From Chitinophaga polysaccharea (GTDB lineage: Bacteria; Bacteroidota; Bacteroidia; Chitinophagales; Chitinophagaceae), in contig NZ_CABFVU010000001.1 in assembly GCF_902150045.1 (NCBI RefSeq), positions 3,286,001 through 3,350,000 of the forward strand: 64,000 bases of DNA, read 5' to 3'. Each line of letters starts with the position of its first letter. Position 1 is the stretch's first letter. Below the pieces are notes generated by a model. That model had not been told where the DNA came from, searched no databases, and saw nothing but the letters and a program-made list of their open reading frames with translations. Below are positions 1 through 64,000 of the stretch, in pieces. The position numbers and the translations under genes were made by a program.

Positions 1-1
1 A

Positions 2-3000
2 CGCATCAGCATCCATGTAAAGGATACGGAAATAAAAAAGGTACTGGACCGCATTGCCGGGCAGTCGGATGTACGTTTCCTCTACAGCAACCGTAAAGTG
101 GACCTGCAGCAACGGGTAAGCATCAGCGCCGCGGAAGAGCCACTGGAAAAGGTACTGGATAAAGTGCTTTCCGGCAGCGGCTTTGCCTGGAAAGAACTGG
201 ATGGCCACCTGGTGGTGATCATCCCCGAAAACACCGCATGGGAAAATATCCGCGTGAAAGGCCATGTTACCGGCGCCGATGACCAGGCATCACTGCTGGG
301 TGTTACGGTACAGGTAAAAGGCACCGCTATCGGTACTGTTACCGATGAAAAAGGGAACTTTTCACTTGATGCGCCCGCCGGCGGCACACTCCTGTTCCGC
401 TATGTAGGCTATGAACCGCTGGAGCTCCCGGTGAAAGCATCGATGGAGGTGCAGCTGAAAAAATCTTCCAGCGCCCTCACGGAGGTAGTAGTGATCGGGT
501 ATGGCGCTGCACAGAAAAAAGATCTCACCGGGTCCATTGTAAGCATCACCCCTAAAGAATTTAACAAAGGCATTATCAGCAATCCCGTACAGGTATTGCA
601 GGGAAAAGTTGCCGGCCTGGTGATCAGCAAGCCCGGTGGCAACCCCAATGGTAAAATAAGCATCAGTCTCCGGGGCGCCTCCTCCCTGTCCGCCAGCAGC
701 CAGCCATTGTTCGTAGTGGATGGTATACCCGGCATCGACATCAATGCAGTACCGCCGGATGATATCGTATCTATCGATGTTTTGAAAGATGCATCGGCAG
801 CAGCCATTTATGGTTCCAGGGGCGCCAATGGCGTTATCATTGTAACTACACGCCGCGGCAAGGAAGGTGTTACGCAGGTATCCTACAGCGGTTATATCGG
901 TATGGAGAAGATGTCGAACACCTACGATGTGCTCAGCGCACCAGACTATCGCAAATACCTGAAGGATAATAATATCGATGCATCTGCATTTGACCTCGGA
1001 TCTTCTACCAACTGGCAGAAAGCCATTACCCGCACAGGTATCAGCCATAGTCATAATTTATCGATGAGCGGAGGAAAAGACAATACCCGCTACAGCGCAT
1101 CTGTGAACTATCTCAACAATGAAGGCGTAGTGCTGAACTCCGGCCTTGAACGCATCATCGGGCGCATCACGCTGGACCAGGGCGTTTTCGACAACCGCCT
1201 GCGACTGGGCCTCTCCATGAACTATGTAGGAGAGAAGAACAAATACGTAGGCACGGACCCGGATGGCAACGGCGATAACCGCATCTGGGAACAGGCCATT
1301 GCTTACAATCCCACAGCGCCTGTTTATAATGCAGATGGTTCCTGGTTTGAAAAACTGGATATCAACGATAACTACAATCCCGTTGCCCTGGCCAACCAGA
1401 TCAGACACCAGCGCGCCCTGAATAAATTTATCGGTTCTGCAAAAGCTACCTATGATATTACCAGTCACCTTACCTACGACCTGCTGCTTGGGCTGGAACG
1501 CGCTTCCAGCGACCGCGGTCTGTATTATTCAAAAGAATCGCCGGTGATAGAAGGCGCAGGCAGTAACGGAACCGCTACCCGCGCTTCCCAGACCTGGGAT
1601 AACAAAACACTGGAAACCTATTTTACCTACAACCAGCAATGGCAGAAAAATGTAGTGAAAGTAACAGCAGGTTATTCCTACCAGAACTTTTTCAGGAACA
1701 GTATGTCGGCAGGTAATACCCAGTTCGTATCCGATATCTTCAGTTATAATAATCTCGGCGCAGGCCAGGGCGATCAGCCGGCTGTAGCTTCCGGTGCAGA
1801 AGAGAACTCACCGGTATCTTTTATCGGCCGCGTGTTTTACAGCTACAACGATAAATACCTGCTCACCGGTACGGTGCGCCGCGATGGCTCTACCCGCTTT
1901 GGTAAAGACAGGAAATGGGGTACCTTCCCATCTGCCTCACTGGCATGGCGTATTACACAGGAGCCCTTCCTGCAGAACAGCAGCTGGCTGCAGGACCTGA
2001 AATTTCGTGTAGGCTATGGCGTTACCGGTAACCAGGAGATCCAGAACTATAAGTCGCCGCTCACTTACAGCCCCGGTGGTAAAGTGCTGGACAACGGCCG
2101 CTGGGTTACCTCTTACCAGATCGGGCAAAATGAAAATCCCAATCTCCGCTGGGAATCTGCGGCACAGTTTAATGCGGGTTTTGACTTCACCATGTTTAAA
2201 GGGCGCCTGAGCGGAACATTGGAGTACTACGATAAGCGCACTAAAGACCTGCTGTTCAATTACAATGTGCCCTCGCCGCCTTACCTTTTCCCATCCATGC
2301 TGGCCAATGTGGGCAAGATCAGCAACAAGGGAGTGGAGCTGTCGCTCAGCGGCGCTGTCATTGACCACAAAGACTTTAGCTGGAGCGCTTCCTTCAATAT
2401 TTCCCGCAACTACAACAAGATCCTGTCTATTGCCAACGACCAGTTTAAAAGCGATGCCATTTATGATGGCACCGTGGGCGCACGGGGGCTTACCGCTGTG
2501 CAGATCGTGAAAGTAGTGCCGGGTTATTCCATTGGTACCTTTTACATCCCGCATTATACCGGTATTGATGCCAACGGTAACCAGCAGTTTGAAGATATTG
2601 ACGGCAGCGGCAGTTTCGATTTCCGTAGCGACAGCCGCGTGGCGGGTAACGGACTACCGAAATACCAGGCAGGTTTGGCGAACACCTTCCGCTATAAAAA
2701 CTTTGACCTGAACTTTTTACTGCGCAGTCTTTTTGGCTACCAGATCTTCAATGCTACCGACCTGGTGCTGAGCGATCGCTTCAGCCGCCTTCCCGGCCGC
2801 AATGCCATGGCAAAGTATGCGAACAGCGATATCCGCGGCACCTATGTATCCGACCGCTTTATTGAAAACGGCGCGTTCCTGCGGCTGGATAACTTCTCAC
2901 TTGGTTACAGCATCCCCGCTGCCGGCAGCAAGCTGTTTGCCAACCCGAGGGTGTATATCTCGGGGCAGAACCTGTTCGTGATCACCAGGTATTCCGGCCT

Positions 3001-3106
3001 GGACCCGGAACTGCCTATCGATGGTCTTGCGCCGGGTATTGATAACCGTAACGTATATCCGAAAACACGCTCTTTTGCAGTAGGCTTTACGGTAAACTTT
3101 AAATAA
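2..3106 (+). CDS. SusC/RagA-type TonB-dependent outer membrane receptor (5' end outside window)
   Basis: TonB-dependent transporter of the SusC family, which imports glycans or other large substrates across the outer membrane together with a SusD lipoprotein. The frame is already open at base 2, so the start and signal peptide lie upstream; the GTG at 98 is internal. In order: an STN (secretin/TonB short N-terminal) domain to about base 240, a carboxypeptidase-regulatory-like domain (about 265-450), a plug with the family signature ending GANGVIIVTTRRGK (about 820-860), then a beta-barrel ending at the outer-membrane-type C-terminus FAVGFTVNFK. An STN domain in a SusC protein usually means control by an anti-sigma factor of the FecR type, expected upstream of the window (inference). 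Its SusD partner starts 11 bases downstream. Substrate cannot be told from sequence. Confidence 0.95.
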   Translation, partial: RISIHVKDTEIKKVLDRIAGQSDVRFLYSNRKVDLQQRVSISAAEEPLEKVLDKVLSGSGFAWKELDGHLVVIIPENTAWENIRVKGHVTGADDQASLLGVTVQVKGTAIGTVTDEKGNFSLDAPAGGTLLFRYVGYEPLELPVKASMEVQLKKSSSALTEVVVIGYGAAQKKDLTGSIVSITPKEFNKGIISNPVQVLQGKVAGLVISKPGGNPNGKISISLRGASSLSASSQPLFVVDGIPGIDINAVPPDDIVSIDVLKDASAAAIYGSRGANGVIIVTTRRGKEGVTQVSYSGYIGMEKMSNTYDVLSAPDYRKYLKDNNIDASAFDLGSSTNWQKAITRTGISHSHNLSMSGGKDNTRYSASVNYLNNEGVVLNSGLERIIGRITLDQGVFDNRLRLGLSMNYVGEKNKYVGTDPDGNGDNRIWEQAIAYNPTAPVYNADGSWFEKLDINDNYNPVALANQIRHQRALNKFIGSAKATYDITSHLTYDLLLGLERASSDRGLYYSKESPVIEGAGSNGTATRASQTWDNKTLETYFTYNQQWQKNVVKVTAGYSYQNFFRNSMSAGNTQFVSDIFSYNNLGAGQGDQPAVASGAEENSPVSFIGRVFYSYNDKYLLTGTVRRDGSTRFGKDRKWGTFPSASLAWRITQEPFLQNSSWLQDLKFRVGYGVTGNQEIQNYKSPLTYSPGGKVLDNGRWVTSYQIGQNENPNLRWESAAQFNAGFDFTMFKGRLSGTLEYYDKRTKDLLFNYNVPSPPYLFPSMLANVGKISNKGVELSLSGAVIDHKDFSWSASFNISRNYNKILSIANDQFKSDAIYDGTVGARGLTAVQIVKVVPGYSIGTFYIPHYTGIDANGNQQFEDIDGSGSFDFRSDSRVAGNGLPKYQAGLANTFRYKNFDLNFLLRSLFGYQIFNATDLVLSDRFSRLPGRNAMAKYANSDIRGTYVSDRFIENGAFLRLDNFSLGYSIPAAGSKLFANPRVYISGQNLFVITRYSGLDPELPIDGLAPGIDNRNVYPKTRSFAVGFTVNFK

Positions 3107-3117
3107 AAACGATCAAC

Positions 3118-4614
3118 ATGAAATCAGTATTCTTTAAATATACACTGCTGGCCGGCATGATCTGTTCGGTGTTCAGCTGCACCAAACTGGACGAAACATT
3201 TTACGACAGGGGCACTGATGAGAACTTCCTCAAAACAGAAGATGAGCTCAACGCATTTGCCAACGGCGCTTATGCTAAAATGCGCGGGTACCGCGACAGC
3301 TACTGGAAAATGAATGAAGTAACCACCGATGAAACTACCGTGCCATCGCGGGGGGCCGACTGGAACGAGGGTGGGCTTTGGCGCGTGCTTATCAGCCATG
3401 AATTTCCCATCACCCACCAGTATATCAACGACATGTGGAACTTCATTTACCGCGATGGGGTGAACCCTGTGAATGCCATCCTGCAAAAGCTGGAAGGTTC
3501 TTCCGTGGTGCTGTCTACCAAAGACCAGATCATTGGGCAGATGAAAGTACTGCGGGCTTTTCACTACTACCTTGCTATGGATGCCTTTGGAAATGTGCCG
3601 GTTGTTACTTCTTTTGAACAAACAACGCCGCCAAAGAATACGCCGCGCGCAGAAGTGTTTACGTTCATTGAAAAGGAGATAAAGGATAACCTGGCCGTAC
3701 TGCCATCTGCCCTGGATACAAAGAACTATGGTAAAGTAACCAAAGGCATGGCTTTCATGCTGCTGGCAAAACTGTATGCCAATGCGGAGGTATATACCGG
3801 TACCCAGCGCTGGGCCGATTGTATTCGTATGTGCGATTCCGTTACTGCCATGGGGTACCAGCTGGAACCGGATTATTTTTCTAATTTCTCTACCAAAAAT
3901 GAAAATTCAAAAGAGAATATTTTCGTGGTACCCTATGATGCCATCAACGCCAAAGGCATGATGCTGCACTATCTTACATTGCACTACAACAGCCGTTATA
4001 CCTATGGGCTGCCCAGTTCGCCCTGGAATGGCTGGTGCACGCTGAAAGCGTTCTATGAATCGTTCGACAACGACGACAAGCGTAAAACCATGTTCCTGGA
4101 AGGACAGCAATACGCGCAGGATGGTACCCCGCTGAAAACAGAGCAGGGCGCTCCGCTGATCTTTACCAGCACTATAGGCGACCTGGCCAATGCTACGCAA
4201 ACAGAAGGGGTGCGTATCGTTAAATATGAGATCCAGAAAAATACCGCTTATGCAGACCAGGATAATGACCTTGTTATTTTCCGTTATGCAGATGCGCTCA
4301 TGCTCAAAGCAGAAGCATTGCTGCGTACCGGCCAGGCCGGTCCTGCGCTCATCCTGGTAAACCAGGTGCGTGCCCGCAACTTCGGCACTCCTAAACCGCT
4401 GCTTACCCTTACTCCCGATAATCTCCTGGCAGAGCGTGGCCGTGAGTTTATATGGGAAGGTTGCCGCCGGCAGGACCTGATCCGCTTTGGTAAATGGAAC
4501 AGCGCTTGGCAGTTCCACCCGGCTGATCAGCCTTTCCGCCAGTTGTTCCCTATTCCCCAGGCACAACTGGATGCCAATCCTAACCTGGTACAGAACCCGG
4601 GCTATAAATTATAA
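3118..4614 (+). CDS. SusD/RagB family nutrient-binding outer membrane lipoprotein
   Basis: Surface lipoprotein that captures substrate and acts as the lid of the SusC transporter encoded 11 bases upstream; the two form one transcription unit. The 498-residue product begins with a lipoprotein signal whose lipobox cysteine is Cys21 (sequence ICSVFSC). The central part has the TPR-like helical repeats of RagB/SusD, and the C-terminus carries the usual family pattern: an arginine-rich R-G-R-E-F-x-W-E-G-x-R-R stretch followed by D-L-I-R-F-G-K-W and a C-terminal IPQAQLDANPNLVQNPGY. Length is normal for the family. No adjacent glycoside hydrolase or esterase follows on the same strand, so the transported compound is unknown. 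Confidence 0.95.
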   Translation: MKSVFFKYTLLAGMICSVFSCTKLDETFYDRGTDENFLKTEDELNAFANGAYAKMRGYRDSYWKMNEVTTDETTVPSRGADWNEGGLWRVLISHEFPITHQYINDMWNFIYRDGVNPVNAILQKLEGSSVVLSTKDQIIGQMKVLRAFHYYLAMDAFGNVPVVTSFEQTTPPKNTPRAEVFTFIEKEIKDNLAVLPSALDTKNYGKVTKGMAFMLLAKLYANAEVYTGTQRWADCIRMCDSVTAMGYQLEPDYFSNFSTKNENSKENIFVVPYDAINAKGMMLHYLTLHYNSRYTYGLPSSPWNGWCTLKAFYESFDNDDKRKTMFLEGQQYAQDGTPLKTEQGAPLIFTSTIGDLANATQTEGVRIVKYEIQKNTAYADQDNDLVIFRYADALMLKAEALLRTGQAGPALILVNQVRARNFGTPKPLLTLTPDNLLAERGREFIWEGCRRQDLIRFGKWNSAWQFHPADQPFRQLFPIPQAQLDANPNLVQNPGYKL

Positions 4615-4624
4615 AAAGAATAAA

Positions 4625-4648
4625 CAGGGGGGAACAGCGTCCTCCCTG
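4625..4648. terminator. Stem-loop between convergent genes
   Basis: CAGGGGGGA and TCCTCCCTG pair (8 of 9 plus one G-U) around a 6-base loop. It fills the spacer between the susD stop (4614) and the stop codon of the minus-strand gene (4649). There is no long T tract on either side, so termination strength is uncertain. Confidence 0.45.
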
Positions 4649-5395
4649 CTATTCAAACCATAGTGTGATACAGTTCCCTATGGCATCTATCAGCTTCCTG
4701 TCTTTTACCAGGTCCATCTTCCAGCCGCTTTTGGCACAACGGATAATCCCGATGGCTTCATCATTGAGCGTCACTTCCGCTTCATAGCACACGCCATTGG
4801 CGCAGGTTTCCGATATAGGCACTGCTTCTCCTTTATAGCTTTTACCATCCAGTTCAAATTCAATCGGGATCACATCACTTTCCAGTTGTGCAATGAATTT
4901 TTTCAGGAAGGCGATCAGGTGCTTTCGCTGTGTTGGCCCCGAGGCGCTCCATTTATTTTTATCAGCGCGCTTGTGGGCGATTTTGAATTTAAGCCCCGTC
5001 ATCGTAGTGGCGTAATCGTTAGCATCCAGTTTCACCGCGCTCTGATGCGCCAGGATATACCAGTGATAAGCCGTGCCCACCGGTACACCCGAGCCTTCCG
5101 GTGCATGCCCGGTTCTGCGTTTGGTGACTGCATAGGATATTTCCCAGAGATCAGGAGTGATCTTGGTTTCTTTCCAGTCGCCCTGATCATAATGCCAGTG
5201 ATGCCCCCTGCCTATTTGTACGCCGGTATATTGTTTGTCGCCAAATGTTTTGAACCGGTCAAATGAAGTAACCTTTCTTTTCTTGGTAATGGTACCTGCC
5301 TTTTTAGCCGCTGCTTTCTTAGGCGCTGCTTTTTTCGGCGCAGCACTGCGGCTGCTTTTTCGCGTACCGGGTTTCCTGGTTTGAGTAGTAGCCAT
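4649..5395 (-). CDS. Hypothetical protein with lysine/alanine-rich histone-H1-like N-terminal tail
   Basis: I do not recognise the 248-residue protein as a named family. The first 45 residues are a basic low-complexity tail with repeated APKKAAPKKAAAKK units, of the kind seen in bacterial histone-H1-like DNA-binding proteins; the remaining 200 residues are folded-looking and end in LIDAIGNCITLWFE. The start MATTQTRKPG at 5395 is chosen over an upstream ATG (5476) because the extra 27 residues are unrelated hydrophobic sequence and contain a promoter-like element. The tail suggests nucleic-acid binding (inference); the folded part gives no clue. It is divergent from the nucleotidyltransferase gene and convergent with susD. 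Confidence 0.8.
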   Translation of the reverse strand: MATTQTRKPGTRKSSRSAAPKKAAPKKAAAKKAGTITKKRKVTSFDRFKTFGDKQYTGVQIGRGHHWHYDQGDWKETKITPDLWEISYAVTKRRTGHAPEGSGVPVGTAYHWYILAHQSAVKLDANDYATTMTGLKFKIAHKRADKNKWSASGPTQRKHLIAFLKKFIAQLESDVIPIEFELDGKSYKGEAVPISETCANGVCYEAEVTLNDEAIGIIRCAKSGWKMDLVKDRKLIDAIGNCITLWFE

Positions 5396-5416
5396 TGTAT
5401 ACGGATTTATAAGTAA

Positions 5417-5449
5417 CAAAAGTTGGGTATACATAAGAGAGTGTCCAAA
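5417..5449 (-). promoter_or_regulatory. Putative Bacteroidota promoter for the H1-tailed protein
   Basis: On the minus strand a TTTG (-33) is followed after 21 bases by AACTTTTG, a 5-of-6 match to the Bacteroidota -7 consensus TAnnTTTG. It lies about 22 bases before the chosen ATG at 5395 and inside the longer alternative reading frame, which supports the shorter protein. Confidence 0.45.
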
Positions 5450-5516
5450 AAACAAACCATGTTGCATGCGTGGCATAACGTTTGGATTTTACTTTTCCTA
5501 TCAATACCTGGCGACT

Positions 5517-6284
5517 ATGGCAAATTTAAACGGACACATGGTTTTTGAAGCGGCAGTACACAACAGTGAAGCGCATGCTTTTTACCGGGAGGCGCTGCTG
5601 CATTTACATGAAAGCGGGGCGGATTTTATGCTGGGTGGGGCGTTTGCCATGTTCCACTATACGGGTATTTACCGCGACACCAAAGACCTGGATATCTTTT
5701 GCAAATGGACAGAATATCCCAAAATCCTGAAATATTTCAGTAAGCTGGATGGTTATGAAGTAGAGCTCACCGATGTTCGCTGGCTGGCAAAGGTGTTCAA
5801 AGGTGAATACTTCATTGATATCATCTTTGATACCGTCAATAACATTTGCCGGGTAGATGACACCTGGTATGAACATGCAGTAGATGCCATTTTTGAAGGA
5901 GTGCCGGTAAAGCTGATATCGCCGGAAGAACTCATCTGGTGCAAGATTTATGTACAGAACAGGGAGCGGTACGACGGGGCAGATGTAAACCATATCATCC
6001 TGCGGTATCACCCGCTGAACTGGAAACGGATCCTGTTCCGCCTTGATCAGCACTGACATTTGCTGTTACAGCAGCTGATCAATTTCCAGTTTGTATACCC
6101 GGCAGATTTTCATCGCATCATTCCCCGGTGGCTTTTTGCGGAAATGATGCAGCGGGCGCTGGAGCAGTATGAGCTACCACCGCCAACAGAAAGGGTTTGC
6201 CGGGGACCGGTGATAGACCAGACACAATACGCTACCGATATAAAAGAATGGGATTATAAATCGTCTACTATAAAAACCGTTTGA
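5517..6284 (+). pseudogene. Nucleotidyltransferase-fold protein interrupted by an in-frame TGA
   Basis: From ATG 5517 an open frame encodes 179 residues and meets TGA at 6054-6056. The same frame then stays open, without another stop, to TGA 6282-6284, just before the next gene. Around the stop the frame reads LDQH-stop-HLLLQQLINFQFVYP, which would be smooth if the TGA were TGG (Trp); the restored product would be 255 residues. The N-terminal part has the nucleotidyltransferase signature: Gly40-Gly41 followed by Asp57-Leu-Asp59 (in RDTKDLDIF), as in the MNT/AbiEii-like superfamily. Thus the catalytic core is intact and only the C-terminal quarter is cut off. It could be a recent nonsense mutation, a tolerated truncation, readthrough, or a base-call error. 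The metallophosphoesterase starts 1 base after the second stop, so the two were probably co-translated. Confidence 0.75.
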
Positions 6285-6285
6285 C

Positions 6286-7026
6286 ATGGCAGCAGAAAAA
6301 AAAGCAACAAGGATAGCAGCAGTGGGGGATCTGCACATAGGCTCCGGCGACAAAGGTAAATGGACCGATTACTTCGGGGAAATATCCTCAAAGGCTGATG
6401 TGTTGCTTATTGCCGGCGATCTTACAGATACCGGCGATGAATCGGAAGCGAGGGTACTGGCCGGTGAGCTGGCGGCATGCACCATCCCGGTAATAGCCGT
6501 ATTGGGGAATCATGATTATGAAAAAGGAAGACATAAGTTGATCAGGCAAATTATTCAGGAGGTTCGTGAGGTACATATCCTGGATGGGGAATGTACAATG
6601 GTTAACGGCATAGGATTCGCTGGTGTAAAGGGATTTGGCGGAGGGTTCGACGGGCATATGCTATCCATGTTTGGCGAAGAGGAGATGAAAGCTTTTGTGC
6701 AAACCGGTGTGGATGAGGCACTGCGGCTTGACAGGGCGCTGGCGCGGTTGGATCAGGAACATCCTGATATTACAAAGATCGCCTTGATGCATTATTCACC
6801 TGTATTGGATACGGTAATAGGGGAGTCTGAACAGATCTATCCTTTCCTGGGTTGCTCCCGGCTGGCAGAACCGCTTACAAGGCGTAAAGTAGCGGCAACC
6901 TTCCATGGCCATGCACATGTGGGAAAGCTGGAAGGGCAGATCAATGGCCTCAAAGTGTTTAATGTGGCCAAACCTATCCTGTCTGAGGCCGGTTATTCAC
7001 CAGCCTTTTTTTTATATGAAGTATAG
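6286..7026 (+). CDS. Calcineurin-like metallophosphoesterase
   Basis: Metal-dependent phosphoesterase of 246 residues. All five family blocks are visible: GDLH (Asp15, His17), AGDLTD (Asp45), GNHD (Asn75-His76), a histidine in MHYSP, and GHAH near the C-terminus; these bind the two-metal centre. There is no signal peptide, so it is cytoplasmic. The start lies 1 base after the second stop of the interrupted nucleotidyltransferase frame, which suggests translational coupling and possibly a shared task of adding and removing a nucleotide or phosphate group (inference). The substrate cannot be predicted: the fold serves nucleotides, phosphoproteins and phospholipids. Confidence 0.88.
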   Translation: MAAEKKATRIAAVGDLHIGSGDKGKWTDYFGEISSKADVLLIAGDLTDTGDESEARVLAGELAACTIPVIAVLGNHDYEKGRHKLIRQIIQEVREVHILDGECTMVNGIGFAGVKGFGGGFDGHMLSMFGEEEMKAFVQTGVDEALRLDRALARLDQEHPDITKIALMHYSPVLDTVIGESEQIYPFLGCSRLAEPLTRRKVAATFHGHAHVGKLEGQINGLKVFNVAKPILSEAGYSPAFFLYEV

Positions 7027-7072
7027 GTTTGTAGAGATATTTACAGGTATTGTGCATTTTATTCTATAGTAT

Positions 7073-7888
7073 ATGAGCAGACAATTTACAAGCTATAGTG
7101 AGCTGATCTTCGATAAACTGCATAACTGGCTGATAGCAGCGGTGAAAATGACCCCCAATCTCGTACTGGCAGTGATCATTTTTACCCTGTTCTTATTGCT
7201 GGCGCGCCTCACGAGAAAGCTCTCCTATGGTTTTTCCCGCAAACTGTCTGAATCATCCGCCATTTCAGGCCTGGTATCCAGCCTGTTCTATGGTTTGTTC
7301 CTGTTGCTGGGATTATTTATATCGCTGAATATACTGCGGTTGGATAAAGCCGTTACTTCGTTGCTGGCCGGCGCCGGTATCATAGGACTGGCACTTGGTT
7401 TTGCTTTCCAGGATCTCACTGCCAATTTCATCTCCGGTATCTTTATCACTTTCAAAAAACCTTTTGATGTAGGGCATATTATAGAAACCAACGGGTTCAC
7501 CGGCACAGTTGACGCTATACAGTTAAGATCCACAACAATGATCACCGCCGATGGCCTGCATGTTATTATTCCCAACAAGGAAATTTTCCAGAAGCCTATT
7601 ATTAACCATTCACTTACACCCTTGCGGCGTATTGCGCTTAACTTCACCATTCCCTTGTCTGATAAGCTGACAGAGGCGGAGAAAATGATGACAGATATAG
7701 TGAAGGAAATGAAAGACGTAGTACCCGATAAGCCTAAAACCGTTTGGTACAGCGGTATTGAAGGAACGGCCGTTAAGGTGGCCCTTAGCTGTTGGGTGAG
7801 CAATAAGTCGGACGATGCCTATGAAAGAATTACCCATGAACTTATTACCAAAGTAACTACTTCTTTAAAAGCGGCTGGCCTGATGTAA
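7073..7888 (+). CDS. MscS-family small-conductance mechanosensitive channel
   Basis: Inner-membrane channel that opens under membrane tension to release solutes on osmotic downshock. The 271-residue protein has three hydrophobic segments (roughly residues 20-45, 65-90 and 95-120); the last is the pore helix running into the family signature FAFQDLTANFISG. A beta domain (FDVGHIIETNGFTGTVDAI) and a mixed alpha/beta C-terminal vestibule follow, as in the compact E. coli MscS type. It is followed directly by a strong terminator overlapping its stop codon. 46 bases separate it from the phosphoesterase. Confidence 0.92.
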   Translation: MSRQFTSYSELIFDKLHNWLIAAVKMTPNLVLAVIIFTLFLLLARLTRKLSYGFSRKLSESSAISGLVSSLFYGLFLLLGLFISLNILRLDKAVTSLLAGAGIIGLALGFAFQDLTANFISGIFITFKKPFDVGHIIETNGFTGTVDAIQLRSTTMITADGLHVIIPNKEIFQKPIINHSLTPLRRIALNFTIPLSDKLTEAEKMMTDIVKEMKDVVPDKPKTVWYSGIEGTAVKVALSCWVSNKSDDAYERITHELITKVTTSLKAAGLM

Positions 7889-7927
7889 AAGAACAGGGCC
7901 AGCTACTGCAGCTGGCCCTGTTCTTTT
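7887..7927. terminator. Strong bidirectional intrinsic terminator
   Basis: A perfect 18-base inverted repeat (AAAAGAACAGGGCCAGCT and its complement) with a 5-base loop, flanked by A and T tracts so it works in both directions. It overlaps the stop codon of the MscS gene on one side and the stop codon of the minus-strand small membrane protein on the other. Confidence 0.9.
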
Positions 7928-8187
7928 TATGGTCGCTGTACTTCCGTTTTAACCTCGTGGTTCCGGTCGCACCAGTGCCCGTTGCCATTCCACTGGCGTA
8001 TAGCCATGCGGGTGAGTATCACATTGGCCGCAATAAATAATACGATCACCAGTATAGATGCTATCTTAGTGATGGTACGGAGGGACGGTTTTTTTGAAAA
8101 ACCGCCAAAAACATAACCGATAATAAATACCATGCTGGCAGCAAACAGCACACGCAGCAGGATAATAATTCCAAATCCCATGATCAT
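7927..8187 (-). CDS. Small membrane protein, two transmembrane segments
   Basis: 86-residue protein with two strong hydrophobic segments (about 4-28 and 40-60) separated by a short basic loop (FSKKPSLRTITK), then a polar tail HWCDRNHEVKTEVQRP. No recognised family. It is the last gene of a minus-strand unit, 13 bases after the TPR-like protein, and ends inside the shared terminator. The start could also be the ATG two codons further in. Function unknown. Confidence 0.7.
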   Translation of the reverse strand: MIMGFGIIILLRVLFAASMVFIIGYVFGGFSKKPSLRTITKIASILVIVLFIAANVILTRMAIRQWNGNGHWCDRNHEVKTEVQRP

Positions 8188-8200
8188 TCTTTTTTAAAGG

Positions 8201-8836
8201 TTATTTAATTTTACTCAGTAACAGCTGATCATCTGCCCGGCCCCAGTGTGGATATACACCTGTTCCGGGGTTGGCCAGCTTTTGCAGGCTTTCCGTAGCC
8301 AGTTTCTTTGCCAGTTCCTTATCACCGCCCCACATTTTAGGCGTATAATATTTTACCCATGCGGCTACGTACAATGCCCTGGGGTTACCTGGCTCAAGTG
8401 TTTGCGCCTTTTGCAGCATCTGCCCGGACAGTACGCCATATTTACGGCCGTATGTCATAGGGTTGATGAATACCTTGGTACGGTATATCATACTCAGTAC
8501 CGTGTATACTTCTGCCATTTCCTTTTTCTGCGTGGTACTATCCAGCAGCGATAATGCTTTTTGTGCCTGTTCTTCACCGCGGTTGGCAAATGCTTCTATT
8601 TTGTCACCGTCATCCTGCAACAGGAAGCCGGTCTTTGCATTGCATAAAGCTGCATAATAAGGCGGCAGCCATGCCGGCTGGGCGGTAATACCGGAGAATG
8701 TTTTTTCCAATGCGGTGTAATCCTTTAGCGTTTGCGCCTGGTCCAGTTTGTTAACGGCTTGCTGTAGGGCATCTGATTGCGCCATAGCGCCATAGTAACC
8801 TGATATCAACAGTAATACGCAGATCAGCTTTTTCAT
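8201..8836 (-). CDS. Secreted conserved hypothetical protein with TPR-like helices
   Basis: 211 residues with a clear Sec signal peptide (MKKLICVLLLISGYYGAMAQ, cleavage after AMA-Q). The mature part is helical and rich in the alternation typical of tetratricopeptide-like repeats (for example LAKKLATESLQKL). The family resembles periplasmic conserved proteins that often accompany TonB receptors in Bacteroidota, but I cannot name it. It follows the TonB receptor by 19 bases, so it is probably co-transcribed and may assist it (inference). Confidence 0.78.
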   Translation of the reverse strand: MKKLICVLLLISGYYGAMAQSDALQQAVNKLDQAQTLKDYTALEKTFSGITAQPAWLPPYYAALCNAKTGFLLQDDGDKIEAFANRGEEQAQKALSLLDSTTQKKEMAEVYTVLSMIYRTKVFINPMTYGRKYGVLSGQMLQKAQTLEPGNPRALYVAAWVKYYTPKMWGGDKELAKKLATESLQKLANPGTGVYPHWGRADDQLLLSKIK

Positions 8837-8855
8837 GTTAATGTGTGTTTAGTGT

Positions 8856-10862
8856 TTATAAATTATTATTAAGAAAATCATCGGTACGGTCTATACCGAA
8901 ACTCATAAATACCCCAATGAAATAACCACGTGTAGCCGGCAACGTTATAGGCTCCCTGAATTGCCCGTTTGCGCTGTATTGATAGCTGAACACCTGTTTG
9001 GTGCCAAAGAGATTGTTAACTCCCATGGCAAACCCCGAGAAATCTTTCCACTTGCGGTTTTTGAAAAAAGAGCAGAGGTAAGCTATATGCAGGTTGGCAA
9101 TGTTGTAGGCTTTGGTGGTGCCCTGATCGCTAATGCTGCCTGCATGGATATTGTAGTAGGGGCGGCCTGTTGCCAGCGCCCAGGAAACATTTACGCTGGT
9201 GCTGATATCACGGAAAAACTTTTTGATAGCCACCGTGGTAGTGTGAGGCGCCGTAAACGAAGGCCGGAGCGCGTAGGGATAATCAAGAAAATCACGTTTG
9301 GTGTTCAGGTAGGTATATGTTATCCAATAGTCAAGGTCCCTGATACTTTTTTTATCCCGCCAGAAAAGCTCGAGTCCCTGCGCATAGCCGTTTCCGTTAT
9401 TGCTTAATGCCGGTACGGTTTTTACCAGAGTATGATATTTTTTATAGTACAGCTCCGCCCGGAAGAAACGGTTGTTCGCCTTTTTTGTATAGTTCAGTAC
9501 ATAGTGGGTAGCGCTGGAAAAATCAAGATTACGTTGCTGGTATAGAAATTCATTGCCTGGTTCCTGGTAAAAGATACCATAGGCCAGGTTGAACTGGCTG
9601 GCATCCGGCAGGCGGTAGGCAAGACTTATCCTGGGCGCTGCCACCAGTTTGCGCAGCACGGATGAATACTCTACCCGCAGGCCGGCTTTGGCGGCAAGAT
9701 CAGGCGCCAGGTAAATGTCACCTTCCGCAAAGGCGGCGGAGAGGTGGTCTGTTAAGGCAAGGACGCTGTCGTTCGACCGGCCTTTGTCGCCCGTATAGAA
9801 ATGCTCCCCGCCAAAACGCAGTGCCTGTCCTTTGGAGAAAAAGCGCGTGAATACTACCCTTGCCTGCGCAAAGTTGGTATGAATATCCCTGCTGGCTGTT
9901 TTATAGGGGAGAGATGAAGAGGCGTTGTTGCCTTTGGCATCTGTGAGGCTGTTGGCCGTAGCTTCCCGGTTATAACTGTACACGGCGCCCAGTTCCATTT
10001 TCCAGTTATCGTCCAGGTAGCTCCTGAAGCTAAGGTTATTATAACTGTTCCAGCCACGTACATCATAGCCTGCATAAAGCGCAGCGCTGTCGATGTCCGG
10101 CTTGCGCATACCTACGTGGCTGTAGCTCCAGTTGCTGTATAGTTTGAGCATACCTGTTTTACCGGTGCGGATCCTGAAATTGAAGTTGCCATCGGAATAG
10201 GAAGGGCCTGCAAAATAATCCGGTACTTGTTTTACTATGCTGTTGTACAGCGACTGGTTGCTGTAATTCAGGTTCACGCCGTAGCTGCTTTTGTTATCCT
10301 TTGCCAGGTGTTGGAAACCTGCGCCCAGGTTGGAAGGAAATACGCTGAAGCTGGCGGATGTTTTTTCCGGCAGGTCTGTGCTTTCCATGATGAGTGCACT
10401 GCTCATGGCGGAGCCATATAACGCGGAGTAGCCGCCTGAACTAAAGAGGATACCTTTGAACAGGAAGGGATTGATCCGCGCATATTGCTGCACGCCGGGA
10501 ACGGCGGGATAGTTGGGTGTTTTCAGCAAAGTGCCGTCAATGAACTGGCGGGTTTCATCCCCGGTACCACCCCGTACAAAAAGCCCTGATTGTTCTCCTA
10601 TCTGCTGCGCTCCCGGGAGAGAACGCAGTGCCTGAGAAATATCTGCATTGCTGCCTGCCACGGTTACCGCATCAATAGGCGTTAGCGAAGCTCCTTTCGC
10701 GCGGTCGCTGGCTTCAAAGCTGCCAGCGCTTACCACTACCTCCTGCAGGGGGCGTTTACTTTTTATAGTAGTGTCCTGTTTGCTTTTTGCGGCAGTATCC
10801 TGTTTGCTTTGTGCATGCACAGCAAAAGGAAGCAGTATAATAAAAATGAGCCCTGTTTTCAT
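8856..10862 (-). CDS. TonB-dependent outer membrane receptor, plug plus barrel
   Basis: 668-residue receptor: signal peptide (cleaved after AVHA-Q), a short linker with a doubled SKQDT motif, a TonB-box-like segment LQEVVVSAG, a plug with LPGAQQIGEQSGLFVRGG and GYSALYGSAMSSA, then a barrel ending near the C-terminus. It lacks the N-terminal carboxypeptidase-like domain and any SusD partner, so it is a classic TonB receptor for a small ligand such as a chelate or cofactor rather than a glycan importer. It lies downstream of a LytS-type kinase and LytTR regulator in the same direction, which suggests that the pair controls its expression. Ligand unknown. Confidence 0.92.
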   Translation of the reverse strand: MKTGLIFIILLPFAVHAQSKQDTAAKSKQDTTIKSKRPLQEVVVSAGSFEASDRAKGASLTPIDAVTVAGSNADISQALRSLPGAQQIGEQSGLFVRGGTGDETRQFIDGTLLKTPNYPAVPGVQQYARINPFLFKGILFSSGGYSALYGSAMSSALIMESTDLPEKTSASFSVFPSNLGAGFQHLAKDNKSSYGVNLNYSNQSLYNSIVKQVPDYFAGPSYSDGNFNFRIRTGKTGMLKLYSNWSYSHVGMRKPDIDSAALYAGYDVRGWNSYNNLSFRSYLDDNWKMELGAVYSYNREATANSLTDAKGNNASSSLPYKTASRDIHTNFAQARVVFTRFFSKGQALRFGGEHFYTGDKGRSNDSVLALTDHLSAAFAEGDIYLAPDLAAKAGLRVEYSSVLRKLVAAPRISLAYRLPDASQFNLAYGIFYQEPGNEFLYQQRNLDFSSATHYVLNYTKKANNRFFRAELYYKKYHTLVKTVPALSNNGNGYAQGLELFWRDKKSIRDLDYWITYTYLNTKRDFLDYPYALRPSFTAPHTTTVAIKKFFRDISTSVNVSWALATGRPYYNIHAGSISDQGTTKAYNIANLHIAYLCSFFKNRKWKDFSGFAMGVNNLFGTKQVFSYQYSANGQFREPITLPATRGYFIGVFMSFGIDRTDDFLNNNL

Positions 10863-10882
10863 GACAGTTAGTATTATAACCG

Positions 10883-10890
10883 CAAAGCTA
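10883..10890 (-). promoter_or_regulatory. -7 box of the TonB receptor gene
   Basis: The minus strand reads TAGCTTTG, a full match to TAnnTTTG, 20 bases before the receptor ATG (10862) in the 97-base gap after the regulator gene. No good -33 TTTG is seen upstream. The same 8-mer GTAGCTTT recurs twice upstream of the kinase gene. Confidence 0.5.
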
Positions 10891-10959
10891 CCGGGATGTG
10901 CTACTGTAATTTTGGAGAGTAGACGGGATGGGAAAGTGTGGCGACAAAACAGGCACTCT

Positions 10960-11652
10960 TTATGATTGCAGCATCCTGTTTACATTCTCTTTATAGAATT
11001 CGCTTACAGGTATTTCAATGCTGCCTATGCATACCAGGTCGCGTTTTACGGCAGTGATCTTCTTTACCGCCACGAGATAGGATTTATGGGTACGGATAAA
11101 AGCGCCGGCGGGCAGTTTCTCTTCCATGACTTTCATGGTCATACGGGTAAGCACGGGCCTGGCATTGCCCGACAAATGTATTTTGATATAGTCTTTTAAT
11201 CCTTCTATATAATTAATATCCGCAGTATGGATCTTTACCTGGGTGTATTCCACGTGCACAAAAAAGGAATGGTCTTCCGCCGCTACCGGTTTCCGCAGGC
11301 GGAACAACTCACTGGCACGGTTACACGCTTTCAGGAATCGTTCAAAAGAGAAGGGTTTGAGCAGGTAATCCACTACCTGCAGGTTGAAGCCCTGGAGCGC
11401 ATACTCTTCATAGGCGGTAACAAGGATCACCAAAAGAGGCTGTTGCAGCGACTGCAGCAGTTGCAGGCCGTTCAGCCGGGGCATTTGTATATCCAGGAAA
11501 ATGAGGTCAATTTGTTCCTGCTGCAATACTTCCAGGGCTTCCATGGCATTGCGGCAGGTTTTTACCAGTTGAAGGAAAGGCACCTGCCGGATATTATCTT
11601 CCAGCAGCTCTCTTACCAGTTGTTCATCATCTATGGCTATGCAACGTATCAT
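10960..11652 (-). CDS. LytTR-family response regulator
   Basis: 230 residues: a receiver domain (residues 1-120, phospho-acceptor Asp54 in IFLDIQMPRL, acidic pocket Asp8-Asp9, Lys in LLKPF) and a C-terminal LytTR DNA-binding domain (about 130-230, with IEGLKDYIKIHL and RTHKSYLVAVKKI). It overlaps the 3' end of the LytS-type kinase gene by 4 bases, so the two are translationally coupled and form a two-component system. Likely target is the neighbouring TonB receptor gene and its own operon. LytTR proteins bind paired direct repeats; see the repeat at 12683. Confidence 0.94.
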   Translation of the reverse strand: MIRCIAIDDEQLVRELLEDNIRQVPFLQLVKTCRNAMEALEVLQQEQIDLIFLDIQMPRLNGLQLLQSLQQPLLVILVTAYEEYALQGFNLQVVDYLLKPFSFERFLKACNRASELFRLRKPVAAEDHSFFVHVEYTQVKIHTADINYIEGLKDYIKIHLSGNARPVLTRMTMKVMEEKLPAGAFIRTHKSYLVAVKKITAVKRDLVCIGSIEIPVSEFYKENVNRMLQS

Positions 11653-12671
11653 GTGAGTGTTAGCGTTAAGGTGATATGAAACAGTGGTGGCTCATCCCTG
11701 ATCAGCAGCTGGTGCCTGTTCGGGTAAAGCAGCTGTAGCCTTGTTTTAACATTCGCCAAACCAATGCCTGAATTTCCATCTTTGCTCGCATCCGGGTCAT
11801 TGTCGTATTCATTCATTACTTCAAAGATAAGCACATCATCTTTTACAGCCAGCCGTATATCAATAGCAGGATGTGGCGTATAGCCGGTACCGTGCTTAAA
11901 TGCGTTTTCTACAAAAGGGATCAGCAGCATAGGCTCTATTGTATAATTTCCTGCCGCTTCACTGCCGGCCATCTGTACTGTAACCGCCACTTCGCTGCCA
12001 AAGCGCAGCTGTTGCAAAGCAATATAGCTGTTGAGATAAAGGATCTCCTGCGATAGCAATACCTTCTTCCCCGTATCGTACAGCATATAACGCATCAGGT
12101 CGGAAAGCCGGATGAGCGCTGGCTCCAGCTGGTCTGATTTTTTCCTGGCAAGGGATACAAGATTGGTAAGCACGTTAAACAGGAAATGAGGGCTTACCTG
12201 TGAGCGCAGGAACTTCAGCTCAGAACTGAGCTGCTCCGCCTGTTGTTCTTTCTGCCGGCGCTCCGCACGCAGCATATCCGCCACGCGACAGTATATAAGG
12301 CTGATAAAGTAAATGCCCACCGACGGCCCGAATACAAATTTATACGCCGCTACATCATGCACTATACCGGGGAACCAGTGCGCCATAATGGTGTACTTTA
12401 ATGGGAACGAACATCCTATCAGTACAACTACCGCCGGAAAATAAAGCCACCAGTAACGCCTGTTCCATAACCGCGGATATAATACAAAGGCGTGGATATA
12501 AAAGATGGCCATATGGATGACGCCGGAAATAGTAAAGAACAGGCCGGGCAGGTTGCCTAAGCGGTACCCGCTGGATGCGTTGGACACTATGTAGGGCAAC
12601 AGCAGGACCATGCCCCATATAAGTATATGCAGCGCGATCGTGATTTTTTTTACGGAGATATTTTTTTCCAT
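11649..12671 (-). CDS. LytS-type sensor histidine kinase
   Basis: 340 residues: four hydrophobic membrane segments (roughly residues 10-30, 42-65, 73-95, 112-130), a short coiled linker, then the His_kinase domain with phospho-acceptor His162 in SPHFLFN and a GHKL ATPase domain with IPFVENAFKHG and a GIGLANVKTRL lid motif. This is the kinase class that pairs with LytTR regulators. It has no separate extracytoplasmic sensor domain, so it probably senses within the membrane. It is the first gene of a five-gene minus-strand unit reaching to 7927. Confidence 0.93.
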   Translation of the reverse strand: MEKNISVKKITIALHILIWGMVLLLPYIVSNASSGYRLGNLPGLFFTISGVIHMAIFYIHAFVLYPRLWNRRYWWLYFPAVVVLIGCSFPLKYTIMAHWFPGIVHDVAAYKFVFGPSVGIYFISLIYCRVADMLRAERRQKEQQAEQLSSELKFLRSQVSPHFLFNVLTNLVSLARKKSDQLEPALIRLSDLMRYMLYDTGKKVLLSQEILYLNSYIALQQLRFGSEVAVTVQMAGSEAAGNYTIEPMLLIPFVENAFKHGTGYTPHPAIDIRLAVKDDVLIFEVMNEYDNDPDASKDGNSGIGLANVKTRLQLLYPNRHQLLIRDEPPLFHITLTLTLT

Positions 12672-12682
12672 CAGCTGTATGG

Positions 12683-12710
12683 ATAAAGCTACTGATTTTT
12701 ATAAAGCTAC
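12683..12710 (-). promoter_or_regulatory. Direct repeat / tandem -7-like boxes upstream of the kinase-regulator operon
   Basis: ATAAAGCTAC occurs twice (12683-12692 and 12701-12710), 18 bases apart. On the minus strand each gives TAGCTTTA, 5 of 6 matches to TAnnTTTG, 12 and 30 bases before the kinase ATG. They may be alternative -7 boxes, or a direct-repeat binding site for the LytTR regulator. A third copy of the core lies before the TonB receptor gene. Confidence 0.4.
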
Positions 12711-12842
12711 CCGCATTAACGGCTCCCGGGTGCAGGAATAGACATCATCGGTAAATGTGCCGGCAACATCTGCATATGTTACGACAGGGAAGTATTTATT
12801 ATATTCAGGGAAAATACCATTACTATAGGCGGGTACAATGAT

Positions 12843-12850
12843 TAATTTTG
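12843..12850 (+). promoter_or_regulatory. -7 box of the fucosidase gene
   Basis: TAATTTTG matches TAnnTTTG fully and lies 30 bases before the ATG at 12880. It falls inside a longer possible reading frame that begins at 12838, which argues for the ATG at 12880 as the true start. No clear -33 element is visible. Confidence 0.5.
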
Positions 12851-12879
12851 AGGGATCATTACGATCTAAATTTCCTGTT

Positions 12880-14331
12880 ATGATTAAACGCAGTATCGGG
12901 ATGCTCTTATTGTTACTGAGCACCTCCCTGGTTTTTGCCCAGCAGTATGAAGCCAACTGGAACTCGCTCAACAAACGGGGCATCCCCTCGTGGTTCAGCA
13001 ACGCCAAGTTCGGCATCTTTATTCACTGGGGCGTGTATGCCGTACCTTCCTATGCCGTGGTAGGGCCCGGCGGCTATTCAGAATGGTACTGGTATAACCT
13101 GCGTGGAACCAAAGAAGGTTCCCATGATAAAGTGCAGGCCTTTCATGATAAGAATTATGGAAAAGGCACACCGTACGAGAATTTCGAAAGCCAGTTCACC
13201 GCTTCATTGTATGATCCGCAGCAGTGGGCGCAAGTGTTCCGCCGCTCGGGCGCTAAATACGTAGTACTTACTTCCAAGCACCATGAAGGCTACTGCCTGT
13301 GGGATAACAAGCAAGCCAACGAGTCCTGGGGCCACTCCTGGAACGCTGTTACGGGAACGCCTAAACGTGATCTGCTGGGCGACCTTACAGAAGCAGTGCG
13401 TAAAGAAGGTTTAAAAATGGGATATTACTATTCCCTGTATGAATGGTTTAACCCGCTTTGGCTTAAAGACAGGCAACGTTATGTAAAAGAAGTGATGACG
13501 CCGCAGTTCAAAGACCTGGTAACCCGATACAAACCTTCCGTTATATTTTCAGACGGGGAATGGGAGATGAGCGATACCGCCTGGCAAAGCCCTTCCTTAC
13601 TGGCCTGGCTGTTCAACGAATCGCCGGTAAAGAACGAAGTAGTGGTAGACGACCGCTGGGGCAGCAATACCCGCGGCAAAAACAACGGCGCTACCTATCT
13701 TACTTCTGAATACGGCAGCGGTATGCAGCCCGGGGTGATCTGGGAAGAAAGCCAGGGCATAGGGCAATCGTACGGCTATAACCGTATGGAAACTGCAGAC
13801 GACTATAAAAAGAGCAGCGACCTGGTACTGATGCTGGTAGACATTGTATCCAGGGGTGGCAACCTCCTGCTGGATATTGGTCCCACTGCCGATGGCCGCA
13901 TTCCCGTGATCATGCAGCAGAAACTGCTGGACATTGGCAAATGGCTGGAAGTAAACGGTGAAGCCATTTACGACTCCAAACCCTGGAAAGTAAGCCAGCA
14001 GTGGAGCGCAGGCAAACGCCCGGAAGCAAAGGAAGCCAGCTTTATGTCCGGCTATAACATTGCCAACCTCGTAAAGAAATCAGACCAGCATGCCAACGTG
14101 GAGTTATTCTTTACCCGGAAACCGGGCGCATTGTATTGCTTTGTACCAGGGTACAGGCAGCAGGTATTGATCCGCGACTATACACCGGCAAAAGGTGCAG
14201 TAGCCACCGTGCTGGGCAGCAGTAAAGCCATTAAATGGCAGCAGAAGGGGAAAGACTGCCTGGTGGACCTTTCGTCCCTGCGCCCCGGAGATGTGCCGGA
14301 TGGCTTGCTGGTGGTGAAAATGAAAGGATAA
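12880..14331 (+). CDS. Alpha-L-fucosidase, GH29
   Basis: Retaining exo-fucosidase that removes terminal alpha-linked L-fucose from glycans. From ATG 12880 the product has 483 residues and begins with a signal peptide (MIKRSIGMLLLLLSTSLVFAQ), so it acts in the periplasm or outside; the upstream ATG would bury this signal. Family marks: WFSNAKFGIFIHWG near the N-terminus, KHHEGYCLWD, and IFSDGEWE, whose Asp225 is the position of the GH29 nucleophile. A GNLLLDIGPTADG motif marks the end of the barrel, followed by a small beta-sandwich domain. It has its own promoter and terminator. A FucP-type transporter gene lies 22 kb away. Confidence 0.95.
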   Translation: MIKRSIGMLLLLLSTSLVFAQQYEANWNSLNKRGIPSWFSNAKFGIFIHWGVYAVPSYAVVGPGGYSEWYWYNLRGTKEGSHDKVQAFHDKNYGKGTPYENFESQFTASLYDPQQWAQVFRRSGAKYVVLTSKHHEGYCLWDNKQANESWGHSWNAVTGTPKRDLLGDLTEAVRKEGLKMGYYYSLYEWFNPLWLKDRQRYVKEVMTPQFKDLVTRYKPSVIFSDGEWEMSDTAWQSPSLLAWLFNESPVKNEVVVDDRWGSNTRGKNNGATYLTSEYGSGMQPGVIWEESQGIGQSYGYNRMETADDYKKSSDLVLMLVDIVSRGGNLLLDIGPTADGRIPVIMQQKLLDIGKWLEVNGEAIYDSKPWKVSQQWSAGKRPEAKEASFMSGYNIANLVKKSDQHANVELFFTRKPGALYCFVPGYRQQVLIRDYTPAKGAVATVLGSSKAIKWQQKGKDCLVDLSSLRPGDVPDGLLVVKMKG

Positions 14332-14350
14332 CATCAACCTTATATCATTT

Positions 14351-14388
14351 GCAGAGAGAAGGCATCCCGCCTTCTCTTTGCTATTTTT
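14351..14388 (+). terminator. Intrinsic terminator after the fucosidase gene
   Basis: GCAGAGAGAAGGC pairs with GCCTTCTCTTTGC (12 of 13) around ATCCC and is followed by TATTTTTA. It separates the fucosidase gene from the downstream PQQ-dehydrogenase unit. Confidence 0.85.
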
Positions 14389-14436
14389 ACCGTTACCGTA
14401 GTTTTCTTAAAAAAGAATTTTAAAAAGTATATTTTT

Positions 14437-14461
14437 AAAGGAACAGAAAACCAGTTCCTTT
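14437..14461 (+). promoter_or_regulatory. Leader hairpin directly before the PQQ dehydrogenase start
   Basis: AAAGGAAC and GTTCCTTT form a perfect 8-base stem with a 9-base loop, ending 3 bases before the ATG at 14465. The GGAAC half is the only purine-rich stretch near the start, so folding could limit ribosome access. There is no following T tract, so it does not look like a terminator. Confidence 0.4.
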
Positions 14462-14464
14462 CCG

Positions 14465-16606
14465 ATGTTTTCGAAATACAGCTACGGGTTGATAGTTTCC
14501 ACGTTATTACTATCCTGCACCGCAAAGAACACTGCCCACCGCAGCTGGCAGGTGTATGGCGGCAGTAAGGAAAATATCCACTACAGCGCCTTAACACAGC
14601 TGGACACCAGTAATGTGGCACAGCTGAAAATAGCCTGGGAGTACCACACCCGTGATTCGGCAGACCGTACACAGATCCAGGTAAACCCCATCATAGTGGG
14701 GGAGCGGCTTTACGGCGTTTCACCACAGCTGAAACTATTTGCCTTACATGCGGCTACCGGTAAGCCCTATTGGGTGTTTGACCCCGTAAAGGCCAGCGAT
14801 AAGAACACTTTCCAGTTCAACCCCTGCAGGGGCGTTACCTGGTATGAAGGAGATAATAAGGAACAATATATTTTCTATACCGCCGGCGGCCGGCTGTATT
14901 GTATTGATGCCCAAAACGGCCAGCCGGTTAAAGCCTTTGGCGATAGCGGTCACGTGGATCTTCACCGGGATATGGGCCGCAATATGGACCAGCTGGACAT
15001 CACTTCCACCACGCCGGGTATTATCTATAAAAACCTGCTCATCATCGGCACCCGCGTGGGAGAGGCAGCAGGCGCCGCTCCAGGCTATATCCGGGCTTAT
15101 GATGTACATAATGGCCGGCTGAAATGGATCTTTCATACCATTCCGCAACCTGGGGAAGATGGCTATGATTCCTGGAATGATAAAGATGCCTGGCAACATA
15201 CCGGCGGCGCCAACTCCTGGGCAGGATTCAGCTTGGATGAAGAAAAAGGTATCCTTTACGCCCCGGTAGGATCTGCTACAGATGATTTTTACGGGGGCAA
15301 ACGCCCCGGCAATAATCTTTTCGCCAATTGCGTGCTGGCACTGGATGCGGCCACCGGTAAAAGGATCTGGCACTTTCAAACGGTGCATCACGACCTGTGG
15401 GACAGGGACCTGCCAACGGCCCCGATGCTGGTAACTGTAAAGAAAGATGGCCGCAAAACGGAAGCCCTGGTGCAGGTGACCAAAACAGGATTTATTTTCC
15501 TGCTTGACCGGAAAACAGGCCAACCCCTGTACCCCGTAACGGAAACACCGGTGCCGGCAGATTCCGCGCTGCCCGGCGAATGGGTATCGCCCACACAGCC
15601 CGTGCCCACTTTCTTTCAACCGTTTGTGCGGCAATCGCTGCTGGAGAAGGACCTGAACACACTGGTACCGGACTCCTCCTATGCGGATATCCGCGCGCGG
15701 CTGGCCTCTTATAAAACCGGCCGCCTGTTCCTGCCGCCTTCCAAACAAGGCACGGTGATCTTTCCCGGCTTCGATGGCGGCGCAGAATGGGGAGGCCCTG
15801 CTGCTGACCCGGAAACGGGCATCCTGTATGTAAACGCCAGCGAAATGCCCTGGGTGCTCACCATGGTGGATACAAGGAACCAGCAGCCCCCAGCCACGGA
15901 AACACAGCTCCAGGCAGGGAAACGGTTGTACGCCGCCAATTGTATGTCGTGCCACGGCCCGGAGCGCAAAGGGGGCGGTAATTTCCCATCTCTCTTAAAT
16001 ATCCATACCAAATACACCGCTACCACTTTCACACAGCTGGTAAACACCGGCAGAAGGATGATGCCAGCTTTCAGGCAACTGGACAGCAGCGAGCAAAAAG
16101 CGCTGGCCGTTTTTGTACTGGACCTGAAAGCAAAACAACAGGATCCGTTTATTGCGCCACACAGGAACGTAGATGCATATACGAACTTACCTTATCATAC
16201 TACCGGCTATAATAAATTTTTAACGAAAGAAGGATACCCGGCTGTAATGCCGCCCTGGGGCACACTGAGCGCCATTGACCTCAACACGGGAAATCTGCTT
16301 TGGAAAGATACGCTGGGCGATTATCCCGAACTGAAGGCAAAAGGCATTCACAGCGGTACGGAAAATTACGGAGGGCCGGTAGTTACCGCCGGCGGCCTGC
16401 TGTTCATAGCCGCAACGGCCGACAGCAAATTCAGGGCGTTTAATAAAAGAACAGGGCAGCTGCTATGGGAAACTGATTTACCAGCCTGTGGTTTTGCCAC
16501 ACCAGCGGTATATGAAGTGGATGGAAAACAGTTTGTAGTGATTGCCTGCGGCGGTGGTAAACTGGGAAAGAAACCGGGAGATGCCTATCTCGCATTTTCA
16601 CTTTAA
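14465..16606 (+). CDS. PQQ-dependent dehydrogenase lipoprotein with internal cytochrome c domain
   Basis: Quinoprotein dehydrogenase, probably oxidising a sugar or alcohol in the periplasm and passing electrons to an attached haem. The 713-residue protein starts with a lipoprotein signal (lipobox LLLSC, Cys18). It has an eight-bladed-propeller type PQQ enzyme N-terminal region (WQVYGGSKENIHYSALTQLD, WDRDLPTAP), then a c-type cytochrome inserted before the last blades: Cys493-Met-Ser-Cys496-His497 with a methionine ligand candidate in GRRMMPAF, and returns to propeller repeats (WGTLSAIDLNTGNLLWKDTL). This architecture is known for membrane-type glucose/quinate dehydrogenase relatives with haem. 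The isomerase-like and esterase genes follow closely, suggesting one sugar-processing unit. Confidence 0.9.
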   Translation: MFSKYSYGLIVSTLLLSCTAKNTAHRSWQVYGGSKENIHYSALTQLDTSNVAQLKIAWEYHTRDSADRTQIQVNPIIVGERLYGVSPQLKLFALHAATGKPYWVFDPVKASDKNTFQFNPCRGVTWYEGDNKEQYIFYTAGGRLYCIDAQNGQPVKAFGDSGHVDLHRDMGRNMDQLDITSTTPGIIYKNLLIIGTRVGEAAGAAPGYIRAYDVHNGRLKWIFHTIPQPGEDGYDSWNDKDAWQHTGGANSWAGFSLDEEKGILYAPVGSATDDFYGGKRPGNNLFANCVLALDAATGKRIWHFQTVHHDLWDRDLPTAPMLVTVKKDGRKTEALVQVTKTGFIFLLDRKTGQPLYPVTETPVPADSALPGEWVSPTQPVPTFFQPFVRQSLLEKDLNTLVPDSSYADIRARLASYKTGRLFLPPSKQGTVIFPGFDGGAEWGGPAADPETGILYVNASEMPWVLTMVDTRNQQPPATETQLQAGKRLYAANCMSCHGPERKGGGNFPSLLNIHTKYTATTFTQLVNTGRRMMPAFRQLDSSEQKALAVFVLDLKAKQQDPFIAPHRNVDAYTNLPYHTTGYNKFLTKEGYPAVMPPWGTLSAIDLNTGNLLWKDTLGDYPELKAKGIHSGTENYGGPVVTAGGLLFIAATADSKFRAFNKRTGQLLWETDLPACGFATPAVYEVDGKQFVVIACGGGKLGKKPGDAYLAFSL

Positions 16607-16639
16607 TAGTATTTATTCAACGTTTAAAATCGCTTTGCT

Positions 16640-17554
16640 ATGAGTATTTCAAGAAGAAATTTCCTGCTGAAAGGCAGCCTCGCTATTGCCGGCGCTGCAT
16701 TATTGCCTGACCAGTTGCTGGCAGCCGCCGCACGCAAACCGGTGCTGGGCATACAACTGTATTCTATTCGTGACGACATGAAAAAGGATCCATCCGGAAC
16801 CCTGAAACAGTTGGCGGCAATGGGGTATAAAAATGTGGAGCACGCAGGGTACAGCCAACGGAAATTCTATGGTTACTCCGCCAAAGAGTTCAAAAAACTC
16901 CTGGACGATCTTGGGCTGCTGATGCCAAGCGGTCATACCGTAATGGGCAAACAACACTGGGATGCGGCAAAGAACGATTTTACCGATGAATGGAAATATA
17001 CCGTGGAAGATGCCGCTATTGTAGGGCAGCACTACGTGATCAGCCCTTGGCTGGATGAAAGTCTGCGTAAAAACTACGACGACTTCAAAGCCTATATGGA
17101 TGTATTCAACAAAAGCGGCGCGCTATGTAAAAAATCAGGGATGAAGTTTGGTTATCATAACCATGATTTTGAGTTCAGCCAGCAGCTGAATGGCAAAAAG
17201 ATCTTCGATCTCATTTTGCAGAATACGGATCCTTCCCTGGTAGCGCAGCAGCTGGATATAGGTAATATGTATCATGCAGGCGGTATTGCGCTGGATATCA
17301 TTAAGCAATACCCTGGCCGTTTTGAGCTGATGCATGTGAAAGATGAAATTAAAACAGACAAAGGTGAAATGGGTGGTAAGTATGAAAGTACCGTGTTAGG
17401 TAAAGGCATTATACCGGTGAAAGAAGTGATTGATCTCGGCAAAAAATCCGGGGGCACCAAACACTTTATTATTGAACAGGAGTCCTACCAGGGACAGGCG
17501 CCACTGGATGCAGTTCGCGACGACCTGGCCGTGATGAAGAAGTGGGGATACTAA
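16640..17554 (+). CDS. Sugar phosphate isomerase/epimerase-like TIM-barrel protein with Tat signal
   Basis: 304 residues of the xylose-isomerase-like TIM barrel superfamily (AP endonuclease 2 family). A twin-arginine signal is clear: SRRNFLLKG followed by a hydrophobic stretch and cleavage near LLAAAA. The barrel shows GIQLYSIRDDM at strand 1, YHNHDFEF, QLDIGNMYHAG, HVKDE and IIEQESYQG, which supply the metal-binding Glu, Asp and His residues of the family. Export by Tat suggests the protein folds with its metal before leaving the cytoplasm. It sits 33 bases after the PQQ dehydrogenase and 24 before the SGNH hydrolase. Precise substrate unknown. Confidence 0.9.
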   Translation: MSISRRNFLLKGSLAIAGAALLPDQLLAAAARKPVLGIQLYSIRDDMKKDPSGTLKQLAAMGYKNVEHAGYSQRKFYGYSAKEFKKLLDDLGLLMPSGHTVMGKQHWDAAKNDFTDEWKYTVEDAAIVGQHYVISPWLDESLRKNYDDFKAYMDVFNKSGALCKKSGMKFGYHNHDFEFSQQLNGKKIFDLILQNTDPSLVAQQLDIGNMYHAGGIALDIIKQYPGRFELMHVKDEIKTDKGEMGGKYESTVLGKGIIPVKEVIDLGKKSGGTKHFIIEQESYQGQAPLDAVRDDLAVMKKWGY

Positions 17555-17578
17555 ATTTTACAGTACAACGATAATGTT

Positions 17579-19363
17579 ATGAAGATGAAAATGATGCCCG
17601 TTATGGCGGCGTTACTGTTATCCGTAAGCAATGGCTTTGCACAAACACCCCGCGCTTTTAAAACATGGACGCCGGCGGCTACCGACAGCGTGTATGCACT
17701 GGAAGGACAGGGGTGGAAAACAGGGATAAAGAATTATTACGACCGCCTGCCAGCAAGATCGGAGAAAGAAGTACGGCCGCCCGTATGGAACCTGTCTAAT
17801 AACAGTGCGGGGCTTAGTCTGCGCTTCAGAACAGACGCCGATGAAATAGTAGTGAAGTACACCGTGACCGGCCCTGTAGCCATGCCTCATATGGCTGCCA
17901 CCGGCGTGAGCGGTGTAGATCTGTACGCCAAAAGCATCGACGGCCAGTGGATGTGGTGCAACGGGAAATACAATTTCCGTGATACCATAGAATACCGGTT
18001 CTCCCGTTTGAAAAAGTATGATCAGCATGTAAAGAATATAGACTATACGCTTTACCTGCCATTGTATAACAGCGTTAAGTGGCTCTCCATATCGGTGCCG
18101 GAGGAAAGTATGCTGAAACCGTTGCCCGTACGTAAGGTAGCGCCTGTAGTAGTATACGGCACCTCCATTGCACAGGGCGCTTGCGCATCGCGCCCGGGAA
18201 TGGCATGGACCAACATCCTTTCCAGGCAGCTGGAAACGCCGGTCATTAACCTGGCCTTCTCCGGCAACGGCCGCCTGGAACAGGAAGTGCTGGACAGGGT
18301 GGCAGAACTGGACGCCCAGCTGTTTGTACTGGATTGCCTGCCTAACCTCACCCGCGCAGAATATGCCGGTGCAGAACTGAAAAAACGTATAACCAATGCC
18401 GTTACATTCCTGCAAAAGCAAAAACCGGGTATCCCTATTTTGCTGACGGAGCACGACGGCTATACAGACGGTGAAATGGACTCCAGCCGCAAAGCCTCCT
18501 ACACAAACGTAAACGCTACCCTGCGGGAAGTAATGGACTCCCTGCTGAAAGCAGGCGTAAAAAATATCAGTCTGTTAACAAAAGATGAAATAGGGCAGGA
18601 CATAGAAAGCATGGTGGATGGCACGCACCCCAACGATATCGGCATGATGCACTACGCCAACGCCTATACGAAAAAGATCCGCAGCATTTTTCACGCGGAA
18701 GGAGGTAATACCGTTACTACCACGCCCATTACCCAACGCCGCGATGCCGCTACCTACGACTGGGAAACCCGGCATGAAGAGGTGCTGGCATGGAACAAAA
18801 CACACTCGCCCAAAGTGGTGTTCATGGGCAACTCCATTACGCATTTCTGGGGCGGCAACCCGGTGGCTAAAGTACGCAGGGGTACCAGCTCATGGGATAA
18901 ATACTTTGAGCCCAAAGAGGCCATTAATATGGGCTTTGGATGGGACAGGGTAGAAAATGTATTATGGCGCGTACAACACGGTGAGCTGGATGGCATCACG
19001 CCCCGGTACATTGTGTTAATGATAGGCACCAATAATCTCCAGGCTAATACCGATGAGGAAATTGCCTCGGGCATTAAATACCTGCTGCAACAGATCCAGG
19101 CCCGGCAAGCCTCCGCCAGGATCATCCTGATGGGTATTTTGCCACGCCGCAACATGGAAAGCAGGGTAGTGGCCATTAACAAACTGATCGCAAAGCAGGC
19201 ATCCGGTAAGAACATCCAATTCGTGGATGCGGGTAAACTGTTCCTGCAACCCAACGCCAAAATTAATGAGCAGCTCTTCACCGACGGGCTGCATCCCAAC
19301 GAAACGGGGTATGAGAAATTAGGCAGCTTGATTAACAGGTATCTAAAGGTGCAGAATAACTAG
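17579..19363 (+). CDS. Tandem SGNH/GDSL hydrolase (two catalytic domains)
   Basis: 594 residues with signal peptide (cleaved after GFA-Q). The N-terminal half is a jelly-roll of the GxDLY type (GVDLYAKSIDGQWMW) followed by a first SGNH esterase: catalytic Ser196 in YGTSIAQGA and the Asp/His pair in DGTHPND. A second, complete SGNH domain follows from about residue 405: Ser419 in MGNSITHFWG, Asn in IGTNN, and DGLHPNE. The two belong to different GDSL subfamilies (Lipase_GDSL_3-like and Lipase_GDSL_2-like), so this is a fusion, not an internal duplication. Such enzymes deacetylate or de-esterify polysaccharides; the signal peptide and sugar-related neighbours fit that (inference). Confidence 0.9.
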   Translation: MKMKMMPVMAALLLSVSNGFAQTPRAFKTWTPAATDSVYALEGQGWKTGIKNYYDRLPARSEKEVRPPVWNLSNNSAGLSLRFRTDADEIVVKYTVTGPVAMPHMAATGVSGVDLYAKSIDGQWMWCNGKYNFRDTIEYRFSRLKKYDQHVKNIDYTLYLPLYNSVKWLSISVPEESMLKPLPVRKVAPVVVYGTSIAQGACASRPGMAWTNILSRQLETPVINLAFSGNGRLEQEVLDRVAELDAQLFVLDCLPNLTRAEYAGAELKKRITNAVTFLQKQKPGIPILLTEHDGYTDGEMDSSRKASYTNVNATLREVMDSLLKAGVKNISLLTKDEIGQDIESMVDGTHPNDIGMMHYANAYTKKIRSIFHAEGGNTVTTTPITQRRDAATYDWETRHEEVLAWNKTHSPKVVFMGNSITHFWGGNPVAKVRRGTSSWDKYFEPKEAINMGFGWDRVENVLWRVQHGELDGITPRYIVLMIGTNNLQANTDEEIASGIKYLLQQIQARQASARIILMGILPRRNMESRVVAINKLIAKQASGKNIQFVDAGKLFLQPNAKINEQLFTDGLHPNETGYEKLGSLINRYLKVQNN

Positions 19364-19485
19364 TATTTAAAAAGAAGTAATAAAAAAACGGCGACCGGTT
19401 ATTATTCCCTACATTCGATGAAAATAACCGGCAATTCTTGACAGTCTCATCAGAATAGGAAGGAAAGTCAGCATAAATATTTTGC

Positions 19486-22400
19486 ATGAGCACTCATTAT
19501 AATCAGTCGCCACATTTTATTATCGCCATAGGTGCTTCTGCCGGTGGTTTGGAGGAATTACAGTCTTTTTTTGATCATACGCCGCTGGCGCAAGCCTCTT
19601 ACGTGATTATACAACACCTTTCTGCTGATTATAAAAGCCGGATGGCGGAAATACTTTCCCGGCATAGTCAGTTAAAGGTAACGGAAGCTGTCAATAATCT
19701 GCTCGTAGAGCCAAACCAGGTATACCTGATTCCCAGTCAGCAGTGTATGACTATACAGGATGGACGCCTGTTGCTGAAAGATAAGAACAGCAGCTCCGCT
19801 CCCCATAGAACTATCAATACTTTTTTCAACTCACTCGCTGCAGATAGTGAGTATCATATTATTGCTGTGATACTTTCCGGCTCCGGTGATGATGGCAGCG
19901 AAGGTATTGTGAATATCAACAGGGCAGGAGGGTTAATCATTGTACAGGACCCGGATACTGCACAATACAACAGCATGCCCCTGGAGGCCATCGCTACCGG
20001 GGTAGCAGATCATATACTGGCGCCGGCAGATATGCCGCTGGTGATCACACAGTACGTAAACAAGGCGAAGAGAAGTATTTTGCCTCCCGCTACGCAGGCA
20101 ATGGAAGATAAAAGTGTGATTGCTATTATTGACCTGATCAGGGAGCGTTTACCATTTGATTTTTCAGAATATAAGCCCACCACCATCTTGCGGCGTATAA
20201 GGCGGCGCATGGTATATCTGGCTTTAGATACAGTGGAAACCTATTATCAATACCTGCTGGTACACCCCGGAGAAGTGGAAACGCTGGCCCGGAGCTTTAT
20301 GATCAGTGTATCTGCTTTCTTCAGGAATCTGGAGGCTTTTGAAGTAATGGCTGAAACCGTGCTGCCTGAAATAGCGGAAAGAAAGAAGGAAGGGGAAGAA
20401 ATGAAGATCTGGGTAGCAGGTTGCGCCACCGGGGAAGAAGCCTATACTATGGCGATCCTTGTACACGAACAGTTAGAAAAAACAGGTAAGGATATTCTTG
20501 TAAAGGTATTTGCTACTGATATCGATAAATCTGCATTGGAGTTTGCCGGTAAAGGTTTATATGGCGATACCATCCGGAACGAGCTATCAACAGAACGGCT
20601 GGAGAAATATTTTAACCGGGAAGGTAATAGCTATCGCATCAAACAGCATATCCGCAAAATGCTGATTTTCGCACAGCATAATGTGGTAAAGAATCCGCCG
20701 TACTGTAACATGGACCTGATCAGTTGCCGTAACCTGCTCATCTACATGAATGTATCCCTGCAGAAGAAGGCGCTTTCGATGCTGCATTTTGGGCTTAGTC
20801 CGAGCGGATACCTGTTCCTGGGTGCCAGTGAGAATCCCGGTATGTTACTACCCCATCTCACAGAAATTAGTAAGAAATGGAAAGTATACCGTAACCAGGA
20901 ATCGGCCAGGTCAGTAAGGTTCGACATATTTACTCCTGTGATGATAGAGGGGAACAGCCTGACGCCTTTAATTCCATCAAAAAAAAGTGGTAATACTGGA
21001 AAAAGAAGTATTATGTTGGAAGAAGTAAATGAAATGTTGCTGGAAGAAGTAAACGTTGCCGGTATGTGTGTGGACCAGGATAACCAGGTCGTTAAATATT
21101 TCAGCAAGGTAGAACACTTCCTGTTACCGCAGATTTTCAGCTTTGACCTGATACAGCTGCTGCCAAAATCGCTTGGCGTGGTATATGTAACAGCCGCCAG
21201 GCAGGCTAAAAAAGATAATGAGCGGGTAACCGTAACAGGTATTCGGGTGGCAGATTACGACCCCGCAAAAGTAGTAGATCTTACGATCCGCCCGCTCAAG
21301 GCAAGGGAAGGAGGACGCTCTCTCTTCCTGGTGCTTTTCAGCGAAAATAAAGAAAAACAAGAACAGGAAGTACAGCCTTTCGACGTGCAAACATATCTTA
21401 ATGCTGGCATGCAAAGCCTGGAAGAGGAACTAAAAGATACCCGCGAACGGTTACAGGAAGCTACAGAAAAGCTGGAAGCCTCCAATGAAAATATGCAGTC
21501 GTTTAACGAAGAACTTGTTTCCGCCAACGAAGAAATGCAAAGCGCCAATGAAGAGATGCAATCGGTAAATGAAGAGCTGCAAACCATTAATACCGATTAC
21601 CAGCTGAAAATAAAGGAGCTCAATGCACTGAACGATGACATGGACAATTATTTCAGGAGCGATCTCAATGGGCAACTGTTTGTAGACAACGACCTGCTGC
21701 TGAAAAAGTTTTCTCCTGCTGCAGTAAAGCACATCAACCTGCAGGAAAGTGACATCGGCAGACCCATTCAGCATATTACTATCAATTTTAAATACGATTC
21801 CCTGGAAGACGACCTCCGGATGGTAATTCAAAATGGTACGGTATTGCAGAGAGTAGTGGAATCGTTAAATGGCAACTGGTACCAGATGATGATAATGCCC
21901 TATATCCGGCAACTGGATCATGTACAGAACGGAGCGATTATTTCTTTTAATGATATCACCCTGTTGAATAAAGCGCAAATGGAGTTGAAGCGCTCTAACC
22001 TGAGTTTGCAACGTATTAATGAGGACCTGGATAATTTTGTGTATTCCGCATCTCACGATCTGTTAGGACCACTTACCAATATAGAAGGCTTGGTGAAATT
22101 GCTGAATGAGAAGCTGGACATGGGAGACAGTGAGATCCTTCTGTATACAGATATGATCCAGACCTCCATTGTCAGGTTTAAGGAAAACCTGCGGGAATTG
22201 GCCGAAGTAGCAAAAATTGAAAGCGAATCGATGAAGGAAACCCCGGAAGTTGACATTACTTCCATACTGGATGAAGTGTTGTTTAGCATCCAGGATAAAG
22301 TAAAGGCTGCTAATGCGGTAATTGTAAGTAGTCTGACAGAAAGCCACCTGGTTTTCTCTAAGAAAAATTTTCGCAGCATCATCTATAATCTCCTGACCAA

Positions 22401-22698
22401 CGCCATCAAATTCAGGTCGCCGGACAGGCCGCTCAAAATTCATGTCAGTACCCGCAGAGAAAACGGATTCCTGTTGCTGGAAGTAAAAGACAATGGCATC
22501 GGGATAGAACGGAATAAGCTGGAAACCGTATTCCATATGTATAAGCGCCTGCATCCGGAGATGGAGGGATTAGGTATCGGCTTGTTCCTTGTCCGGAAAA
22601 TTGTAGACGCGTCCGGCGGCATGGTAGAGGTAAACAGCATACCACAGGAGGGAACTACCTTTAGAATCCTCTTCAATTCCAAGCTGATGCAGGACTGA
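19486..22698 (+). CDS. CheB-CheR-PAS-histidine kinase fusion protein
   Basis: 1070-residue signalling protein. In order: a CheB methylesterase domain (Ser18 in GASAGG, His44, Asp in SGSGDDGSEG), a CheR methyltransferase domain (about 215-470, SAM-binding AGCATGEEAYTMA, then NPPYCNMDLISCRN), a PAS-like region, a long coiled coil (about 640-725, repeated ANEEMQS units), a second PAS, and a histidine kinase with His857 in YSASHDLLGP and a GHKL ATPase (NLLTNAIKF, GIGLFLVRKI). No chemoreceptor, CheA or CheW gene is nearby, so it is probably not part of a motility system; such fusions are common orphan sensors in Bacteroidota. It converges on a LytTR two-component pair with a 23-base gap. Confidence 0.93.
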   Translation: MSTHYNQSPHFIIAIGASAGGLEELQSFFDHTPLAQASYVIIQHLSADYKSRMAEILSRHSQLKVTEAVNNLLVEPNQVYLIPSQQCMTIQDGRLLLKDKNSSSAPHRTINTFFNSLAADSEYHIIAVILSGSGDDGSEGIVNINRAGGLIIVQDPDTAQYNSMPLEAIATGVADHILAPADMPLVITQYVNKAKRSILPPATQAMEDKSVIAIIDLIRERLPFDFSEYKPTTILRRIRRRMVYLALDTVETYYQYLLVHPGEVETLARSFMISVSAFFRNLEAFEVMAETVLPEIAERKKEGEEMKIWVAGCATGEEAYTMAILVHEQLEKTGKDILVKVFATDIDKSALEFAGKGLYGDTIRNELSTERLEKYFNREGNSYRIKQHIRKMLIFAQHNVVKNPPYCNMDLISCRNLLIYMNVSLQKKALSMLHFGLSPSGYLFLGASENPGMLLPHLTEISKKWKVYRNQESARSVRFDIFTPVMIEGNSLTPLIPSKKSGNTGKRSIMLEEVNEMLLEEVNVAGMCVDQDNQVVKYFSKVEHFLLPQIFSFDLIQLLPKSLGVVYVTAARQAKKDNERVTVTGIRVADYDPAKVVDLTIRPLKAREGGRSLFLVLFSENKEKQEQEVQPFDVQTYLNAGMQSLEEELKDTRERLQEATEKLEASNENMQSFNEELVSANEEMQSANEEMQSVNEELQTINTDYQLKIKELNALNDDMDNYFRSDLNGQLFVDNDLLLKKFSPAAVKHINLQESDIGRPIQHITINFKYDSLEDDLRMVIQNGTVLQRVVESLNGNWYQMMIMPYIRQLDHVQNGAIISFNDITLLNKAQMELKRSNLSLQRINEDLDNFVYSASHDLLGPLTNIEGLVKLLNEKLDMGDSEILLYTDMIQTSIVRFKENLRELAEVAKIESESMKETPEVDITSILDEVLFSIQDKVKAANAVIVSSLTESHLVFSKKNFRSIIYNLLTNAIKFRSPDRPLKIHVSTRRENGFLLLEVKDNGIGIERNKLETVFHMYKRLHPEMEGLGIGLFLVRKIVDASGGMVEVNSIPQEGTTFRILFNSKLMQD

Positions 22699-22721
22699 CA
22701 ACATTTTTTATTTTCTCACCG

Positions 22722-23492
22722 TTACCCCGCGGCATTTTCACTTTTCCCTTCGAGCCAGTTTTTGAATTCAGTAACCCTTTCACGGCTAATAATAACATCA
22801 GTATCAACATCGGGTGCTAATTGAAGAATTAATCTGCTATTGTAATAAGTGGTGATCTTTTTAATGGCATCTATCTGGATAATGAACTGCCGGTTAATAC
22901 GGAAGAACTGGTGTTTGTCCAGCAGCTGCTCTATCTGATCCAGTGAATAGTCCAGCGGTACGCGCTGGTTAGCGCTGGTGGTAGCCCAGGTAGTGCCTCT
23001 TGCAAATTGCAGCCAGGCAATATCTTTGGCTTTTACGTATATCAGCTGGTTGTTGATCCTGCCAATAAAACGGGCGCTGTCGCGGCGAAGGAACTCTTCT
23101 GCAATGCGGCCGATGTCTACTGTATAGTTATTGGCTGGCCTGAACTGTTCATACTTTTTCAGTGCATTCTTCAGATCATCGGGGTCGATGGGCTTCAACA
23201 GGTAATCGATGCTGTTTACCTTGAATGCCTGTAAGGCGAAGCCGTCGTATGCGGTAGTAAAGATGATGGGCGTGCGCACTTTTGTTTTGCTGAATATTTC
23301 AAAGCAGTTGCCGTCAGACAATTGTATGTCCATCAGCATGAGATCTACCGGTTGTTGCTGTTCCAGCCAGCGGATCCCTTCTGCTACCGAAGCTATCACA
23401 GCTACCACCTGTATACCTGCATCATATTTTTGCAGTAACTGGATCAGCCGTTCGGCATTGTGCATTTCATCTTCAAAAATAACTATTCTCAT
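22722..23492 (-). CDS. LytTR-family response regulator
   Basis: 256 residues. Receiver domain with phospho-acceptor Asp55 in LMLMDIQLSDG, acidic residues Glu7-Asp8, and Lys in LLKPIDPDDL; LytTR DNA-binding domain in the C-terminal 110 residues (RFIGRINNQLIYVKAKDIAWLQ, FFRINRQFIIQIDAI). It overlaps the preceding kinase gene by 4 bases. It is the last gene of a possible five-gene minus-strand unit with three lipid- or ketone-related enzymes. Confidence 0.94.
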   Translation of the reverse strand: MRIVIFEDEMHNAERLIQLLQKYDAGIQVVAVIASVAEGIRWLEQQQPVDLMLMDIQLSDGNCFEIFSKTKVRTPIIFTTAYDGFALQAFKVNSIDYLLKPIDPDDLKNALKKYEQFRPANNYTVDIGRIAEEFLRRDSARFIGRINNQLIYVKAKDIAWLQFARGTTWATTSANQRVPLDYSLDQIEQLLDKHQFFRINRQFIIQIDAIKKITTYYNSRLILQLAPDVDTDVIISRERVTEFKNWLEGKSENAAG

Positions 23493-24565
23493 GCGGCGCT
23501 GATAATGGGTAATTTTACAATAAACATATTTTCTGTTTCGCTGATCTCTATGTTACTGTTGCTGATCAGCGCATATCTTTTCTGAATATTTTCCAGTCCT
23601 ATGCCCGATGATATTTCCGGGTGGACTTTAGGTTTTCTGTGATTGGATACCACCAGGAAATGATCGTCGGCTTTAATGGTGATCAGTAACGGCTCCTGTA
23701 AGGAGAAGCGGTTATGCTTGATGGCGTTTTCTATCAGCATTTGCAATGTTACCGGTGGTATCATGCCTTTGGTCCTGATCTTTTCCGGTATGTCGGCGCT
23801 GAACTGTATGCTTTGCTGGTGGCGGATATGGATGAGGAACAGGTAGGCGTCCAGGAAGTCCAGTTCTGTTTGTACGGATACCAGGTTTTCAAACTTCTTA
23901 TCAAGAATATAGCGGTATGTTTTTGCCAGCTGGGTGATATAATCGGCGGAAAGATCCGGGCTTTTATATACCAGGTTAGTGAGCACGCTGAGGGAGTTAA
24001 AGAAGAAATGCGGATCTATCTGGTTGCGCAGCGCATCATACCTGGCCTGGATATTTTCCCGCATCAGCCGTTCAGTTTGCAGCTGGTATTCTTTCCAGCC
24101 GGAATAATAGAAGATGATGCCGTTGAAGGTTAGGATGAGCAGGTAAAACATAAATGTACCGAAGTTCAGATCGTAGCTGAAATGCCTGAAACTTTCCCAT
24201 GCCTCGTAGCGTTTAAATAACAGGATATCCGTTGCCGAATAGAAGAGGCCAAAAAGATAAGCCACCAGCATACCATACACCAGGAGAGAGGCGCAGAGGA
24301 ATACCAGTTTGCGGGAGGTATGTTTGTTCATGGTTTTCATTTCCACGGTACGGGCCAGCCAGGCGGCGCCTTCCCAGGCAGCCAGGCCAAACAGTACATA
24401 GAGCAGGCTGAACATCTGGCTCCTGAGGTCCATGATCTGCAATCCGGTGGTGAACGTATGATCAAAGGATTTGAAGATCACACTGAAAGTATACAGTATC
24501 AGTATCCTTGAAAGATACAGGAATAGTTTGCTGGAGAATAATTTTTCATTTTCCTGGAAGTTCAT
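23489..24565 (-). CDS. LytS-type sensor histidine kinase
   Basis: 358 residues with four or so membrane segments in the first 160 residues, a short helix, then the His_kinase domain with His186 in QIDPHFFFNSL and a GHKL ATPase domain (MLIENAIKHNRF; GIGLENIQKRY). Cognate of the overlapping LytTR regulator. It starts 18 bases after the epimerase stop, so it may be co-transcribed with the START-SDR-epimerase genes, and could sense their product (inference). Confidence 0.93.
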   Translation of the reverse strand: MNFQENEKLFSSKLFLYLSRILILYTFSVIFKSFDHTFTTGLQIMDLRSQMFSLLYVLFGLAAWEGAAWLARTVEMKTMNKHTSRKLVFLCASLLVYGMLVAYLFGLFYSATDILLFKRYEAWESFRHFSYDLNFGTFMFYLLILTFNGIIFYYSGWKEYQLQTERLMRENIQARYDALRNQIDPHFFFNSLSVLTNLVYKSPDLSADYITQLAKTYRYILDKKFENLVSVQTELDFLDAYLFLIHIRHQQSIQFSADIPEKIRTKGMIPPVTLQMLIENAIKHNRFSLQEPLLITIKADDHFLVVSNHRKPKVHPEISSGIGLENIQKRYALISNSNIEISETENMFIVKLPIISAA

Positions 24566-24583
24566 TTGCTGTTTTGTCTGTTA

Positions 24584-25558
24584 CTAAATGTAGTTATTTT
24601 CTTTAAACCAGGTAAATGCCCCGGTAACGGCGGCTTCCACCGGTGTATAGCTGAGTTGCAGTTCCCGTTCTGATTTCTTGCCGGAATAGTAGTTGTCGAG
24701 GCACAGCATGTAGGCAGTGGTGTAATTTAATTTCCCGGAGATGCCCGGCAGGGAACCTATGATGCCGGCCGCTTTCAGGATAAAGGCAGGGATGGGTATC
24801 AGCAGCTGCCGTTTACCGGAAACTTTTTTCAGCAGCCGGAAAAACTCCTCATAGCTCAGGTTCTGACCTGCCAGCAGATAGCAATCGCCTGTTTTGCCTT
24901 TTTCAATGGCGTTGATAATGCCCCGGCATACATCTTTAATATGCACAAAGTTTTTACCCCCGGGCGGATAGAACAGCAGCCGGCGCTTCAGCCCGTACAG
25001 GATCAGTTTCCCGGAGCTGGGCTTTACATCATGAGGGCCTATCATAAAGGTGGGGTTCACTACAATGGCAGGAAGATGCTTGCTGGCCACCTGTTCCAGC
25101 ACATACTGCTGCGCAAGGTATTTACTGTTGATATAACCGGAGTTGGCATTGAACAGTGTAAACCCGTTCAGCTCATTCCCCGGGCAGCTTTTATCGCCTG
25201 GGCCAATGGTGTTGGCAGTGCTCACGTAAATAAATTTCTGCACCTTATGCGCCAGGCAGGCCGCTGTGATATATTTGGTAGCAGTGAAATTGGCGTCCTC
25301 ATATTCGGCAAAGGAAACGCCCCACTGCTCTGTAATACAGGCGGTATGGATCACCGTATCGCAGCCTTTTACCGCTTCATGTACATCATCGTTATTACTG
25401 ATGCTCCCGTAGAAGATTTCACAGGGAATGTCTTCAATGCCTTTCACATCGGCCGAAGGCCTGATCAGAATTTTTATATCAAACCCCATGCGGTAAAGCT
25501 CCCGTGTTAAGTTGGAGCCCAGGAAGCCATTGGCCCCTGTGATCAATATTTTTTTCAT
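24584..25558 (-). CDS. NAD(P)-dependent epimerase/dehydratase-type reductase (dihydroflavonol-reductase-like)
   Basis: 324-residue extended short-chain dehydrogenase. Cofactor motif TGANGFLGSNL at residues 7-17, then the catalytic pair in YINSKYLAQQ (Tyr, Lys), and NPTFMIGPHD as in dihydroflavonol 4-reductase and 3-beta-hydroxysteroid dehydrogenase relatives. It probably reduces or oxidises a keto group on a bulky substrate. It follows the classical SDR by 9 bases and shares the operon with a START lipid-binding protein, which points to a lipid or steroid-like substrate (inference). Confidence 0.88.
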   Translation of the reverse strand: MKKILITGANGFLGSNLTRELYRMGFDIKILIRPSADVKGIEDIPCEIFYGSISNNDDVHEAVKGCDTVIHTACITEQWGVSFAEYEDANFTATKYITAACLAHKVQKFIYVSTANTIGPGDKSCPGNELNGFTLFNANSGYINSKYLAQQYVLEQVASKHLPAIVVNPTFMIGPHDVKPSSGKLILYGLKRRLLFYPPGGKNFVHIKDVCRGIINAIEKGKTGDCYLLAGQNLSYEEFFRLLKKVSGKRQLLIPIPAFILKAAGIIGSLPGISGKLNYTTAYMLCLDNYYSGKKSERELQLSYTPVEAAVTGAFTWFKENNYI

Positions 25559-25567
25559 GGATTTTTT

Positions 25568-26371
25568 TTAGACAGATAAACTATATGGAATTTCTTTTTT
25601 TACTTCCCTGGATACGATCCTCATCCGGAACGACAGTGGAAGCAGCTGCATCAGCACATGATTGATCTTATTCATCAGCCCCGGGATGATCACCGGGCGC
25701 CCTGCCAGTGTGCCTTTCAGGGCAATGCTGGCTATATCGGGGGTCGGCAGCAATCCCATTTTTCCTTTGAGCCCCTGGCTGATAATGCGCCGGGAGGTAT
25801 GGGAATTGGTCATAATAGGCCCGGGATATACCACGCTTACAGACAGGCCGGTATCTGCCAGTTCCTCCTTTAGCCCCAGGAAGAACGAAGAAATAAATGC
25901 CTTTGATGCGGGGTACACTGTTTTATACGCAATAGGTGTAAAAGCCGCCATGCTGGCAATGTTCATGATATAGCTCTGCGGATGTTTCAGCAGGTGGGGG
26001 ATCAGCAGGTGTGTAAGCAATACAGTGCCTCTTACATTAAGCATGATAATATCGTCTATGCGTTCCAGTGAGGTGTCTGTAATTGCGGAGGTACCGCCGA
26101 TACCGGCATTGTTGATCAGAAAATCAATATCATGATCGCGGGTAATGAGCGGCAGCTGTTGCTTCAGCGTGTGACTGTCCGACAGGTCAAATTCAAACAC
26201 TTTCACGCTTACGCGGTACTCCAGTTCCAGGCTTTCGGCCACCGACTGCAGGCGGCTTCCCGGCAGTGCAATGAGGATGATGTTCATGCCTTTCCTGGCG
26301 CACTGAATGGCGAATTCTTTGCCCAGCCCGGAGCTGGCCCCGGTGATGAGCGTATATTTATTGTCTGGCAT
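25568..26371 (-). CDS. Short-chain dehydrogenase/reductase (SDR)
   Basis: 267-residue classical-type SDR: NAD(P)-binding TGASSGLGKEFA near the N-terminus, NNAG in the middle, catalytic serine in MNIASMAAF and YPASKAF with the Tyr-x-x-x-Lys pair. The C-terminal PGPIMTNSH segment follows. Its start codon region overlaps the end of the START gene by 14 bases, so they are co-translated. Reaction is a carbonyl reduction or alcohol oxidation; the substrate is not predictable, though the partner START protein suggests a hydrophobic one. Confidence 0.9.
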   Translation of the reverse strand: MPDNKYTLITGASSGLGKEFAIQCARKGMNIILIALPGSRLQSVAESLELEYRVSVKVFEFDLSDSHTLKQQLPLITRDHDIDFLINNAGIGGTSAITDTSLERIDDIIMLNVRGTVLLTHLLIPHLLKHPQSYIMNIASMAAFTPIAYKTVYPASKAFISSFFLGLKEELADTGLSVSVVYPGPIMTNSHTSRRIISQGLKGKMGLLPTPDIASIALKGTLAGRPVIIPGLMNKINHVLMQLLPLSFRMRIVSREVKKEIPYSLSV

Positions 26372-26993
26372 ATGTTTTATTTTCGAGCAGGCTTCTGAAC
26401 CTGGTCATCGTCCTGAACAGGTTATCGTGAATAATGGGATCGGATACCCAGCGGGGGATCTTTTTGCTGCGATCAGTGGTTACCATATAGGTGATCCGCA
26501 GCTGGCCGTCCGCCAACGGCGCTATGATCCATTTCCCCCGCGTGCCGGTGATCCGTGTTGTTTTATTGTATAACGGGAAGCGGCTATCCGTGATGCTTTC
26601 AAACACCACTTCTGCTGCGTCGCCGGGAGTTTCATGATAGCGGTACAGCAGGCAGCAGTCCTGGTCGTCTACCGGCCAGGGAATGTCGTACTTAATATAC
26701 GTGATCCAGTGGTTGGGATCCGGTGCAGCCGCTACCCGGTATTCGCTGGCGTTTGCATTCCACTCGCGGCCATGGGCCTGGTCTTTGAAAAGGCCGATCA
26801 CTGCCGGTACGGCAGATTTCACCAGGAAAACGGCCTTGATCTCCCTTACATTTTCACCACCGGCGCCCGGGATCCATCTTTCATATAAAGAGATGGCGTT
26901 ATCCTGTTTCACCAGCTTAAACTCCCTGGTGTCGCCGGATAATGACCGGAAGAACATAATGCTGCTGATCAGTAAAACAGGTAGGTGTTGCAT
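26358..26993 (-). CDS. START-domain (StAR-related lipid transfer) protein
   Basis: 211 residues: hydrophobic N-terminus (LPVLLISSIMFF, a signal or anchor) followed by a START-like helix-grip fold: WERKI-type opening replaced here by ISLYERWIP, a central AHGREWNANASEY, the YIKYDIPWPVDDQDCCLLYR strand pair, and a long C-terminal helix (VSDPIIHDNLFRTMTRFRSL). START domains bind sterols, phospholipids or other lipids in a deep pocket. First gene of the START-SDR-epimerase set. A partial -7 match (CATATTTG on the minus strand, 27009-27016) lies 16 bases upstream. Confidence 0.8.
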   Translation of the reverse strand: MQHLPVLLISSIMFFRSLSGDTREFKLVKQDNAISLYERWIPGAGGENVREIKAVFLVKSAVPAVIGLFKDQAHGREWNANASEYRVAAAPDPNHWITYIKYDIPWPVDDQDCCLLYRYHETPGDAAEVVFESITDSRFPLYNKTTRITGTRGKWIIAPLADGQLRITYMVTTDRSKKIPRWVSDPIIHDNLFRTMTRFRSLLENKTYARQ

Positions 26994-27214
26994 ACATTAT
27001 CATTTACTGCAAATATGCCAAGGGGATGCCGGCCGGCCATCGATTAACTGTTGAACTGTAGGATTAAGCCGCTGACCTGTTATTAAACCGACGCTATAAA
27101 TGATGGAGAAATATTTATATATTATTTTATGAAGAAGTACCGGGAATATTTTACTATTTTGTTCGCCGGTTGCCCGGGCAGCCAATGTACCTGTTAAAAT
27201 TGTATGCATTGAAC

Positions 27215-28813
27215 ATGAAAAAATACATGCTGGCCATTGCCATTGTGTTTGCCATCATACCCGCTGTAGCACAGCAAAACTGCCCGGTGATCCCTTTACC
27301 GGTAAAAGCACAAAAGGGGAGCGGCGCCTTTAAGATCACCGTACGTTCCACCATCCGCCTGGAAGATACTTCGCTGATGCCGCAGGCCACCTGGCTGCAG
27401 GAGGAACTGCTGCGCCGTTGTCATATCAATGTACCGCTACAGCAAAAGAACGGGAGCACGGTTATTTTACTGAAGAAAATAACAGGTACTAACGCGGAGG
27501 CATACACGCTTAATATGAATAGGCAAACTGCTGTTATTTCAGCCGCCGGCACAGAAGGAGTGCTTAACGGTATTGTGAGCCTGCTGCAGCTGGCAGCGGT
27601 TGCGCCCCCATCGGGCAATACCCTGCAGGTGCCCTGCTGGAATATTACAGACGCACCGCAATATGCATGGCGGGGCGTGATGCTGGATGAGTCGCGCTAC
27701 TTTTTTGGTAAAGAGAAAGTGAAGTCTGTTCTCAACTGGATGGCTTTTTATAAACTAAACCGCTTTCACTGGCATCTGACAGATATGCCCGGCTGGCGGC
27801 TGGAAATAAAGAAATACCCATTGCTGACTACGGTGGGCGGCATAGGTAATATTGCCGACCCTAAAGCGCCGGCGGCCTATTATACACAGGATGATATCCA
27901 CGAGATAGTAGCCTATGCCAGGGTACGTTGCATTGAAATTATTCCTGAAATCGATATGCCTGGTCATGCCGGGGCGGCCAACAGGGCATACCCTGCATTC
28001 GACGGCGGCGGTACGGCCAGATATCCGCAGTTCACCTTTAACCCCGGCAGGGAAGGCACTTATGCTTACCTGGCGGATATACTAACGGAAACGGCTCAAC
28101 TGTTTCCCGCTCAACTCATTCACCTTGGCGGCGATGAGGTAACTTTTGGCAATGCCGGCTGGGACCAGGATACTGGTATTATCCGGTTAAAACAGGCCCA
28201 TGGCCTGAAAGGCCGCAAGCAGGTTGAAGATTATTTCATTCAGCGCATGGCCGATACGGTTTTGAAACTGCATAACAAAGTGATGGCCTGGGATGAAATT
28301 GCTACTGCTACCTTGCCGGCCGACAGCACCATCGTTTGCTGGTGGCGTCATGATAAACCGGAGAACCTGGCCATGGCCTTTCAAAAGGGATACTCCGTAG
28401 TGATGTGCCCCCGGTTGCCGTTCTATTTCGATTTTGTACAGGACAGTTCCCATAAGATAGGCCGCAGGTGGAAAGACGGGGAATTCAATCCCCTGCAGGC
28501 AGTATATGATTTCTCTGCCGGAGCTGTTCCTGCTGCAAAGGGACATGAATCCCATATACTGGGCGTACAGGCCTGCCTGTGGTCGGAAACCATCCACAGC
28601 AATGACCGGCTCGATTTCCTGCTTTTCCCCCGCATAGCAGCGCTGGCGGAAACAGCCTGGAGCCATCCTTCGTCGAAAGACTTTAACGGCTTTAAAGCCC
28701 GTTTAAAAGCGCAGTTGCCGCTATATGCAAAGGACTATATCTACTATTTTGATATTTTCCAACCGGGGAAACATGTGGAATCCGGTAAAGCGGCCAGCAA
28801 CTATATCGACTGA
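27215..28813 (+). CDS. Beta-N-acetylhexosaminidase, GH20
   Basis: Exo-hexosaminidase that releases terminal GlcNAc or GalNAc from chitin oligomers and glycans by substrate-assisted catalysis. The start at 27215 gives 532 residues and places a signal peptide (MKKYMLAIAIVFAIIPAVAQ) at the N-terminus; an in-frame ATG at 27170 would put 15 extra residues in front. Domains: GH20b (about 20-145), then the catalytic barrel with FHWHLTDMPGWR, EIDMPGHAG, and the catalytic Asp307-Glu308 pair in HLGGDEVTF; a tryptophan-lined site is seen in VCWWRH and ACLWSE. It is divergent from the START operon and followed by an AraC regulator in the same direction. Confidence 0.95.
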   Translation: MKKYMLAIAIVFAIIPAVAQQNCPVIPLPVKAQKGSGAFKITVRSTIRLEDTSLMPQATWLQEELLRRCHINVPLQQKNGSTVILLKKITGTNAEAYTLNMNRQTAVISAAGTEGVLNGIVSLLQLAAVAPPSGNTLQVPCWNITDAPQYAWRGVMLDESRYFFGKEKVKSVLNWMAFYKLNRFHWHLTDMPGWRLEIKKYPLLTTVGGIGNIADPKAPAAYYTQDDIHEIVAYARVRCIEIIPEIDMPGHAGAANRAYPAFDGGGTARYPQFTFNPGREGTYAYLADILTETAQLFPAQLIHLGGDEVTFGNAGWDQDTGIIRLKQAHGLKGRKQVEDYFIQRMADTVLKLHNKVMAWDEIATATLPADSTIVCWWRHDKPENLAMAFQKGYSVVMCPRLPFYFDFVQDSSHKIGRRWKDGEFNPLQAVYDFSAGAVPAAKGHESHILGVQACLWSETIHSNDRLDFLLFPRIAALAETAWSHPSSKDFNGFKARLKAQLPLYAKDYIYYFDIFQPGKHVESGKAASNYID

Positions 28814-28869
28814 TGGTCTGCCAGCAACGGGATATTAAAAGTTGAGCTGGTTTTTGTAATTTTATAGAG

Positions 28870-29664
28870 ATGCATTACCACACTATTCCTCCGCCGCCCC
28901 ATCTTGCACATGTTATCCGGTTTTTCTGGATACTGGAGGGCAACACAGGTTATACGCACTATAACATGGCAGATGCCTGCGTGGAAATGTTGTTTCATTA
29001 CCGCGGTCTTTTTGATGAAGTAACAAACAGCGGTAACATCACCCAGTCCTACACTTCCGGTATTCACGGGCCTTCCCATACCCTGCGCAGGTACACCATT
29101 GATGCGGGGTTCAGCATCTTTGGTGTGTATTTTTATCCCCAGGCCATTCCCCTGCTGTTTGCCATATCTGCTGCTGATATGGCGAATAATACCGCTGAGT
29201 TGAAAGACCTGCTGAAAGACGGGGGCCGCATACTTGAAGAAAAGATCATGCTGGCAAAGAATAACCAGGAGCGCTGCGCCATCCTTTGCCGCTTCACAGA
29301 AGAACGGCTGGCCGCCAGCCGGGTGGCTGATCTGCCGGTTTTTGCAGCAATAAGGGATATCATCCATCACAAACCTTCACTGAATATACAGTCGCTTTCA
29401 CAGGCATACTATTTGTCGCAACGGCAGTTTGAGCGCCAGTTCAAACAGTATGCAGGACTATCGCCCAAACTGTTTTCACGGATCGTCCGTTTCCAGTCGG
29501 CTACCGCCTTTTACAACCGGCCGGTGGCGAGCCTGGGAAGCCTGGCGCTTGAATGCGGGTATTATGATCAGTCGCATTTCATCAGCGACTTCCGCGAGTT
29601 TTCGGGCATGCATCCCAAACAGTACTTTTCCGGCCGCTCGGGGGCTACCGATTGGCGCGACTAA
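28870..29664 (+). CDS. AraC-family transcriptional regulator
   Basis: 264 residues. The N-terminal half starts MHYHTIPPPPHLAHVIRFFW, typical of the DUF6597-type sensor domain of Bacteroidota AraC proteins. The C-terminal half has two helix-turn-helix motifs (about 165-260: LSQAYYLSQRQFERQFKQY and LGSLALECGYYDQSHFISDF), the second being the best conserved AraC signature. It lies 56 bases after the hexosaminidase gene and just before a VOC-family protein; local regulation is possible but not shown. Confidence 0.92.
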   Translation: MHYHTIPPPPHLAHVIRFFWILEGNTGYTHYNMADACVEMLFHYRGLFDEVTNSGNITQSYTSGIHGPSHTLRRYTIDAGFSIFGVYFYPQAIPLLFAISAADMANNTAELKDLLKDGGRILEEKIMLAKNNQERCAILCRFTEERLAASRVADLPVFAAIRDIIHHKPSLNIQSLSQAYYLSQRQFERQFKQYAGLSPKLFSRIVRFQSATAFYNRPVASLGSLALECGYYDQSHFISDFREFSGMHPKQYFSGRSGATDWRD

Positions 29665-29748
29665 CAAGAATGTCGCGTTTTTCCAATTTTAGGAGGAGAT
29701 ACTGTTGCAATTTTGTGCAAGAGACATTTAACCTTAAAACAAGTTTTT

Positions 29749-30120
29749 ATGAAATTACCAGCAGGACATCAACAGGTAATGCCGTATCTGATCCTGAAAA
29801 ATGCAGAAGGCTTTTTTGATTTTACCGCCAGGGTATTTGGTGCAAAGGAGCATCACCGCAGTTATAAAGACGGTAACAAGGAACTGATGCATGGCGAAAT
29901 CAGTATAGGCAGCAGTATCATTATGTTTGGCCAGTCCAGCGCTGATTGGGGTACCGATAACGCGGGGTTGTTTATTTATGTGGACGATGCCGATGCTACG
30001 TTTAAAAAGGCCCTGGAGGAAGGCGCCACCGAAGTGATGCCGGTTACGGACCAATCGTATGGAAGGTCCGGTGGTGTAAAAGATCCGTTTGGAAATACCT
30101 GGTGGATCACAGCGGCATGA
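29749..30120 (+). CDS. VOC-family (glyoxalase/PhnB-like) protein
   Basis: 123 residues from ATG 29749 (an upstream in-frame ATG at 29713 adds 12 unlikely residues). PhnB-like VOC fold: VMPYLILKNAEGFFDFTARVFGA, then HGEISIGSSIIMF and VKDPFGNTWWI. VOC proteins are small dimeric metalloenzymes or binding proteins (glyoxalase, bleomycin resistance, dioxygenase). No specific role can be assigned. Followed by its own terminator. Confidence 0.88.
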   Translation: MKLPAGHQQVMPYLILKNAEGFFDFTARVFGAKEHHRSYKDGNKELMHGEISIGSSIIMFGQSSADWGTDNAGLFIYVDDADATFKKALEEGATEVMPVTDQSYGRSGGVKDPFGNTWWITAA

Positions 30121-30143
30121 AAGGGAGAATAATTTTACATGTT

Positions 30144-30172
30144 AAGGACCGGCATATTGCTGGTCCTTTTTT
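30144..30172 (+). terminator. Intrinsic terminator after the VOC gene
   Basis: AAGGACCGGC and GCTGGTCCTT (9 of 10 plus a G-U) around ATATT, followed by TTTTTT. Confidence 0.85.
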
Positions 30173-30205
30173 ATATTTTAGTATAACAAATCAAATTATC
30201 CGCAT

Positions 30206-30805
30206 ATGTTTTCCAGGCTCATCGACTCCATAAAAAAGGTGGAACATGGTTTTAAGCACATCCTGGAAACAGGAGATCAGTTGCTTAAAGACACGAGCCA
30301 TGATCCCCTGGAAACAGCCATCAAACTTACGTCCGGTGAAAGCTACCAGGAACGTATGTTGGGTGCGTGGTTGCTGGGGCTTTTATCGCCCCGTAGCAAC
30401 AAGGCATTAACACTGCTGAAAACAAAAGTGGTGACAGATGAAAACTGGCGGGTACAGGAAATGCTGGCAAAAGCCTTTGATCATTACTGCAGCAGTATTG
30501 GCTATGAAAAAGCGCTTCCGGAAATCAGGTTATGGCTGAATGATCCGCAGCCTAACCTGAACAGGGCTGTAGTGGAAGGCCTTCGCATCTGGACCAGCCG
30601 TCCTTATTTTAAGGAGCATCCGGATGTGGTTATTAAAATGATCAGCAGGCTGAAATCAAAGGAAAGCGAATACTTGCGCAAATCTGTAGGCAACGCGCTG
30701 CGCGACATCAGCAAAAAGCATGGGGCGCTGGTGGAGGAGGAGGTCAGGACCTGGGACCTGGAGCAACCGCGTATTGCCTTTGTGTACAGGCTTGTAGCGA
30801 AGTGA
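30206..30805 (+). CDS. HEAT-repeat / DNA-alkylation-repeat (AlkD-like) protein
   Basis: 199 residues, all helical, with repeated HEAT-like motifs: ERMLGAWLLGLL, ENWRVQEMLAKAFDHYC, NLNRAVVEGLRIWTSRPYF and YLRKSVGNALRDISKKH. These match the DNA alkylation repeat family (AlkC/AlkD relatives), whose helical solenoid binds damaged DNA. It is shorter than AlkD (about 230 residues), and I could not confirm the catalytic Asp, so a non-catalytic HEAT protein is possible. Its stop codon is 2 bases from the left edge of a large palindrome. Confidence 0.75.
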   Translation: MFSRLIDSIKKVEHGFKHILETGDQLLKDTSHDPLETAIKLTSGESYQERMLGAWLLGLLSPRSNKALTLLKTKVVTDENWRVQEMLAKAFDHYCSSIGYEKALPEIRLWLNDPQPNLNRAVVEGLRIWTSRPYFKEHPDVVIKMISRLKSKESEYLRKSVGNALRDISKKHGALVEEEVRTWDLEQPRIAFVYRLVAK

Positions 30806-30807
30806 TC

Positions 30808-31099
30808 GCGGAATTTGTCTGACTCAGGATTATGATAATTATAATGATTAGTTTGATTTTTACTTTTGGTTTTGTTGTTTTGGAATTCTTTTTAAAATAG
30901 TTAAGGGAGATAAAAGCAAATATCACCTGCTCTTATCTCCCTTAGTTATCCCTATAAAATTCTTTTTAAAATAGTTAAGGGAGATAGAAGCAAATATCAC
31001 CTGCTCTTATCTCCCTTAGTTATCCTTATAAAAATCCTAAAAAAATAAAATCAAATTAATCATTATAATCATCATAATCCTGAGTCAGACAAATTCCGC
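30808..31099. repeat. 292-bp nested palindromic element between two convergent stop codons
   Basis: The outer arms are inverted repeats of 53 bases (30808-30860 and 31047-31099) with 51 identities, starting GCGGAATTTGTCTGACTCAGG. Between them lie two tandem copies of a 74-base AT-rich unit (next entry). The element begins 2 bases after the TGA of the upstream gene and ends 1 base before the stop codon of the convergent gene, so it makes up essentially the whole spacer. Base composition is much more AT-rich than the neighbours. It is far larger than a normal terminator; a mobile REP/MITE-like palindrome is the best guess. A related 16-base end fragment lies at 33617. Confidence 0.85.
30884..31031. 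repeat. Two tandem 74-bp repeat units, each with its own hairpin
   Basis: Copy 1 (30884-30957) and copy 2 (30958-31031) differ at only a few bases. Each holds a stem TAAGGGAGATAAAAG / CTCTTATCTCCCTTA (13-14 of 15 paired) around a loop containing AAATATCACCTG. Either stem-loop is followed by TTATCC(C/T)TATAAAA rather than a clean T run. They sit between the 53-bp outer arms of the larger palindrome. Confidence 0.85.
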
Positions 31100-31100
31100 T

Positions 31101-32330
31101 CTACTCCCAATATTTCTCCCCTTTCTTCATTTTCTCCAGGGTGGTTTCGTAGTTTTTCTTTTCGTCGTCGCTGGCTTTGTTCATGGCTTTTTCTTCCCAG
31201 GCGAGGGCTTCTTCTTTTTTACCGGATTTATACAACAGGTTGGCATAGGTATCCATGAATGCGGGCACTTCCTTGTCTTTGAAAGAACGTTTGCTCCATT
31301 CCAGGGCCTGTTCTATGCACTGCATATCATTACATTTTTCGAAGATGGTCCAGGCGAATTCGTTGAGCGACTGCGGATCTGCTTTGTGGCCATATTTTTT
31401 CATATAGGCAACAATGTTAGCCACTGCATTATCTGCATCTTTTACATAGCTGAAGTATTGCGCTTTGGTTTTCAGGATCAGCTCTTCCGCGAAAGAAGGA
31501 TATTTTTTTGTCAGGCTGCTTTCAAGGGCTGCCCAATCAGGTTTGCTGCCGTCTTTCTTCATCAGCTTAGGATATACTTCTTCCTGTGCTACAATGTCCA
31601 TTACTTTTTGTTCCGCTTTACCGGGGCCAAGTATTTTATTCACTTTATCCGCATTGTGCAGGAACATATTAAAACCGGGGTCTTTACTGCTGTTGGTAAA
31701 TTTGGCAATAAACTCCAGGTTCACAGGGGAGTACAGGTCTTTCTGCTTGCTGATATATTCTTTTGAAATAAGCAAAGTATTTGGCTCGTCAACTTTGTTT
31801 AATGCCATGAGCGCCATCTGGCGAAGGAAAGCGGTATCTTTTTTCCCTTTCTTATAAAGATCCAGCTGTGTATAGTATTGTGTAGCCGGGTTGAGGGAAG
31901 CAGCAAATCTTTCAATGAACTGGTCTGCATCGGAGCCGCCCACGTGGCGGTCTACGATATGACCATCCGGTGCAAATACCAGGAAGGTAGGATAGGAGCG
32001 GACGGCATAGTCCTTTTCAAACTGTTTGGCGGCTGCATACCAGCTTTTCACTTCTTCATTGTCTTTGTCCGTTTGATCCATCTGTACTTTTACGTTGATG
32101 AATTTGTCATTCATAAAGCTGCCTACTTTTTCCTGGGGGAAAACATTGGCCGACATAGATTTGCAGGGGCCGCACCAGGTCGTGAAGCAGTCTACAAAAA
32201 TGTACTTGTTTTCAGCTTTGGCTTTGGCCTTTACATCGGCCCAGCTGCTACCATGCTCGAAATGCATGCCTTTGTCCTGCGCTACAGCCAGCAGGGGCAA
32301 CAGGAAGGCCAGGAGGAATAGTTTTTTCAT
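31101..32330 (-). CDS. Secreted thioredoxin-fold protein
   Basis: 409 residues: signal peptide (LLPLLAVAQ), then a thioredoxin domain (about 25-150) with the redox pair Cys53-Gly-Pro-Cys56 in TTWCGPCKSM and the cis-proline in RSYPTFLVF. The remaining 250 residues are helical, TPR-like (FAEELILKTKAQYFSYVKDA, WSKRSFKDKEV, YANLLYKSGKKEEALAWE) and lysine-rich at the end. Proteins of this layout in Bacteroidota act in periplasmic disulfide reduction. It is convergent with the HEAT-repeat gene across the palindrome. Confidence 0.9.
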   Translation of the reverse strand: MKKLFLLAFLLPLLAVAQDKGMHFEHGSSWADVKAKAKAENKYIFVDCFTTWCGPCKSMSANVFPQEKVGSFMNDKFINVKVQMDQTDKDNEEVKSWYAAAKQFEKDYAVRSYPTFLVFAPDGHIVDRHVGGSDADQFIERFAASLNPATQYYTQLDLYKKGKKDTAFLRQMALMALNKVDEPNTLLISKEYISKQKDLYSPVNLEFIAKFTNSSKDPGFNMFLHNADKVNKILGPGKAEQKVMDIVAQEEVYPKLMKKDGSKPDWAALESSLTKKYPSFAEELILKTKAQYFSYVKDADNAVANIVAYMKKYGHKADPQSLNEFAWTIFEKCNDMQCIEQALEWSKRSFKDKEVPAFMDTYANLLYKSGKKEEALAWEEKAMNKASDDEKKNYETTLEKMKKGEKYWE

Positions 32331-32675
32331 TATGTTGTTTGTTGGTTTTGATTAACATGTAATTTAACGTAGTTCCGGAAGAAAACCGGAAGAGAGGGTA
32401 ATTAATTTAACTGGATAAGTTGGCGGCCACGCCCCATAGGATGGTTCCGGAAGAGTTTTATAAAAATCCGCCCCTGAAACGGCTGTCCTTTTGTAAGATG
32501 TGGTTACATAGGCGGATGTTATTTGAGAGAAAGGATGGTTTCCGTTTATGCAGCACCAATATGGTAAAGATCCGGCACTTCATGGCAGAATTTCGTATCT
32601 ATCTTTAGCACATTTGTACCTGATTTTCGGAGTTCGGTTAATTATACTAACTTGTTGTAGCTAAAAACATTAGCC
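32331..32675. other. Intergenic region between divergent thioredoxin and AraC genes
   Basis: 345 bases that should hold the promoters of both flanking genes. I see no full TAnnTTTG box in the expected places. An 11-base GTTCCGGAAGA occurs twice (about 32374 and 32445). A 62-codon open frame (32420-32608) has no recognisable product and is probably not a gene. Confidence 0.5.
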
Positions 32676-33602
32676 ATGCCGGTAAAACATTTTGTACAAC
32701 CGATAGACCTTACTCATCCCAAACAGTTGCAACGCCTGGTTGAGAACAGGCGGGTTTACAACCTGAATAACTGTGAGCTGAATATATTTGAAAGTTATCA
32801 GCAGGATTACCGCGTGCCGCTTACTTTTGGCGACTTTGTGATTTCCAGTATGATGCGGGGCAAAAAGATCATGCATCTTTTTGATAAGCCTTCTTTTGAA
32901 TACCGGCCCGGGGAAACGGTGATCCTGCCGGCCAATGAAACCATCATTATTGATTTCCCGGAAGCTACCACAGATAATCCTACCCAGTGCGTAGCCTTCT
33001 CTGTGGATGAAGCTTATATCCGGAGTACCCTGCAATATCTCAACGAATATTATAACAGCGAATACACCGATCAGAACAACTGGCGCCTGCAATTTAACAG
33101 CTATCACTTCAATAACGATGCAGACCTCACAGAGGTGATCAATAAACTGGTACGTATTTGCAGCAGTACAGATCTTTCCAGGGATATCTACGCAGATCTG
33201 AGTATGAAGGAACTGCTGATCCGCATTTTACAGAACCAGCACCTGCAGCTGATTGCAGACGAAAAAGATACCAACAGCAACAACAGCAGGCTGCATTTTG
33301 TGCTGCATTATATCAATGAACATCTCACGGAAAATATTTCTGTGGATACCCTTTGCCGCAAGGCTTACCTGAGCCGTAATATATTTTTCAAATGGTTTAA
33401 AGACCAGTTCGGGATCACTCCCCTCCAGTATATTAACCGCGAAAGACTAAAGCTGGCCAAACAACTGCTGGCCGACAGGAATAACAGCGTAGGACAGGTT
33501 AGCGCCCTCTGCGGATTTAATGATACCAACTACTTTATCCGCCTGTTCCGCAGTGCTGAAGGCATTACGCCGGGCACGTATCAGCTCATCTGCTCGCAGT
33601 AG
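32676..33602 (+). CDS. AraC-family transcriptional regulator
   Basis: 308 residues. An N-terminal cupin-like AraC sensor domain (FEYRPGETVILPANE) is followed by a C-terminal pair of helix-turn-helix motifs (about 205-305: VDTLCRKAYLSRNIFFKWFK and VGQVSALCGFNDTNYFIRLF, ending GITPGTY). The layout is that of cytoplasmic AraC regulators that sense a small molecule. It is convergent with the aldo-keto reductase gene, with only 30 bases between the stops. Confidence 0.92.
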   Translation: MPVKHFVQPIDLTHPKQLQRLVENRRVYNLNNCELNIFESYQQDYRVPLTFGDFVISSMMRGKKIMHLFDKPSFEYRPGETVILPANETIIIDFPEATTDNPTQCVAFSVDEAYIRSTLQYLNEYYNSEYTDQNNWRLQFNSYHFNNDADLTEVINKLVRICSSTDLSRDIYADLSMKELLIRILQNQHLQLIADEKDTNSNNSRLHFVLHYINEHLTENISVDTLCRKAYLSRNIFFKWFKDQFGITPLQYINRERLKLAKQLLADRNNSVGQVSALCGFNDTNYFIRLFRSAEGITPGTYQLICSQ

Positions 33603-33603
33603 T

Positions 33604-33632
33604 GCGCCTTCGGCGCGTCAGACAAGATCCGC
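33604..33632. repeat. Degenerate copy of the palindrome end between convergent genes
   Basis: A short GC hairpin (GCGCC-TTC-GGCGC, 33604-33616) is followed by GTCAGACAAGATCCGC (33617-33632). The latter matches the right end of the large palindrome (GTCAGACAAATTCCGC, 31084-31099) at 14 of 16 bases. As in the large element, it ends directly at the stop codon of a minus-strand gene (33633). Confidence 0.5.
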
Positions 33633-34667
33633 TTAAAGCACCGGCGGAGGATTCAATGTCAGGTTTTGCCGCTGATGCCAGTAAGGATAAATGGTAGGTA
33701 TCTCACTGGCCGCATCCAGCTTCTTAACCTGCTCCGGGCTGAGGTTCCAGCCGGTAGCGCCCAGGTTCTGGATCAGCTGCTCCTCATTACGGGCGCCGAT
33801 AATAATGCTGGAAACAGTAGGCCGTTGCAACAGCCAGTTCAGGGAGATCTGGGCCACTGTTTTGCCTGTTTCTGCTGCTATTTCATCCAGTGCATCAATG
33901 ATATTGTAAAATACTTCGTTGTTCACCACTGCTTCGGGAACAGGGCTGCCTCCCTGCGCAATCCGGCCATTTTGTGGCGGGGGACTGTTACGGCGGTACT
34001 TACCCCCAAGCCTGCCTGCCGCCAGCGGCGACCAAACAATAGCGCCTACTCTCTGATCGAGGCCCAGCGGCATCAGTTCCCATTCGTATTCACGGTTGGC
34101 CAGGGAGTAATATACCTGGTGAGCCACATAACGGTTCCATCCGTACCTTTCCGCAATGGCCTGCGATTTCATCAGGTGCCAGCCGGAAAAATTGGAGGCG
34201 GCGATGTAACGTACCTTACCACTTTGTACCAGGTCGTCGAGGGTACGCATCGTTTCTTCTACGGGCGTATTGCCGTCGAATCCATGCATGTGGTAAATAT
34301 CGATATAGTCTGTTTGCAGCCGCTTTAAACTGCCTTCTATCTGCCGCAGCAAATGAAAACGGGAAGATCCCTGGTTATTGGGGCCTTTACCGAAAGGGAA
34401 AGTAGCTTTGGTGGAAATCAGCAGCTGATCCCTTTTCCCCGAAATAGCTTTTCCCAGGATCTCTTCCGAAAGCCCGTCGGAGTATATATCGGCCGTATCA
34501 AAAAGATTTACGCCTGCGTCCAGGCAAAGGTTCACCATACGTGTTGCTTCTTCTGCCAGGGTGCTGCCCCAGGCTTTGAAAAAATCATTGCCTCCGCCAA
34601 ATGTGGCGGTACCAAAGCTAAGCACCGGTACCTGTAAGCCGGATGCTCCCAGTTGTCTGTATTCCAT
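33633..34667 (-). CDS. Aldo-keto reductase
   Basis: 344-residue NADPH-dependent oxidoreductase with a TIM barrel. The catalytic tetrad is visible: Asp57 in LFDTADIY, Tyr62, Lys87 in ISTKATF and His128 in YHMHGFD. Cofactor-binding segments SNFSGWHL, PLAAGR and IIGARNEEQL follow the family pattern. Length and order fit the YajO/Tas-like group that reduces aldehydes and ketones. No signal peptide. Its neighbour upstream on the other strand is a MarR-GNAT regulator. Confidence 0.93.
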   Translation of the reverse strand: MEYRQLGASGLQVPVLSFGTATFGGGNDFFKAWGSTLAEEATRMVNLCLDAGVNLFDTADIYSDGLSEEILGKAISGKRDQLLISTKATFPFGKGPNNQGSSRFHLLRQIEGSLKRLQTDYIDIYHMHGFDGNTPVEETMRTLDDLVQSGKVRYIAASNFSGWHLMKSQAIAERYGWNRYVAHQVYYSLANREYEWELMPLGLDQRVGAIVWSPLAAGRLGGKYRRNSPPPQNGRIAQGGSPVPEAVVNNEVFYNIIDALDEIAAETGKTVAQISLNWLLQRPTVSSIIIGARNEEQLIQNLGATGWNLSPEQVKKLDAASEIPTIYPYWHQRQNLTLNPPPVL

Positions 34668-34749
34668 CGGATAAATTTATAAAAGGGTTTTATGAAAGTA
34701 TAAAGGTCGGGGAATTGAAGGAACCGGAACTTACCTTTTCACATAAAAA

Positions 34750-34780
34750 TTTGCTGATTTTAAATTTCCAGCTATATTTG
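34750..34780 (+). promoter_or_regulatory. Promoter of the MarR-GNAT gene
   Basis: TTTG at 34750-34753, 19-base spacer, TATATTTG at 34773-34780. Both elements and their distance fit the Bacteroidota sigma-A (-33/-7) consensus well. The start codon is 28 bases downstream of the -7 box. Confidence 0.8.
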
Positions 34781-34794
34781 CGTAACTGGTTACG
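34781..34794 (+). promoter_or_regulatory. Palindromic operator candidate for the MarR-GNAT protein
   Basis: CGTAAC-TG-GTTACG is a perfect 6+6 dyad starting directly after the -7 box, overlapping the expected transcription start. A second overlapping TTACGTAA follows (34790-34797). Position and symmetry fit autorepression by the MarR-type protein encoded downstream. Confidence 0.65.
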
Positions 34795-34808
34795 TAATTT
34801 ATTACAAT

Positions 34809-35765
34809 ATGGAATTCTTCAATAAAGCGGGCAAGGTGGCCCTTGGCAGCAGGCTGCGCATGCTTACAGAAAAGATCACGGAAGACGCCGCCCGGATCTA
34901 TAGTTTGTATAACATCGACATGCAGCCGAAATGGTTCCCCGTATTTTATGTGTTGTCCGTTGGGGAGGAAAAAACCATTACAGCGATCGCAAAGGAGATC
35001 GGCCATTCCCATCCTTCTGTCAGTAAAATAATAGGAGAGATGAAGAAGAAAGGACTGATAACAGAGAAAAAGGATAAGACAGACGGGCGGAGGAACATGG
35101 TAAGTCTTACTAAAAAGGGATTAGAGATCAACACCCGTATACAGGACCAGCTGACAGACGTAAACACCGCCATAGAAGCCATTTCCGCCCAAACCACGCA
35201 TGATCTGTGGAAGGCAATGGAAGAATGGGAATACCTGCTGGAACAGCAATCCCTGTTCAGCCGGGTGGTGGAGGCGCATAAAAAACGGGAAGCCGGGAAC
35301 GTAGTGATTGTGGATTACAGCCCCGGATACAAAGCGGTCTTTAAAGCATTGAATGAAGAATGGATTTCCCGGTGGTTTAAAATGGAGGCGGCAGATCATA
35401 AGTCGCTCGACCACCCGGAAGAAAACATCCTGAAAAAAGGCGGGCATATTCTGGTAGCGCTTTACAACGATGAACCGGTAGGGGTTTGCGCATTAATAAA
35501 GATGGACGACCCGGACTACGATTACGAAATGGCTAAAATGGCGGTATCTCCCAAAGCCCAGGGAAAAAGCATCGGCTTTTTATTAGGGCAGGCTATTATT
35601 GCAAAAGCCGCTTCACTGGGCGCCAGGAATATTTACCTGGAAAGTAACACCATCCTGAAACCGGCTATCAGCCTGTATAATAAGCTGGGCTTTAAAAAAG
35701 TGACCGGCAGGGCTACCCCATATGAGCGCTGCAATATCCAGATGGAACTGGCACTCCCGGTATGA
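34809..35765 (+). CDS. MarR-type regulator fused to a GNAT acetyltransferase
   Basis: 318 residues. The N-terminal half is a winged-helix MarR domain (helix-turn-helix about residues 55-80, ITAIAKEIGHSHPSVSKII, wing KKDKTDGRRN). The C-terminal half (about 160-318) is a GNAT N-acetyltransferase with MAVSPKAQGKSIGFLLG as acetyl-CoA pocket and LYNKLGFKKV near the end. MarR-GNAT fusions of this size are a known bacterial type; the substrate is unknown. It has a clear promoter and an adjacent dyad. Confidence 0.9.
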   Translation: MEFFNKAGKVALGSRLRMLTEKITEDAARIYSLYNIDMQPKWFPVFYVLSVGEEKTITAIAKEIGHSHPSVSKIIGEMKKKGLITEKKDKTDGRRNMVSLTKKGLEINTRIQDQLTDVNTAIEAISAQTTHDLWKAMEEWEYLLEQQSLFSRVVEAHKKREAGNVVIVDYSPGYKAVFKALNEEWISRWFKMEAADHKSLDHPEENILKKGGHILVALYNDEPVGVCALIKMDDPDYDYEMAKMAVSPKAQGKSIGFLLGQAIIAKAASLGARNIYLESNTILKPAISLYNKLGFKKVTGRATPYERCNIQMELALPV

Positions 35766-35875
35766 TTTCCACGGCAGATGATTGGAGTTTATAAAAATGG
35801 AAATGTATATTAGAGCTCCGGATGAATGCTCAAACCATCATTCCACGTTATAAAAAAAATTTAAAAACTCAGATC

Positions 35876-37156
35876 ATGATATCACCTGACTCCCTGGAAC
35901 AGGAAGCCTTGGAAACCGCTAAAAATTCCGGTTCATCTGCCGCGTCATTACCCGCAAAATTTACTGAGAAAAAATATGTGATCACCCTCATATTCGTTAC
36001 CTCGCTGTTCATGTGCTGGGGTATCGCATTAACGATGGGCGATGTGCTCAACAAACATTTCCAGAACGTACTTGGATTATCAAAATCCCAATCAGGCCTG
36101 GTGCAGTTTTCCATCTTTGGCGCTTATGCGCTGATGGGGATCCCGGCGGGTTTGTTTATCAAAAAGATGGGATATAAGAACGGGGTACTGCTGGGGCTCA
36201 CACTGTATGCCCTGGGCGCCTTCCTGTTTGTGCCCGCAGCTAATGCAGCCTCTTTTGGTATTTTTCGCATTGCCCTGTTTGTGCTGGCCTGTGGTATGGC
36301 CACCCTGGAAACGGTAGCGCACCCGTTTATGGCAGCATTAGGTGATCAGCGCACCAGCGATCAGCGTATCAACTTTGCCCAGTCATTTAACGCCGTAGGC
36401 GCTATTGTTGGCCCCACGCTGGGATCCTATTTCCTGCTGAGCGCAGGGCATGACGCTGGTCAGGAACTGTTGTCGGTAAAAACATTATACATCTGCATAG
36501 GAGCGGTGATTGCGGCTATTGCCATTGCATTTGCCATGGTAAAGGTGCCTGCGCTCACCGATCCGCACGATGGCCCTTCTGATGTATCCGGCGCCGTGGG
36601 AGTGCGCAAAAAATTGTTCCAGCAAAAGCACTTTGTATTTGCAGTGATCGCACAGTTCTTTAACGTGGCGGCGCAGGCAGGTACCTGGGCGTTTTTTATT
36701 AACTATGGCCATGAAGTGATGCATTTCTCCGATCAGAAAGCCGGTTACTTCATGACCGTATTCATGGGTATGATGCTGGCCGGCAGGTTTGTGGGCACGG
36801 CCCTGATGCGTTATATCGCCCCCAATAAACTCCTTGCCGCATTTGCGGTGGGCAACATCCTGATGTGCCTCCTCGTGGCACAGGGCTGGGGCTGGGCTTC
36901 CTTCATTGCGCTGCTCATGATCAACTTCTTCTTCAGTATTATGTACCCTACTATTTTCAGTCTTGGTTTAAAAGACCTGGGGCCGCAAACACAACAGGCG
37001 TCTTCATTTATTGTAATGGGTATGTTTGGCGGCGCCATTTTCCCTTTTATCATGGGTCGTATTGCAGATACCAATATCGCTACTGCCTATTACTTACCAA
37101 TTGTATGCTACGCAGTTATTTTCCTGTTTGGTTACAGGCTGTATAAGCTCAGATAA
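35876..37156 (+). CDS. FucP-type sugar:proton symporter (major facilitator superfamily)
   Basis: Inner membrane transporter of the fucose/glucose-galactose permease branch, 426 residues from ATG 35876, with 12 expected transmembrane helices. The two acidic residues important in E. coli FucP have counterparts: Asp56 in ALTMGDVLNKHF (helix 1) and Glu145 in CGMATLETVAHPF (helix 4). An alternative start at 35822 adds 18 residues; the shorter form is preferred because the extra part is unrelated to the family. It probably takes up fucose or a related hexose, which fits the secreted GH29 enzyme elsewhere in the window (inference). A terminator follows. Confidence 0.88.
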   Translation: MISPDSLEQEALETAKNSGSSAASLPAKFTEKKYVITLIFVTSLFMCWGIALTMGDVLNKHFQNVLGLSKSQSGLVQFSIFGAYALMGIPAGLFIKKMGYKNGVLLGLTLYALGAFLFVPAANAASFGIFRIALFVLACGMATLETVAHPFMAALGDQRTSDQRINFAQSFNAVGAIVGPTLGSYFLLSAGHDAGQELLSVKTLYICIGAVIAAIAIAFAMVKVPALTDPHDGPSDVSGAVGVRKKLFQQKHFVFAVIAQFFNVAAQAGTWAFFINYGHEVMHFSDQKAGYFMTVFMGMMLAGRFVGTALMRYIAPNKLLAAFAVGNILMCLLVAQGWGWASFIALLMINFFFSIMYPTIFSLGLKDLGPQTQQASSFIVMGMFGGAIFPFIMGRIADTNIATAYYLPIVCYAVIFLFGYRLYKLR

Positions 37157-37185
37157 TTGTACCGTTCTGTATAAATAAATATAAA

Positions 37186-37225
37186 ATAAGAAGGGCCGCT
37201 CTGCTAACAGGGCGGCCCTTCTTAT
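37186..37225 (+). terminator. Intrinsic terminator after the transporter gene
   Basis: ATAAGAAGGGCCGC and its exact complement form a 14-base stem with a 12-base loop; the A/T-rich ends of the arms serve as the U tract. Confidence 0.85.
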
Positions 37226-37559
37226 ACCTGTTAAGGTTTGTTGATCCATGGATACAGACCTTATTCCTTTCCCTTTTTCCCGGCACATTTTACTGCGCCT
37301 GAACAGCATCCTGATACCGCCCAAAATTCCATTGATCCCAAATGGGTGGTTTTTTCGTAATATTAGTTTGTCCAATTTAGCTTTTTCGGGATTACTTCAT
37401 TGTCAGCCAGTATTATTTTTTAGTATATATAATGCTGAGCTAGTCTGTAAAATCATGGCCGCGGGAATATCACGTAAATAAATGGTTGAACCTCACTGAA
37501 AACTATTACTACTCTACATATTAGTTCTCAATCTTTTATTCACCTTAAAAATTACATGT
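37226..37559. other. Leader region of terpene synthase 1
   Basis: 334 bases without a convincing gene. A 77-codon frame (37248-37481) has no recognisable product. No full TAnnTTTG box was found; TTAGTTTG at about 37367 is a near match. Nothing obviously shared with the leader of the second terpene synthase was seen. Confidence 0.5.
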
Positions 37560-38507
37560 ATGTCAAATGCTTTAATTTCCTGCGTCACTATCCCGGGAAA
37601 GTCCAGGATCAATTCCTGCTACGAGGACACTCAAAATGACACATTGAAATGGGTACAGAAATTTGATATGGCCCCAAGATTTAAACCCCTTAGCTGGTAT
37701 TCCAAGGCCAGGTTTGGATTCCAGGCTGCGAGGGAATACCCCGATGCATCCTACGCACAGGTAACTCTTGCCGGGGATCTGCTTTCCTGGCTGTTTACGG
37801 TGGATGACAGCTGCGACCGCGGTTCTGCAGACGAGGGCACGGCTTTGGAAATGCGCCGCCAGCTGGAAATATTTATCACTATCCTCAGTGGTAAATATAT
37901 AGAAGACGATAACAGTCTCAGTATTGCCCTGAAAGATATACTACACCGCTTCCGGGAAATAAGCAGCCCGTTTTTATACCGTAAATACTGCATGCATATG
38001 ACAGATTATCTCAACGAATGTTTTTTTGAGATAGATATGCAGATCGACGGGCTCATGCCTTCCATCAGCAGGTACTATAAAGAGCGACCCTACACCGGTT
38101 TTTATATTATGTTCCCGCTGGTGGCCATTTTTGAAAAACTGGACCTGCCCGATGAAGTATATGATCATAGCGTTATCGGGGAGATAGAGCTGGTCTTAAA
38201 CCTGCTCGGCTGCCTTTCAAACGACCTGCATTCCATTGCCCGCGAAGCCAAACTGGAGAAACCCGGGTTCAACCTGATCTTTATTGCACAAAAGGAATTG
38301 AACCTGGGCCACGATGCAGCGGTGCAGTATGTGATCAATGAGCACAAAAAACACCTGCGCCGGTTTAAGCAACTCCGGAGGGAGCTTCCTCACTGGGGCG
38401 AGTATATCGACGAGCAGGTAGACCGCTACATCGACGGGCTTTATACCATCGTAAGAGGATACGATGACTGGGCCGTAATAGATACCGGTCGTTATGATAA
38501 CAAGTGA
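37560..38507 (+). CDS. Class I terpene synthase 1
   Basis: Terpene cyclase of 315 residues that ionises a prenyl diphosphate with three Mg ions and cyclises it. Both metal-binding motifs are complete: aspartate-rich Asp82-Asp83-Ser-Cys-Asp86 in WLFTVDDSCDR, and the NSE triad Asn221-Asp222-x-x-Ser225-x-x-x-Glu229 in SNDLHSIARE. The C-terminal Arg311-Tyr312 pair typical of bacterial type I cyclases is also present. The distance between the two motifs (138 residues) and total length are normal for bacterial cyclases. Its 3' end overlaps a convergent hybrid kinase gene by 16 bases. The same pair of genes recurs immediately downstream. Product (sesqui- or diterpene) cannot be predicted. No prenyltransferase or P450 is adjacent. 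Confidence 0.93.
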   Translation: MSNALISCVTIPGKSRINSCYEDTQNDTLKWVQKFDMAPRFKPLSWYSKARFGFQAAREYPDASYAQVTLAGDLLSWLFTVDDSCDRGSADEGTALEMRRQLEIFITILSGKYIEDDNSLSIALKDILHRFREISSPFLYRKYCMHMTDYLNECFFEIDMQIDGLMPSISRYYKERPYTGFYIMFPLVAIFEKLDLPDEVYDHSVIGEIELVLNLLGCLSNDLHSIAREAKLEKPGFNLIFIAQKELNLGHDAAVQYVINEHKKHLRRFKQLRRELPHWGEYIDEQVDRYIDGLYTIVRGYDDWAVIDTGRYDNK

Positions 38508-40252
38508 TGTGGTAAGTACTTCGCCAGTTCAAGATGCAGGTCGCTGATAAAAACGGGCTTTGTGATAAAGCCACTGGCGCCGGCCTGCAACATATCCTCT
38601 TTCAGAAAGGCATCTCCTGAAACGATCAGTACGGGGGTGCCTTTTAGTGTTATATCATTTTTTATGTACTGTAGCAGATCCCCGCCACCGAATCCAGGCA
38701 TATTCAGATCAGAAATGATGAGGTTAGGTTTTTCTTCCCGGATAATGCTGGCAACAGATTTATGATCGCTGCATAACACCGGGTCAATACCCATTTCTTT
38801 CAGGAACTTCATCAGCAGCTCAGCGCTCAGCAGGTCATCTTCAATGATCACTACTTTCGCGCCGGTAAAACAACCCTTCATAAACTTAGGCGGTAACTGC
38901 TGCTTGATTTTCCCGGTACCTGCTTCATAGGGAATATTAAATGCAATGGTGGTGGTAGCAGGAGCGGAGGGGTCAAGAGGTTCCAGTGTAATAATCCCGC
39001 CAAAAAGACCAACCAGGTGTTTGGTGATGGATAAGCCAAGCCCGGTGCCCTCAAACTGTTCCCGTTTTGATACAAACCGGTCGAACATCCTGGTGGCAAT
39101 CTCCGGCTCCACTACGCCCTGGTTCCTTACCTTGAAAATGATCTGGTCATCTTCTTTCACACAGCTCACATAGATCATGGAATTGCCGCTGGCAAATTTC
39201 ACGGCATTCGACAGTATATTGTTCAGGATCTTGATCAGTAAAAGGCTGTCGCTGTTAATAGGGGGGATCAGCTGCCGGTCGAACCGCAGGTCGATCTTAA
39301 TTCCTCTCGAAGCCGCCAGGTAACTGTTAACCGCTATACAGTGAGATACACAATCCTTTAAGCTCACCGATTCTTTCATGATGGAATAAAAATTCCCCGA
39401 CTCTATCCTCGACATTTCCAGCACGTGGTTAATGATATTGCGGGCCAGGTAACAGGAGGCAAACAGCTGGTTGATTTCTTTTCTCTCGGCCATGGAATAT
39501 TGCGATTTCCGCAATTCAAACAGTTGCCCGATAGAGAAGATCGCATTCATGGGCGTCCGTATTTCATGGAATACCTCCCGCAAAAAAACACTTTTCCTTT
39601 CGGAGGCCTCCCGGTGTTTCTGGGCGGATGCCAGCAGGCTTCTGATCTGTGCCACGTAAGACATCATCACGCATAATATAAATACCAGCAAGGCCACTGT
39701 AGTAGACCATTTCATGGTTAAGGACACATCCGGGGACAGCTGTAACGGCTGGATAAAGTTATAATGTGAATTGGCCACCATCCATGCCGCGAAAATAACG
39801 GTAGCTATGATACAGGCCAGCAGGGCGCCGCTTCTTTTATAGAGGAAAAAAGCAGAACTGAGATGGAATATGATGATGGTATTAAATGCCAGCAATAGTT
39901 CCAGGGAAATGCTTGATCCCAGAACGGTAGACCAGTAAGCGATAAAGATAGCATTGGTGCTCAGCATGAGCAGGTTGGCATTAAAATACTGCCGTATATG
40001 GTTTAGCCGGATCACGGCAAAGAAACTAAGCGTTTCCAGGGGGATCCCGATCAGGAAAAATACGGAGCTTTTAAGAAAATAAAAATAGCTGCCAACACCA
40101 ACAACCAGGGCGCTTAGCACAATAGCCATTGCATTGATAATAATAACAGGGCGTTTTTCTTCAGCTTTACCTATATGCGAGGTGCCAGCCAGGACGGGTT
40201 TGATAAACATGGCCCTAATGGCCGCAGTTGCAGGATAGTTACCAGTTCTCAT
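38492..40252 (-). CDS. Membrane hybrid histidine kinase/response regulator 1
   Basis: 586 residues: six hydrophobic segments in the first 205 residues, a HisKA domain with His229 in EVFHEIRTPMNAI, a GHKL ATPase (NNILSNAVKFASG, GTGLGLSITKHL), and a C-terminal receiver domain with Asp515 in IISDLNMPGFGG and Lys in ITKPVF. There is no DNA-binding or enzymatic output domain, so the phosphate must be passed on to another protein not encoded here. Its 3' end overlaps the terpene synthase 1 gene by 16 bases, tail to tail. It is clearly paralogous to the kinase at 41625-43361. Confidence 0.92.
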   Translation of the reverse strand: MRTGNYPATAAIRAMFIKPVLAGTSHIGKAEEKRPVIIINAMAIVLSALVVGVGSYFYFLKSSVFFLIGIPLETLSFFAVIRLNHIRQYFNANLLMLSTNAIFIAYWSTVLGSSISLELLLAFNTIIIFHLSSAFFLYKRSGALLACIIATVIFAAWMVANSHYNFIQPLQLSPDVSLTMKWSTTVALLVFILCVMMSYVAQIRSLLASAQKHREASERKSVFLREVFHEIRTPMNAIFSIGQLFELRKSQYSMAERKEINQLFASCYLARNIINHVLEMSRIESGNFYSIMKESVSLKDCVSHCIAVNSYLAASRGIKIDLRFDRQLIPPINSDSLLLIKILNNILSNAVKFASGNSMIYVSCVKEDDQIIFKVRNQGVVEPEIATRMFDRFVSKREQFEGTGLGLSITKHLVGLFGGIITLEPLDPSAPATTTIAFNIPYEAGTGKIKQQLPPKFMKGCFTGAKVVIIEDDLLSAELLMKFLKEMGIDPVLCSDHKSVASIIREEKPNLIISDLNMPGFGGGDLLQYIKNDITLKGTPVLIVSGDAFLKEDMLQAGASGFITKPVFISDLHLELAKYLPHHLLS

Positions 40253-40674
40253 GTAATGTTATTTAGAGGGTTAGGCGAATGTGTCATCACAGGGCGTTTA
40301 GATTTCATTGGGTTCAGGTAAATCTAATGAGATATGCGTCGGAATGAGTTAATTGAATGTTAATATAAACATATTTTTTTTTCAAAAAAAGAATATTATA
40401 TCCGATAAAACATGAATATGTTAGGTATGCTTCCTTTATCCTGATGCCGTTGTCCGGGAAGGCTTCCTGTACGCAAATACCCTGAACCATTCCCTTGCTA
40501 AAACATTTTTACAGACTTTTGTTATGACGTACCGGGTCACCCATACCGGCTGACCCGTATATTACGCTGATTGTCTGAATATCAACTATTTATCCATTTT
40601 GATGCCCTTTGCTTACCGGTCCTTGCCGGTTTAATTCCGTATGCCGATTCTTTTCACTTAATAAACACTAACAC
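40253..40674. other. Intergenic region between kinase 1 and terpene synthase 2
   Basis: 422 bases holding divergent promoters for kinase 1 and terpene synthase 2. The A/T-rich stretch 40370-40400 and GACTTTTG (about 40514, 5 of 6 -7 match) are candidates. A dyad CGGGTCA-N11-TGACCCG (40533-40557) lies about 118 bases before terpene synthase 2 and could be an operator or hairpin. No open frame of interest. Confidence 0.45.
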
Positions 40675-41628
40675 ATGGACACACAAACCCTTTTCATTCC
40701 TGCCCTGGAATTCCCGGTTCCTTCTGCCATTAGCCCGCTCGCGGAAGAAGTGCAGGCGCACACTTTCAAATGGGCCCACGAATTCCGCCTGGAATCGCCC
40801 GAAAAGCTCAAACGGTTCAACAAAGGGAAATTCGGCTGGTATGCGGCCAGGGAATATCCCGCCGCCAATTACGAAGAACTGTGCCTGGTAGGCGATCTGA
40901 TTACCTGGCTGTTCACCATCGACGATAAATGCGACCGCTTCTCTTCCGGTACCCTGGAAGGCGCCTGGCTGCGCAAAATGCTGAACGGTTTTATCGCCAT
41001 TATGGAACACCGGGAAAGTACCGTGGAAACACCGCTCAATGATGCCCTGATCAACATCCGCACCCGTTTCTCCGGTCTCAGTTCCCCCTTCCTTTACTCT
41101 CTCTTCTGCAAAGAAATGGTTTCCTATTTTGAAGAATGCCTGTGGGAAACAGAAATGCAGGAAGGAGATTATAGTCCCACTATCCGTGAATACCTGCAGT
41201 GGCGCCCTAAAACCGGGTTCTATATTATGTTTCCCCTGGTAAGTATTTTCGGGAAGATTGACCTGCCCGAAGAAGTGTATGAGCATTGGTTGGTGAAGAA
41301 GATAGAGCTCCTGCTGAACCTTACGGCCAACCTGGCGAACGACCTGCACTCCCTGGAACGGGAGAGAGAACTGAAAACAAAGGGGCTGAACCTGGTGCTG
41401 ATTTATGAACAGGAACTGAACATTTCCCTGGAAGAAGCTATTCAGCAGATCTCAGATGAATACCATGGTAATTTGCGGATCCTGGAAGAGCACAGGGCCA
41501 GTCTTCCTTTCTGGAGCCAGGAAATCAATGCGCGACTGGATGTATATATCGAAGGGCTGTACATCGCTATAAAAGCCTATTTCGACTGGGCCCTTATTGA
41601 TACGGAGCGGTACAAAGGTAAAGTTTAG
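40675..41628 (+). CDS. Class I terpene synthase 2
   Basis: 317-residue terpene cyclase paralogous to terpene synthase 1. Complete metal motifs: Asp83-Asp84-Lys-Cys-Asp87 in WLFTIDDKCDR and Asn222-Asp223-x-x-Ser226-x-x-x-Glu230 in ANDLHSLERE; C-terminal Arg312-Tyr313. The two enzymes share whole stretches around these motifs (AAREYP, GDL, FYIMFPLV, DWA-ID-RY) but differ elsewhere, so they may make different products. The gene ends 4 bases inside the convergent hybrid kinase 2 gene, just as its paralogue overlaps kinase 1. Cytoplasmic, no signal. Confidence 0.93.
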   Translation: MDTQTLFIPALEFPVPSAISPLAEEVQAHTFKWAHEFRLESPEKLKRFNKGKFGWYAAREYPAANYEELCLVGDLITWLFTIDDKCDRFSSGTLEGAWLRKMLNGFIAIMEHRESTVETPLNDALINIRTRFSGLSSPFLYSLFCKEMVSYFEECLWETEMQEGDYSPTIREYLQWRPKTGFYIMFPLVSIFGKIDLPEEVYEHWLVKKIELLLNLTANLANDLHSLERERELKTKGLNLVLIYEQELNISLEEAIQQISDEYHGNLRILEEHRASLPFWSQEINARLDVYIEGLYIAIKAYFDWALIDTERYKGKV

Positions 41629-43361
41629 GTTTTTATAGATCTGGCCGGGAGATGCTTCATCATCTCAGTATACAGCTCCTCGAAAGAAAAGGGCTTATTG
41701 AAAAAGGCCGTGGCGCCCAGTTTTAAAAGCTCCTCGGATTCATTACTGTATTTGTTGAAAGCATCTCCCGATATTACGATAAATGGAGTCCCCGAAAAGG
41801 CCGGGATGGCGCGCAGTTCCAGCAGGAATTCCCGCCCGTTCATTACCGGCATCTGTGAGTCGGTGATAATGATATCGGGTTTTTCTGCCAGGGTGGTTTC
41901 CAGCGCTTCCTTACCGTTACTGCTCAATAACACGGTAGCGCCGCCTTTGCGCACAAACTTTTCAACTACGTACTGGTTCATCTTATTATCATCTACTATC
42001 AATACCTTCAGGCCTTCAAATTCATCTTTCCCGATCTCAAATTTCCCCCCCGCACTGGTGGGCGGATGCGCCGGCCGGTAGGGGATCATAAACTCAAAGA
42101 TAGTATGCCCTTCTTCGCAGATCACGCGAATGCTGCCTTCCAGCAGGGTGATCAGCTGCTTGGTCAGGTGCAGGCCGATACCTGTGCCGGAGGTAATATG
42201 ATTCCGCTCCGATTCATAGGGAAGGAATAACTTTTTCCGCCGCTCAGGCGCTATCTGTCCCTCGTTCTTCACACGTACGCAAAGCGAAGTCCCTTCCCGG
42301 TAAACACTGATCATCACTTCGCCGCCGGCAGGCGAAAATTTTACGGCATTGGAAGTCAGGTTATTAATGATTTTGATCAGCACTATTTCATCACTTTCTA
42401 TATATTGTTGGGGCAACCGGTAATCCAGCACCAGGTTAACGCCCTGCAGGATCCCCGTGTACTGGTTCATTGCCATGCACTGCTCTATGCAGTGCTGCAA
42501 ATGAACAGTCCCCATCTTAATATCCATGAATTTACCGGCTTCTATCCGTTTCAGGTCCAGTACGTTATTTACAATGTCTTTCGACAACTGGCCTGCGCCC
42601 AGTAAATTTTTCAGGTCCATATCTATTTCCTGTATAACAGGCACATGTTTATTGGCGTTCCTGGCAAGGTCCAGCAGCTGGGCAATACCGTAGATACTGT
42701 TCAGCGGCGTTTTTAGCTCGTGAAAGGTTTCCCGCAGAAATGCGGCGTTGGTAGACAGCTCCTTGTTCGATTTACCCAGGTCGTCCATCAGCTGGATGAT
42801 CTCTTTCATAAACTCAAAGATCACAAACAGGATAAAAGTAAGCATCCCGCTGGTGGTACAAAGCCGCATGATATAAGCAGAAGTGGGGCTGAGATCGATA
42901 GGTTTGATAAAACCGAAATAACTATTGACCTGTGTTATCAACAGCAATACCCCGATGGCCAGGAGCAATGGCATTCTTATTTTATGCTGCCTGTATACAA
43001 GAAAAGAACCGCAAATAAGGAGGATCAGCAGAAAGGCGATCACCACTTCAATCGGGATGGCATTGCCCAGTAAAATTGTCCAGTAACCGGCAGCTACGTA
43101 ATGTAGCGCGAACATGCCAAAATTGGCGCTGTTCCGTTTTCCCATTCCGTTTAATACAATCACTCCAAACATACCAATTCCCTCCAGTAATAAAGGCAAC
43201 AGGATCAGCAGACTGTGGACCAGCAGGTAGAAAACACCTCCTAAAATAAAAACCAGCATACCGGTCAGGAAAGCAAGGGAATTGATAATAACGAGTGAAC
43301 GCTTTTCTGGTTCAGTGGCGTACTGGGTACCAGCGTTCTTAATAATATTCAAAATATGCAT
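41625..43361 (-). CDS. Membrane hybrid histidine kinase/response regulator 2
   Basis: 578 residues with the same plan as kinase 1: about six membrane segments (residues 22-190), HisKA with His214 in ETFHELKTPLNSI, ATPase domain (NNLTSNAVKFSPAG, GTGIGLHLTKQL), and receiver domain with Asp501 in IITDSQMPVMNG and Lys in FNKPFSF. Shared N-terminal EKR-VIIN and Y-F-FI-P-LSPT-type stretches show common descent with kinase 1. No output domain. Its stop overlaps that of terpene synthase 2 by 4 bases, tail to tail. Confidence 0.92.
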   Translation of the reverse strand: MHILNIIKNAGTQYATEPEKRSLVIINSLAFLTGMLVFILGGVFYLLVHSLLILLPLLLEGIGMFGVIVLNGMGKRNSANFGMFALHYVAAGYWTILLGNAIPIEVVIAFLLILLICGSFLVYRQHKIRMPLLLAIGVLLLITQVNSYFGFIKPIDLSPTSAYIMRLCTTSGMLTFILFVIFEFMKEIIQLMDDLGKSNKELSTNAAFLRETFHELKTPLNSIYGIAQLLDLARNANKHVPVIQEIDMDLKNLLGAGQLSKDIVNNVLDLKRIEAGKFMDIKMGTVHLQHCIEQCMAMNQYTGILQGVNLVLDYRLPQQYIESDEIVLIKIINNLTSNAVKFSPAGGEVMISVYREGTSLCVRVKNEGQIAPERRKKLFLPYESERNHITSGTGIGLHLTKQLITLLEGSIRVICEEGHTIFEFMIPYRPAHPPTSAGGKFEIGKDEFEGLKVLIVDDNKMNQYVVEKFVRKGGATVLLSSNGKEALETTLAEKPDIIITDSQMPVMNGREFLLELRAIPAFSGTPFIVISGDAFNKYSNESEELLKLGATAFFNKPFSFEELYTEMMKHLPARSIKT

Positions 43362-43607
43362 GCGTCATTTTTGAGGGGTAGATGCCGTATTAAACGTATA
43401 TATTCTGTTGTGTCTTCTGTGTGAAATCAGAAACAATATACGAATTACCGGGAACATGCGTGGAAATGGGGAAACAGCCGGGAACACTTAGGGATATCCC
43501 CGTGGCGAACCAGGGGCAAACCGGGGCGTAATAGCCGGTTTTTTTCCGGAAAAAGCGCTGGTGCAAAAGTTGTACTGCTTGATAAGCGGAACTAAACCGC
43601 TAATGCT

Positions 43608-44114
43608 ATGAAAGCGCTTATCAACAAAAAAAGGCACTCCAATTTCTTTGAAACGATGGCCTCAAAAGTAATTGCTGCTACCGGCAGCCCATGGGCTTTT
43701 TTTATAGCCCTTGCCGTGATCGTTATATGGGCCGTGAGCGGCCCTGTTTTCGGCTACTCAGACACCTGGCAGCTTGTTATTAATACCGGTACTACCATCA
43801 TCACTTTCCTGATGGTATTTATTATACAGAAATCGCAGAATAAAGATGCCAAATCAGTACAGCTTAAGCTCAACGAACTGATAGCTGCAAACCAGGCAGC
43901 CAGTAACAGATTGATAGACGTGGAGAATTTATCGGAAGAAGAACTGGATGTATTACATAAATACTATTGTGTAATGGTGGAAGAAACAAAGAAAAGAATG
44001 AGCATGAGAGAATCACACTCAGTGGAAGAAGCCATAGGAGATGCCCTGAGCAAGCATGAGGAAGACCTGCTGAAACGTAAAAAAACGAAGAACGGAAATA
44101 AGCGGCAACAATAA
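43608..44114 (+). CDS. Low-affinity iron permease family membrane protein
   Basis: 168 residues of the small low-affinity iron permease family (PF04120-like): FFETMASKVIAATGSPWAFFIALAVIVIWAVSGP with two membrane helices and WQLVINTGTTIITFLMVFIIQ. A long charged C-terminal tail follows. The family name comes from a yeast protein; the role in bacteria is not settled. It starts 246 bases after the divergent kinase 2 gene and precedes a glycosyltransferase by 59 bases. Confidence 0.88.
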   Translation: MKALINKKRHSNFFETMASKVIAATGSPWAFFIALAVIVIWAVSGPVFGYSDTWQLVINTGTTIITFLMVFIIQKSQNKDAKSVQLKLNELIAANQAASNRLIDVENLSEEELDVLHKYYCVMVEETKKRMSMRESHSVEEAIGDALSKHEEDLLKRKKTKNGNKRQQ

Positions 44115-44173
44115 CTCCTTGAAGATACCGTTGTTTTGGTGTTATTATTGATGACCTCCATAAAAAATAACTT

Positions 44174-45175
44174 ATGTACCATGTCTCTGAAAAACTGAGA
44201 ATCTTTACCTGGCATGTACATGGCAGTTACCTGTACTATCTTTCCCAGGGGAATTATGAACTTTATATCCCGGTAAAGGAAACCCGTGAAGAAGGATATT
44301 ACGGAAGGGGAGCAACATTCCCCTTCGGTGATAATGTGCATGAAATTCCTTTTGAAGAAGTAAAGCATTATGCGTTCGACTGTATCCTGTTCCAGTCGGA
44401 GAAGAATTACCTCACAGACCAGTTTGAGGTGCTTTCGGCCGCCCAGCAGCGGTTACCGCGTATTTACCTGGAACACAACACCCCATCCAGGGACCCGGTG
44501 AACCAGCCGCATGTAGTAGACGATCCCATGGTATTACTGGTACATGTTACCCACTTCAACAAGCTGATGTGGAACAACAATCGTACGCCCGTTACCGTTA
44601 TCCCGCACGGAGTTACGGATTCGCCGTATCCCTATTGCGGTGATCTGCCCAGGGGCCTGGTAACAATTAATCATCTCAGGCAGCGCGGCCGCACCCTTGG
44701 CTGGGATATTTATGACCAGGTGAGCAGAAAGGTGCCGCTGGAGCTTGCAGGGATGGGGAACCAGGAGGGAGCCGGGGAAGTGCTTCATCCGGACCTTCCC
44801 GCTTTCCGCAGCAGGTTCAGGTTCTATTTTCACCCGGTAAGGCATACCAGCCTGGCACTGGCTGTTTGTGAAGCCATGATGCAGGGAATGCCGGTGGTAG
44901 CACTGGCCACCACGGAACTGGTAACGGTTATTAAAGATGGAGAGAACGGGTATATACATACCGACGTAAATTACCTCACAGAAAAAATGCAGTTGCTTTT
45001 AAACGATCATGATCATGCAAAGTTGCTGGGAGCACGGGCAAAGGAAACAGCGGATGCGTTGTTTAATATTACCCGCTTTACCACCGCATGGGAACAGGTG
45101 TTCCGCCAGGTAACCAGTACCGACTGGCAACCTGAAGGGCTGTTTTCTGCGGAGCCGGCGCTCACCGGGCATTAA
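44174..45175 (+). CDS. GT4-like glycosyltransferase
   Basis: 333 residues of GT-B type. The C-terminal Rossmann half shows the GT4 pattern HTSLALAVCEAMMQGMPVVA with the Glu used for nucleotide-sugar binding, and DGENGYIHTDVNYL. The N-terminal acceptor half has HVHGSYLYYLSQGNYEL and NTPSRDPVNQP. No membrane segment. First gene of the glycan island. Its end is part of a duplicated 21-base segment; see the repeat at 45170. Confidence 0.83.
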   Translation: MYHVSEKLRIFTWHVHGSYLYYLSQGNYELYIPVKETREEGYYGRGATFPFGDNVHEIPFEEVKHYAFDCILFQSEKNYLTDQFEVLSAAQQRLPRIYLEHNTPSRDPVNQPHVVDDPMVLLVHVTHFNKLMWNNNRTPVTVIPHGVTDSPYPYCGDLPRGLVTINHLRQRGRTLGWDIYDQVSRKVPLELAGMGNQEGAGEVLHPDLPAFRSRFRFYFHPVRHTSLALAVCEAMMQGMPVVALATTELVTVIKDGENGYIHTDVNYLTEKMQLLLNDHDHAKLLGARAKETADALFNITRFTTAWEQVFRQVTSTDWQPEGLFSAEPALTGH

Positions 45176-45246
45176 GCCCTGTGGTAGCACTGTTCATCAG
45201 GCTTCCTGTATTTCCCCGCCGGCAACATTAAGCCCTGTGGTAACAC
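45170..45246. repeat. 21-base direct repeat spanning two convergent gene ends
   Basis: CATTAAGCCCTGTGGTAGCAC (45170-45190) recurs as CATTAAGCCCTGTGGTAACAC (45226-45246), 20 of 21 identical, 56 bases apart. The first copy contains the stop codon of the glycosyltransferase gene, the second the stop codon (minus strand) of the GT9 gene. It looks like a local duplication. Confidence 0.6.
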
Positions 45247-46232
45247 CTGCTCTCCGTACGCGCCAGCAATTCATCCGCCTTTATCAGCATCCGGTCAAAG
45301 TCGTTATGCCGCGTCCAGTCGGTGGTACAATGCAGGTGCGTGTTTAACGGGGCCCAGCGATGCGGCTCTCCATCCATACTGATGATTACGCTGGGAGTGG
45401 CTGTGGCGGCGGCAATATGCGATACGCCTGTACAGTTGGATATCAATGCCCTCGATCTTTTTATCAGCATTGCCATGCCACCAAGACTTAATTCCCCTGC
45501 CACATCCAATGCAGGAAAGCGCATATAGCTCTTTACAGCCAGGGTCAGTTCCTTTTCTTCTATACTCCCGGTAAGCACTATTTTCCAGCCCTGGTCTGCA
45601 AGATGGTCGGCCATTGCGGCAAAGCAAGGAGGAGGCCATTGCCGCCAGGCGGCGCGGGAACCGGGATGCACACAGATGTAAGTATAATCGTCACAAGGCA
45701 GTTGTAAACTCCTGAGAGAATCCCTGTCGGCGCTGGTTAGCGGAAATTCAAGATGCCTGCCTGCCGGGGGAATGCCCAGCTGTTCCAGCAGGTACAGGTG
45801 CCGCTCAATTTCATGCAGGTCTTCCGGATACAGAACAAATAGCTCGCTTTCAGGAACAGTGCCTTTGGGTGTAAAGCCAGCGGTATACCTGGCGCCCATC
45901 GATTGTACCAGTGGGTTTACCAGGGTGCCGTTGCCCTGCATCTGCAATATAAGATCATAGTGTTTGCTTTTCACTGAGCTCATAAAGGTATTGAACGCTC
46001 CCGGATCAGGCGGTTGTTCCGGCAGCCCGGGATAACCCGGAAATACCATTACTTCATCTATGTAATGCGAAAAACGCTGCTGGAAAGTATTGGCCCATGG
46101 TAATCCTATAAGCGTAATATGCGCATGTGGAAAAGCCGCTCTCAGTGCACGAAAGGCAGGGACTGCGCATAACAGGTCGCCCAGCTGTAAGGCCCTTAGT
46201 ATTGCAATACGTTGTATATGGCTGAACATCAT
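45228..46232 (-). CDS. Glycosyltransferase family 9 (heptosyltransferase-like)
   Basis: 334-residue GT9 protein, the family of ADP-heptose:LPS heptosyltransferases. N-terminal LGDLLCAVPAFRALRAAFP and C-terminal SNCTGVSHIAAATATPSVI are the family signatures; VHPGSRAAWRQWP contains the phosphate-binding loop. Its start overlaps the stop of the MmgE/PrpD gene by 4 bases, so the two are co-translated. Likely donor is ADP-heptose supplied by HldE encoded 4-5 kb away (inference). Confidence 0.9.
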   Translation of the reverse strand: MMFSHIQRIAILRALQLGDLLCAVPAFRALRAAFPHAHITLIGLPWANTFQQRFSHYIDEVMVFPGYPGLPEQPPDPGAFNTFMSSVKSKHYDLILQMQGNGTLVNPLVQSMGARYTAGFTPKGTVPESELFVLYPEDLHEIERHLYLLEQLGIPPAGRHLEFPLTSADRDSLRSLQLPCDDYTYICVHPGSRAAWRQWPPPCFAAMADHLADQGWKIVLTGSIEEKELTLAVKSYMRFPALDVAGELSLGGMAMLIKRSRALISNCTGVSHIAAATATPSVIISMDGEPHRWAPLNTHLHCTTDWTRHNDFDRMLIKADELLARTESRCYHRA

Positions 46233-47626
46233 GATTTAAAAATTATCTGTAACAGTTGATTAATACTGCTGTGCTCAAGGTCTGCTACCAATTCCATAAT
46301 TTGTGCGCCGGTATTATCCGGTATCCTTCCGTTTGTAAGCCTTTTGAATTTTTCGGCTGCATCTTCCCAGGTAAATGGAGTTGTATAAAATCCTTTATAA
46401 GTATCTTTTTCCGCTTTAAATATTGTACCATTTTTCATATGGATGACTACACTGCTTTTAAGTTTGCCGGGGTAAGCCGCTGTATACGGGTCCAGCATAC
46501 CTGCTACTTTCACAGGTTTATGCAAGGGGAACCTGGTATGTGTTTTTACCAGTTGTAACAGTTCCTGCACATCCGTGCGGGTGATCCGCTCGGGGGTAAG
46601 CTGGGCCGGTGTAACTTCTCCGTCCAGTAATGCGGCTGCAATTACATAAGCCATACTATGGTCTGCCTGCTCTTTGCTGTGCACAAGGGTACGGTTGCCA
46701 TATTCGCCGCCGCCAACAATGTGGAAGGCGGTAAGAAAAGTGGTTACCTCCACCTGCCTGATATCCGTTGCTTTGATATGGTGTTGTTCCCTTAGCTCTA
46801 CGGCCGCTGCAATAGCACTCTGCGTATGTACTTCAGCGTTATAGGTTTTCAGGCAGCAATGCGGAATCAGTTCAAATTTATCCTGGGTCCAGTCGTACTC
46901 CAGCTTCATACCGTAAATGTCGTTGAACCCTTTTTCGGGTATTTCAAACAACTGCACCGGCCCGGTAATATCTTCCTGCGCCAGCATACAAATGGTCATA
47001 CAGCCTTCATTCACCAGCGATGATGCCAGTCCTTTCCACTGCGTGGTATAAGAGGTGCGGGAAGTGACCAGCGGATGATAGCTGCAGCCCGCAATACTTA
47101 ATGCATTCATCAGTTGATCTGCCGGCAGCTTCAGCAGTTTGCCAATCCCGGCGGTGGCAGAAAATGCCAGCAGGGTGGTATGGTCATGCCCTGTGATCAT
47201 CACCGGTAACTGCTCTGTAAGCCGGCATTCTATCTCATACGATAAAGCCATGGCTGCCAGGAAATCGGCCCCGCTGATCTCTTTAGTGTGGGCAGCTGCC
47301 AGCAGGGCGCCAACGTTGTCGCTGGGATGGCAGGTAGATTCCTTAGCCAGGAAATTATCCATAAAATCAGGATACCTGATTAATGTGGTGTAATACTGTG
47401 CTGCAAAATTTGGAGCGAGCTTCAACGGGAAACCGGGGCCCTGTACGCCAGACAACCTGCCGAGCCCCTGCGCCACTTTTTGTGGAACAGATTCCCGTAT
47501 AGAAAAAATCATGGATGCCAGGCTGTCCAGTAAATGGATTTTAAGTTGTTGGATAATGGCGGGCGGTAACGAAGAAAACTCAATACTGTCGGCATATTCC
47601 GCCATCATCTGGATCTGTGTGCTCAT
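46229..47626 (-). CDS. MmgE/PrpD family protein
   Basis: 465 residues from ATG 47626; an in-frame ATG at 47659 adds 11 unlikely residues. The family includes 2-methylcitrate dehydratase and itaconate/iminodisuccinate-related enzymes. N-terminal helical domain (LKIHLLDSLASMIFS), family motif HPSDNVGALLAAAH, and C-terminal lid VHSKEQADHSMAYVIAAAL. It is co-translated with a GT9 glycosyltransferase rather than prpB/prpC, so a propionate role is doubtful; its role in a glycan island is unclear. Catalytic residues were not checked. Confidence 0.85.
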   Translation of the reverse strand: MSTQIQMMAEYADSIEFSSLPPAIIQQLKIHLLDSLASMIFSIRESVPQKVAQGLGRLSGVQGPGFPLKLAPNFAAQYYTTLIRYPDFMDNFLAKESTCHPSDNVGALLAAAHTKEISGADFLAAMALSYEIECRLTEQLPVMITGHDHTTLLAFSATAGIGKLLKLPADQLMNALSIAGCSYHPLVTSRTSYTTQWKGLASSLVNEGCMTICMLAQEDITGPVQLFEIPEKGFNDIYGMKLEYDWTQDKFELIPHCCLKTYNAEVHTQSAIAAAVELREQHHIKATDIRQVEVTTFLTAFHIVGGGEYGNRTLVHSKEQADHSMAYVIAAALLDGEVTPAQLTPERITRTDVQELLQLVKTHTRFPLHKPVKVAGMLDPYTAAYPGKLKSSVVIHMKNGTIFKAEKDTYKGFYTTPFTWEDAAEKFKRLTNGRIPDNTGAQIMELVADLEHSSINQLLQIIFKS

Positions 47627-47709
47627 GTTTTTTTTATGAACGGAAACGACCAGAAACATGCCAGTTGTACTGGTGTAATAGTTGTGGTGGGTTGATAAAA
47701 CCTTTTATT

Positions 47710-47967
47710 ATGATACAACACTTAAATGCAACGGTGAATGGCCAGGCATACACGCTGGACATTCAGCCGGATACCTATAACGGTCATTCTGTGTATTACC
47801 TGCTGAACAATAACATAGGAGAAATGTTCCATCATGCCGTACCTGATAACCTCATGCTGATGGAAAACGGGGATGGTTTTACCTGCTCGCCCCGCCTCAC
47901 TGAAATGGAAGGCGGGTATATTGTACAACAGATCTGGGAAGCGATACAGCAGCATAAAAAGGCATAA
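47710..47967 (+). CDS. Small conserved-looking hypothetical protein
   Basis: 85 residues from ATG 47710 (MIQHLNATVNGQAYTLDIQP). Beta-rich, with TLDIQPDTYNGHSVYYLLNN and ending in a helix IVQQIWEAIQQHKKA. No signal peptide, no known motif. The upstream ATG at 47617 lies in the region shared with the divergent gene start and adds a Cys-rich unlikely extension. It has its own intrinsic terminator. Confidence 0.65.
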   Translation: MIQHLNATVNGQAYTLDIQPDTYNGHSVYYLLNNNIGEMFHHAVPDNLMLMENGDGFTCSPRLTEMEGGYIVQQIWEAIQQHKKA

Positions 47968-47989
47968 CCATTAAGTTGCCTTATATCGG

Positions 47990-48021
47990 AAATGGATACA
48001 TGAACTGTATCCATTTTTTTT
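47990..48021 (+). terminator. Intrinsic terminator
   Basis: AAATGGATACA and TGTATCCATTT (perfect 11-base stem, TGAAC loop) followed by a run of T to 48021. Confidence 0.92.
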
Positions 48022-48105
48022 GCGCATGCCGTGCCGGCGTATTGTAGAGATTAATACTTGTTGTGTGAATTTTATTCTATCCCATCAGCGCCCCAATGCC
48101 CGATC

Positions 48106-48137
48106 TTGCTATATATAGCGCTGGCGCTATATGTTTG
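48106..48137 (+). promoter_or_regulatory. Promoter with embedded dyad upstream of the glycan operon
   Basis: TTG at 48106-48108, 21-base spacer, TATGTTTG (full -7 match) at 48130-48137. Between and over the -7 lies a perfect dyad ATATAGCGC-TG-GCGCTATAT (48113-48132), a good operator candidate. Expected transcript start near 48144 leaves a leader of about 150 bases before the GT gene at 48293. The rest of the 47968-48292 spacer shows no gene; it has an 8-base inverted repeat (AAGCGTTT near 48159, AAACGCTT near 48203). Confidence 0.55.
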
Positions 48138-48292
48138 ATGGAAGCGCTTTACCATACAAGCGTTTAAATCAGGCTCATGAAATATTATGGCTGTGCCGCT
48201 GAAAACGCTTTGCGGTATTGATTTGTGGCTTGGTGTTATTGTTGTTTTTTAAAAGGTAACGTCCATTAGTTTCCTGGATAAAAATTGATTGT

Positions 48293-49561
48293 ATGAAAAG
48301 GATAGCATTTATCAGCGAGCATGCTTCCCCACTGGCAATATTAGGCGGCGTGGATGCCGGCGGCCAAAATGTGTATGTGGCGGAACTGGCAAGACAACTT
48401 ACCCAAAAAGGATATGCTGTAGATATTTTCACCCGCAGGGAGAACCGCGACTATCCCCGCTGTTTGCAGTGGAGGCAGGGGATCAGGATTATTCATGTAG
48501 ATGCGGGACCGCCGGAGGTTATAGAAAAGGAGAAGCTGTTACCATATATGGCTGCTTTCCGGGAAGACATGCTGAAGTTTATCAAAGAAGAAAGGATGGA
48601 CTACCTGCTTATTCATGCTAACTTTTTCATGTCGGCCCTTGTGGCAATGGAACTAAAATGTTTGCTGCATATTCCTTATGTCATCACCTTTCATGCGCTT
48701 GGGCATATCCGGCAGCTATACCAGGGAGAAAATGACCGTTTCCCGCCTGAAAGGCTTGTTATTGAAGAACAGGCAATGATGATGGCAGATGGCATCGTGG
48801 CCGAATGCCCGCAGGACCGGGAAGATCTGCTGAAGTATTACGATGCCCCGGCAGATAGGATTGCTGTTATTCCCTGTGGCGTAGATCTCGATGAGCTGTT
48901 TCCCATAGATAAACAACTGGCCCGCATCATGCTGCGGTTGCCTAAAGAAGAAAAAATATTGTTACAACTTGGCCGTATTGTTCCCCGTAAAGGAATCGAT
49001 AATGTAATACAGGCGTTATCAAAACTAAGCTGCCGCCGGCACCAGAACGTACGGTTGATTGTAGTAGGCGGGGATGCTAATCCAACCCAGCATAATCATG
49101 AAGCCCAGCGGCTGAAAATGCTGGCCAAAGAGCTGGGCGTAACTGCGGGGATACAGTTTGCCGGGCATAAGAACCGCGATGAACTGAAGTATTATTATTC
49201 TGCCGCCGATCTCTTTATCACAACACCCTGGTATGAGCCATTCGGTATTACGCCGCTGGAATCCATGGCCTGTGGAACGCCCGTGATAGGCGCGAATGTA
49301 GGAGGTATAAAATACAGTGTAGCCGACGGCGTTACAGGCAAACTGGTTCCGCCAAGGGATCCTGATGCACTGGCAACAGCTATCAGCGAGCTATTGCATG
49401 CGCCGGGCATGTTAAATGAAATGGGAGAGCAGGCGGTAAGAAGGGTACGCAAATTATTTACCTGGCAGCAGGTGGCTTCCAGGATGCACAAACTTTATAG
49501 TGAAGTACTAGCGCGAAGTGCAGGAAGAAGCGAAGCGGCTGCCATAAAAAGGGCCGTATGA
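48293..49561 (+). CDS. GT4-family glycosyltransferase (sucrose-synthase-like)
   Basis: 422-residue GT-B enzyme. N-terminal GGVDAGGQNVYVAELARQL is the signature of the sucrose synthase/MshA-like GT4 group; the C-terminal half has LQLGRIVPRKGID, then the E-x7-E motif in EPFGITPLESMACGTPV and NVGGIKYSVADG. The donor is a nucleotide sugar. Its stop overlaps the start of the HAD phosphatase by 4 bases and the run continues through hldE and a GT9 gene, so these four genes form one operon led by the promoter at 48106. Confidence 0.92.
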   Translation: MKRIAFISEHASPLAILGGVDAGGQNVYVAELARQLTQKGYAVDIFTRRENRDYPRCLQWRQGIRIIHVDAGPPEVIEKEKLLPYMAAFREDMLKFIKEERMDYLLIHANFFMSALVAMELKCLLHIPYVITFHALGHIRQLYQGENDRFPPERLVIEEQAMMMADGIVAECPQDREDLLKYYDAPADRIAVIPCGVDLDELFPIDKQLARIMLRLPKEEKILLQLGRIVPRKGIDNVIQALSKLSCRRHQNVRLIVVGGDANPTQHNHEAQRLKMLAKELGVTAGIQFAGHKNRDELKYYYSAADLFITTPWYEPFGITPLESMACGTPVIGANVGGIKYSVADGVTGKLVPPRDPDALATAISELLHAPGMLNEMGEQAVRRVRKLFTWQQVASRMHKLYSEVLARSAGRSEAAAIKRAV

Positions 49562-50142
49562 AACGAGCAGTATTTATTGACAAAGACGGTACACTGATCA
49601 GGGATGAGCCGTATAATGTAGATCCTGAAAAAATTGTATTGGAGCCTTTTGCGGGAGAATCACTCCAGCGTTTACGGCAGGCAGGTTATGCGCTGATACT
49701 GGTTACCAACCAGGCAGGCGTGGCCAAAGGTTATTTCCGTGAAATTATGCTGGTAGGTGTGTTTAACCAAATCAACAGCCTGCTCCGTGATGAGGGCACA
49801 TGGCTTGATGGCTTTTACTATTGCCCGCACCATCCGGAGGCCACCCTGAAACAGTACCGTCAGATCTGCCAGTGCAGGAAGCCTTCTGCAGGTATGATAT
49901 TACAGGCAGCAAGAGAGCACCAGGTGCACCTGCCATCGTCCTGGATGATCGGGGACATTCTTGATGATATAGAAGCCGGTAACCGTGCGGGATGTAAAAC
50001 CTTGCTGCTGGACAACGGTCATGAAACGGTTTGGAACCTGGAAGCAAACCGGGCTCCATTGCACAAGGCAGATTCATGGCCGGCTGCAGCGGATATTATT
50101 ATAGAACATTCAAAGAACCCTGTATATGGATTTACTTATTAA
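49558..50142 (+). CDS. HAD-IIIA phosphatase, GmhB-like (heptose bisphosphatase)
   Basis: 194 residues. Family of D-glycero-D-manno-heptose 1,7-bisphosphate 7-phosphatase. Nucleophile Asp8 and acid/base Asp10 in FIDKDGTLIR, Thr/Asn in LVTNQAGVAKG, Lys in CRKPSAGM, Asp in GDILDDIEAG. The zinc loop of GmhB is present: CPHH-type Cys-x-His followed by Cys-x-Cys in ICQCRKP. Neighbouring hldE makes the substrate, which strongly supports this activity. It overlaps hldE by 17 bases if hldE starts at 50126. Confidence 0.9.
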   Translation: MKRAVFIDKDGTLIRDEPYNVDPEKIVLEPFAGESLQRLRQAGYALILVTNQAGVAKGYFREIMLVGVFNQINSLLRDEGTWLDGFYYCPHHPEATLKQYRQICQCRKPSAGMILQAAREHQVHLPSSWMIGDILDDIEAGNRAGCKTLLLDNGHETVWNLEANRAPLHKADSWPAAADIIIEHSKNPVYGFTY

Positions 50143-51604
50143 ACAGATGTGTACCCCGGAGAAAAAATTATCTGTACTGGTAATTGGTGATTTGTTGCTC
50201 GACATATACATGAAAGGAGAGAGCCATCGCCTTTGTCCTGAGGCCACAGCGCCGGTAATAGAGGTGAGAAGCAGGGAGTATGCTGCCGGAGGCGCAGGCA
50301 ATACAGCCATCAACCTGGCCGGCCTTGGAATGAAAGTGACCTGTCTCGGCATTACGGGGAATGATCCGGCAGCCAGGCAGCTGAAACAACTGTTCAACCG
50401 TCATCATATTACCACTTGTTTCCTTTCCCCGCAAAACCGCCGCACCATCTGTAAAACCCGGCTGATGTCCGGCGCCCAGCTTATTGCACGTTATGACACC
50501 GGCACAGAAACTGCTATCAGCTCTGACACGGAAGACGGGGTGATACAACAACTGGAACGGATATACGGAAATTTCGATGCCGTAGTGCTGGCTGATTACC
50601 AGAAAGGGCTACTAACATCCCGGGTTATCAATGCCCTGGAACGCCTGCAATCCCGTTACCGGCCTTTTCTTGCCGTGGATGCAAAAGATCTGACCGCTTA
50701 CCGCGAACTGCAACCGGCACTGGTGAAACCCAACAGTGAGGAGATTGCCCGTTTACTGCAACTGAACCTCAACAGCAGCAACAGGCTGGAGATCCTGCAA
50801 CAGGCAGGCGGGAAAATATTCAAAGCTACCGGCGCCCGCATCACCGCGGTAACACTTGATGAAGCGGGGGCGTTGATTTTTGAGGAAGACAGGCTGCTGT
50901 TGCACACACCCGCAAAGAAAGTATTATATCCACAGGTATCCGGCGCCGGGGATAGTTATATCAGCGCTTTCACTGCAGCCTGCCTGCATGGCGCAGGCCC
51001 GGCGGAAGCTGCTGCTGTAGCAGGTATGGCAGCCGGTATAGCCATCAGTAAAAGCAGTACGGCCTGCTGTACTTCCGGCGACCTGCTGGCGGCAGTTGCG
51101 CTTGACAGCAAGGTACTAACGGATACGGTTACACTGGAAGCACTGGGCAACCTGTACCGTAGTAATGGTAGGAAGGTAGTGTTCACCAACGGCTGTTTCG
51201 ATATTCTTCACAGTGGCCATGTGAATTACCTCTGCCGTGCACGGGAGCTGGGCGATGTGCTGATAGTGGGGATTAATACAGACGACAGTATACGCCGCCT
51301 GAAAGGAAGCGACCGGCCCGTAAATACGCTTGCTGAACGTATGCAGGTGCTGTCAGGGCTTGGCGCAGTAACGCACATCATCCCGTTTGGCGACGTTGCC
51401 GATGATACGCCGGCGCCGCTGATCACTGCGCTGCGGCCACAGGTGTTTGTAAAAGGAGGGGACTATTCCCTGGAAGACCTGCCGGAGGCGCGCCTGGTGG
51501 AGGAACTGCAGGGAGAGGTGGTTTTGCTGCCATTGGTAAAAGGAAGATCCACCACTGCAATTATCCGAAAAATATCTGCCTGGCAATTATCACATCCTGC
51601 TTAA
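50126..51604 (+). CDS. hldE: Bifunctional heptose-7-phosphate kinase / heptose-1-phosphate adenylyltransferase
   Basis: 492 residues, normal for HldE (RfaE). The N-terminal PfkB-type kinase (1-325) phosphorylates D-glycero-D-manno-heptose 7-phosphate at C1; its catalytic base is Asp276 in SGAGDSYISAF. The C-terminal nucleotidyltransferase (about 345-492) makes ADP-heptose; its HxGH motif is His362-Ser-Gly-His365 in FTNGCFDILHSGHV. With the preceding GmhB-like phosphatase the pathway from heptose 7-phosphate to ADP-heptose is covered except for the epimerase HldD and the isomerase GmhA, which are not in the window. The start could also be the ATG at 50147, after the phosphatase stop. Confidence 0.95.
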   Translation: MDLLIKQMCTPEKKLSVLVIGDLLLDIYMKGESHRLCPEATAPVIEVRSREYAAGGAGNTAINLAGLGMKVTCLGITGNDPAARQLKQLFNRHHITTCFLSPQNRRTICKTRLMSGAQLIARYDTGTETAISSDTEDGVIQQLERIYGNFDAVVLADYQKGLLTSRVINALERLQSRYRPFLAVDAKDLTAYRELQPALVKPNSEEIARLLQLNLNSSNRLEILQQAGGKIFKATGARITAVTLDEAGALIFEEDRLLLHTPAKKVLYPQVSGAGDSYISAFTAACLHGAGPAEAAAVAGMAAGIAISKSSTACCTSGDLLAAVALDSKVLTDTVTLEALGNLYRSNGRKVVFTNGCFDILHSGHVNYLCRARELGDVLIVGINTDDSIRRLKGSDRPVNTLAERMQVLSGLGAVTHIIPFGDVADDTPAPLITALRPQVFVKGGDYSLEDLPEARLVEELQGEVVLLPLVKGRSTTAIIRKISAWQLSHPA

Positions 51605-51612
51605 TACATATT

Positions 51613-52722
51613 ATGAATGTACATTGGAAAGATTGTAAGAAAATATTGTGCATCCGCCTGGATAATATGGGCGATCTGCTTATGAGCACACCCGCTTTCA
51701 GGGCCTTAAAGCAGTCCTTTCACTGCCACCTGGCCCTGCTTACTTCCGCTGCCGCTGCACCGGTAACGGCAGATATCCCGGAAATTGACCAGGTCATTAT
51801 TTTCAATGCACCCTGGGTAAAACACGATCATGTGGCTACGCCTGAAACCTACCGGGAACTGGTAGAAACCCTGAGGAAAGAACGCTTTGATGCGGCTATT
51901 ATTTTTACCGTATACAGCCAGAATCCTTTACCCGCCGCTATGCTGGCTTTTGAAGCCGGAATACCGTTGCGGCTTGCCTATTGCCGCGAGAACCCCTACC
52001 AGCTCCTGAGCCACTGGATCCCTGATGAGGAGCCGCTCCACATTATTCATCACCAGGTTGAGCGCGATCTTAACCTTGCTGCTTATGCCGGCGCAGAAGT
52101 GATCAGCACAAAGTTATCGCTGCAAACACATGAAACCCATTGGCCGGGCATCATAAAGAAAATGAGGCTGTATGGGGCTGATCATCTTAAACCCTGGATC
52201 GTAATGCACCCCATGGTACAGGACGCGAAGCGGCAGTACAACTTTCATAAATGGGTGGAAATAGGCCGGCAGGTCATTGCCCGGCACCAATGCCAGTTAC
52301 TGATCACCGGTAACACGGGAGAAGAGGCAGATGCGGAAACCCTGAAGGAAGCTATCGGTGAAGGGGCGGTTAACCTGGCGGGAACACTGTCTGTTGCTGA
52401 ATTTGCCCTGTTGATCAGGAAAAGCCCGCTGGTAATTTCTGTTAACACAGGCACCATTCATATTGCGGCGGCTACCGGTACACCGGTAGTAGTGCTGTAT
52501 GCGCTTACAAATTTACAGCATACGCCCTGGCGGGTGAGAAATGAAGTATTATATTTTGATGTGCCCCCTGCACTACAGAGCAGGAATGTACTGTTGCAGT
52601 ATTCCTACCACCGGATCCCCAAGCACCGGCTGAAGAAGGCCACCGTGGAAAATGTGTTGAAGGCGGTGGACAAACTGCTGCAGCCAGCCGGATCATCTAC
52701 AGAAAAAAAACCCGGTATTTAA
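51613..52722 (+). CDS. Glycosyltransferase family 9 (heptosyltransferase-like)
   Basis: 369-residue GT9 enzyme: CIRLDNMGDLLMSTPAFRAL at the N-terminus and SVNTGTIHIAAATGTPVVVL in the donor-binding half. It follows hldE by 8 bases and probably uses the ADP-heptose made there. Its 3' end overlaps a convergent GT2 gene by 26 bases. A second GT9 gene lies at 45228. Confidence 0.92.
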   Translation: MNVHWKDCKKILCIRLDNMGDLLMSTPAFRALKQSFHCHLALLTSAAAAPVTADIPEIDQVIIFNAPWVKHDHVATPETYRELVETLRKERFDAAIIFTVYSQNPLPAAMLAFEAGIPLRLAYCRENPYQLLSHWIPDEEPLHIIHHQVERDLNLAAYAGAEVISTKLSLQTHETHWPGIIKKMRLYGADHLKPWIVMHPMVQDAKRQYNFHKWVEIGRQVIARHQCQLLITGNTGEEADAETLKEAIGEGAVNLAGTLSVAEFALLIRKSPLVISVNTGTIHIAAATGTPVVVLYALTNLQHTPWRVRNEVLYFDVPPALQSRNVLLQYSYHRIPKHRLKKATVENVLKAVDKLLQPAGSSTEKKPGI

Positions 52723-53683
52723 TGCTCCCGTAAAAATGCCAGTAGATAGACAATAGCGGGATAAAAGCAGAGGTATACAGCATCTCCAGCATATGCGGCA
52801 GCTGCCGGCTGCTGTGCATTAAGCGCTGGGCGGTAAAATACAACCAGCCCAGTATCCAGCATCCCAGCAGCAATGCGGCTGCCGGCAAATTGCCCGCTAA
52901 CAGGCAAATAATGAAAGCGGCCAGGCTGCCGGTCATCAGGTAGTATTTCAGCGGAGGTGATTGCCGGATTCGGGTTTTATACAGGTCGGGATATTTCCGG
53001 AAAAGCAACGCATTAAAAATGCCTTTGCGCTGGTCGGCTAAACTGCTTCCCCAGCTGCTTTTGCGCACAGGATGAATTACCCTGGCCACCGGCAGGTACC
53101 TGATAGGAATACCATGTTTAAGCAAATTGAATTCCAGGTCGCTGTCTTCCCGCCAGGCCATGGTAAACTGTTCATCAAATCCGCCGGTAAGTTCCAGTGC
53201 GGCTTTTGTGCATGCGCAGTTCGCCGTGATAAATTCAGCTTTGGCCAGGTGGGAGGTATTGTATGCGTGATCAGTGATTGCCGGTTGCTCAGGCAACGGC
53301 ACTATTACTTTACCGGTATAGGCTACCAGGTCGTCGTCCTTCCGGTGATGCTGCCAGATGCGGTTCAGCCATTCAGGGTCTGGCCGGCAATCGTCGTCAG
53401 TAAAGGCAATGATTTTTGCGGCGGCGTTTTTCCATCCTTTGTTCCTGGCGGCTGCCGGTCCGCTTTTACGCTGCAGGCTCAGGTACTTCAGCTGCAGCAG
53501 CCCCGTAGCTTTCCATGAGTTAACTACTTTTTTAGTGGCAGCATCAGGGCCATCGCTTACCACAAGTACTTCAAATGCCTCACTGTCGAAGTGTTGCAGC
53601 GCCAGTGCATGAATACATTCCATCAGCAGCTGTGGCCTGCAATACGTAGGGATCACTACGGAGATCTTTATATCTTTTGTCAT
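52697..53683 (-). CDS. GT2-family glycosyltransferase with C-terminal membrane segments
   Basis: 328 residues. GT-A fold: VVIPTYCRPQLLMECIHAL at the start, then the metal-binding DDDCRPD (DXD-like) in FTDDDCRPDPEWL and the acceptor-site EDSDLEFNLL. Two to three hydrophobic helices near residues 245-320 anchor it in the membrane. It starts 2 bases after the carbamoyltransferase stop, so both belong to one minus-strand unit that converges on the heptose operon. Confidence 0.92.
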   Translation of the reverse strand: MTKDIKISVVIPTYCRPQLLMECIHALALQHFDSEAFEVLVVSDGPDAATKKVVNSWKATGLLQLKYLSLQRKSGPAAARNKGWKNAAAKIIAFTDDDCRPDPEWLNRIWQHHRKDDDLVAYTGKVIVPLPEQPAITDHAYNTSHLAKAEFITANCACTKAALELTGGFDEQFTMAWREDSDLEFNLLKHGIPIRYLPVARVIHPVRKSSWGSSLADQRKGIFNALLFRKYPDLYKTRIRQSPPLKYYLMTGSLAAFIICLLAGNLPAAALLLGCWILGWLYFTAQRLMHSSRQLPHMLEMLYTSAFIPLLSIYWHFYGSIKYRVFFL

Positions 53684-53685
53684 CG

Positions 53686-55410
53686 TTATTGTTTTTTTTC
53701 AACAAGGAAAGAACCAATTACCAGTGCATCAAAAGGGGACGACCAGAAACATTCGAGTGCATCCCGCGGTGTACATACAATGGGTTTGCCCAATGTGTTA
53801 AAAGAAGTATTGATCAGCACAGGCACGCCGGTTTTCTTTTTAAAAGCCTGCAGCAGCTGGTAATAAGCCGGATGCTGGGCCTCATTCAAGGTTTGGATAC
53901 GTGCGGTGCCATCCACATGGGTAACGGCCGGGATAAGGGCCCGCTTGTCTTTTCGCACAGGGTATACAAACAACATGTAGGGCGATTGTTTTGCATTTTC
54001 AAACCATTCGGCGGCATCTTCTTCTGTCACCACCGGCGCTCCAGGCCGGAAATCCTCCCGGTCTTTCACTTCATTCAGCCTCGCCTGCATATCTTCATGC
54101 AAGGGAGAGGCAAGAATGGAACGGCTTCCCAGTGCTCTGGGGCCGAATTCCATCCGCCCCTGGAACCAGCCGATAATCTTGTCGGCGGCCAGCAGTTCTG
54201 CGGCTTCTTCCGCAATATTATTCAGCCTGCGGTAAGGCGTTTTGGTCCATTTGAGGAACTGCTCAATCTCTTCATCCCCGTACGCTGGTCCCCAATAGGC
54301 ATGATCCATCACAAAATCCTTTCCCTCCGGGTTCCGCTTCCTGGCATCCAGCCACAGGGCTGCGCCCAGCGCGGTGCCTGCATCCCCGGCTGCCGGCTGC
54401 ACCCACATATTTTTGAAGATACCGGCATCACGGATGGTGGCATTCAATACGCAATTAAAGGCTACGCCGCCGGCAAAGCAAAGGGTATCGCTCTTTGTTT
54501 CCTGTTTCAGCCAGGAAGCAAGTGTCAGCACACTCTCCTGCAGCACCTGCTGCATGGAGTGGGCAATGTTGAAATGGTGCGCAGTGAAGGGATCATTCTT
54601 TTTCCGTTTAGGGCCCAGTATCTCTTCGAGGTCTACATCTTTCACCTGGTACTGCCCGTTAACGGAAAGGGAAATAATATCCTGCAATACGTTTACAAAA
54701 ATAGGTTTGCCATAGGATGCCAGTGCCATCACTTTGTATTCATCGGAAGAATGCAGGAATCCGAGGTGCGTCGTGATCTTTTCGTATAGTAGTCCCAGTG
54801 AGTGCGGCATATTTACCTGGCTGATCCTTTCCAGGGTGTTCCCGAAGCCGTTGCTGAAAGTAGTGGTAGCTCTTTCTCCCCGGCCATCGATGGTCATTAC
54901 GGCCGCTTCATGATAAGGAGAAGGAAGGAACGCGCTGGCAGCATGGCAGAGATGGTGGTCGATATAGTGCCACTGTTCAGGTTTGCTGTTACCCTGGTAA
55001 AAGCTGGACTGCAGGTGATGGGGATACCCGTCGTTCAGCTGTCCCCTGGCGTTTACAATAGCCTGCAGGAACAGCGGGTCCCAGGGCGATTGCCATTTCT
55101 CTGCGGTAAGTGTTCCCGCAGGAAACAGCGGCAGCCTTATTTCTTCTGAGCTGGCTACCTCCGGCTCCATGAGCTGGTAGGGATCAAAAGAGTAAGCAAA
55201 ATGATCCACCTCGTTAATATGAATACCGGCGGTGCGCAAACAATAGTCTATGGCATGAAAAGGCAGCTCGTAAGCTGCAAAAGGAATGGGTCTTTTCCCG
55301 TGCTTGATATGCGTGAACCGTTCGTCTTCTGCCGCGGCTATCAGCTGCCCGTCTTTTACAAGGCAGGCAGCCGAGTCGTGAAACGCGGCATTTATACCTA
55401 ATGTATACAT
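53686..55410 (-). CDS. Carbamoyltransferase of the NodU/CmcH family
   Basis: 574-residue O-carbamoyltransferase that transfers carbamoyl from carbamoyl phosphate, through a carbamoyl-adenylate, to a hydroxyl of a sugar or antibiotic. N-terminal GINAAFHDSAACLVKDGQL, the metal-binding HHxCHA pattern in DHHLCHAASAFLPS, CFAGGVAFNCVLN, and the C-terminal domain ending NTSFNTLGKPIVCTP and ALECFWSS. All features of a full-length enzyme are present. Neighbours (GT2, GT9, HldE) suggest that it decorates a heptose-containing glycan or glycoside. A long open frame on the opposite strand (53677-54789) is a shadow. Confidence 0.93.
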   Translation of the reverse strand: MYTLGINAAFHDSAACLVKDGQLIAAAEDERFTHIKHGKRPIPFAAYELPFHAIDYCLRTAGIHINEVDHFAYSFDPYQLMEPEVASSEEIRLPLFPAGTLTAEKWQSPWDPLFLQAIVNARGQLNDGYPHHLQSSFYQGNSKPEQWHYIDHHLCHAASAFLPSPYHEAAVMTIDGRGERATTTFSNGFGNTLERISQVNMPHSLGLLYEKITTHLGFLHSSDEYKVMALASYGKPIFVNVLQDIISLSVNGQYQVKDVDLEEILGPKRKKNDPFTAHHFNIAHSMQQVLQESVLTLASWLKQETKSDTLCFAGGVAFNCVLNATIRDAGIFKNMWVQPAAGDAGTALGAALWLDARKRNPEGKDFVMDHAYWGPAYGDEEIEQFLKWTKTPYRRLNNIAEEAAELLAADKIIGWFQGRMEFGPRALGSRSILASPLHEDMQARLNEVKDREDFRPGAPVVTEEDAAEWFENAKQSPYMLFVYPVRKDKRALIPAVTHVDGTARIQTLNEAQHPAYYQLLQAFKKKTGVPVLINTSFNTLGKPIVCTPRDALECFWSSPFDALVIGSFLVEKKQ

Positions 55411-55466
55411 CTCCGGAAATTAAATTGAAAATAAAAAATGGGTTAGCAAGGGGGGAACGCTGAGGA

Positions 55467-55721
55467 TCACTGGCTGGCGGAATTTTCTTCATCCCAGTCG
55501 ATGTTATCAGCTTCCTCATCTGAAAGATTATTTTCTTCCAGGTCATTTGCATCTAAAACAGGATCAGTGTCTTCCACTTCCTGGTCTGCTTCTTCATCAG
55601 CAGTTAATCCTGTATCCTGGTCTTCTTCTTCACGGGCAGCGTTTTGTGTATTAGCATGGCTGCTGAATCCTCCGCTTACCTGTTTGTTGGGAGAGGCTTG
55701 TTTTGATGTTTGCTTTTCCAT
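55467..55721 (-). CDS. Small acidic, probably disordered protein
   Basis: 84 residues from ATG 55721 (MEKQTSKQASPNKQ). Polar N-terminus followed by a strongly acidic tail (ADEEADQEVEDTDP, NIDWDEENSASQ). No hydrophobic core, so probably intrinsically disordered. An upstream ATG at 55811 adds 30 unrelated residues. A second small acidic protein occurs at 61819. Confidence 0.6.
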   Translation of the reverse strand: MEKQTSKQASPNKQVSGGFSSHANTQNAAREEEDQDTGLTADEEADQEVEDTDPVLDANDLEENNLSDEEADNIDWDEENSASQ

Positions 55722-55868
55722 AGTCTGAGTTTTTTTAAAGGCTGGTTCAAAGACTACGCCATGCCATCCCTCCAAAGCGATTGTTCTGTACCTGCGGAAA
55801 GTGTTACCCATTCGTTGGGTAATCCGGTTACAGTGTGGGAGTTATTTTTCAGCATGTAACCGCTTGTA

Positions 55869-56387
55869 TTATTTTTTTACGGGAGAATAAGGAAGATGTA
55901 AAGCTTCCTTAAAAAGCACCAGCAGCTCATGGGTATAATACTGCCTTACCGCTACCGGATCATCGTTGTGGCCGGCTCTTAAAATCCCCTGTGATACGGG
56001 GTGCCCTTTAAAGCTGAAAGCATAATAGGCAAAGAGGTCCTGGATTCCCAGCTCAGGCACCGGGGAGGCATAACCGGTAATGGCAATGCCCCAGTCTGCC
56101 GCAAACAAAGGCCCTACGGCCACCGCCATCTCCAGGGCAACTTTTTCAGATACACAATCACACAACTGTCCATGAATGGGATCAATATTCAGATGCTTGG
56201 TTTTTTGCCCCAGGTTGTAGGTGGTAATGCCGCCCTGGAAAAATTCCATGGCTTTTTCAGCGAGCGAGAGCGCTACCTGCAGATGGCCGGCAGTAACGCT
56301 TTCAGCCACTGCTACCGTTTGCTGGTTGCCGGTAAGAAGTTGCCGGATATCGCGTAGTAATTCAGTATCAGTTTCTGATGGATACAT
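55869..56387 (-). CDS. CinA-type nicotinamide-nucleotide amidohydrolase
   Basis: 172 residues, the stand-alone C-terminal CinA domain (PncC type). It hydrolyses the amide of NMN in pyridine nucleotide recycling. Motifs: VAVAESVTAGHLQVALS with the catalytic Ser, QGGITTYNLGQKTKHL, and GIAITGYASP. No N-terminal MoCF domain. The length is normal for the single-domain form. Divergent from the SDR gene with 133 bases between starts. Confidence 0.9.
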   Translation of the reverse strand: MYPSETDTELLRDIRQLLTGNQQTVAVAESVTAGHLQVALSLAEKAMEFFQGGITTYNLGQKTKHLNIDPIHGQLCDCVSEKVALEMAVAVGPLFAADWGIAITGYASPVPELGIQDLFAYYAFSFKGHPVSQGILRAGHNDDPVAVRQYYTHELLVLFKEALHLPYSPVKK

Positions 56388-56520
56388 TTTTAAGTGTTTT
56401 CTTTATCATACTAAATCCTGTGCCAACAGCACGCTGAACAGTAACCTCACTAAATTACCCGGCCCCGTCTTTGCTGCCAGTTAATGAAATCATTTCTCCA
56501 CACGCTCAAATTTTTTTTCT

Positions 56521-57435
56521 ATGGCAACCGTGAATGTTAACAACAGGAATGAATATGCACTAATTACCGGTGCTACCAGCGGTATTGGCTATGAGCTGGC
56601 TAAACTGCTGGCGGCCGACAGCTACAATCTTGTTCTTGTAGCGAGGAACGAGGACCGTTTGCAGGAAGTAACCGATGAACTGAAAACCGCGTACGGTATA
56701 GAAGTAACACCCATTGTAAAAGACCTGTTCATACCTTCTTCCGCTGCTGAAATTTATGCACAGACCCAGGACATGGGTATTAATGTGGATGTGCTGATCA
56801 ATGATGCCGGCCAGGGAGAATGGGGACCTTTTCTTGAAACAGATCTTAACAGGGATGTAGACATTATCCAGCTGAATATTATTTCATTGCTGTCGCTCAC
56901 AAAATTTTATCTGAAGCACATGCAACAGCGCAACAAGGGCCGTATCCTGCTGTTGGGCTCAGAGGCAGGAACCACGCCCATGCCGCTGCTGTCTGTGTAC
57001 GCCGCTACAAAGGCCTTCGTTATTTCCTTTGGTGCAGCGCTGTCGGAAGAATTACGCGATACCGATGTAACCGTTACCGTATTGCTCCCCGGCGCAACGG
57101 ATACAGATTTCTTCCACAAGGCCCACCAGGAAGACACCGTCACATACCGTGAGAAAACACTGGCTCCGCCGGAGGTAGTAGCGAAGGATGGTTACAATGC
57201 GATGATGAATGGAGAACGGAAGATCATCTCCGGTGCAAAAACAAAGATGCATGTATGGATGAGCGACCTGCTGGGTACTACCAAAGCAGCGGCCAATGCG
57301 CGCAAACTGAATGAGCCCAGTAAAGAAGCGCTCGGTGAAAAAAAACCGGGGCATGCTGCTTCCCGGAAAGAACGGGAATATATCAATGAGGAAAGCCGCC
57401 GAAGCGATGGTGATCTGAACCAGGATGTAAACTGA
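56521..57435 (+). CDS. Short-chain dehydrogenase/reductase
   Basis: 304 residues. Cofactor motif ITGATSGIGYELAKLL, NDAGQGEWG (NNAG position), catalytic Ser in LLLGSEAG and Tyr-x-x-x-Lys in VYAATKAF. The tail after residue 255 is charged and lysine/arginine-rich (EKKPGHAASRKERE). Oxidoreductase with unknown substrate; the neighbours (CinA, LigD, FAD-Rieske) suggest a stress-related rather than a pathway role. Ends at a shared terminator. Confidence 0.9.
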   Translation: MATVNVNNRNEYALITGATSGIGYELAKLLAADSYNLVLVARNEDRLQEVTDELKTAYGIEVTPIVKDLFIPSSAAEIYAQTQDMGINVDVLINDAGQGEWGPFLETDLNRDVDIIQLNIISLLSLTKFYLKHMQQRNKGRILLLGSEAGTTPMPLLSVYAATKAFVISFGAALSEELRDTDVTVTVLLPGATDTDFFHKAHQEDTVTYREKTLAPPEVVAKDGYNAMMNGERKIISGAKTKMHVWMSDLLGTTKAAANARKLNEPSKEALGEKKPGHAASRKEREYINEESRRSDGDLNQDVN

Positions 57436-57474
57436 TCTCTAACATAAGGAAGATGTGATCCTTAAACCCTGATA

Positions 57475-57510
57475 AATAAATGGGTCTGCAACCATGCAGG
57501 CCCATTTATT
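57475..57510. terminator. Bidirectional terminator between SDR and ligD
   Basis: AATAAATGGGTCTGCA and TGCAGGCCCATTTATT pair along 16 positions (one G-U) with loop ACCA. The A/T ends provide tracts for both directions. It overlaps the ligD stop. Confidence 0.85.
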
Positions 57511-60118
57511 ATAGTAAATGCTGCAGCTTGCCCAGCACTGTTTTCATGTTAATGCCTTTCCCCAACAGCCCTTTTAACAGGTCGCCTTCTTCGGCTATGC
57601 GTCGCGGCATGTTGTGAATATTAAAATCGGCTACTTTCAATCCCTTCTTCACTTCTTCCCAACGCAGCGGGGCAGATACGGTTGCTCCCGGTTTGGGGCG
57701 CAGCGAGTACGCCGCCGCCATTGTTTGTATCTGCCGGTTCTGCATAAAATCAAGATAGATCTGGCCTTTTCTTTTGGATGGAGTTCTCAGCACACTGGTG
57801 CTGTCCGGTAATTGTTTATTGGCAATATTCACGATCAGTTCAGCCAGCATACGCGATTGATCAAAGCTGTACCTGGCCCCCAGCGGAATAAGTATATGCA
57901 TGCCCGTAGCCCCGGATGTTTTTACAAAAGACGGTGCGCCTATTTCCTCTAAAATATCTTTGATCACCAGCGCGGTGTCAATTACTTCATTAAAGGAGTT
58001 GGTATCCGGATCAAGATCTATCAGGCAATAGTCCGGTTCATCAGGATGCTGTATCCTGCTATGCCAGGGATTTAGCTCAATACAGCCAAGGTTGGCCATG
58101 TACAACAGTGTCGCCTTATCTTTACATACCAGGAATGATTTTGTTTCCCCATCCGATTCGCTGGTATATGGGAAAGTGGGGATCCAGTCTGCCACTTTAT
58201 CTTCCACGTTCTTCTGGTAAAAATTAAAACCCTTTATGCCTTCGGGAAACCTGTTGAGCGATTGTGGCCGGTCTTTCAGGTAGGGCAGGATCGTATCGGC
58301 CACGGCTGCGTAATAATTGATCATATCGCGCTTGGTAATACCTTCATCGGGCCAGTATAGTTTATCGAGATTCGTGAATTTCAGCAACTGCCCGTCTACT
58401 TTTATTGTTGCCTGTTTATCTCCCTCCGGTAAAAATGGCGCTGTATCCTTTTTACGTGAGCTTGTTTTTTTCACGGCAGGCGGGTTAACAATCTTTACAT
58501 CTTTTTCGTCTGCCGCTTTTTTATCTTCCCTTAATCCCATAAACACCGGCTGCCGCAGGATGCCTTCCCGTGTTATTTCTGCAAACTTTACTTCACATAC
58601 CAGCACCGGTTTCAGCCAGGTAGCCGGCATGTTGGTCTGTGGCTTTGTTTTAAACGGATGTTTGGATGTAATAAGCGGCTGGAACTTTGCAAAAAGATCT
58701 TTTAACAGCTGATCGTTAAACCCGCCACCGGTATGACCAATATACTTCAATTCCTTTCCTTCATATTTTCCCAGTATCACGGCGCCAAAATGTTTGCGGC
58801 TGTTGCGGCCCGCCGTATACCCGCAGATGATAGCTTCCATCCGGTGGCTGTTCTTGATCTTTAACCAGCTTTCTGTTCTGCGCCCGATGATATAATGACT
58901 GCCGGCTGCTTTGGCCATAATACCCTCCAGGCCCTTGTCGATGGCCGCCTGGTAAAACGCAATACCCTGGCCGCTGATATGGTTGCTATAAAGGATCACA
59001 TCCTGGTTTGCCGGGATGATGCCTGCCAGTATAGCTTTACGTTCTTCCAGCGGCAGCTGTGTAAGGTTTTTGCCATTGTACCAGGGAAGATCAAAGAGGT
59101 AATAGACCAGGCGTGCCTTTTTACCATGTTTAAAATAGTTCTGTAATGCCTGGAAATCGGGATTGCCATTTTCATCTACGGCTACTATTTCCCCATCTGT
59201 TACTGCTTTCACTTTCCATTGCTGCAGGGCGGTGGTGATCACGCTGAATTTTTCATTGAAGGAAAGCTGGTTGCGCGAAAGCAGTTCCACTTTGCCGTTA
59301 TTAAGATAGGCTACAGCGCGGTAGCCGTCCCATTTTATTTCGTATAGCCAGTCTTCTTTATCGAACGGGGTATCTGTAACAGCTGCCAGCATAGGCTTAA
59401 TGCCTTTAGGCATAGGAGCGGATTTCCCTTTTTTCAGCAGTGCTTCAGGCGTATCAGTAGCAGGTGTAGCCGCTTTTTTCCTGGTTGTTGTTTTAGCAAC
59501 CGTGGTTTGTTCACGGTTGCTTTTCCATATTTTATGATCCGGGCTTTTTGCGATCTGCTCAATCGTTTTCCCTGAGATCACTGATTTATTTTTAGTGGTA
59601 ACATCTGTTTCAGAAGCATAGCGGTCTTTTACTTTCATGAGCAGCCACGCGTTTTCCCCTCTGCCGGAGGCTTTCACAAGGGCGAAGCTGCCTTTGAGCT
59701 TTTTCCCCCTGAGCACAAACTTCAGTTTACCGCTGTGCAGTTGGTGGAGCAGGTCTTGGGTTTGTTGTTTCTTATCTGTATGATCCGGTTCAGCTGGTTC
59801 ATAAATGCCTTCATCCCATACCATCACAGTACCGGCGCCATAGTTGCCTTCAGGTATGATGCCTTCAAAGTCCTTATAGTTATACGGGTGGTCTTCTACC
59901 ATCATTGCCAGCCGTTTAACTGCCGGATCCATCGATGGGCCCTTAGGTACCGCCCAGCTTTTCAATACCCCTCTCATTTCAAGGCGGAAGTCGTAATGCA
60001 GGTGTGAGGCATCGTGCTTTTGTACAACAAAGTGTAGCGCCTGATCCTCACTTTTTCCGCCGGTAGGCTCAGGCGTTTTGGTAAAGGTTCTTTTTTGCCG
60101 GTACTTTTCCAGGCTCAT
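57509..60118 (-). CDS. ligD: DNA ligase D (phosphoesterase-ligase-polymerase)
   Basis: Multifunctional enzyme of bacterial non-homologous end joining, 869 residues. Domain order: 3'-phosphoesterase (about 1-170; HDASHLHYDFRLEM), ATP-dependent ligase (about 225-530; nucleophile Lys262 in EIKWDGYRA, then DGEIVAVDENG), and primase-polymerase (about 575-869; metal-binding Asp701-Leu-Asp703-Pro-Asp705 in YCLIDLDPD). All three active-site motifs are intact. LigD works with Ku, but no ku gene is in the window. It follows the FAD-Rieske gene by 28 bases on the same strand. Confidence 0.96.
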   Translation of the reverse strand: MSLEKYRQKRTFTKTPEPTGGKSEDQALHFVVQKHDASHLHYDFRLEMRGVLKSWAVPKGPSMDPAVKRLAMMVEDHPYNYKDFEGIIPEGNYGAGTVMVWDEGIYEPAEPDHTDKKQQTQDLLHQLHSGKLKFVLRGKKLKGSFALVKASGRGENAWLLMKVKDRYASETDVTTKNKSVISGKTIEQIAKSPDHKIWKSNREQTTVAKTTTRKKAATPATDTPEALLKKGKSAPMPKGIKPMLAAVTDTPFDKEDWLYEIKWDGYRAVAYLNNGKVELLSRNQLSFNEKFSVITTALQQWKVKAVTDGEIVAVDENGNPDFQALQNYFKHGKKARLVYYLFDLPWYNGKNLTQLPLEERKAILAGIIPANQDVILYSNHISGQGIAFYQAAIDKGLEGIMAKAAGSHYIIGRRTESWLKIKNSHRMEAIICGYTAGRNSRKHFGAVILGKYEGKELKYIGHTGGGFNDQLLKDLFAKFQPLITSKHPFKTKPQTNMPATWLKPVLVCEVKFAEITREGILRQPVFMGLREDKKAADEKDVKIVNPPAVKKTSSRKKDTAPFLPEGDKQATIKVDGQLLKFTNLDKLYWPDEGITKRDMINYYAAVADTILPYLKDRPQSLNRFPEGIKGFNFYQKNVEDKVADWIPTFPYTSESDGETKSFLVCKDKATLLYMANLGCIELNPWHSRIQHPDEPDYCLIDLDPDTNSFNEVIDTALVIKDILEEIGAPSFVKTSGATGMHILIPLGARYSFDQSRMLAELIVNIANKQLPDSTSVLRTPSKRKGQIYLDFMQNRQIQTMAAAYSLRPKPGATVSAPLRWEEVKKGLKVADFNIHNMPRRIAEEGDLLKGLLGKGINMKTVLGKLQHLL

Positions 60119-60146
60119 ATGTAAGGAGTTTATTACTATAACGTTT

Positions 60147-61667
60147 TCAGGTGATGTCCAGTTGTTCCAGTCCCTGATCAGCCGGGGTATTGAGCACCTT
60201 GCCTTCTATATCATAGCGGGCGCCGTGGCAGGGGCAGTCCCATGAGCGCTCGGCAGTATTCCAGCCCACTTCGCATTTCATATGTGTGCAGATCGGTTTT
60301 ACCGCATACAATTTACCTTGTTCATCTTTATAAACAGCAATTTTCTGGTTTTCATACTCCACTACCTTGCCTTCGCCGGGAGCTACACCCGCGAGCGCTT
60401 CCAGCTGTTCTCCGGAGAAGAACTTGCCCATAAATTGTTTCACTACATCTGCATTGTGGGAAATGAACTGGCTGAAACCAGCCACAGGTTTAAGCCTGTT
60501 GGGATCAAACAATAATTCATTTTTAGGATTTTGCCCCAGGATGAGGCGCTTTAATAACAACGCAGCCACACTGCTGTAGGTCATGCCGTTGCCTCCATAA
60601 CCGGTGGCCACATAGATGTTATCTTCCGTGCCCGGAAGCCGGCCAATGTAGGGTAAGCCATCTACCGGTTCATAGTATTGAGACGACCACCTGTATTTTA
60701 TTTCCTTCACCTTGAAATGTTGCCTGATATGAGCTTCCAGCTTCAGGAAACATTGTTGGGTATTTTCCTGTTCACCGGTTTTATGATCTTCTCCTCCTGC
60801 TATCAGGTATTTTTGCCCGTCTGCTTCCTGTGTCCTGTAATAGTGATAGGGGTCATACATATCATAAATAAGTTCTTCCGGGTACTGCCCGTTCTCCAGC
60901 GTAAAAGCCATGGCATAGCTGCGGTATGGGGTACAGCGCAGATGCAGCAGGTTGATACCGGTTGGAATATGCGTAGCATAGATCACCGCTTTCGCTTTAA
61001 AGGCGCCTGCATTGGTAGTAACTGTTACGGTGTTATTATTTTCAATTCCGGTAACCCGGCATTGCTGTAAGATGGTACCGCCTGCTGTTTCAAAGGCCCG
61101 GGCCATGCCCTGAATGTATTGCAGCGGGCTGAAGGTGGCCTGTTCCCCGGCCTGCATAGCTCTGGTAAAAGGAATATCTACCGGGAGGCTGTCGATGGTA
61201 TTCATTTCAAGACCAGCTTCAGCAGATGTTTTTGCAATTTTATCCAGCTCTTTATCCTGTTCCTCATTTTGAGCAAACAGGATAGCGTTTGCGTCACGAA
61301 ATCCACAGTCAATTCCCCATCTGCTGATATTATGCCTGATCAGTGCAATAGCTTCGGTGGCACTTGCATATACCTGCTGTGCGGCTTCCTTTCCGAAGTT
61401 CTTTTGGATCTGGTAATAAGGAACATCCAGCAGGGTGTTCAGGTGTGCCGTGGTGCCGCCGGAGGTACCATAGCCAATGTTCTCGGCTTCCAGCAGCAGG
61501 CAGTTCTTACCTTCATCCTGTAAAAGAAAGGCTGTGCTTATTCCGGTAATACCTCCGCCGATAATGATCACATCATATAGAGTTTCCGGTTGGGCTTTAT
61601 TGCTTTCCGCAAAGGGGGTGGCGTGGTCCTGCCAGAGGCTGGTGGTATATGCATCTCTTGCTATCAT
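60147..61667 (-). CDS. FAD-dependent oxidoreductase with C-terminal Rieske domain
   Basis: 506 residues: a DAO-type FAD domain (GGGITGISTAFLL near the N-terminus, YGGNGMTYSSVAALLL, YATHIPTGIN) followed by a C-terminal Rieske 2Fe-2S domain whose ligands are Cys460-x-His462 and Cys478-x-x-His481 (CTHMKC and CPCHGARYD). The FAD part resembles glycine or gamma-glutamylputrescine oxidases. Enzymes of this layout occur in many soil bacteria; the substrate is unknown. No signal. Upstream gene of ligD with a 28-base gap. Confidence 0.93.
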   Translation of the reverse strand: MIARDAYTTSLWQDHATPFAESNKAQPETLYDVIIIGGGITGISTAFLLQDEGKNCLLLEAENIGYGTSGGTTAHLNTLLDVPYYQIQKNFGKEAAQQVYASATEAIALIRHNISRWGIDCGFRDANAILFAQNEEQDKELDKIAKTSAEAGLEMNTIDSLPVDIPFTRAMQAGEQATFSPLQYIQGMARAFETAGGTILQQCRVTGIENNNTVTVTTNAGAFKAKAVIYATHIPTGINLLHLRCTPYRSYAMAFTLENGQYPEELIYDMYDPYHYYRTQEADGQKYLIAGGEDHKTGEQENTQQCFLKLEAHIRQHFKVKEIKYRWSSQYYEPVDGLPYIGRLPGTEDNIYVATGYGGNGMTYSSVAALLLKRLILGQNPKNELLFDPNRLKPVAGFSQFISHNADVVKQFMGKFFSGEQLEALAGVAPGEGKVVEYENQKIAVYKDEQGKLYAVKPICTHMKCEVGWNTAERSWDCPCHGARYDIEGKVLNTPADQGLEQLDIT

Positions 61668-61818
61668 AACAGTTGATTTAATATTTTAACCACATGTAAA
61701 ACTATGCCACGTAACAAAAGACCTTCCTGTTTACGGCTCATATCGCTGTTTATACTGGCATGATTTTGCCGATTTTTTTTATGCAGGAATATTTTTTAAA
61801 GATCTAAAAAGATGAGTT

Positions 61819-61998
61819 ATGGTACAGCATGATCAGCAACAAAATCCTTCAGACAAGCCCTTTTCAAAGAGTGACCTGTTAGGTAAACAGGAGCAGTCGG
61901 AACCGGCGCAGATCCAGTCTGAAAATGATATTGAAAAAGAGGAGAATGAGGATATAGATGGAGAAAAGAAGCAGGAAGAAGATACCGGCGAAGAATAA
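61819..61998 (+). CDS. Small acidic protein, 59 residues
   Basis: An ATG at 61819 preceded by a purine-rich AAAAAGATGAG opens a 59-residue frame: MVQHDQQQNPSDKPFSKSDL, then a Glu/Asp-rich tail ending KKQEEDTGEE and TAA. Glutamine-rich start and acidic tail resemble the small protein at 55467. The frame ends 12 bases before the following gene. Probably disordered and cytoplasmic; no function can be assigned. Confidence 0.6.
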   Translation: MVQHDQQQNPSDKPFSKSDLLGKQEQSEPAQIQSENDIEKEENEDIDGEKKQEEDTGEE

Positions 61999-62010
61999 TA
62001 AAACTATTTT

Positions 62011-62718
62011 ATGCAGATGCAACCCGTTAGAATAACTCAATGGATGGCTGCCGGGTTTATGGCAACAGTGTTGTTTGCCTGCAATAACCAGCGGCAAAGA
62101 TTAACCGTTGCGGATAGCATAGCCGCCCAGCAGAATGTACCAGGCGATACTTTTCCATTGCCGGATACCACGAAGTCTGTTAAGAACTTCAGCCGGGTAA
62201 TTGGCTGGCCGGGTAATAAAACACCGCAGGCGCCGGAAGGATTTACGGTTACCAGATTTGCAGACGGGCTCAAAAACCCCCGCTGGATCTATGTAGCGCC
62301 CGGCGGCGATATCTTTGTGGCGGAAAGCAATGCCACCAGGGCGTTTGTACAGAAAGTGGGAGATGTGGTATCAGGGAAAGCCGCTTCTGAAAATGAAACT
62401 AAAAGCGCCGACCGCGTCACACTGCTTAGAGACACCAATAAAGATGGTAAACCCGATCAGCGTTTTATCTTCCTGGAAAAGCTCGATCAGCCTTTCGGGA
62501 TGCTTATCCTCAACAATAGTTTTTATGTAGCCAATACAAATGGGGTGATGCAGTTCCCCTACAGGAACGGCGACAATAAAATTTCCGGCGCCGGTAAAGC
62601 CATATTGCCTTTTGCTGTTATTGATCTTTTGCCCTGCTTCTTTAGAGGTTTGCGAAGCAGTGGAAGCCCGGTTACTTCCCGCATACTTCTTGGATACTTA
62701 GGAGTCTTCTATGTGTAG
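62011..62718 (+). pseudogene. 3'-truncated PQQ-dependent sugar dehydrogenase (sorbosone-dehydrogenase-like)
   Basis: The first 199 residues are a lipoprotein signal (lipobox VLFAC, Cys24) and the first blades of a soluble PQQ sugar dehydrogenase of the sorbosone type: GFTVTRFADGLKNPRWIYVA, GDIFVAESN, LLRDTNKDGKPD, LDQPFGM and NGVMQFPYRNGDNKI. These enzymes normally have about 400 residues or more, with the catalytic His and further blades in the second half. Near base 62608 the similarity to the family stops and 36 unrelated residues lead to a stop at 62718. The second half is not found downstream. It therefore looks like a deletion or insertion relic and is unlikely to be active. Confidence 0.7.
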
Positions 62719-62875
62719 TACTCACCATATAGTCGGGTTGGTTTTGCCACCCTTTCTCCGGATGGTGATTTAGCAGTAGGCTTTAACACGATAGCATTGC
62801 AGCATATTTATTTAAAATTCCGCTTTATCTAAATAATTGTCCCGTTCATTACCGGGCTGCCACTGCTGAAAGAAA
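62608..62875. other. Unassigned sequence after the truncated dehydrogenase
   Basis: 268 bases that should hold the rest of the dehydrogenase but do not. Translations in both directions show only short frames with no family I recognise, and I see no inverted repeats typical of an insertion-sequence end. It may be the scar of a deletion or a mobile-element remnant. Confidence 0.5.
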
Positions 62876-62883
62876 TATCTTTG
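62876..62883 (+). promoter_or_regulatory. -7 box upstream of the CNGKCHL protein gene
   Basis: TATCTTTG fully matches TAnnTTTG and lies 28 bases before the ATG at 62912. No -33 TTTG at normal distance was found. Confidence 0.45.
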
Positions 62884-62911
62884 CAGGAAATTTAAATGGC
62901 CCACGTAAGAA

Positions 62912-63289
62912 ATGCGGAAACAAATAATAACGGTGTTTTTTATGCTGACCTGGATCTGCCAGCTGTCGGGCCGTTATGTAACTATCCTCAGTTTTTATAT
63001 GAACCAGGCGTACATCGCAGAGAATTTATGTGTTAACCGCGATAAGCCACAACTGCACTGTAACGGTAAATGCCATCTTGCTAAAAAGATGAGCGAAGAA
63101 GACAGGAGAGACCAGGAACGGCCGGATCGTAAAATGGATAACAGCAACGAGGTCTTTTATACAGCTGCGAATGAACCGGATTTCTTAAAACCTTCTTTTA
63201 CCAGTATCACCCATGCCTGGTTATATCCTTATAGTATAGGTATTGCAACAGACCGGCCCTCTGACGTGTTCCGTCCTCCCATTTCATAA
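62912..63289 (+). CDS. Small CNGKCHL-motif protein
   Basis: 125 residues: N-terminal hydrophobic segment (MRKQIITVFFMLTWICQL), then FYMNQAYIAENLCVNRD and LHCNGKCHLAKKM, with three cysteines and a histidine that could bind a metal, and a charged variable tail. The family is widespread in Bacteroidota next to MbnP-type and TonB genes and is thought to belong to copper handling (family context; function unproven). The MbnP-family gene starts 81 bases downstream. Confidence 0.75.
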   Translation: MRKQIITVFFMLTWICQLSGRYVTILSFYMNQAYIAENLCVNRDKPQLHCNGKCHLAKKMSEEDRRDQERPDRKMDNSNEVFYTAANEPDFLKPSFTSITHAWLYPYSIGIATDRPSDVFRPPIS

Positions 63290-63370
63290 GCGCCGTTGTT
63301 TTAATTGCCCCTTACATCTCCCGTCTGATAACGGGAACGCCTCAACGTGCCCATACATAATCTAAAAATC

Positions 63371-64000
63371 ATGCTCAGAATTAAACACATCATATTATCC
63401 GTAATAGTAATTGCCAGCTGCCTTACCGCCTGTAAGAAAGATGACGCACCCGCTCCATCAGGCGATGATACGGTAAAAGCTACTTTATCTATCCAGTTTG
63501 ATAACATTGCCGGCGACAGGAATCTCCAGCTGAACACAGGCATTTATACAAATGCCGCAGGAGAAAAGTTTACTGTAGAGCGCCTGAAATATTATATCAC
63601 AAACATCAGTGCAAAGAAAGCCAATGGGGAAACATTTACAGTGCCTAAAGACAGCAGCTACTTCCTCGTATCTGAAGCAGATGCCGCTTCACAGTTCGTA
63701 AAAGTAAAAGTACCGGAAGGCGAGTATACTTCCATTAGTTTTATTCTTGGAGTGGATAGCCTCAGCAGTGTAATGGATATCCGGAAAAGGACCGGCGTAC
63801 TGGATCCTTCGGGCGGCATGGACGATGGCATGTACTGGGAATGGAATATGGGTTACATCTTCTTTAAAATGGAAGGTACCTCTGATGCTGCGCCCGCAGA
63901 TCCCAGCGGCCGGCATAATTTCCGCTACCATATTGGCGGCTTCGGAGGTTATAGTGCGCCTACGCTCAATAATATCAAAACCATCACAGTTGACCTTACC
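63371..64000 (+). CDS. MbnP-family lipoprotein (3' end outside window)
   Basis: The frame is open from ATG 63371 to the end of the window (210 residues seen). Lipoprotein signal with lipobox LTAC (Cys21). The MbnP signatures are present: SIQFDNIAGD, FTVERLKYYITNI near the N-terminus, FILGVDSLSSVMD, and DDGMYWEWNMGYIFFKMEG, followed by FRYHIGGFGGY. MbnP proteins are periplasmic copper-binding proteins with tryptophan-derived sites, usually paired with a MauG-type dihaem protein; such a gene may lie beyond base 64000. Confidence 0.88.
   Translation, partial: MLRIKHIILSVIVIASCLTACKKDDAPAPSGDDTVKATLSIQFDNIAGDRNLQLNTGIYTNAAGEKFTVERLKYYITNISAKKANGETFTVPKDSSYFLVSEADAASQFVKVKVPEGEYTSISFILGVDSLSSVMDIRKRTGVLDPSGGMDDGMYWEWNMGYIFFKMEGTSDAAPADPSGRHNFRYHIGGFGGYSAPTLNNIKTITVDLT

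Follow-up and report, generated by a model that had tools for sequence, protein, structure and literature searches.

The nested palindrome at positions 30808-31099 is a non-coding copy of a dispersed family of giant hairpins that, with a probability of roughly 0.6, has a terminator role and spreads with the aid of a GxxExxY protein. The window is the whole 64-kb stretch of DNA that was analysed (G000:C1:3286001-3350000) and belongs to a genome of 7.6 Mb (G000). We read the hairpin family as non-autonomous and MITE-like, spreading with GxxExxY and acting locally as a bidirectional terminator, and the findings suggest a little-known kind of mobile DNA.

The element lies between two protein genes, not in a 23S rRNA helix, and the features of the locus are as follows.

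30808-31099, no strand assigned: nested palindromic element (G000:C1:3316808-3317099), a copy of the GCGGAT-TTTGTCTGACTCAGGAT family
30808-30867, plus strand: left outer arm, with end GCGGAA, head TTTGTCTGACTCAGGAT and then units of ~9 nt (GATTATGAT and others)
31040-31099, minus strand: right outer arm, 92% complementary to the left arm
30884-30957, no strand assigned: first inner 74-nt unit, a hairpin around GGGAGAT...ATCTCCC
30958-31031, no strand assigned: second inner 74-nt unit, a tandem copy 97% identical to the first
30206-30805, plus strand: convergent neighbour, a HEAT-repeat/DNA-alkylation-repair-like protein (PF08713, PF13646), stop 2 nt from the element
31101-32330, minus strand: convergent neighbour, a thioredoxin-domain protein (PF13098), stop 1 nt from the element

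The first-pass annotation had described outer arms enclosing two tandem hairpin units in an AT-rich, non-coding element that fills the spacer between two stop codons, and each part of that description was borne out. Counted by eye, 51 of the 53 outermost positions match, and the outer arms measure 60 nt each at 92% complementarity. The two 74-nt units were recovered at 30884-30957 and 30958-31031, and the element begins 2 nt after the stop of the left ORF and ends 1 nt before that of the right ORF. There is no gene within this copy, the AT content of which is 71.6% versus 51.8% for the window. The two inner units look like a later tandem duplication. RNA folding of the element gave -131.1 kcal/mol versus -49.2 +/- 4.75 kcal/mol in 100 shuffles (z -17.3). 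Six inverted repeats were detected in the 64-kb window, three of which are parts of this element, and the remaining three are 26-29 nt long at 70-73%.

The end motif of the element occurs 184 times in the genome (at most 3 mismatches) versus 0 times for the reversed control, which upholds the earlier view of a dispersed, MITE-like palindromic repeat, and a blastn run for copy number gave 134 matches (pieces, both strands). Merging the 100 listed of the 184 motif places with the best 150 covariance-model matches gave at least 106 family places; family copy numbers are lower bounds because both kinds of match were taken from partial listings. Clean palindromes were delimited at 92 of the at least 106 places (the filter found none at 14 of 106). 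They span 59-741 bp. The window element is, as the first-pass annotation stated, far larger than a terminator. The usual copy consists of the end GCGGAT, the head TTTGTCTGACTCAGGAT, units of ~9 nt (GATTACGCT, GATGATTAC and others), a T-rich stretch, an inner GGGAGAT/ATCTCCC hairpin and the mirror image of the whole; the ends of the family are also written GCGGAT/TTTGTCTGACTCAGG and GCGGAT-TTTGTCTG. In the 79 of 92 copies in which the end motif could be anchored, inverted matching past GCGGAT/ATCCGC was not clearly above chance, and the coordinates of the window element agree with these family ends. The head is near-constant within a subfamily and varies between copies (GTCTTGGAACACTGATT, GTCTTTTTCAGGATT and GACTCACTGATT), and the two ends of one copy mostly agree in head, with exceptions such as L257 and L298. 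The ~9-nt units differ between copies yet are mirrored across both arms of each copy. When the right arms of the 89 elements of 120 bp or more were compared with each left arm, the best match was the element's own right arm in 55 elements, and it was among the five best in 76. In 17 single-unit copies selected by filter, 25 of 57 pairs had changed on both sides (shuffle mean 13.1; 0 of 500 shuffles as high). Selection for the hairpin and arm-to-arm conversion would both explain the mirroring. The 741-bp copy (L295) was checked for a second cargo gene and holds only ORFs of 50-71 aa. In some copies, tandem left arms face a single right arm (three in L074 [= L204], two each in L069 [= L202] and L072 [= L203]), and at L048:1137-1561 in genome G026, three arm pairs are nested symmetrically, each inside the tip of the next.

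Three named records contain the exact 19-base motif, and only in Chitinophaga hostae 2R12 does it occur as a facing pair in a hairpin; Botryobacter and Pseudomonas koreensis have single matches each. A search of Rfam returned eight matches up to E 1, every one under the gathering score. Hairpins of the miRNA-precursor type or similar accounted for seven of these sub-threshold matches, among which one Streptococcus sRNA model appeared twice. A phase-variable inverter, a CRISPR array and a group II intron remnant were thought of only and set aside. Within the parts of the literature that our searches made available, no publication on the GCGGAT hairpin family was found.

Family members are concentrated at gene 3′ ends. 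The spacers of the 92 delimited elements, classed with a simple gene caller of our own, are 42 convergent, 39 tandem, 8 divergent and 3 unclear, and their orientation differs from that of the 49 spacers of the window (p 0.0018). Among the 83 elements that have genes on both sides and no ORF overlap (9 of the 92 being left out), the facing 3′ end is at most 15 nt away in 80 of 118 cases, as is the facing 5′ end in 7 of 48. Of 41 convergent spacers, 19 have each of their two stops no more than 15 nt from the element. We conclude that a dispersed hairpin family with a shared anatomy mostly occupies gene ends in this genome. The next convergent spacer of the window holds one further feature.

33605-33632, no strand assigned: mini-hairpin CGCCTTCGGCG and then a lone element end (GTCAGACAAGATCCGC), filling the spacer but for 2 nt

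This feature is probably a relict of the hairpin family. Such 11-mers occur at most 30 nt from 22 of the 92 elements versus 0.08 expected. In the most alike pair of copies (L210 and L230, 92%), the likeness continues for ~30-36 nt past the right end and through an adjoining CGCCGAAGGCG mini-hairpin, and the mini-hairpin may therefore travel with the element.

The genome has one GxxExxY match (C1:2162763-2163101; 126 bits to PF13366 and 131 bits to TIGR04256), and the gene sits inside a family member with the same sort of arms (L106, gene at L106:1474-1863), which are 93% complementary over 58 nt. Among the copies examined for ORFs, L106 is the sole one with the gene. The ORF that follows begins with codons supplied by the right arm of the GxxExxY element (L106:1860-1945), and the stretch that they encode (MKNFSFNTQKKISVISVISLILSQTISAQ) resembles a signal peptide built out of element sequence. 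A GxxExxY match is present in 19 of the 60 genomes sampled from the genus. When the main locus per genome was taken (leaving out a second, broken match in G010), significant inverted repeats (p <= 0.002) flanked 14 of the 19 loci, weak repeats (p 0.014 and 0.025) flanked 2 and none flanked 3. Outside the genus, 8 of the 18 GxxExxY loci examined lie between inverted repeats at p <= 1/301, and in the control, 0 of 60 random slots of genome G003 were so flanked. Two subfamilies were distinguished by eye from the alignment. The GNGFQEV type is found in 7 genomes (G000, G026, G029, G033, G061, G066 and G082), and its loci have clear arms of the GTCT...GGATT or GTGATT sort; the GPGL type is found in 11 genomes, where most of the clear arms belong to the GCAAAG sort. 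The protein of G001 fits neither type.

The closest structural neighbour of an AlphaFold2 model of GxxExxY (pLDDT 91) is SSO0001 (Z 10.4, rmsd 3.2, 100 residues), which Foldseek also puts first (E 6e-5) and which we take to be a Cas4 nuclease. Nucleases of the RecB/Cas4 group have a D-ExK-QxxxY pattern, and the residues invariant across 28 GxxExxY sequences, D71, E81, K83, Q95 and Y99 among others, fit this pattern. A fold of the PD-(D/E)XK type is therefore predicted by the model, and the fold alone shows no function. Hjc resolvases are also in the list of structural neighbours at Z 6-7, perhaps reflecting only a common arrangement. In the section available of one publication, a single gene was called cas4 by one program and GxxExxY by another (PMC8934634). 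No described role for GxxExxY (TIGR04256/PF13366) was found in the literature searched.

The distribution of the gene was compared with that of the hairpins across the 60 genomes, with R1 covariance-model matches scored per genome as the best 43 at most. R1 matches at E <= 1e-6 were found in 18 genomes, and GxxExxY of any type was present in 12 of the 18 R1-positive versus 7 of the 42 R1-negative genomes (Fisher p 0.0005). The first 36 genomes gave 7/8 versus 5/28 (p 0.0006); the 24 held-out genomes, for which the prediction had been noted beforehand, gave 5/10 versus 2/14 (p 0.085), which makes the association weak in this second part. The GCAAAG head reached 7 or more matches in 10 of 11 GPGL genomes versus 1 of 49 others, where the cuts of 7 GCAAAG matches and 18 R1 matches were fixed after the data had been seen and the subfamilies were sorted by eye. 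The reversed control of the GCAAAG search gave single matches in five of the 60 genomes, and nine GCAAAG places that were inspected, mostly where matches paired, are palindromes of 148-455 bp.

Independent pairs were counted on an rpoB tree of 59 genomes (G005 left out) made by a quick method. The GPGL gene and GCAAAG heads changed the same way in ~4 of 5 pairs and never opposite (p 0.125), and the GNG gene and R1 counts of 18 or more (the CAGGATT family) did so in ~2 of 6 and never opposite (p 0.5). The crossed pairings disagreed (0.7 same and 1.5 opposite; 0 same and 0.6 opposite). The direction is as expected, and a sample of this size is too small to reach 0.05. Neighbouring genomes contrast in the same sense: G017 has the gene and 7 matches versus no gene and 0 matches in G018, and G065 has the gene and 112 matches versus no gene and 0 matches in G080. 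The gene is not in every element-rich genome, however, as no GxxExxY match at E <= 1e-5 was found in G003 (at least 43 R1 matches), G059 (40) or G076 (21). G000 and G003 are sister genomes and both are element-rich, with the gene in G000 only. Either the gene was lost from the element-rich genomes without it, or it is only a passenger.

If GxxExxY were an accidental passenger of one copy, the family could be an ordinary MITE that a conventional insertion-sequence transposase mobilises in trans. Such an element would be expected to show the high copy number and the terminal inverted repeats seen here, as well as the interior that is non-coding in all but one of the copies examined for ORFs, and the three element-rich genomes without GxxExxY fit this reading too. 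The ends argue otherwise. In the 79 anchored copies, direct repeats were observed 10 times at k=2 (5.6 expected), 3 times at k=3 (1.4 expected), once at k=5 and never at k>=6. Thus, no target-site duplication clearly above chance was found at the ends of the 79 copies, as the first-pass annotation had noted for the single copy. Furthermore, unlike a short-ended MITE, the element forms a single hairpin over its full length and its arms covary, the GxxExxY subfamily tracks arm type across the genus sample, and the transposase search, which was for Y1, found none in four carriers. We consider the MITE reading unlikely.

Another way in which such hairpins could arise is without movement, if host terminators grew in place by slippage and arm-to-arm conversion and were homogenised by recombination between loci. 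Elements do occupy terminator positions, and in the sister genome G003 some hairpin, as judged by eye, is present at each of the first 8 syntenic sites (2 elements, 2 stubs and 4 plain hairpins).

The full comparison with G003 covered 800 kb, in which both flanks were present for 11 element sites of G000, and the sites were sorted by eye. Two of the 11 hold elements with arms unlike those of G000: L235 has self-matching arms that differ from those in G000, and L237 has a recognisable left arm only and no right arm. Three have a stub-like hairpin made of outer-arm sequence (L236 and L238, and with less certainty L232, which could also be a plain terminator), five hold plain hairpins (L233, L234, L239, L240 and L241) and one (L231) holds a weak hairpin at most. 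A strict stub pattern had no match in the 800 kb, and a strict mirrored-head pattern matched one full element versus 0.2 by chance; the heads of G003 are more divergent than the strict patterns, because the stubs seen by eye and two further elements escaped them.

The history of the window site speaks against growth in place. The thioredoxin-domain gene was checked in ten orthologue loci. The HEAT gene adjoins it in four (G003, G033, G017 and G018), and no HEAT match was found within 1.5 kb in the other six. The spacers of the four relatives have short terminator-like hairpins of three different sequences, one being common to G017 and G018, and the hairpin element is absent from all four. The element is thus neither single-copy nor conserved at this locus by vertical descent, as it is missing from 4/4 relatives that keep the gene pair, and because these relatives hold a short terminator-like hairpin there, a gain in this lineage is the most likely history. 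The gain is well supported by the four relatives. Only 3 nt of non-element spacer is left in G000 versus 35 nt in G003, and the event was therefore a replacement or an insertion with loss rather than a clean insertion. That the window-site hairpins of the four relatives have other sequences, that unrelated loci hold copies with as much as 92% identity across 251 aligned positions and that some members carry a gene all make growth in place quite unlikely.

The first-pass annotation had also pointed to REP/BIME elements moved by RAYT transposases. Nested palindromes, extragenic position and high copy number are on the side of that reading, as is the presence of repeats on both sides of the Y1 gene at 16 of the 29 loci tested in the order. 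It nonetheless fails, because no RAYT (Y1) transposase was found in the genome and no target duplication at the elements. For G000 it is refuted unless an HUH transposase too diverged for the Pfam profile is present, and we consider it very improbable. The PF01797 (Y1 transposase) profile gave 0 matches at E <= 1e-5 in G000, G003, G026 and G033, the four genomes with copies at the blastn level. Y1 matches are present in G001 and G028, which carry only 1 and 9 R1 matches. Moreover, the elements measure 59-741 bp rather than 20-40 bp, and the repeats around the Y1 genes of the order are of another type, being GC-rich and, as judged by eye, in several cases containing GGTAGC. The outer 7 nt of the anchored copies are GCGGATT at 37 of 79 left ends and 32 of 79 right ends, and no GTAG end is among the outer 7-nt ends listed for them.

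We therefore favour a hairpin family with a terminator role and GxxExxY-aided spread. In the manner of an intrinsic terminator, the window element is a hairpin directly behind the stops, at a place where relatives hold a terminator-like hairpin, which the element would have replaced. Read from either side, it would fold as RNA into a long hairpin by which the two convergent transcripts are ended or protected, and insertions at gene ends may be tolerated or favoured for this reason; termination by the element is probable. The family would spread as hairpin DNA helped by the PD-(D/E)XK nuclease GxxExxY from a full-size member, in the way supposed for RAYTs and REPs. Its substrate would be hairpin or cruciform DNA, either of terminators or of another element's tip, and such action at hairpin tips would in turn produce nested palindromes and no target duplication. 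Because the sister genome G003 has many elements and no such gene, we only infer that GxxExxY mobilises the family, and put this at slightly below even odds. If the proposal is true, it would provide a match of gene to palindrome of the REP/RAYT sort with a nuclease fold, which would suggest a function for GxxExxY, and mobile hairpins would be able to take over as terminators of convergent genes.

A broader and more tentative possibility is a class of one-hairpin mobile elements. Its enzyme would be a small Cas4/RecB-like GxxExxY protein matched to the arms that opens hairpins or cruciforms, which would let copies extend into the tips of terminators and of other copies. Elements with PF05635 (S23p) genes would then form a class parallel to this one, with the 23S rRNA intervening sequences as its branch in rRNA. 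A gene-to-palindrome match of the proposed sort would also make the origin and movement of 23S rRNA intervening sequences directly testable. PF05635 genes of the order have inverted-repeat flanks at 15 of 30 loci. PF05635 (S23p, four-helix bundle) genes have inverted-repeat flanks of their own, and similar arms (GATTTACG/TTTTTTGATTT) form dispersed non-coding hairpins in G028, G060, G064, G066 and G067; the loci of these observations are L171, L172 and L470, and L380, L383, L386, L387, L392, L394 and L395. At L115 (G053:C13:799366-799590), a PF05635 piece adjoins a PF13366 piece within a single frame of 100 aa, which gives the appearance of recombination between two cargo genes of hairpins.

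Several known systems resemble the hairpin family in part. Like MITEs, the elements are short, non-coding and multicopy with terminal inverted repeats, and they differ from MITEs in showing no target-site duplication clearly above chance. Correia/NEMIS, RUP and RPE-type elements are likewise small, dispersed, non-coding inverted-repeat elements near genes, and several of them make target duplications or sit inside ORFs, unlike the hairpins here; we know of none tied to GxxExxY. In the sections available of one account, REPs are palindromes of 20-40 bp with a GTAG end, and the REP-RAYT system has one gene per genome, many non-coding palindromes and a gene type that matches the repeat type (PMC3733652). 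The hairpins here share that plan and differ in having no GTAG end, a length mostly 5-10 times greater, another protein fold and placement at 3′ ends. The 23S rRNA intervening sequences with S23p (PF05635), for example in Coxiella, are also long stem-loops with inverted-repeat ends and a small ORF inside, but they are located in a 23S rRNA helix, are cut by RNase III and encode a four-helix protein; their functionality and origin are called unclear in the part of the source available, where a mobility role is said to have once been proposed for the ORF (PMC4990558). Closest, as far as the sections available describe them, are the TIRtrons with their TIRYTs, in which the gene of a small DNA-acting protein lies between long terminal inverted repeats and some genomes have a dispersed family of such repeats, both of which were found here (PMC3733652). 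TIRtrons encode an HUH tyrosine transposase, whereas the hairpin family encodes the PD-(D/E)XK protein GxxExxY and no Y1 transposase was found with it, and each of its repeats is a complete nested hairpin placed at the end of a gene. We conclude that TIRtrons are the nearest known system in plan, with another protein.
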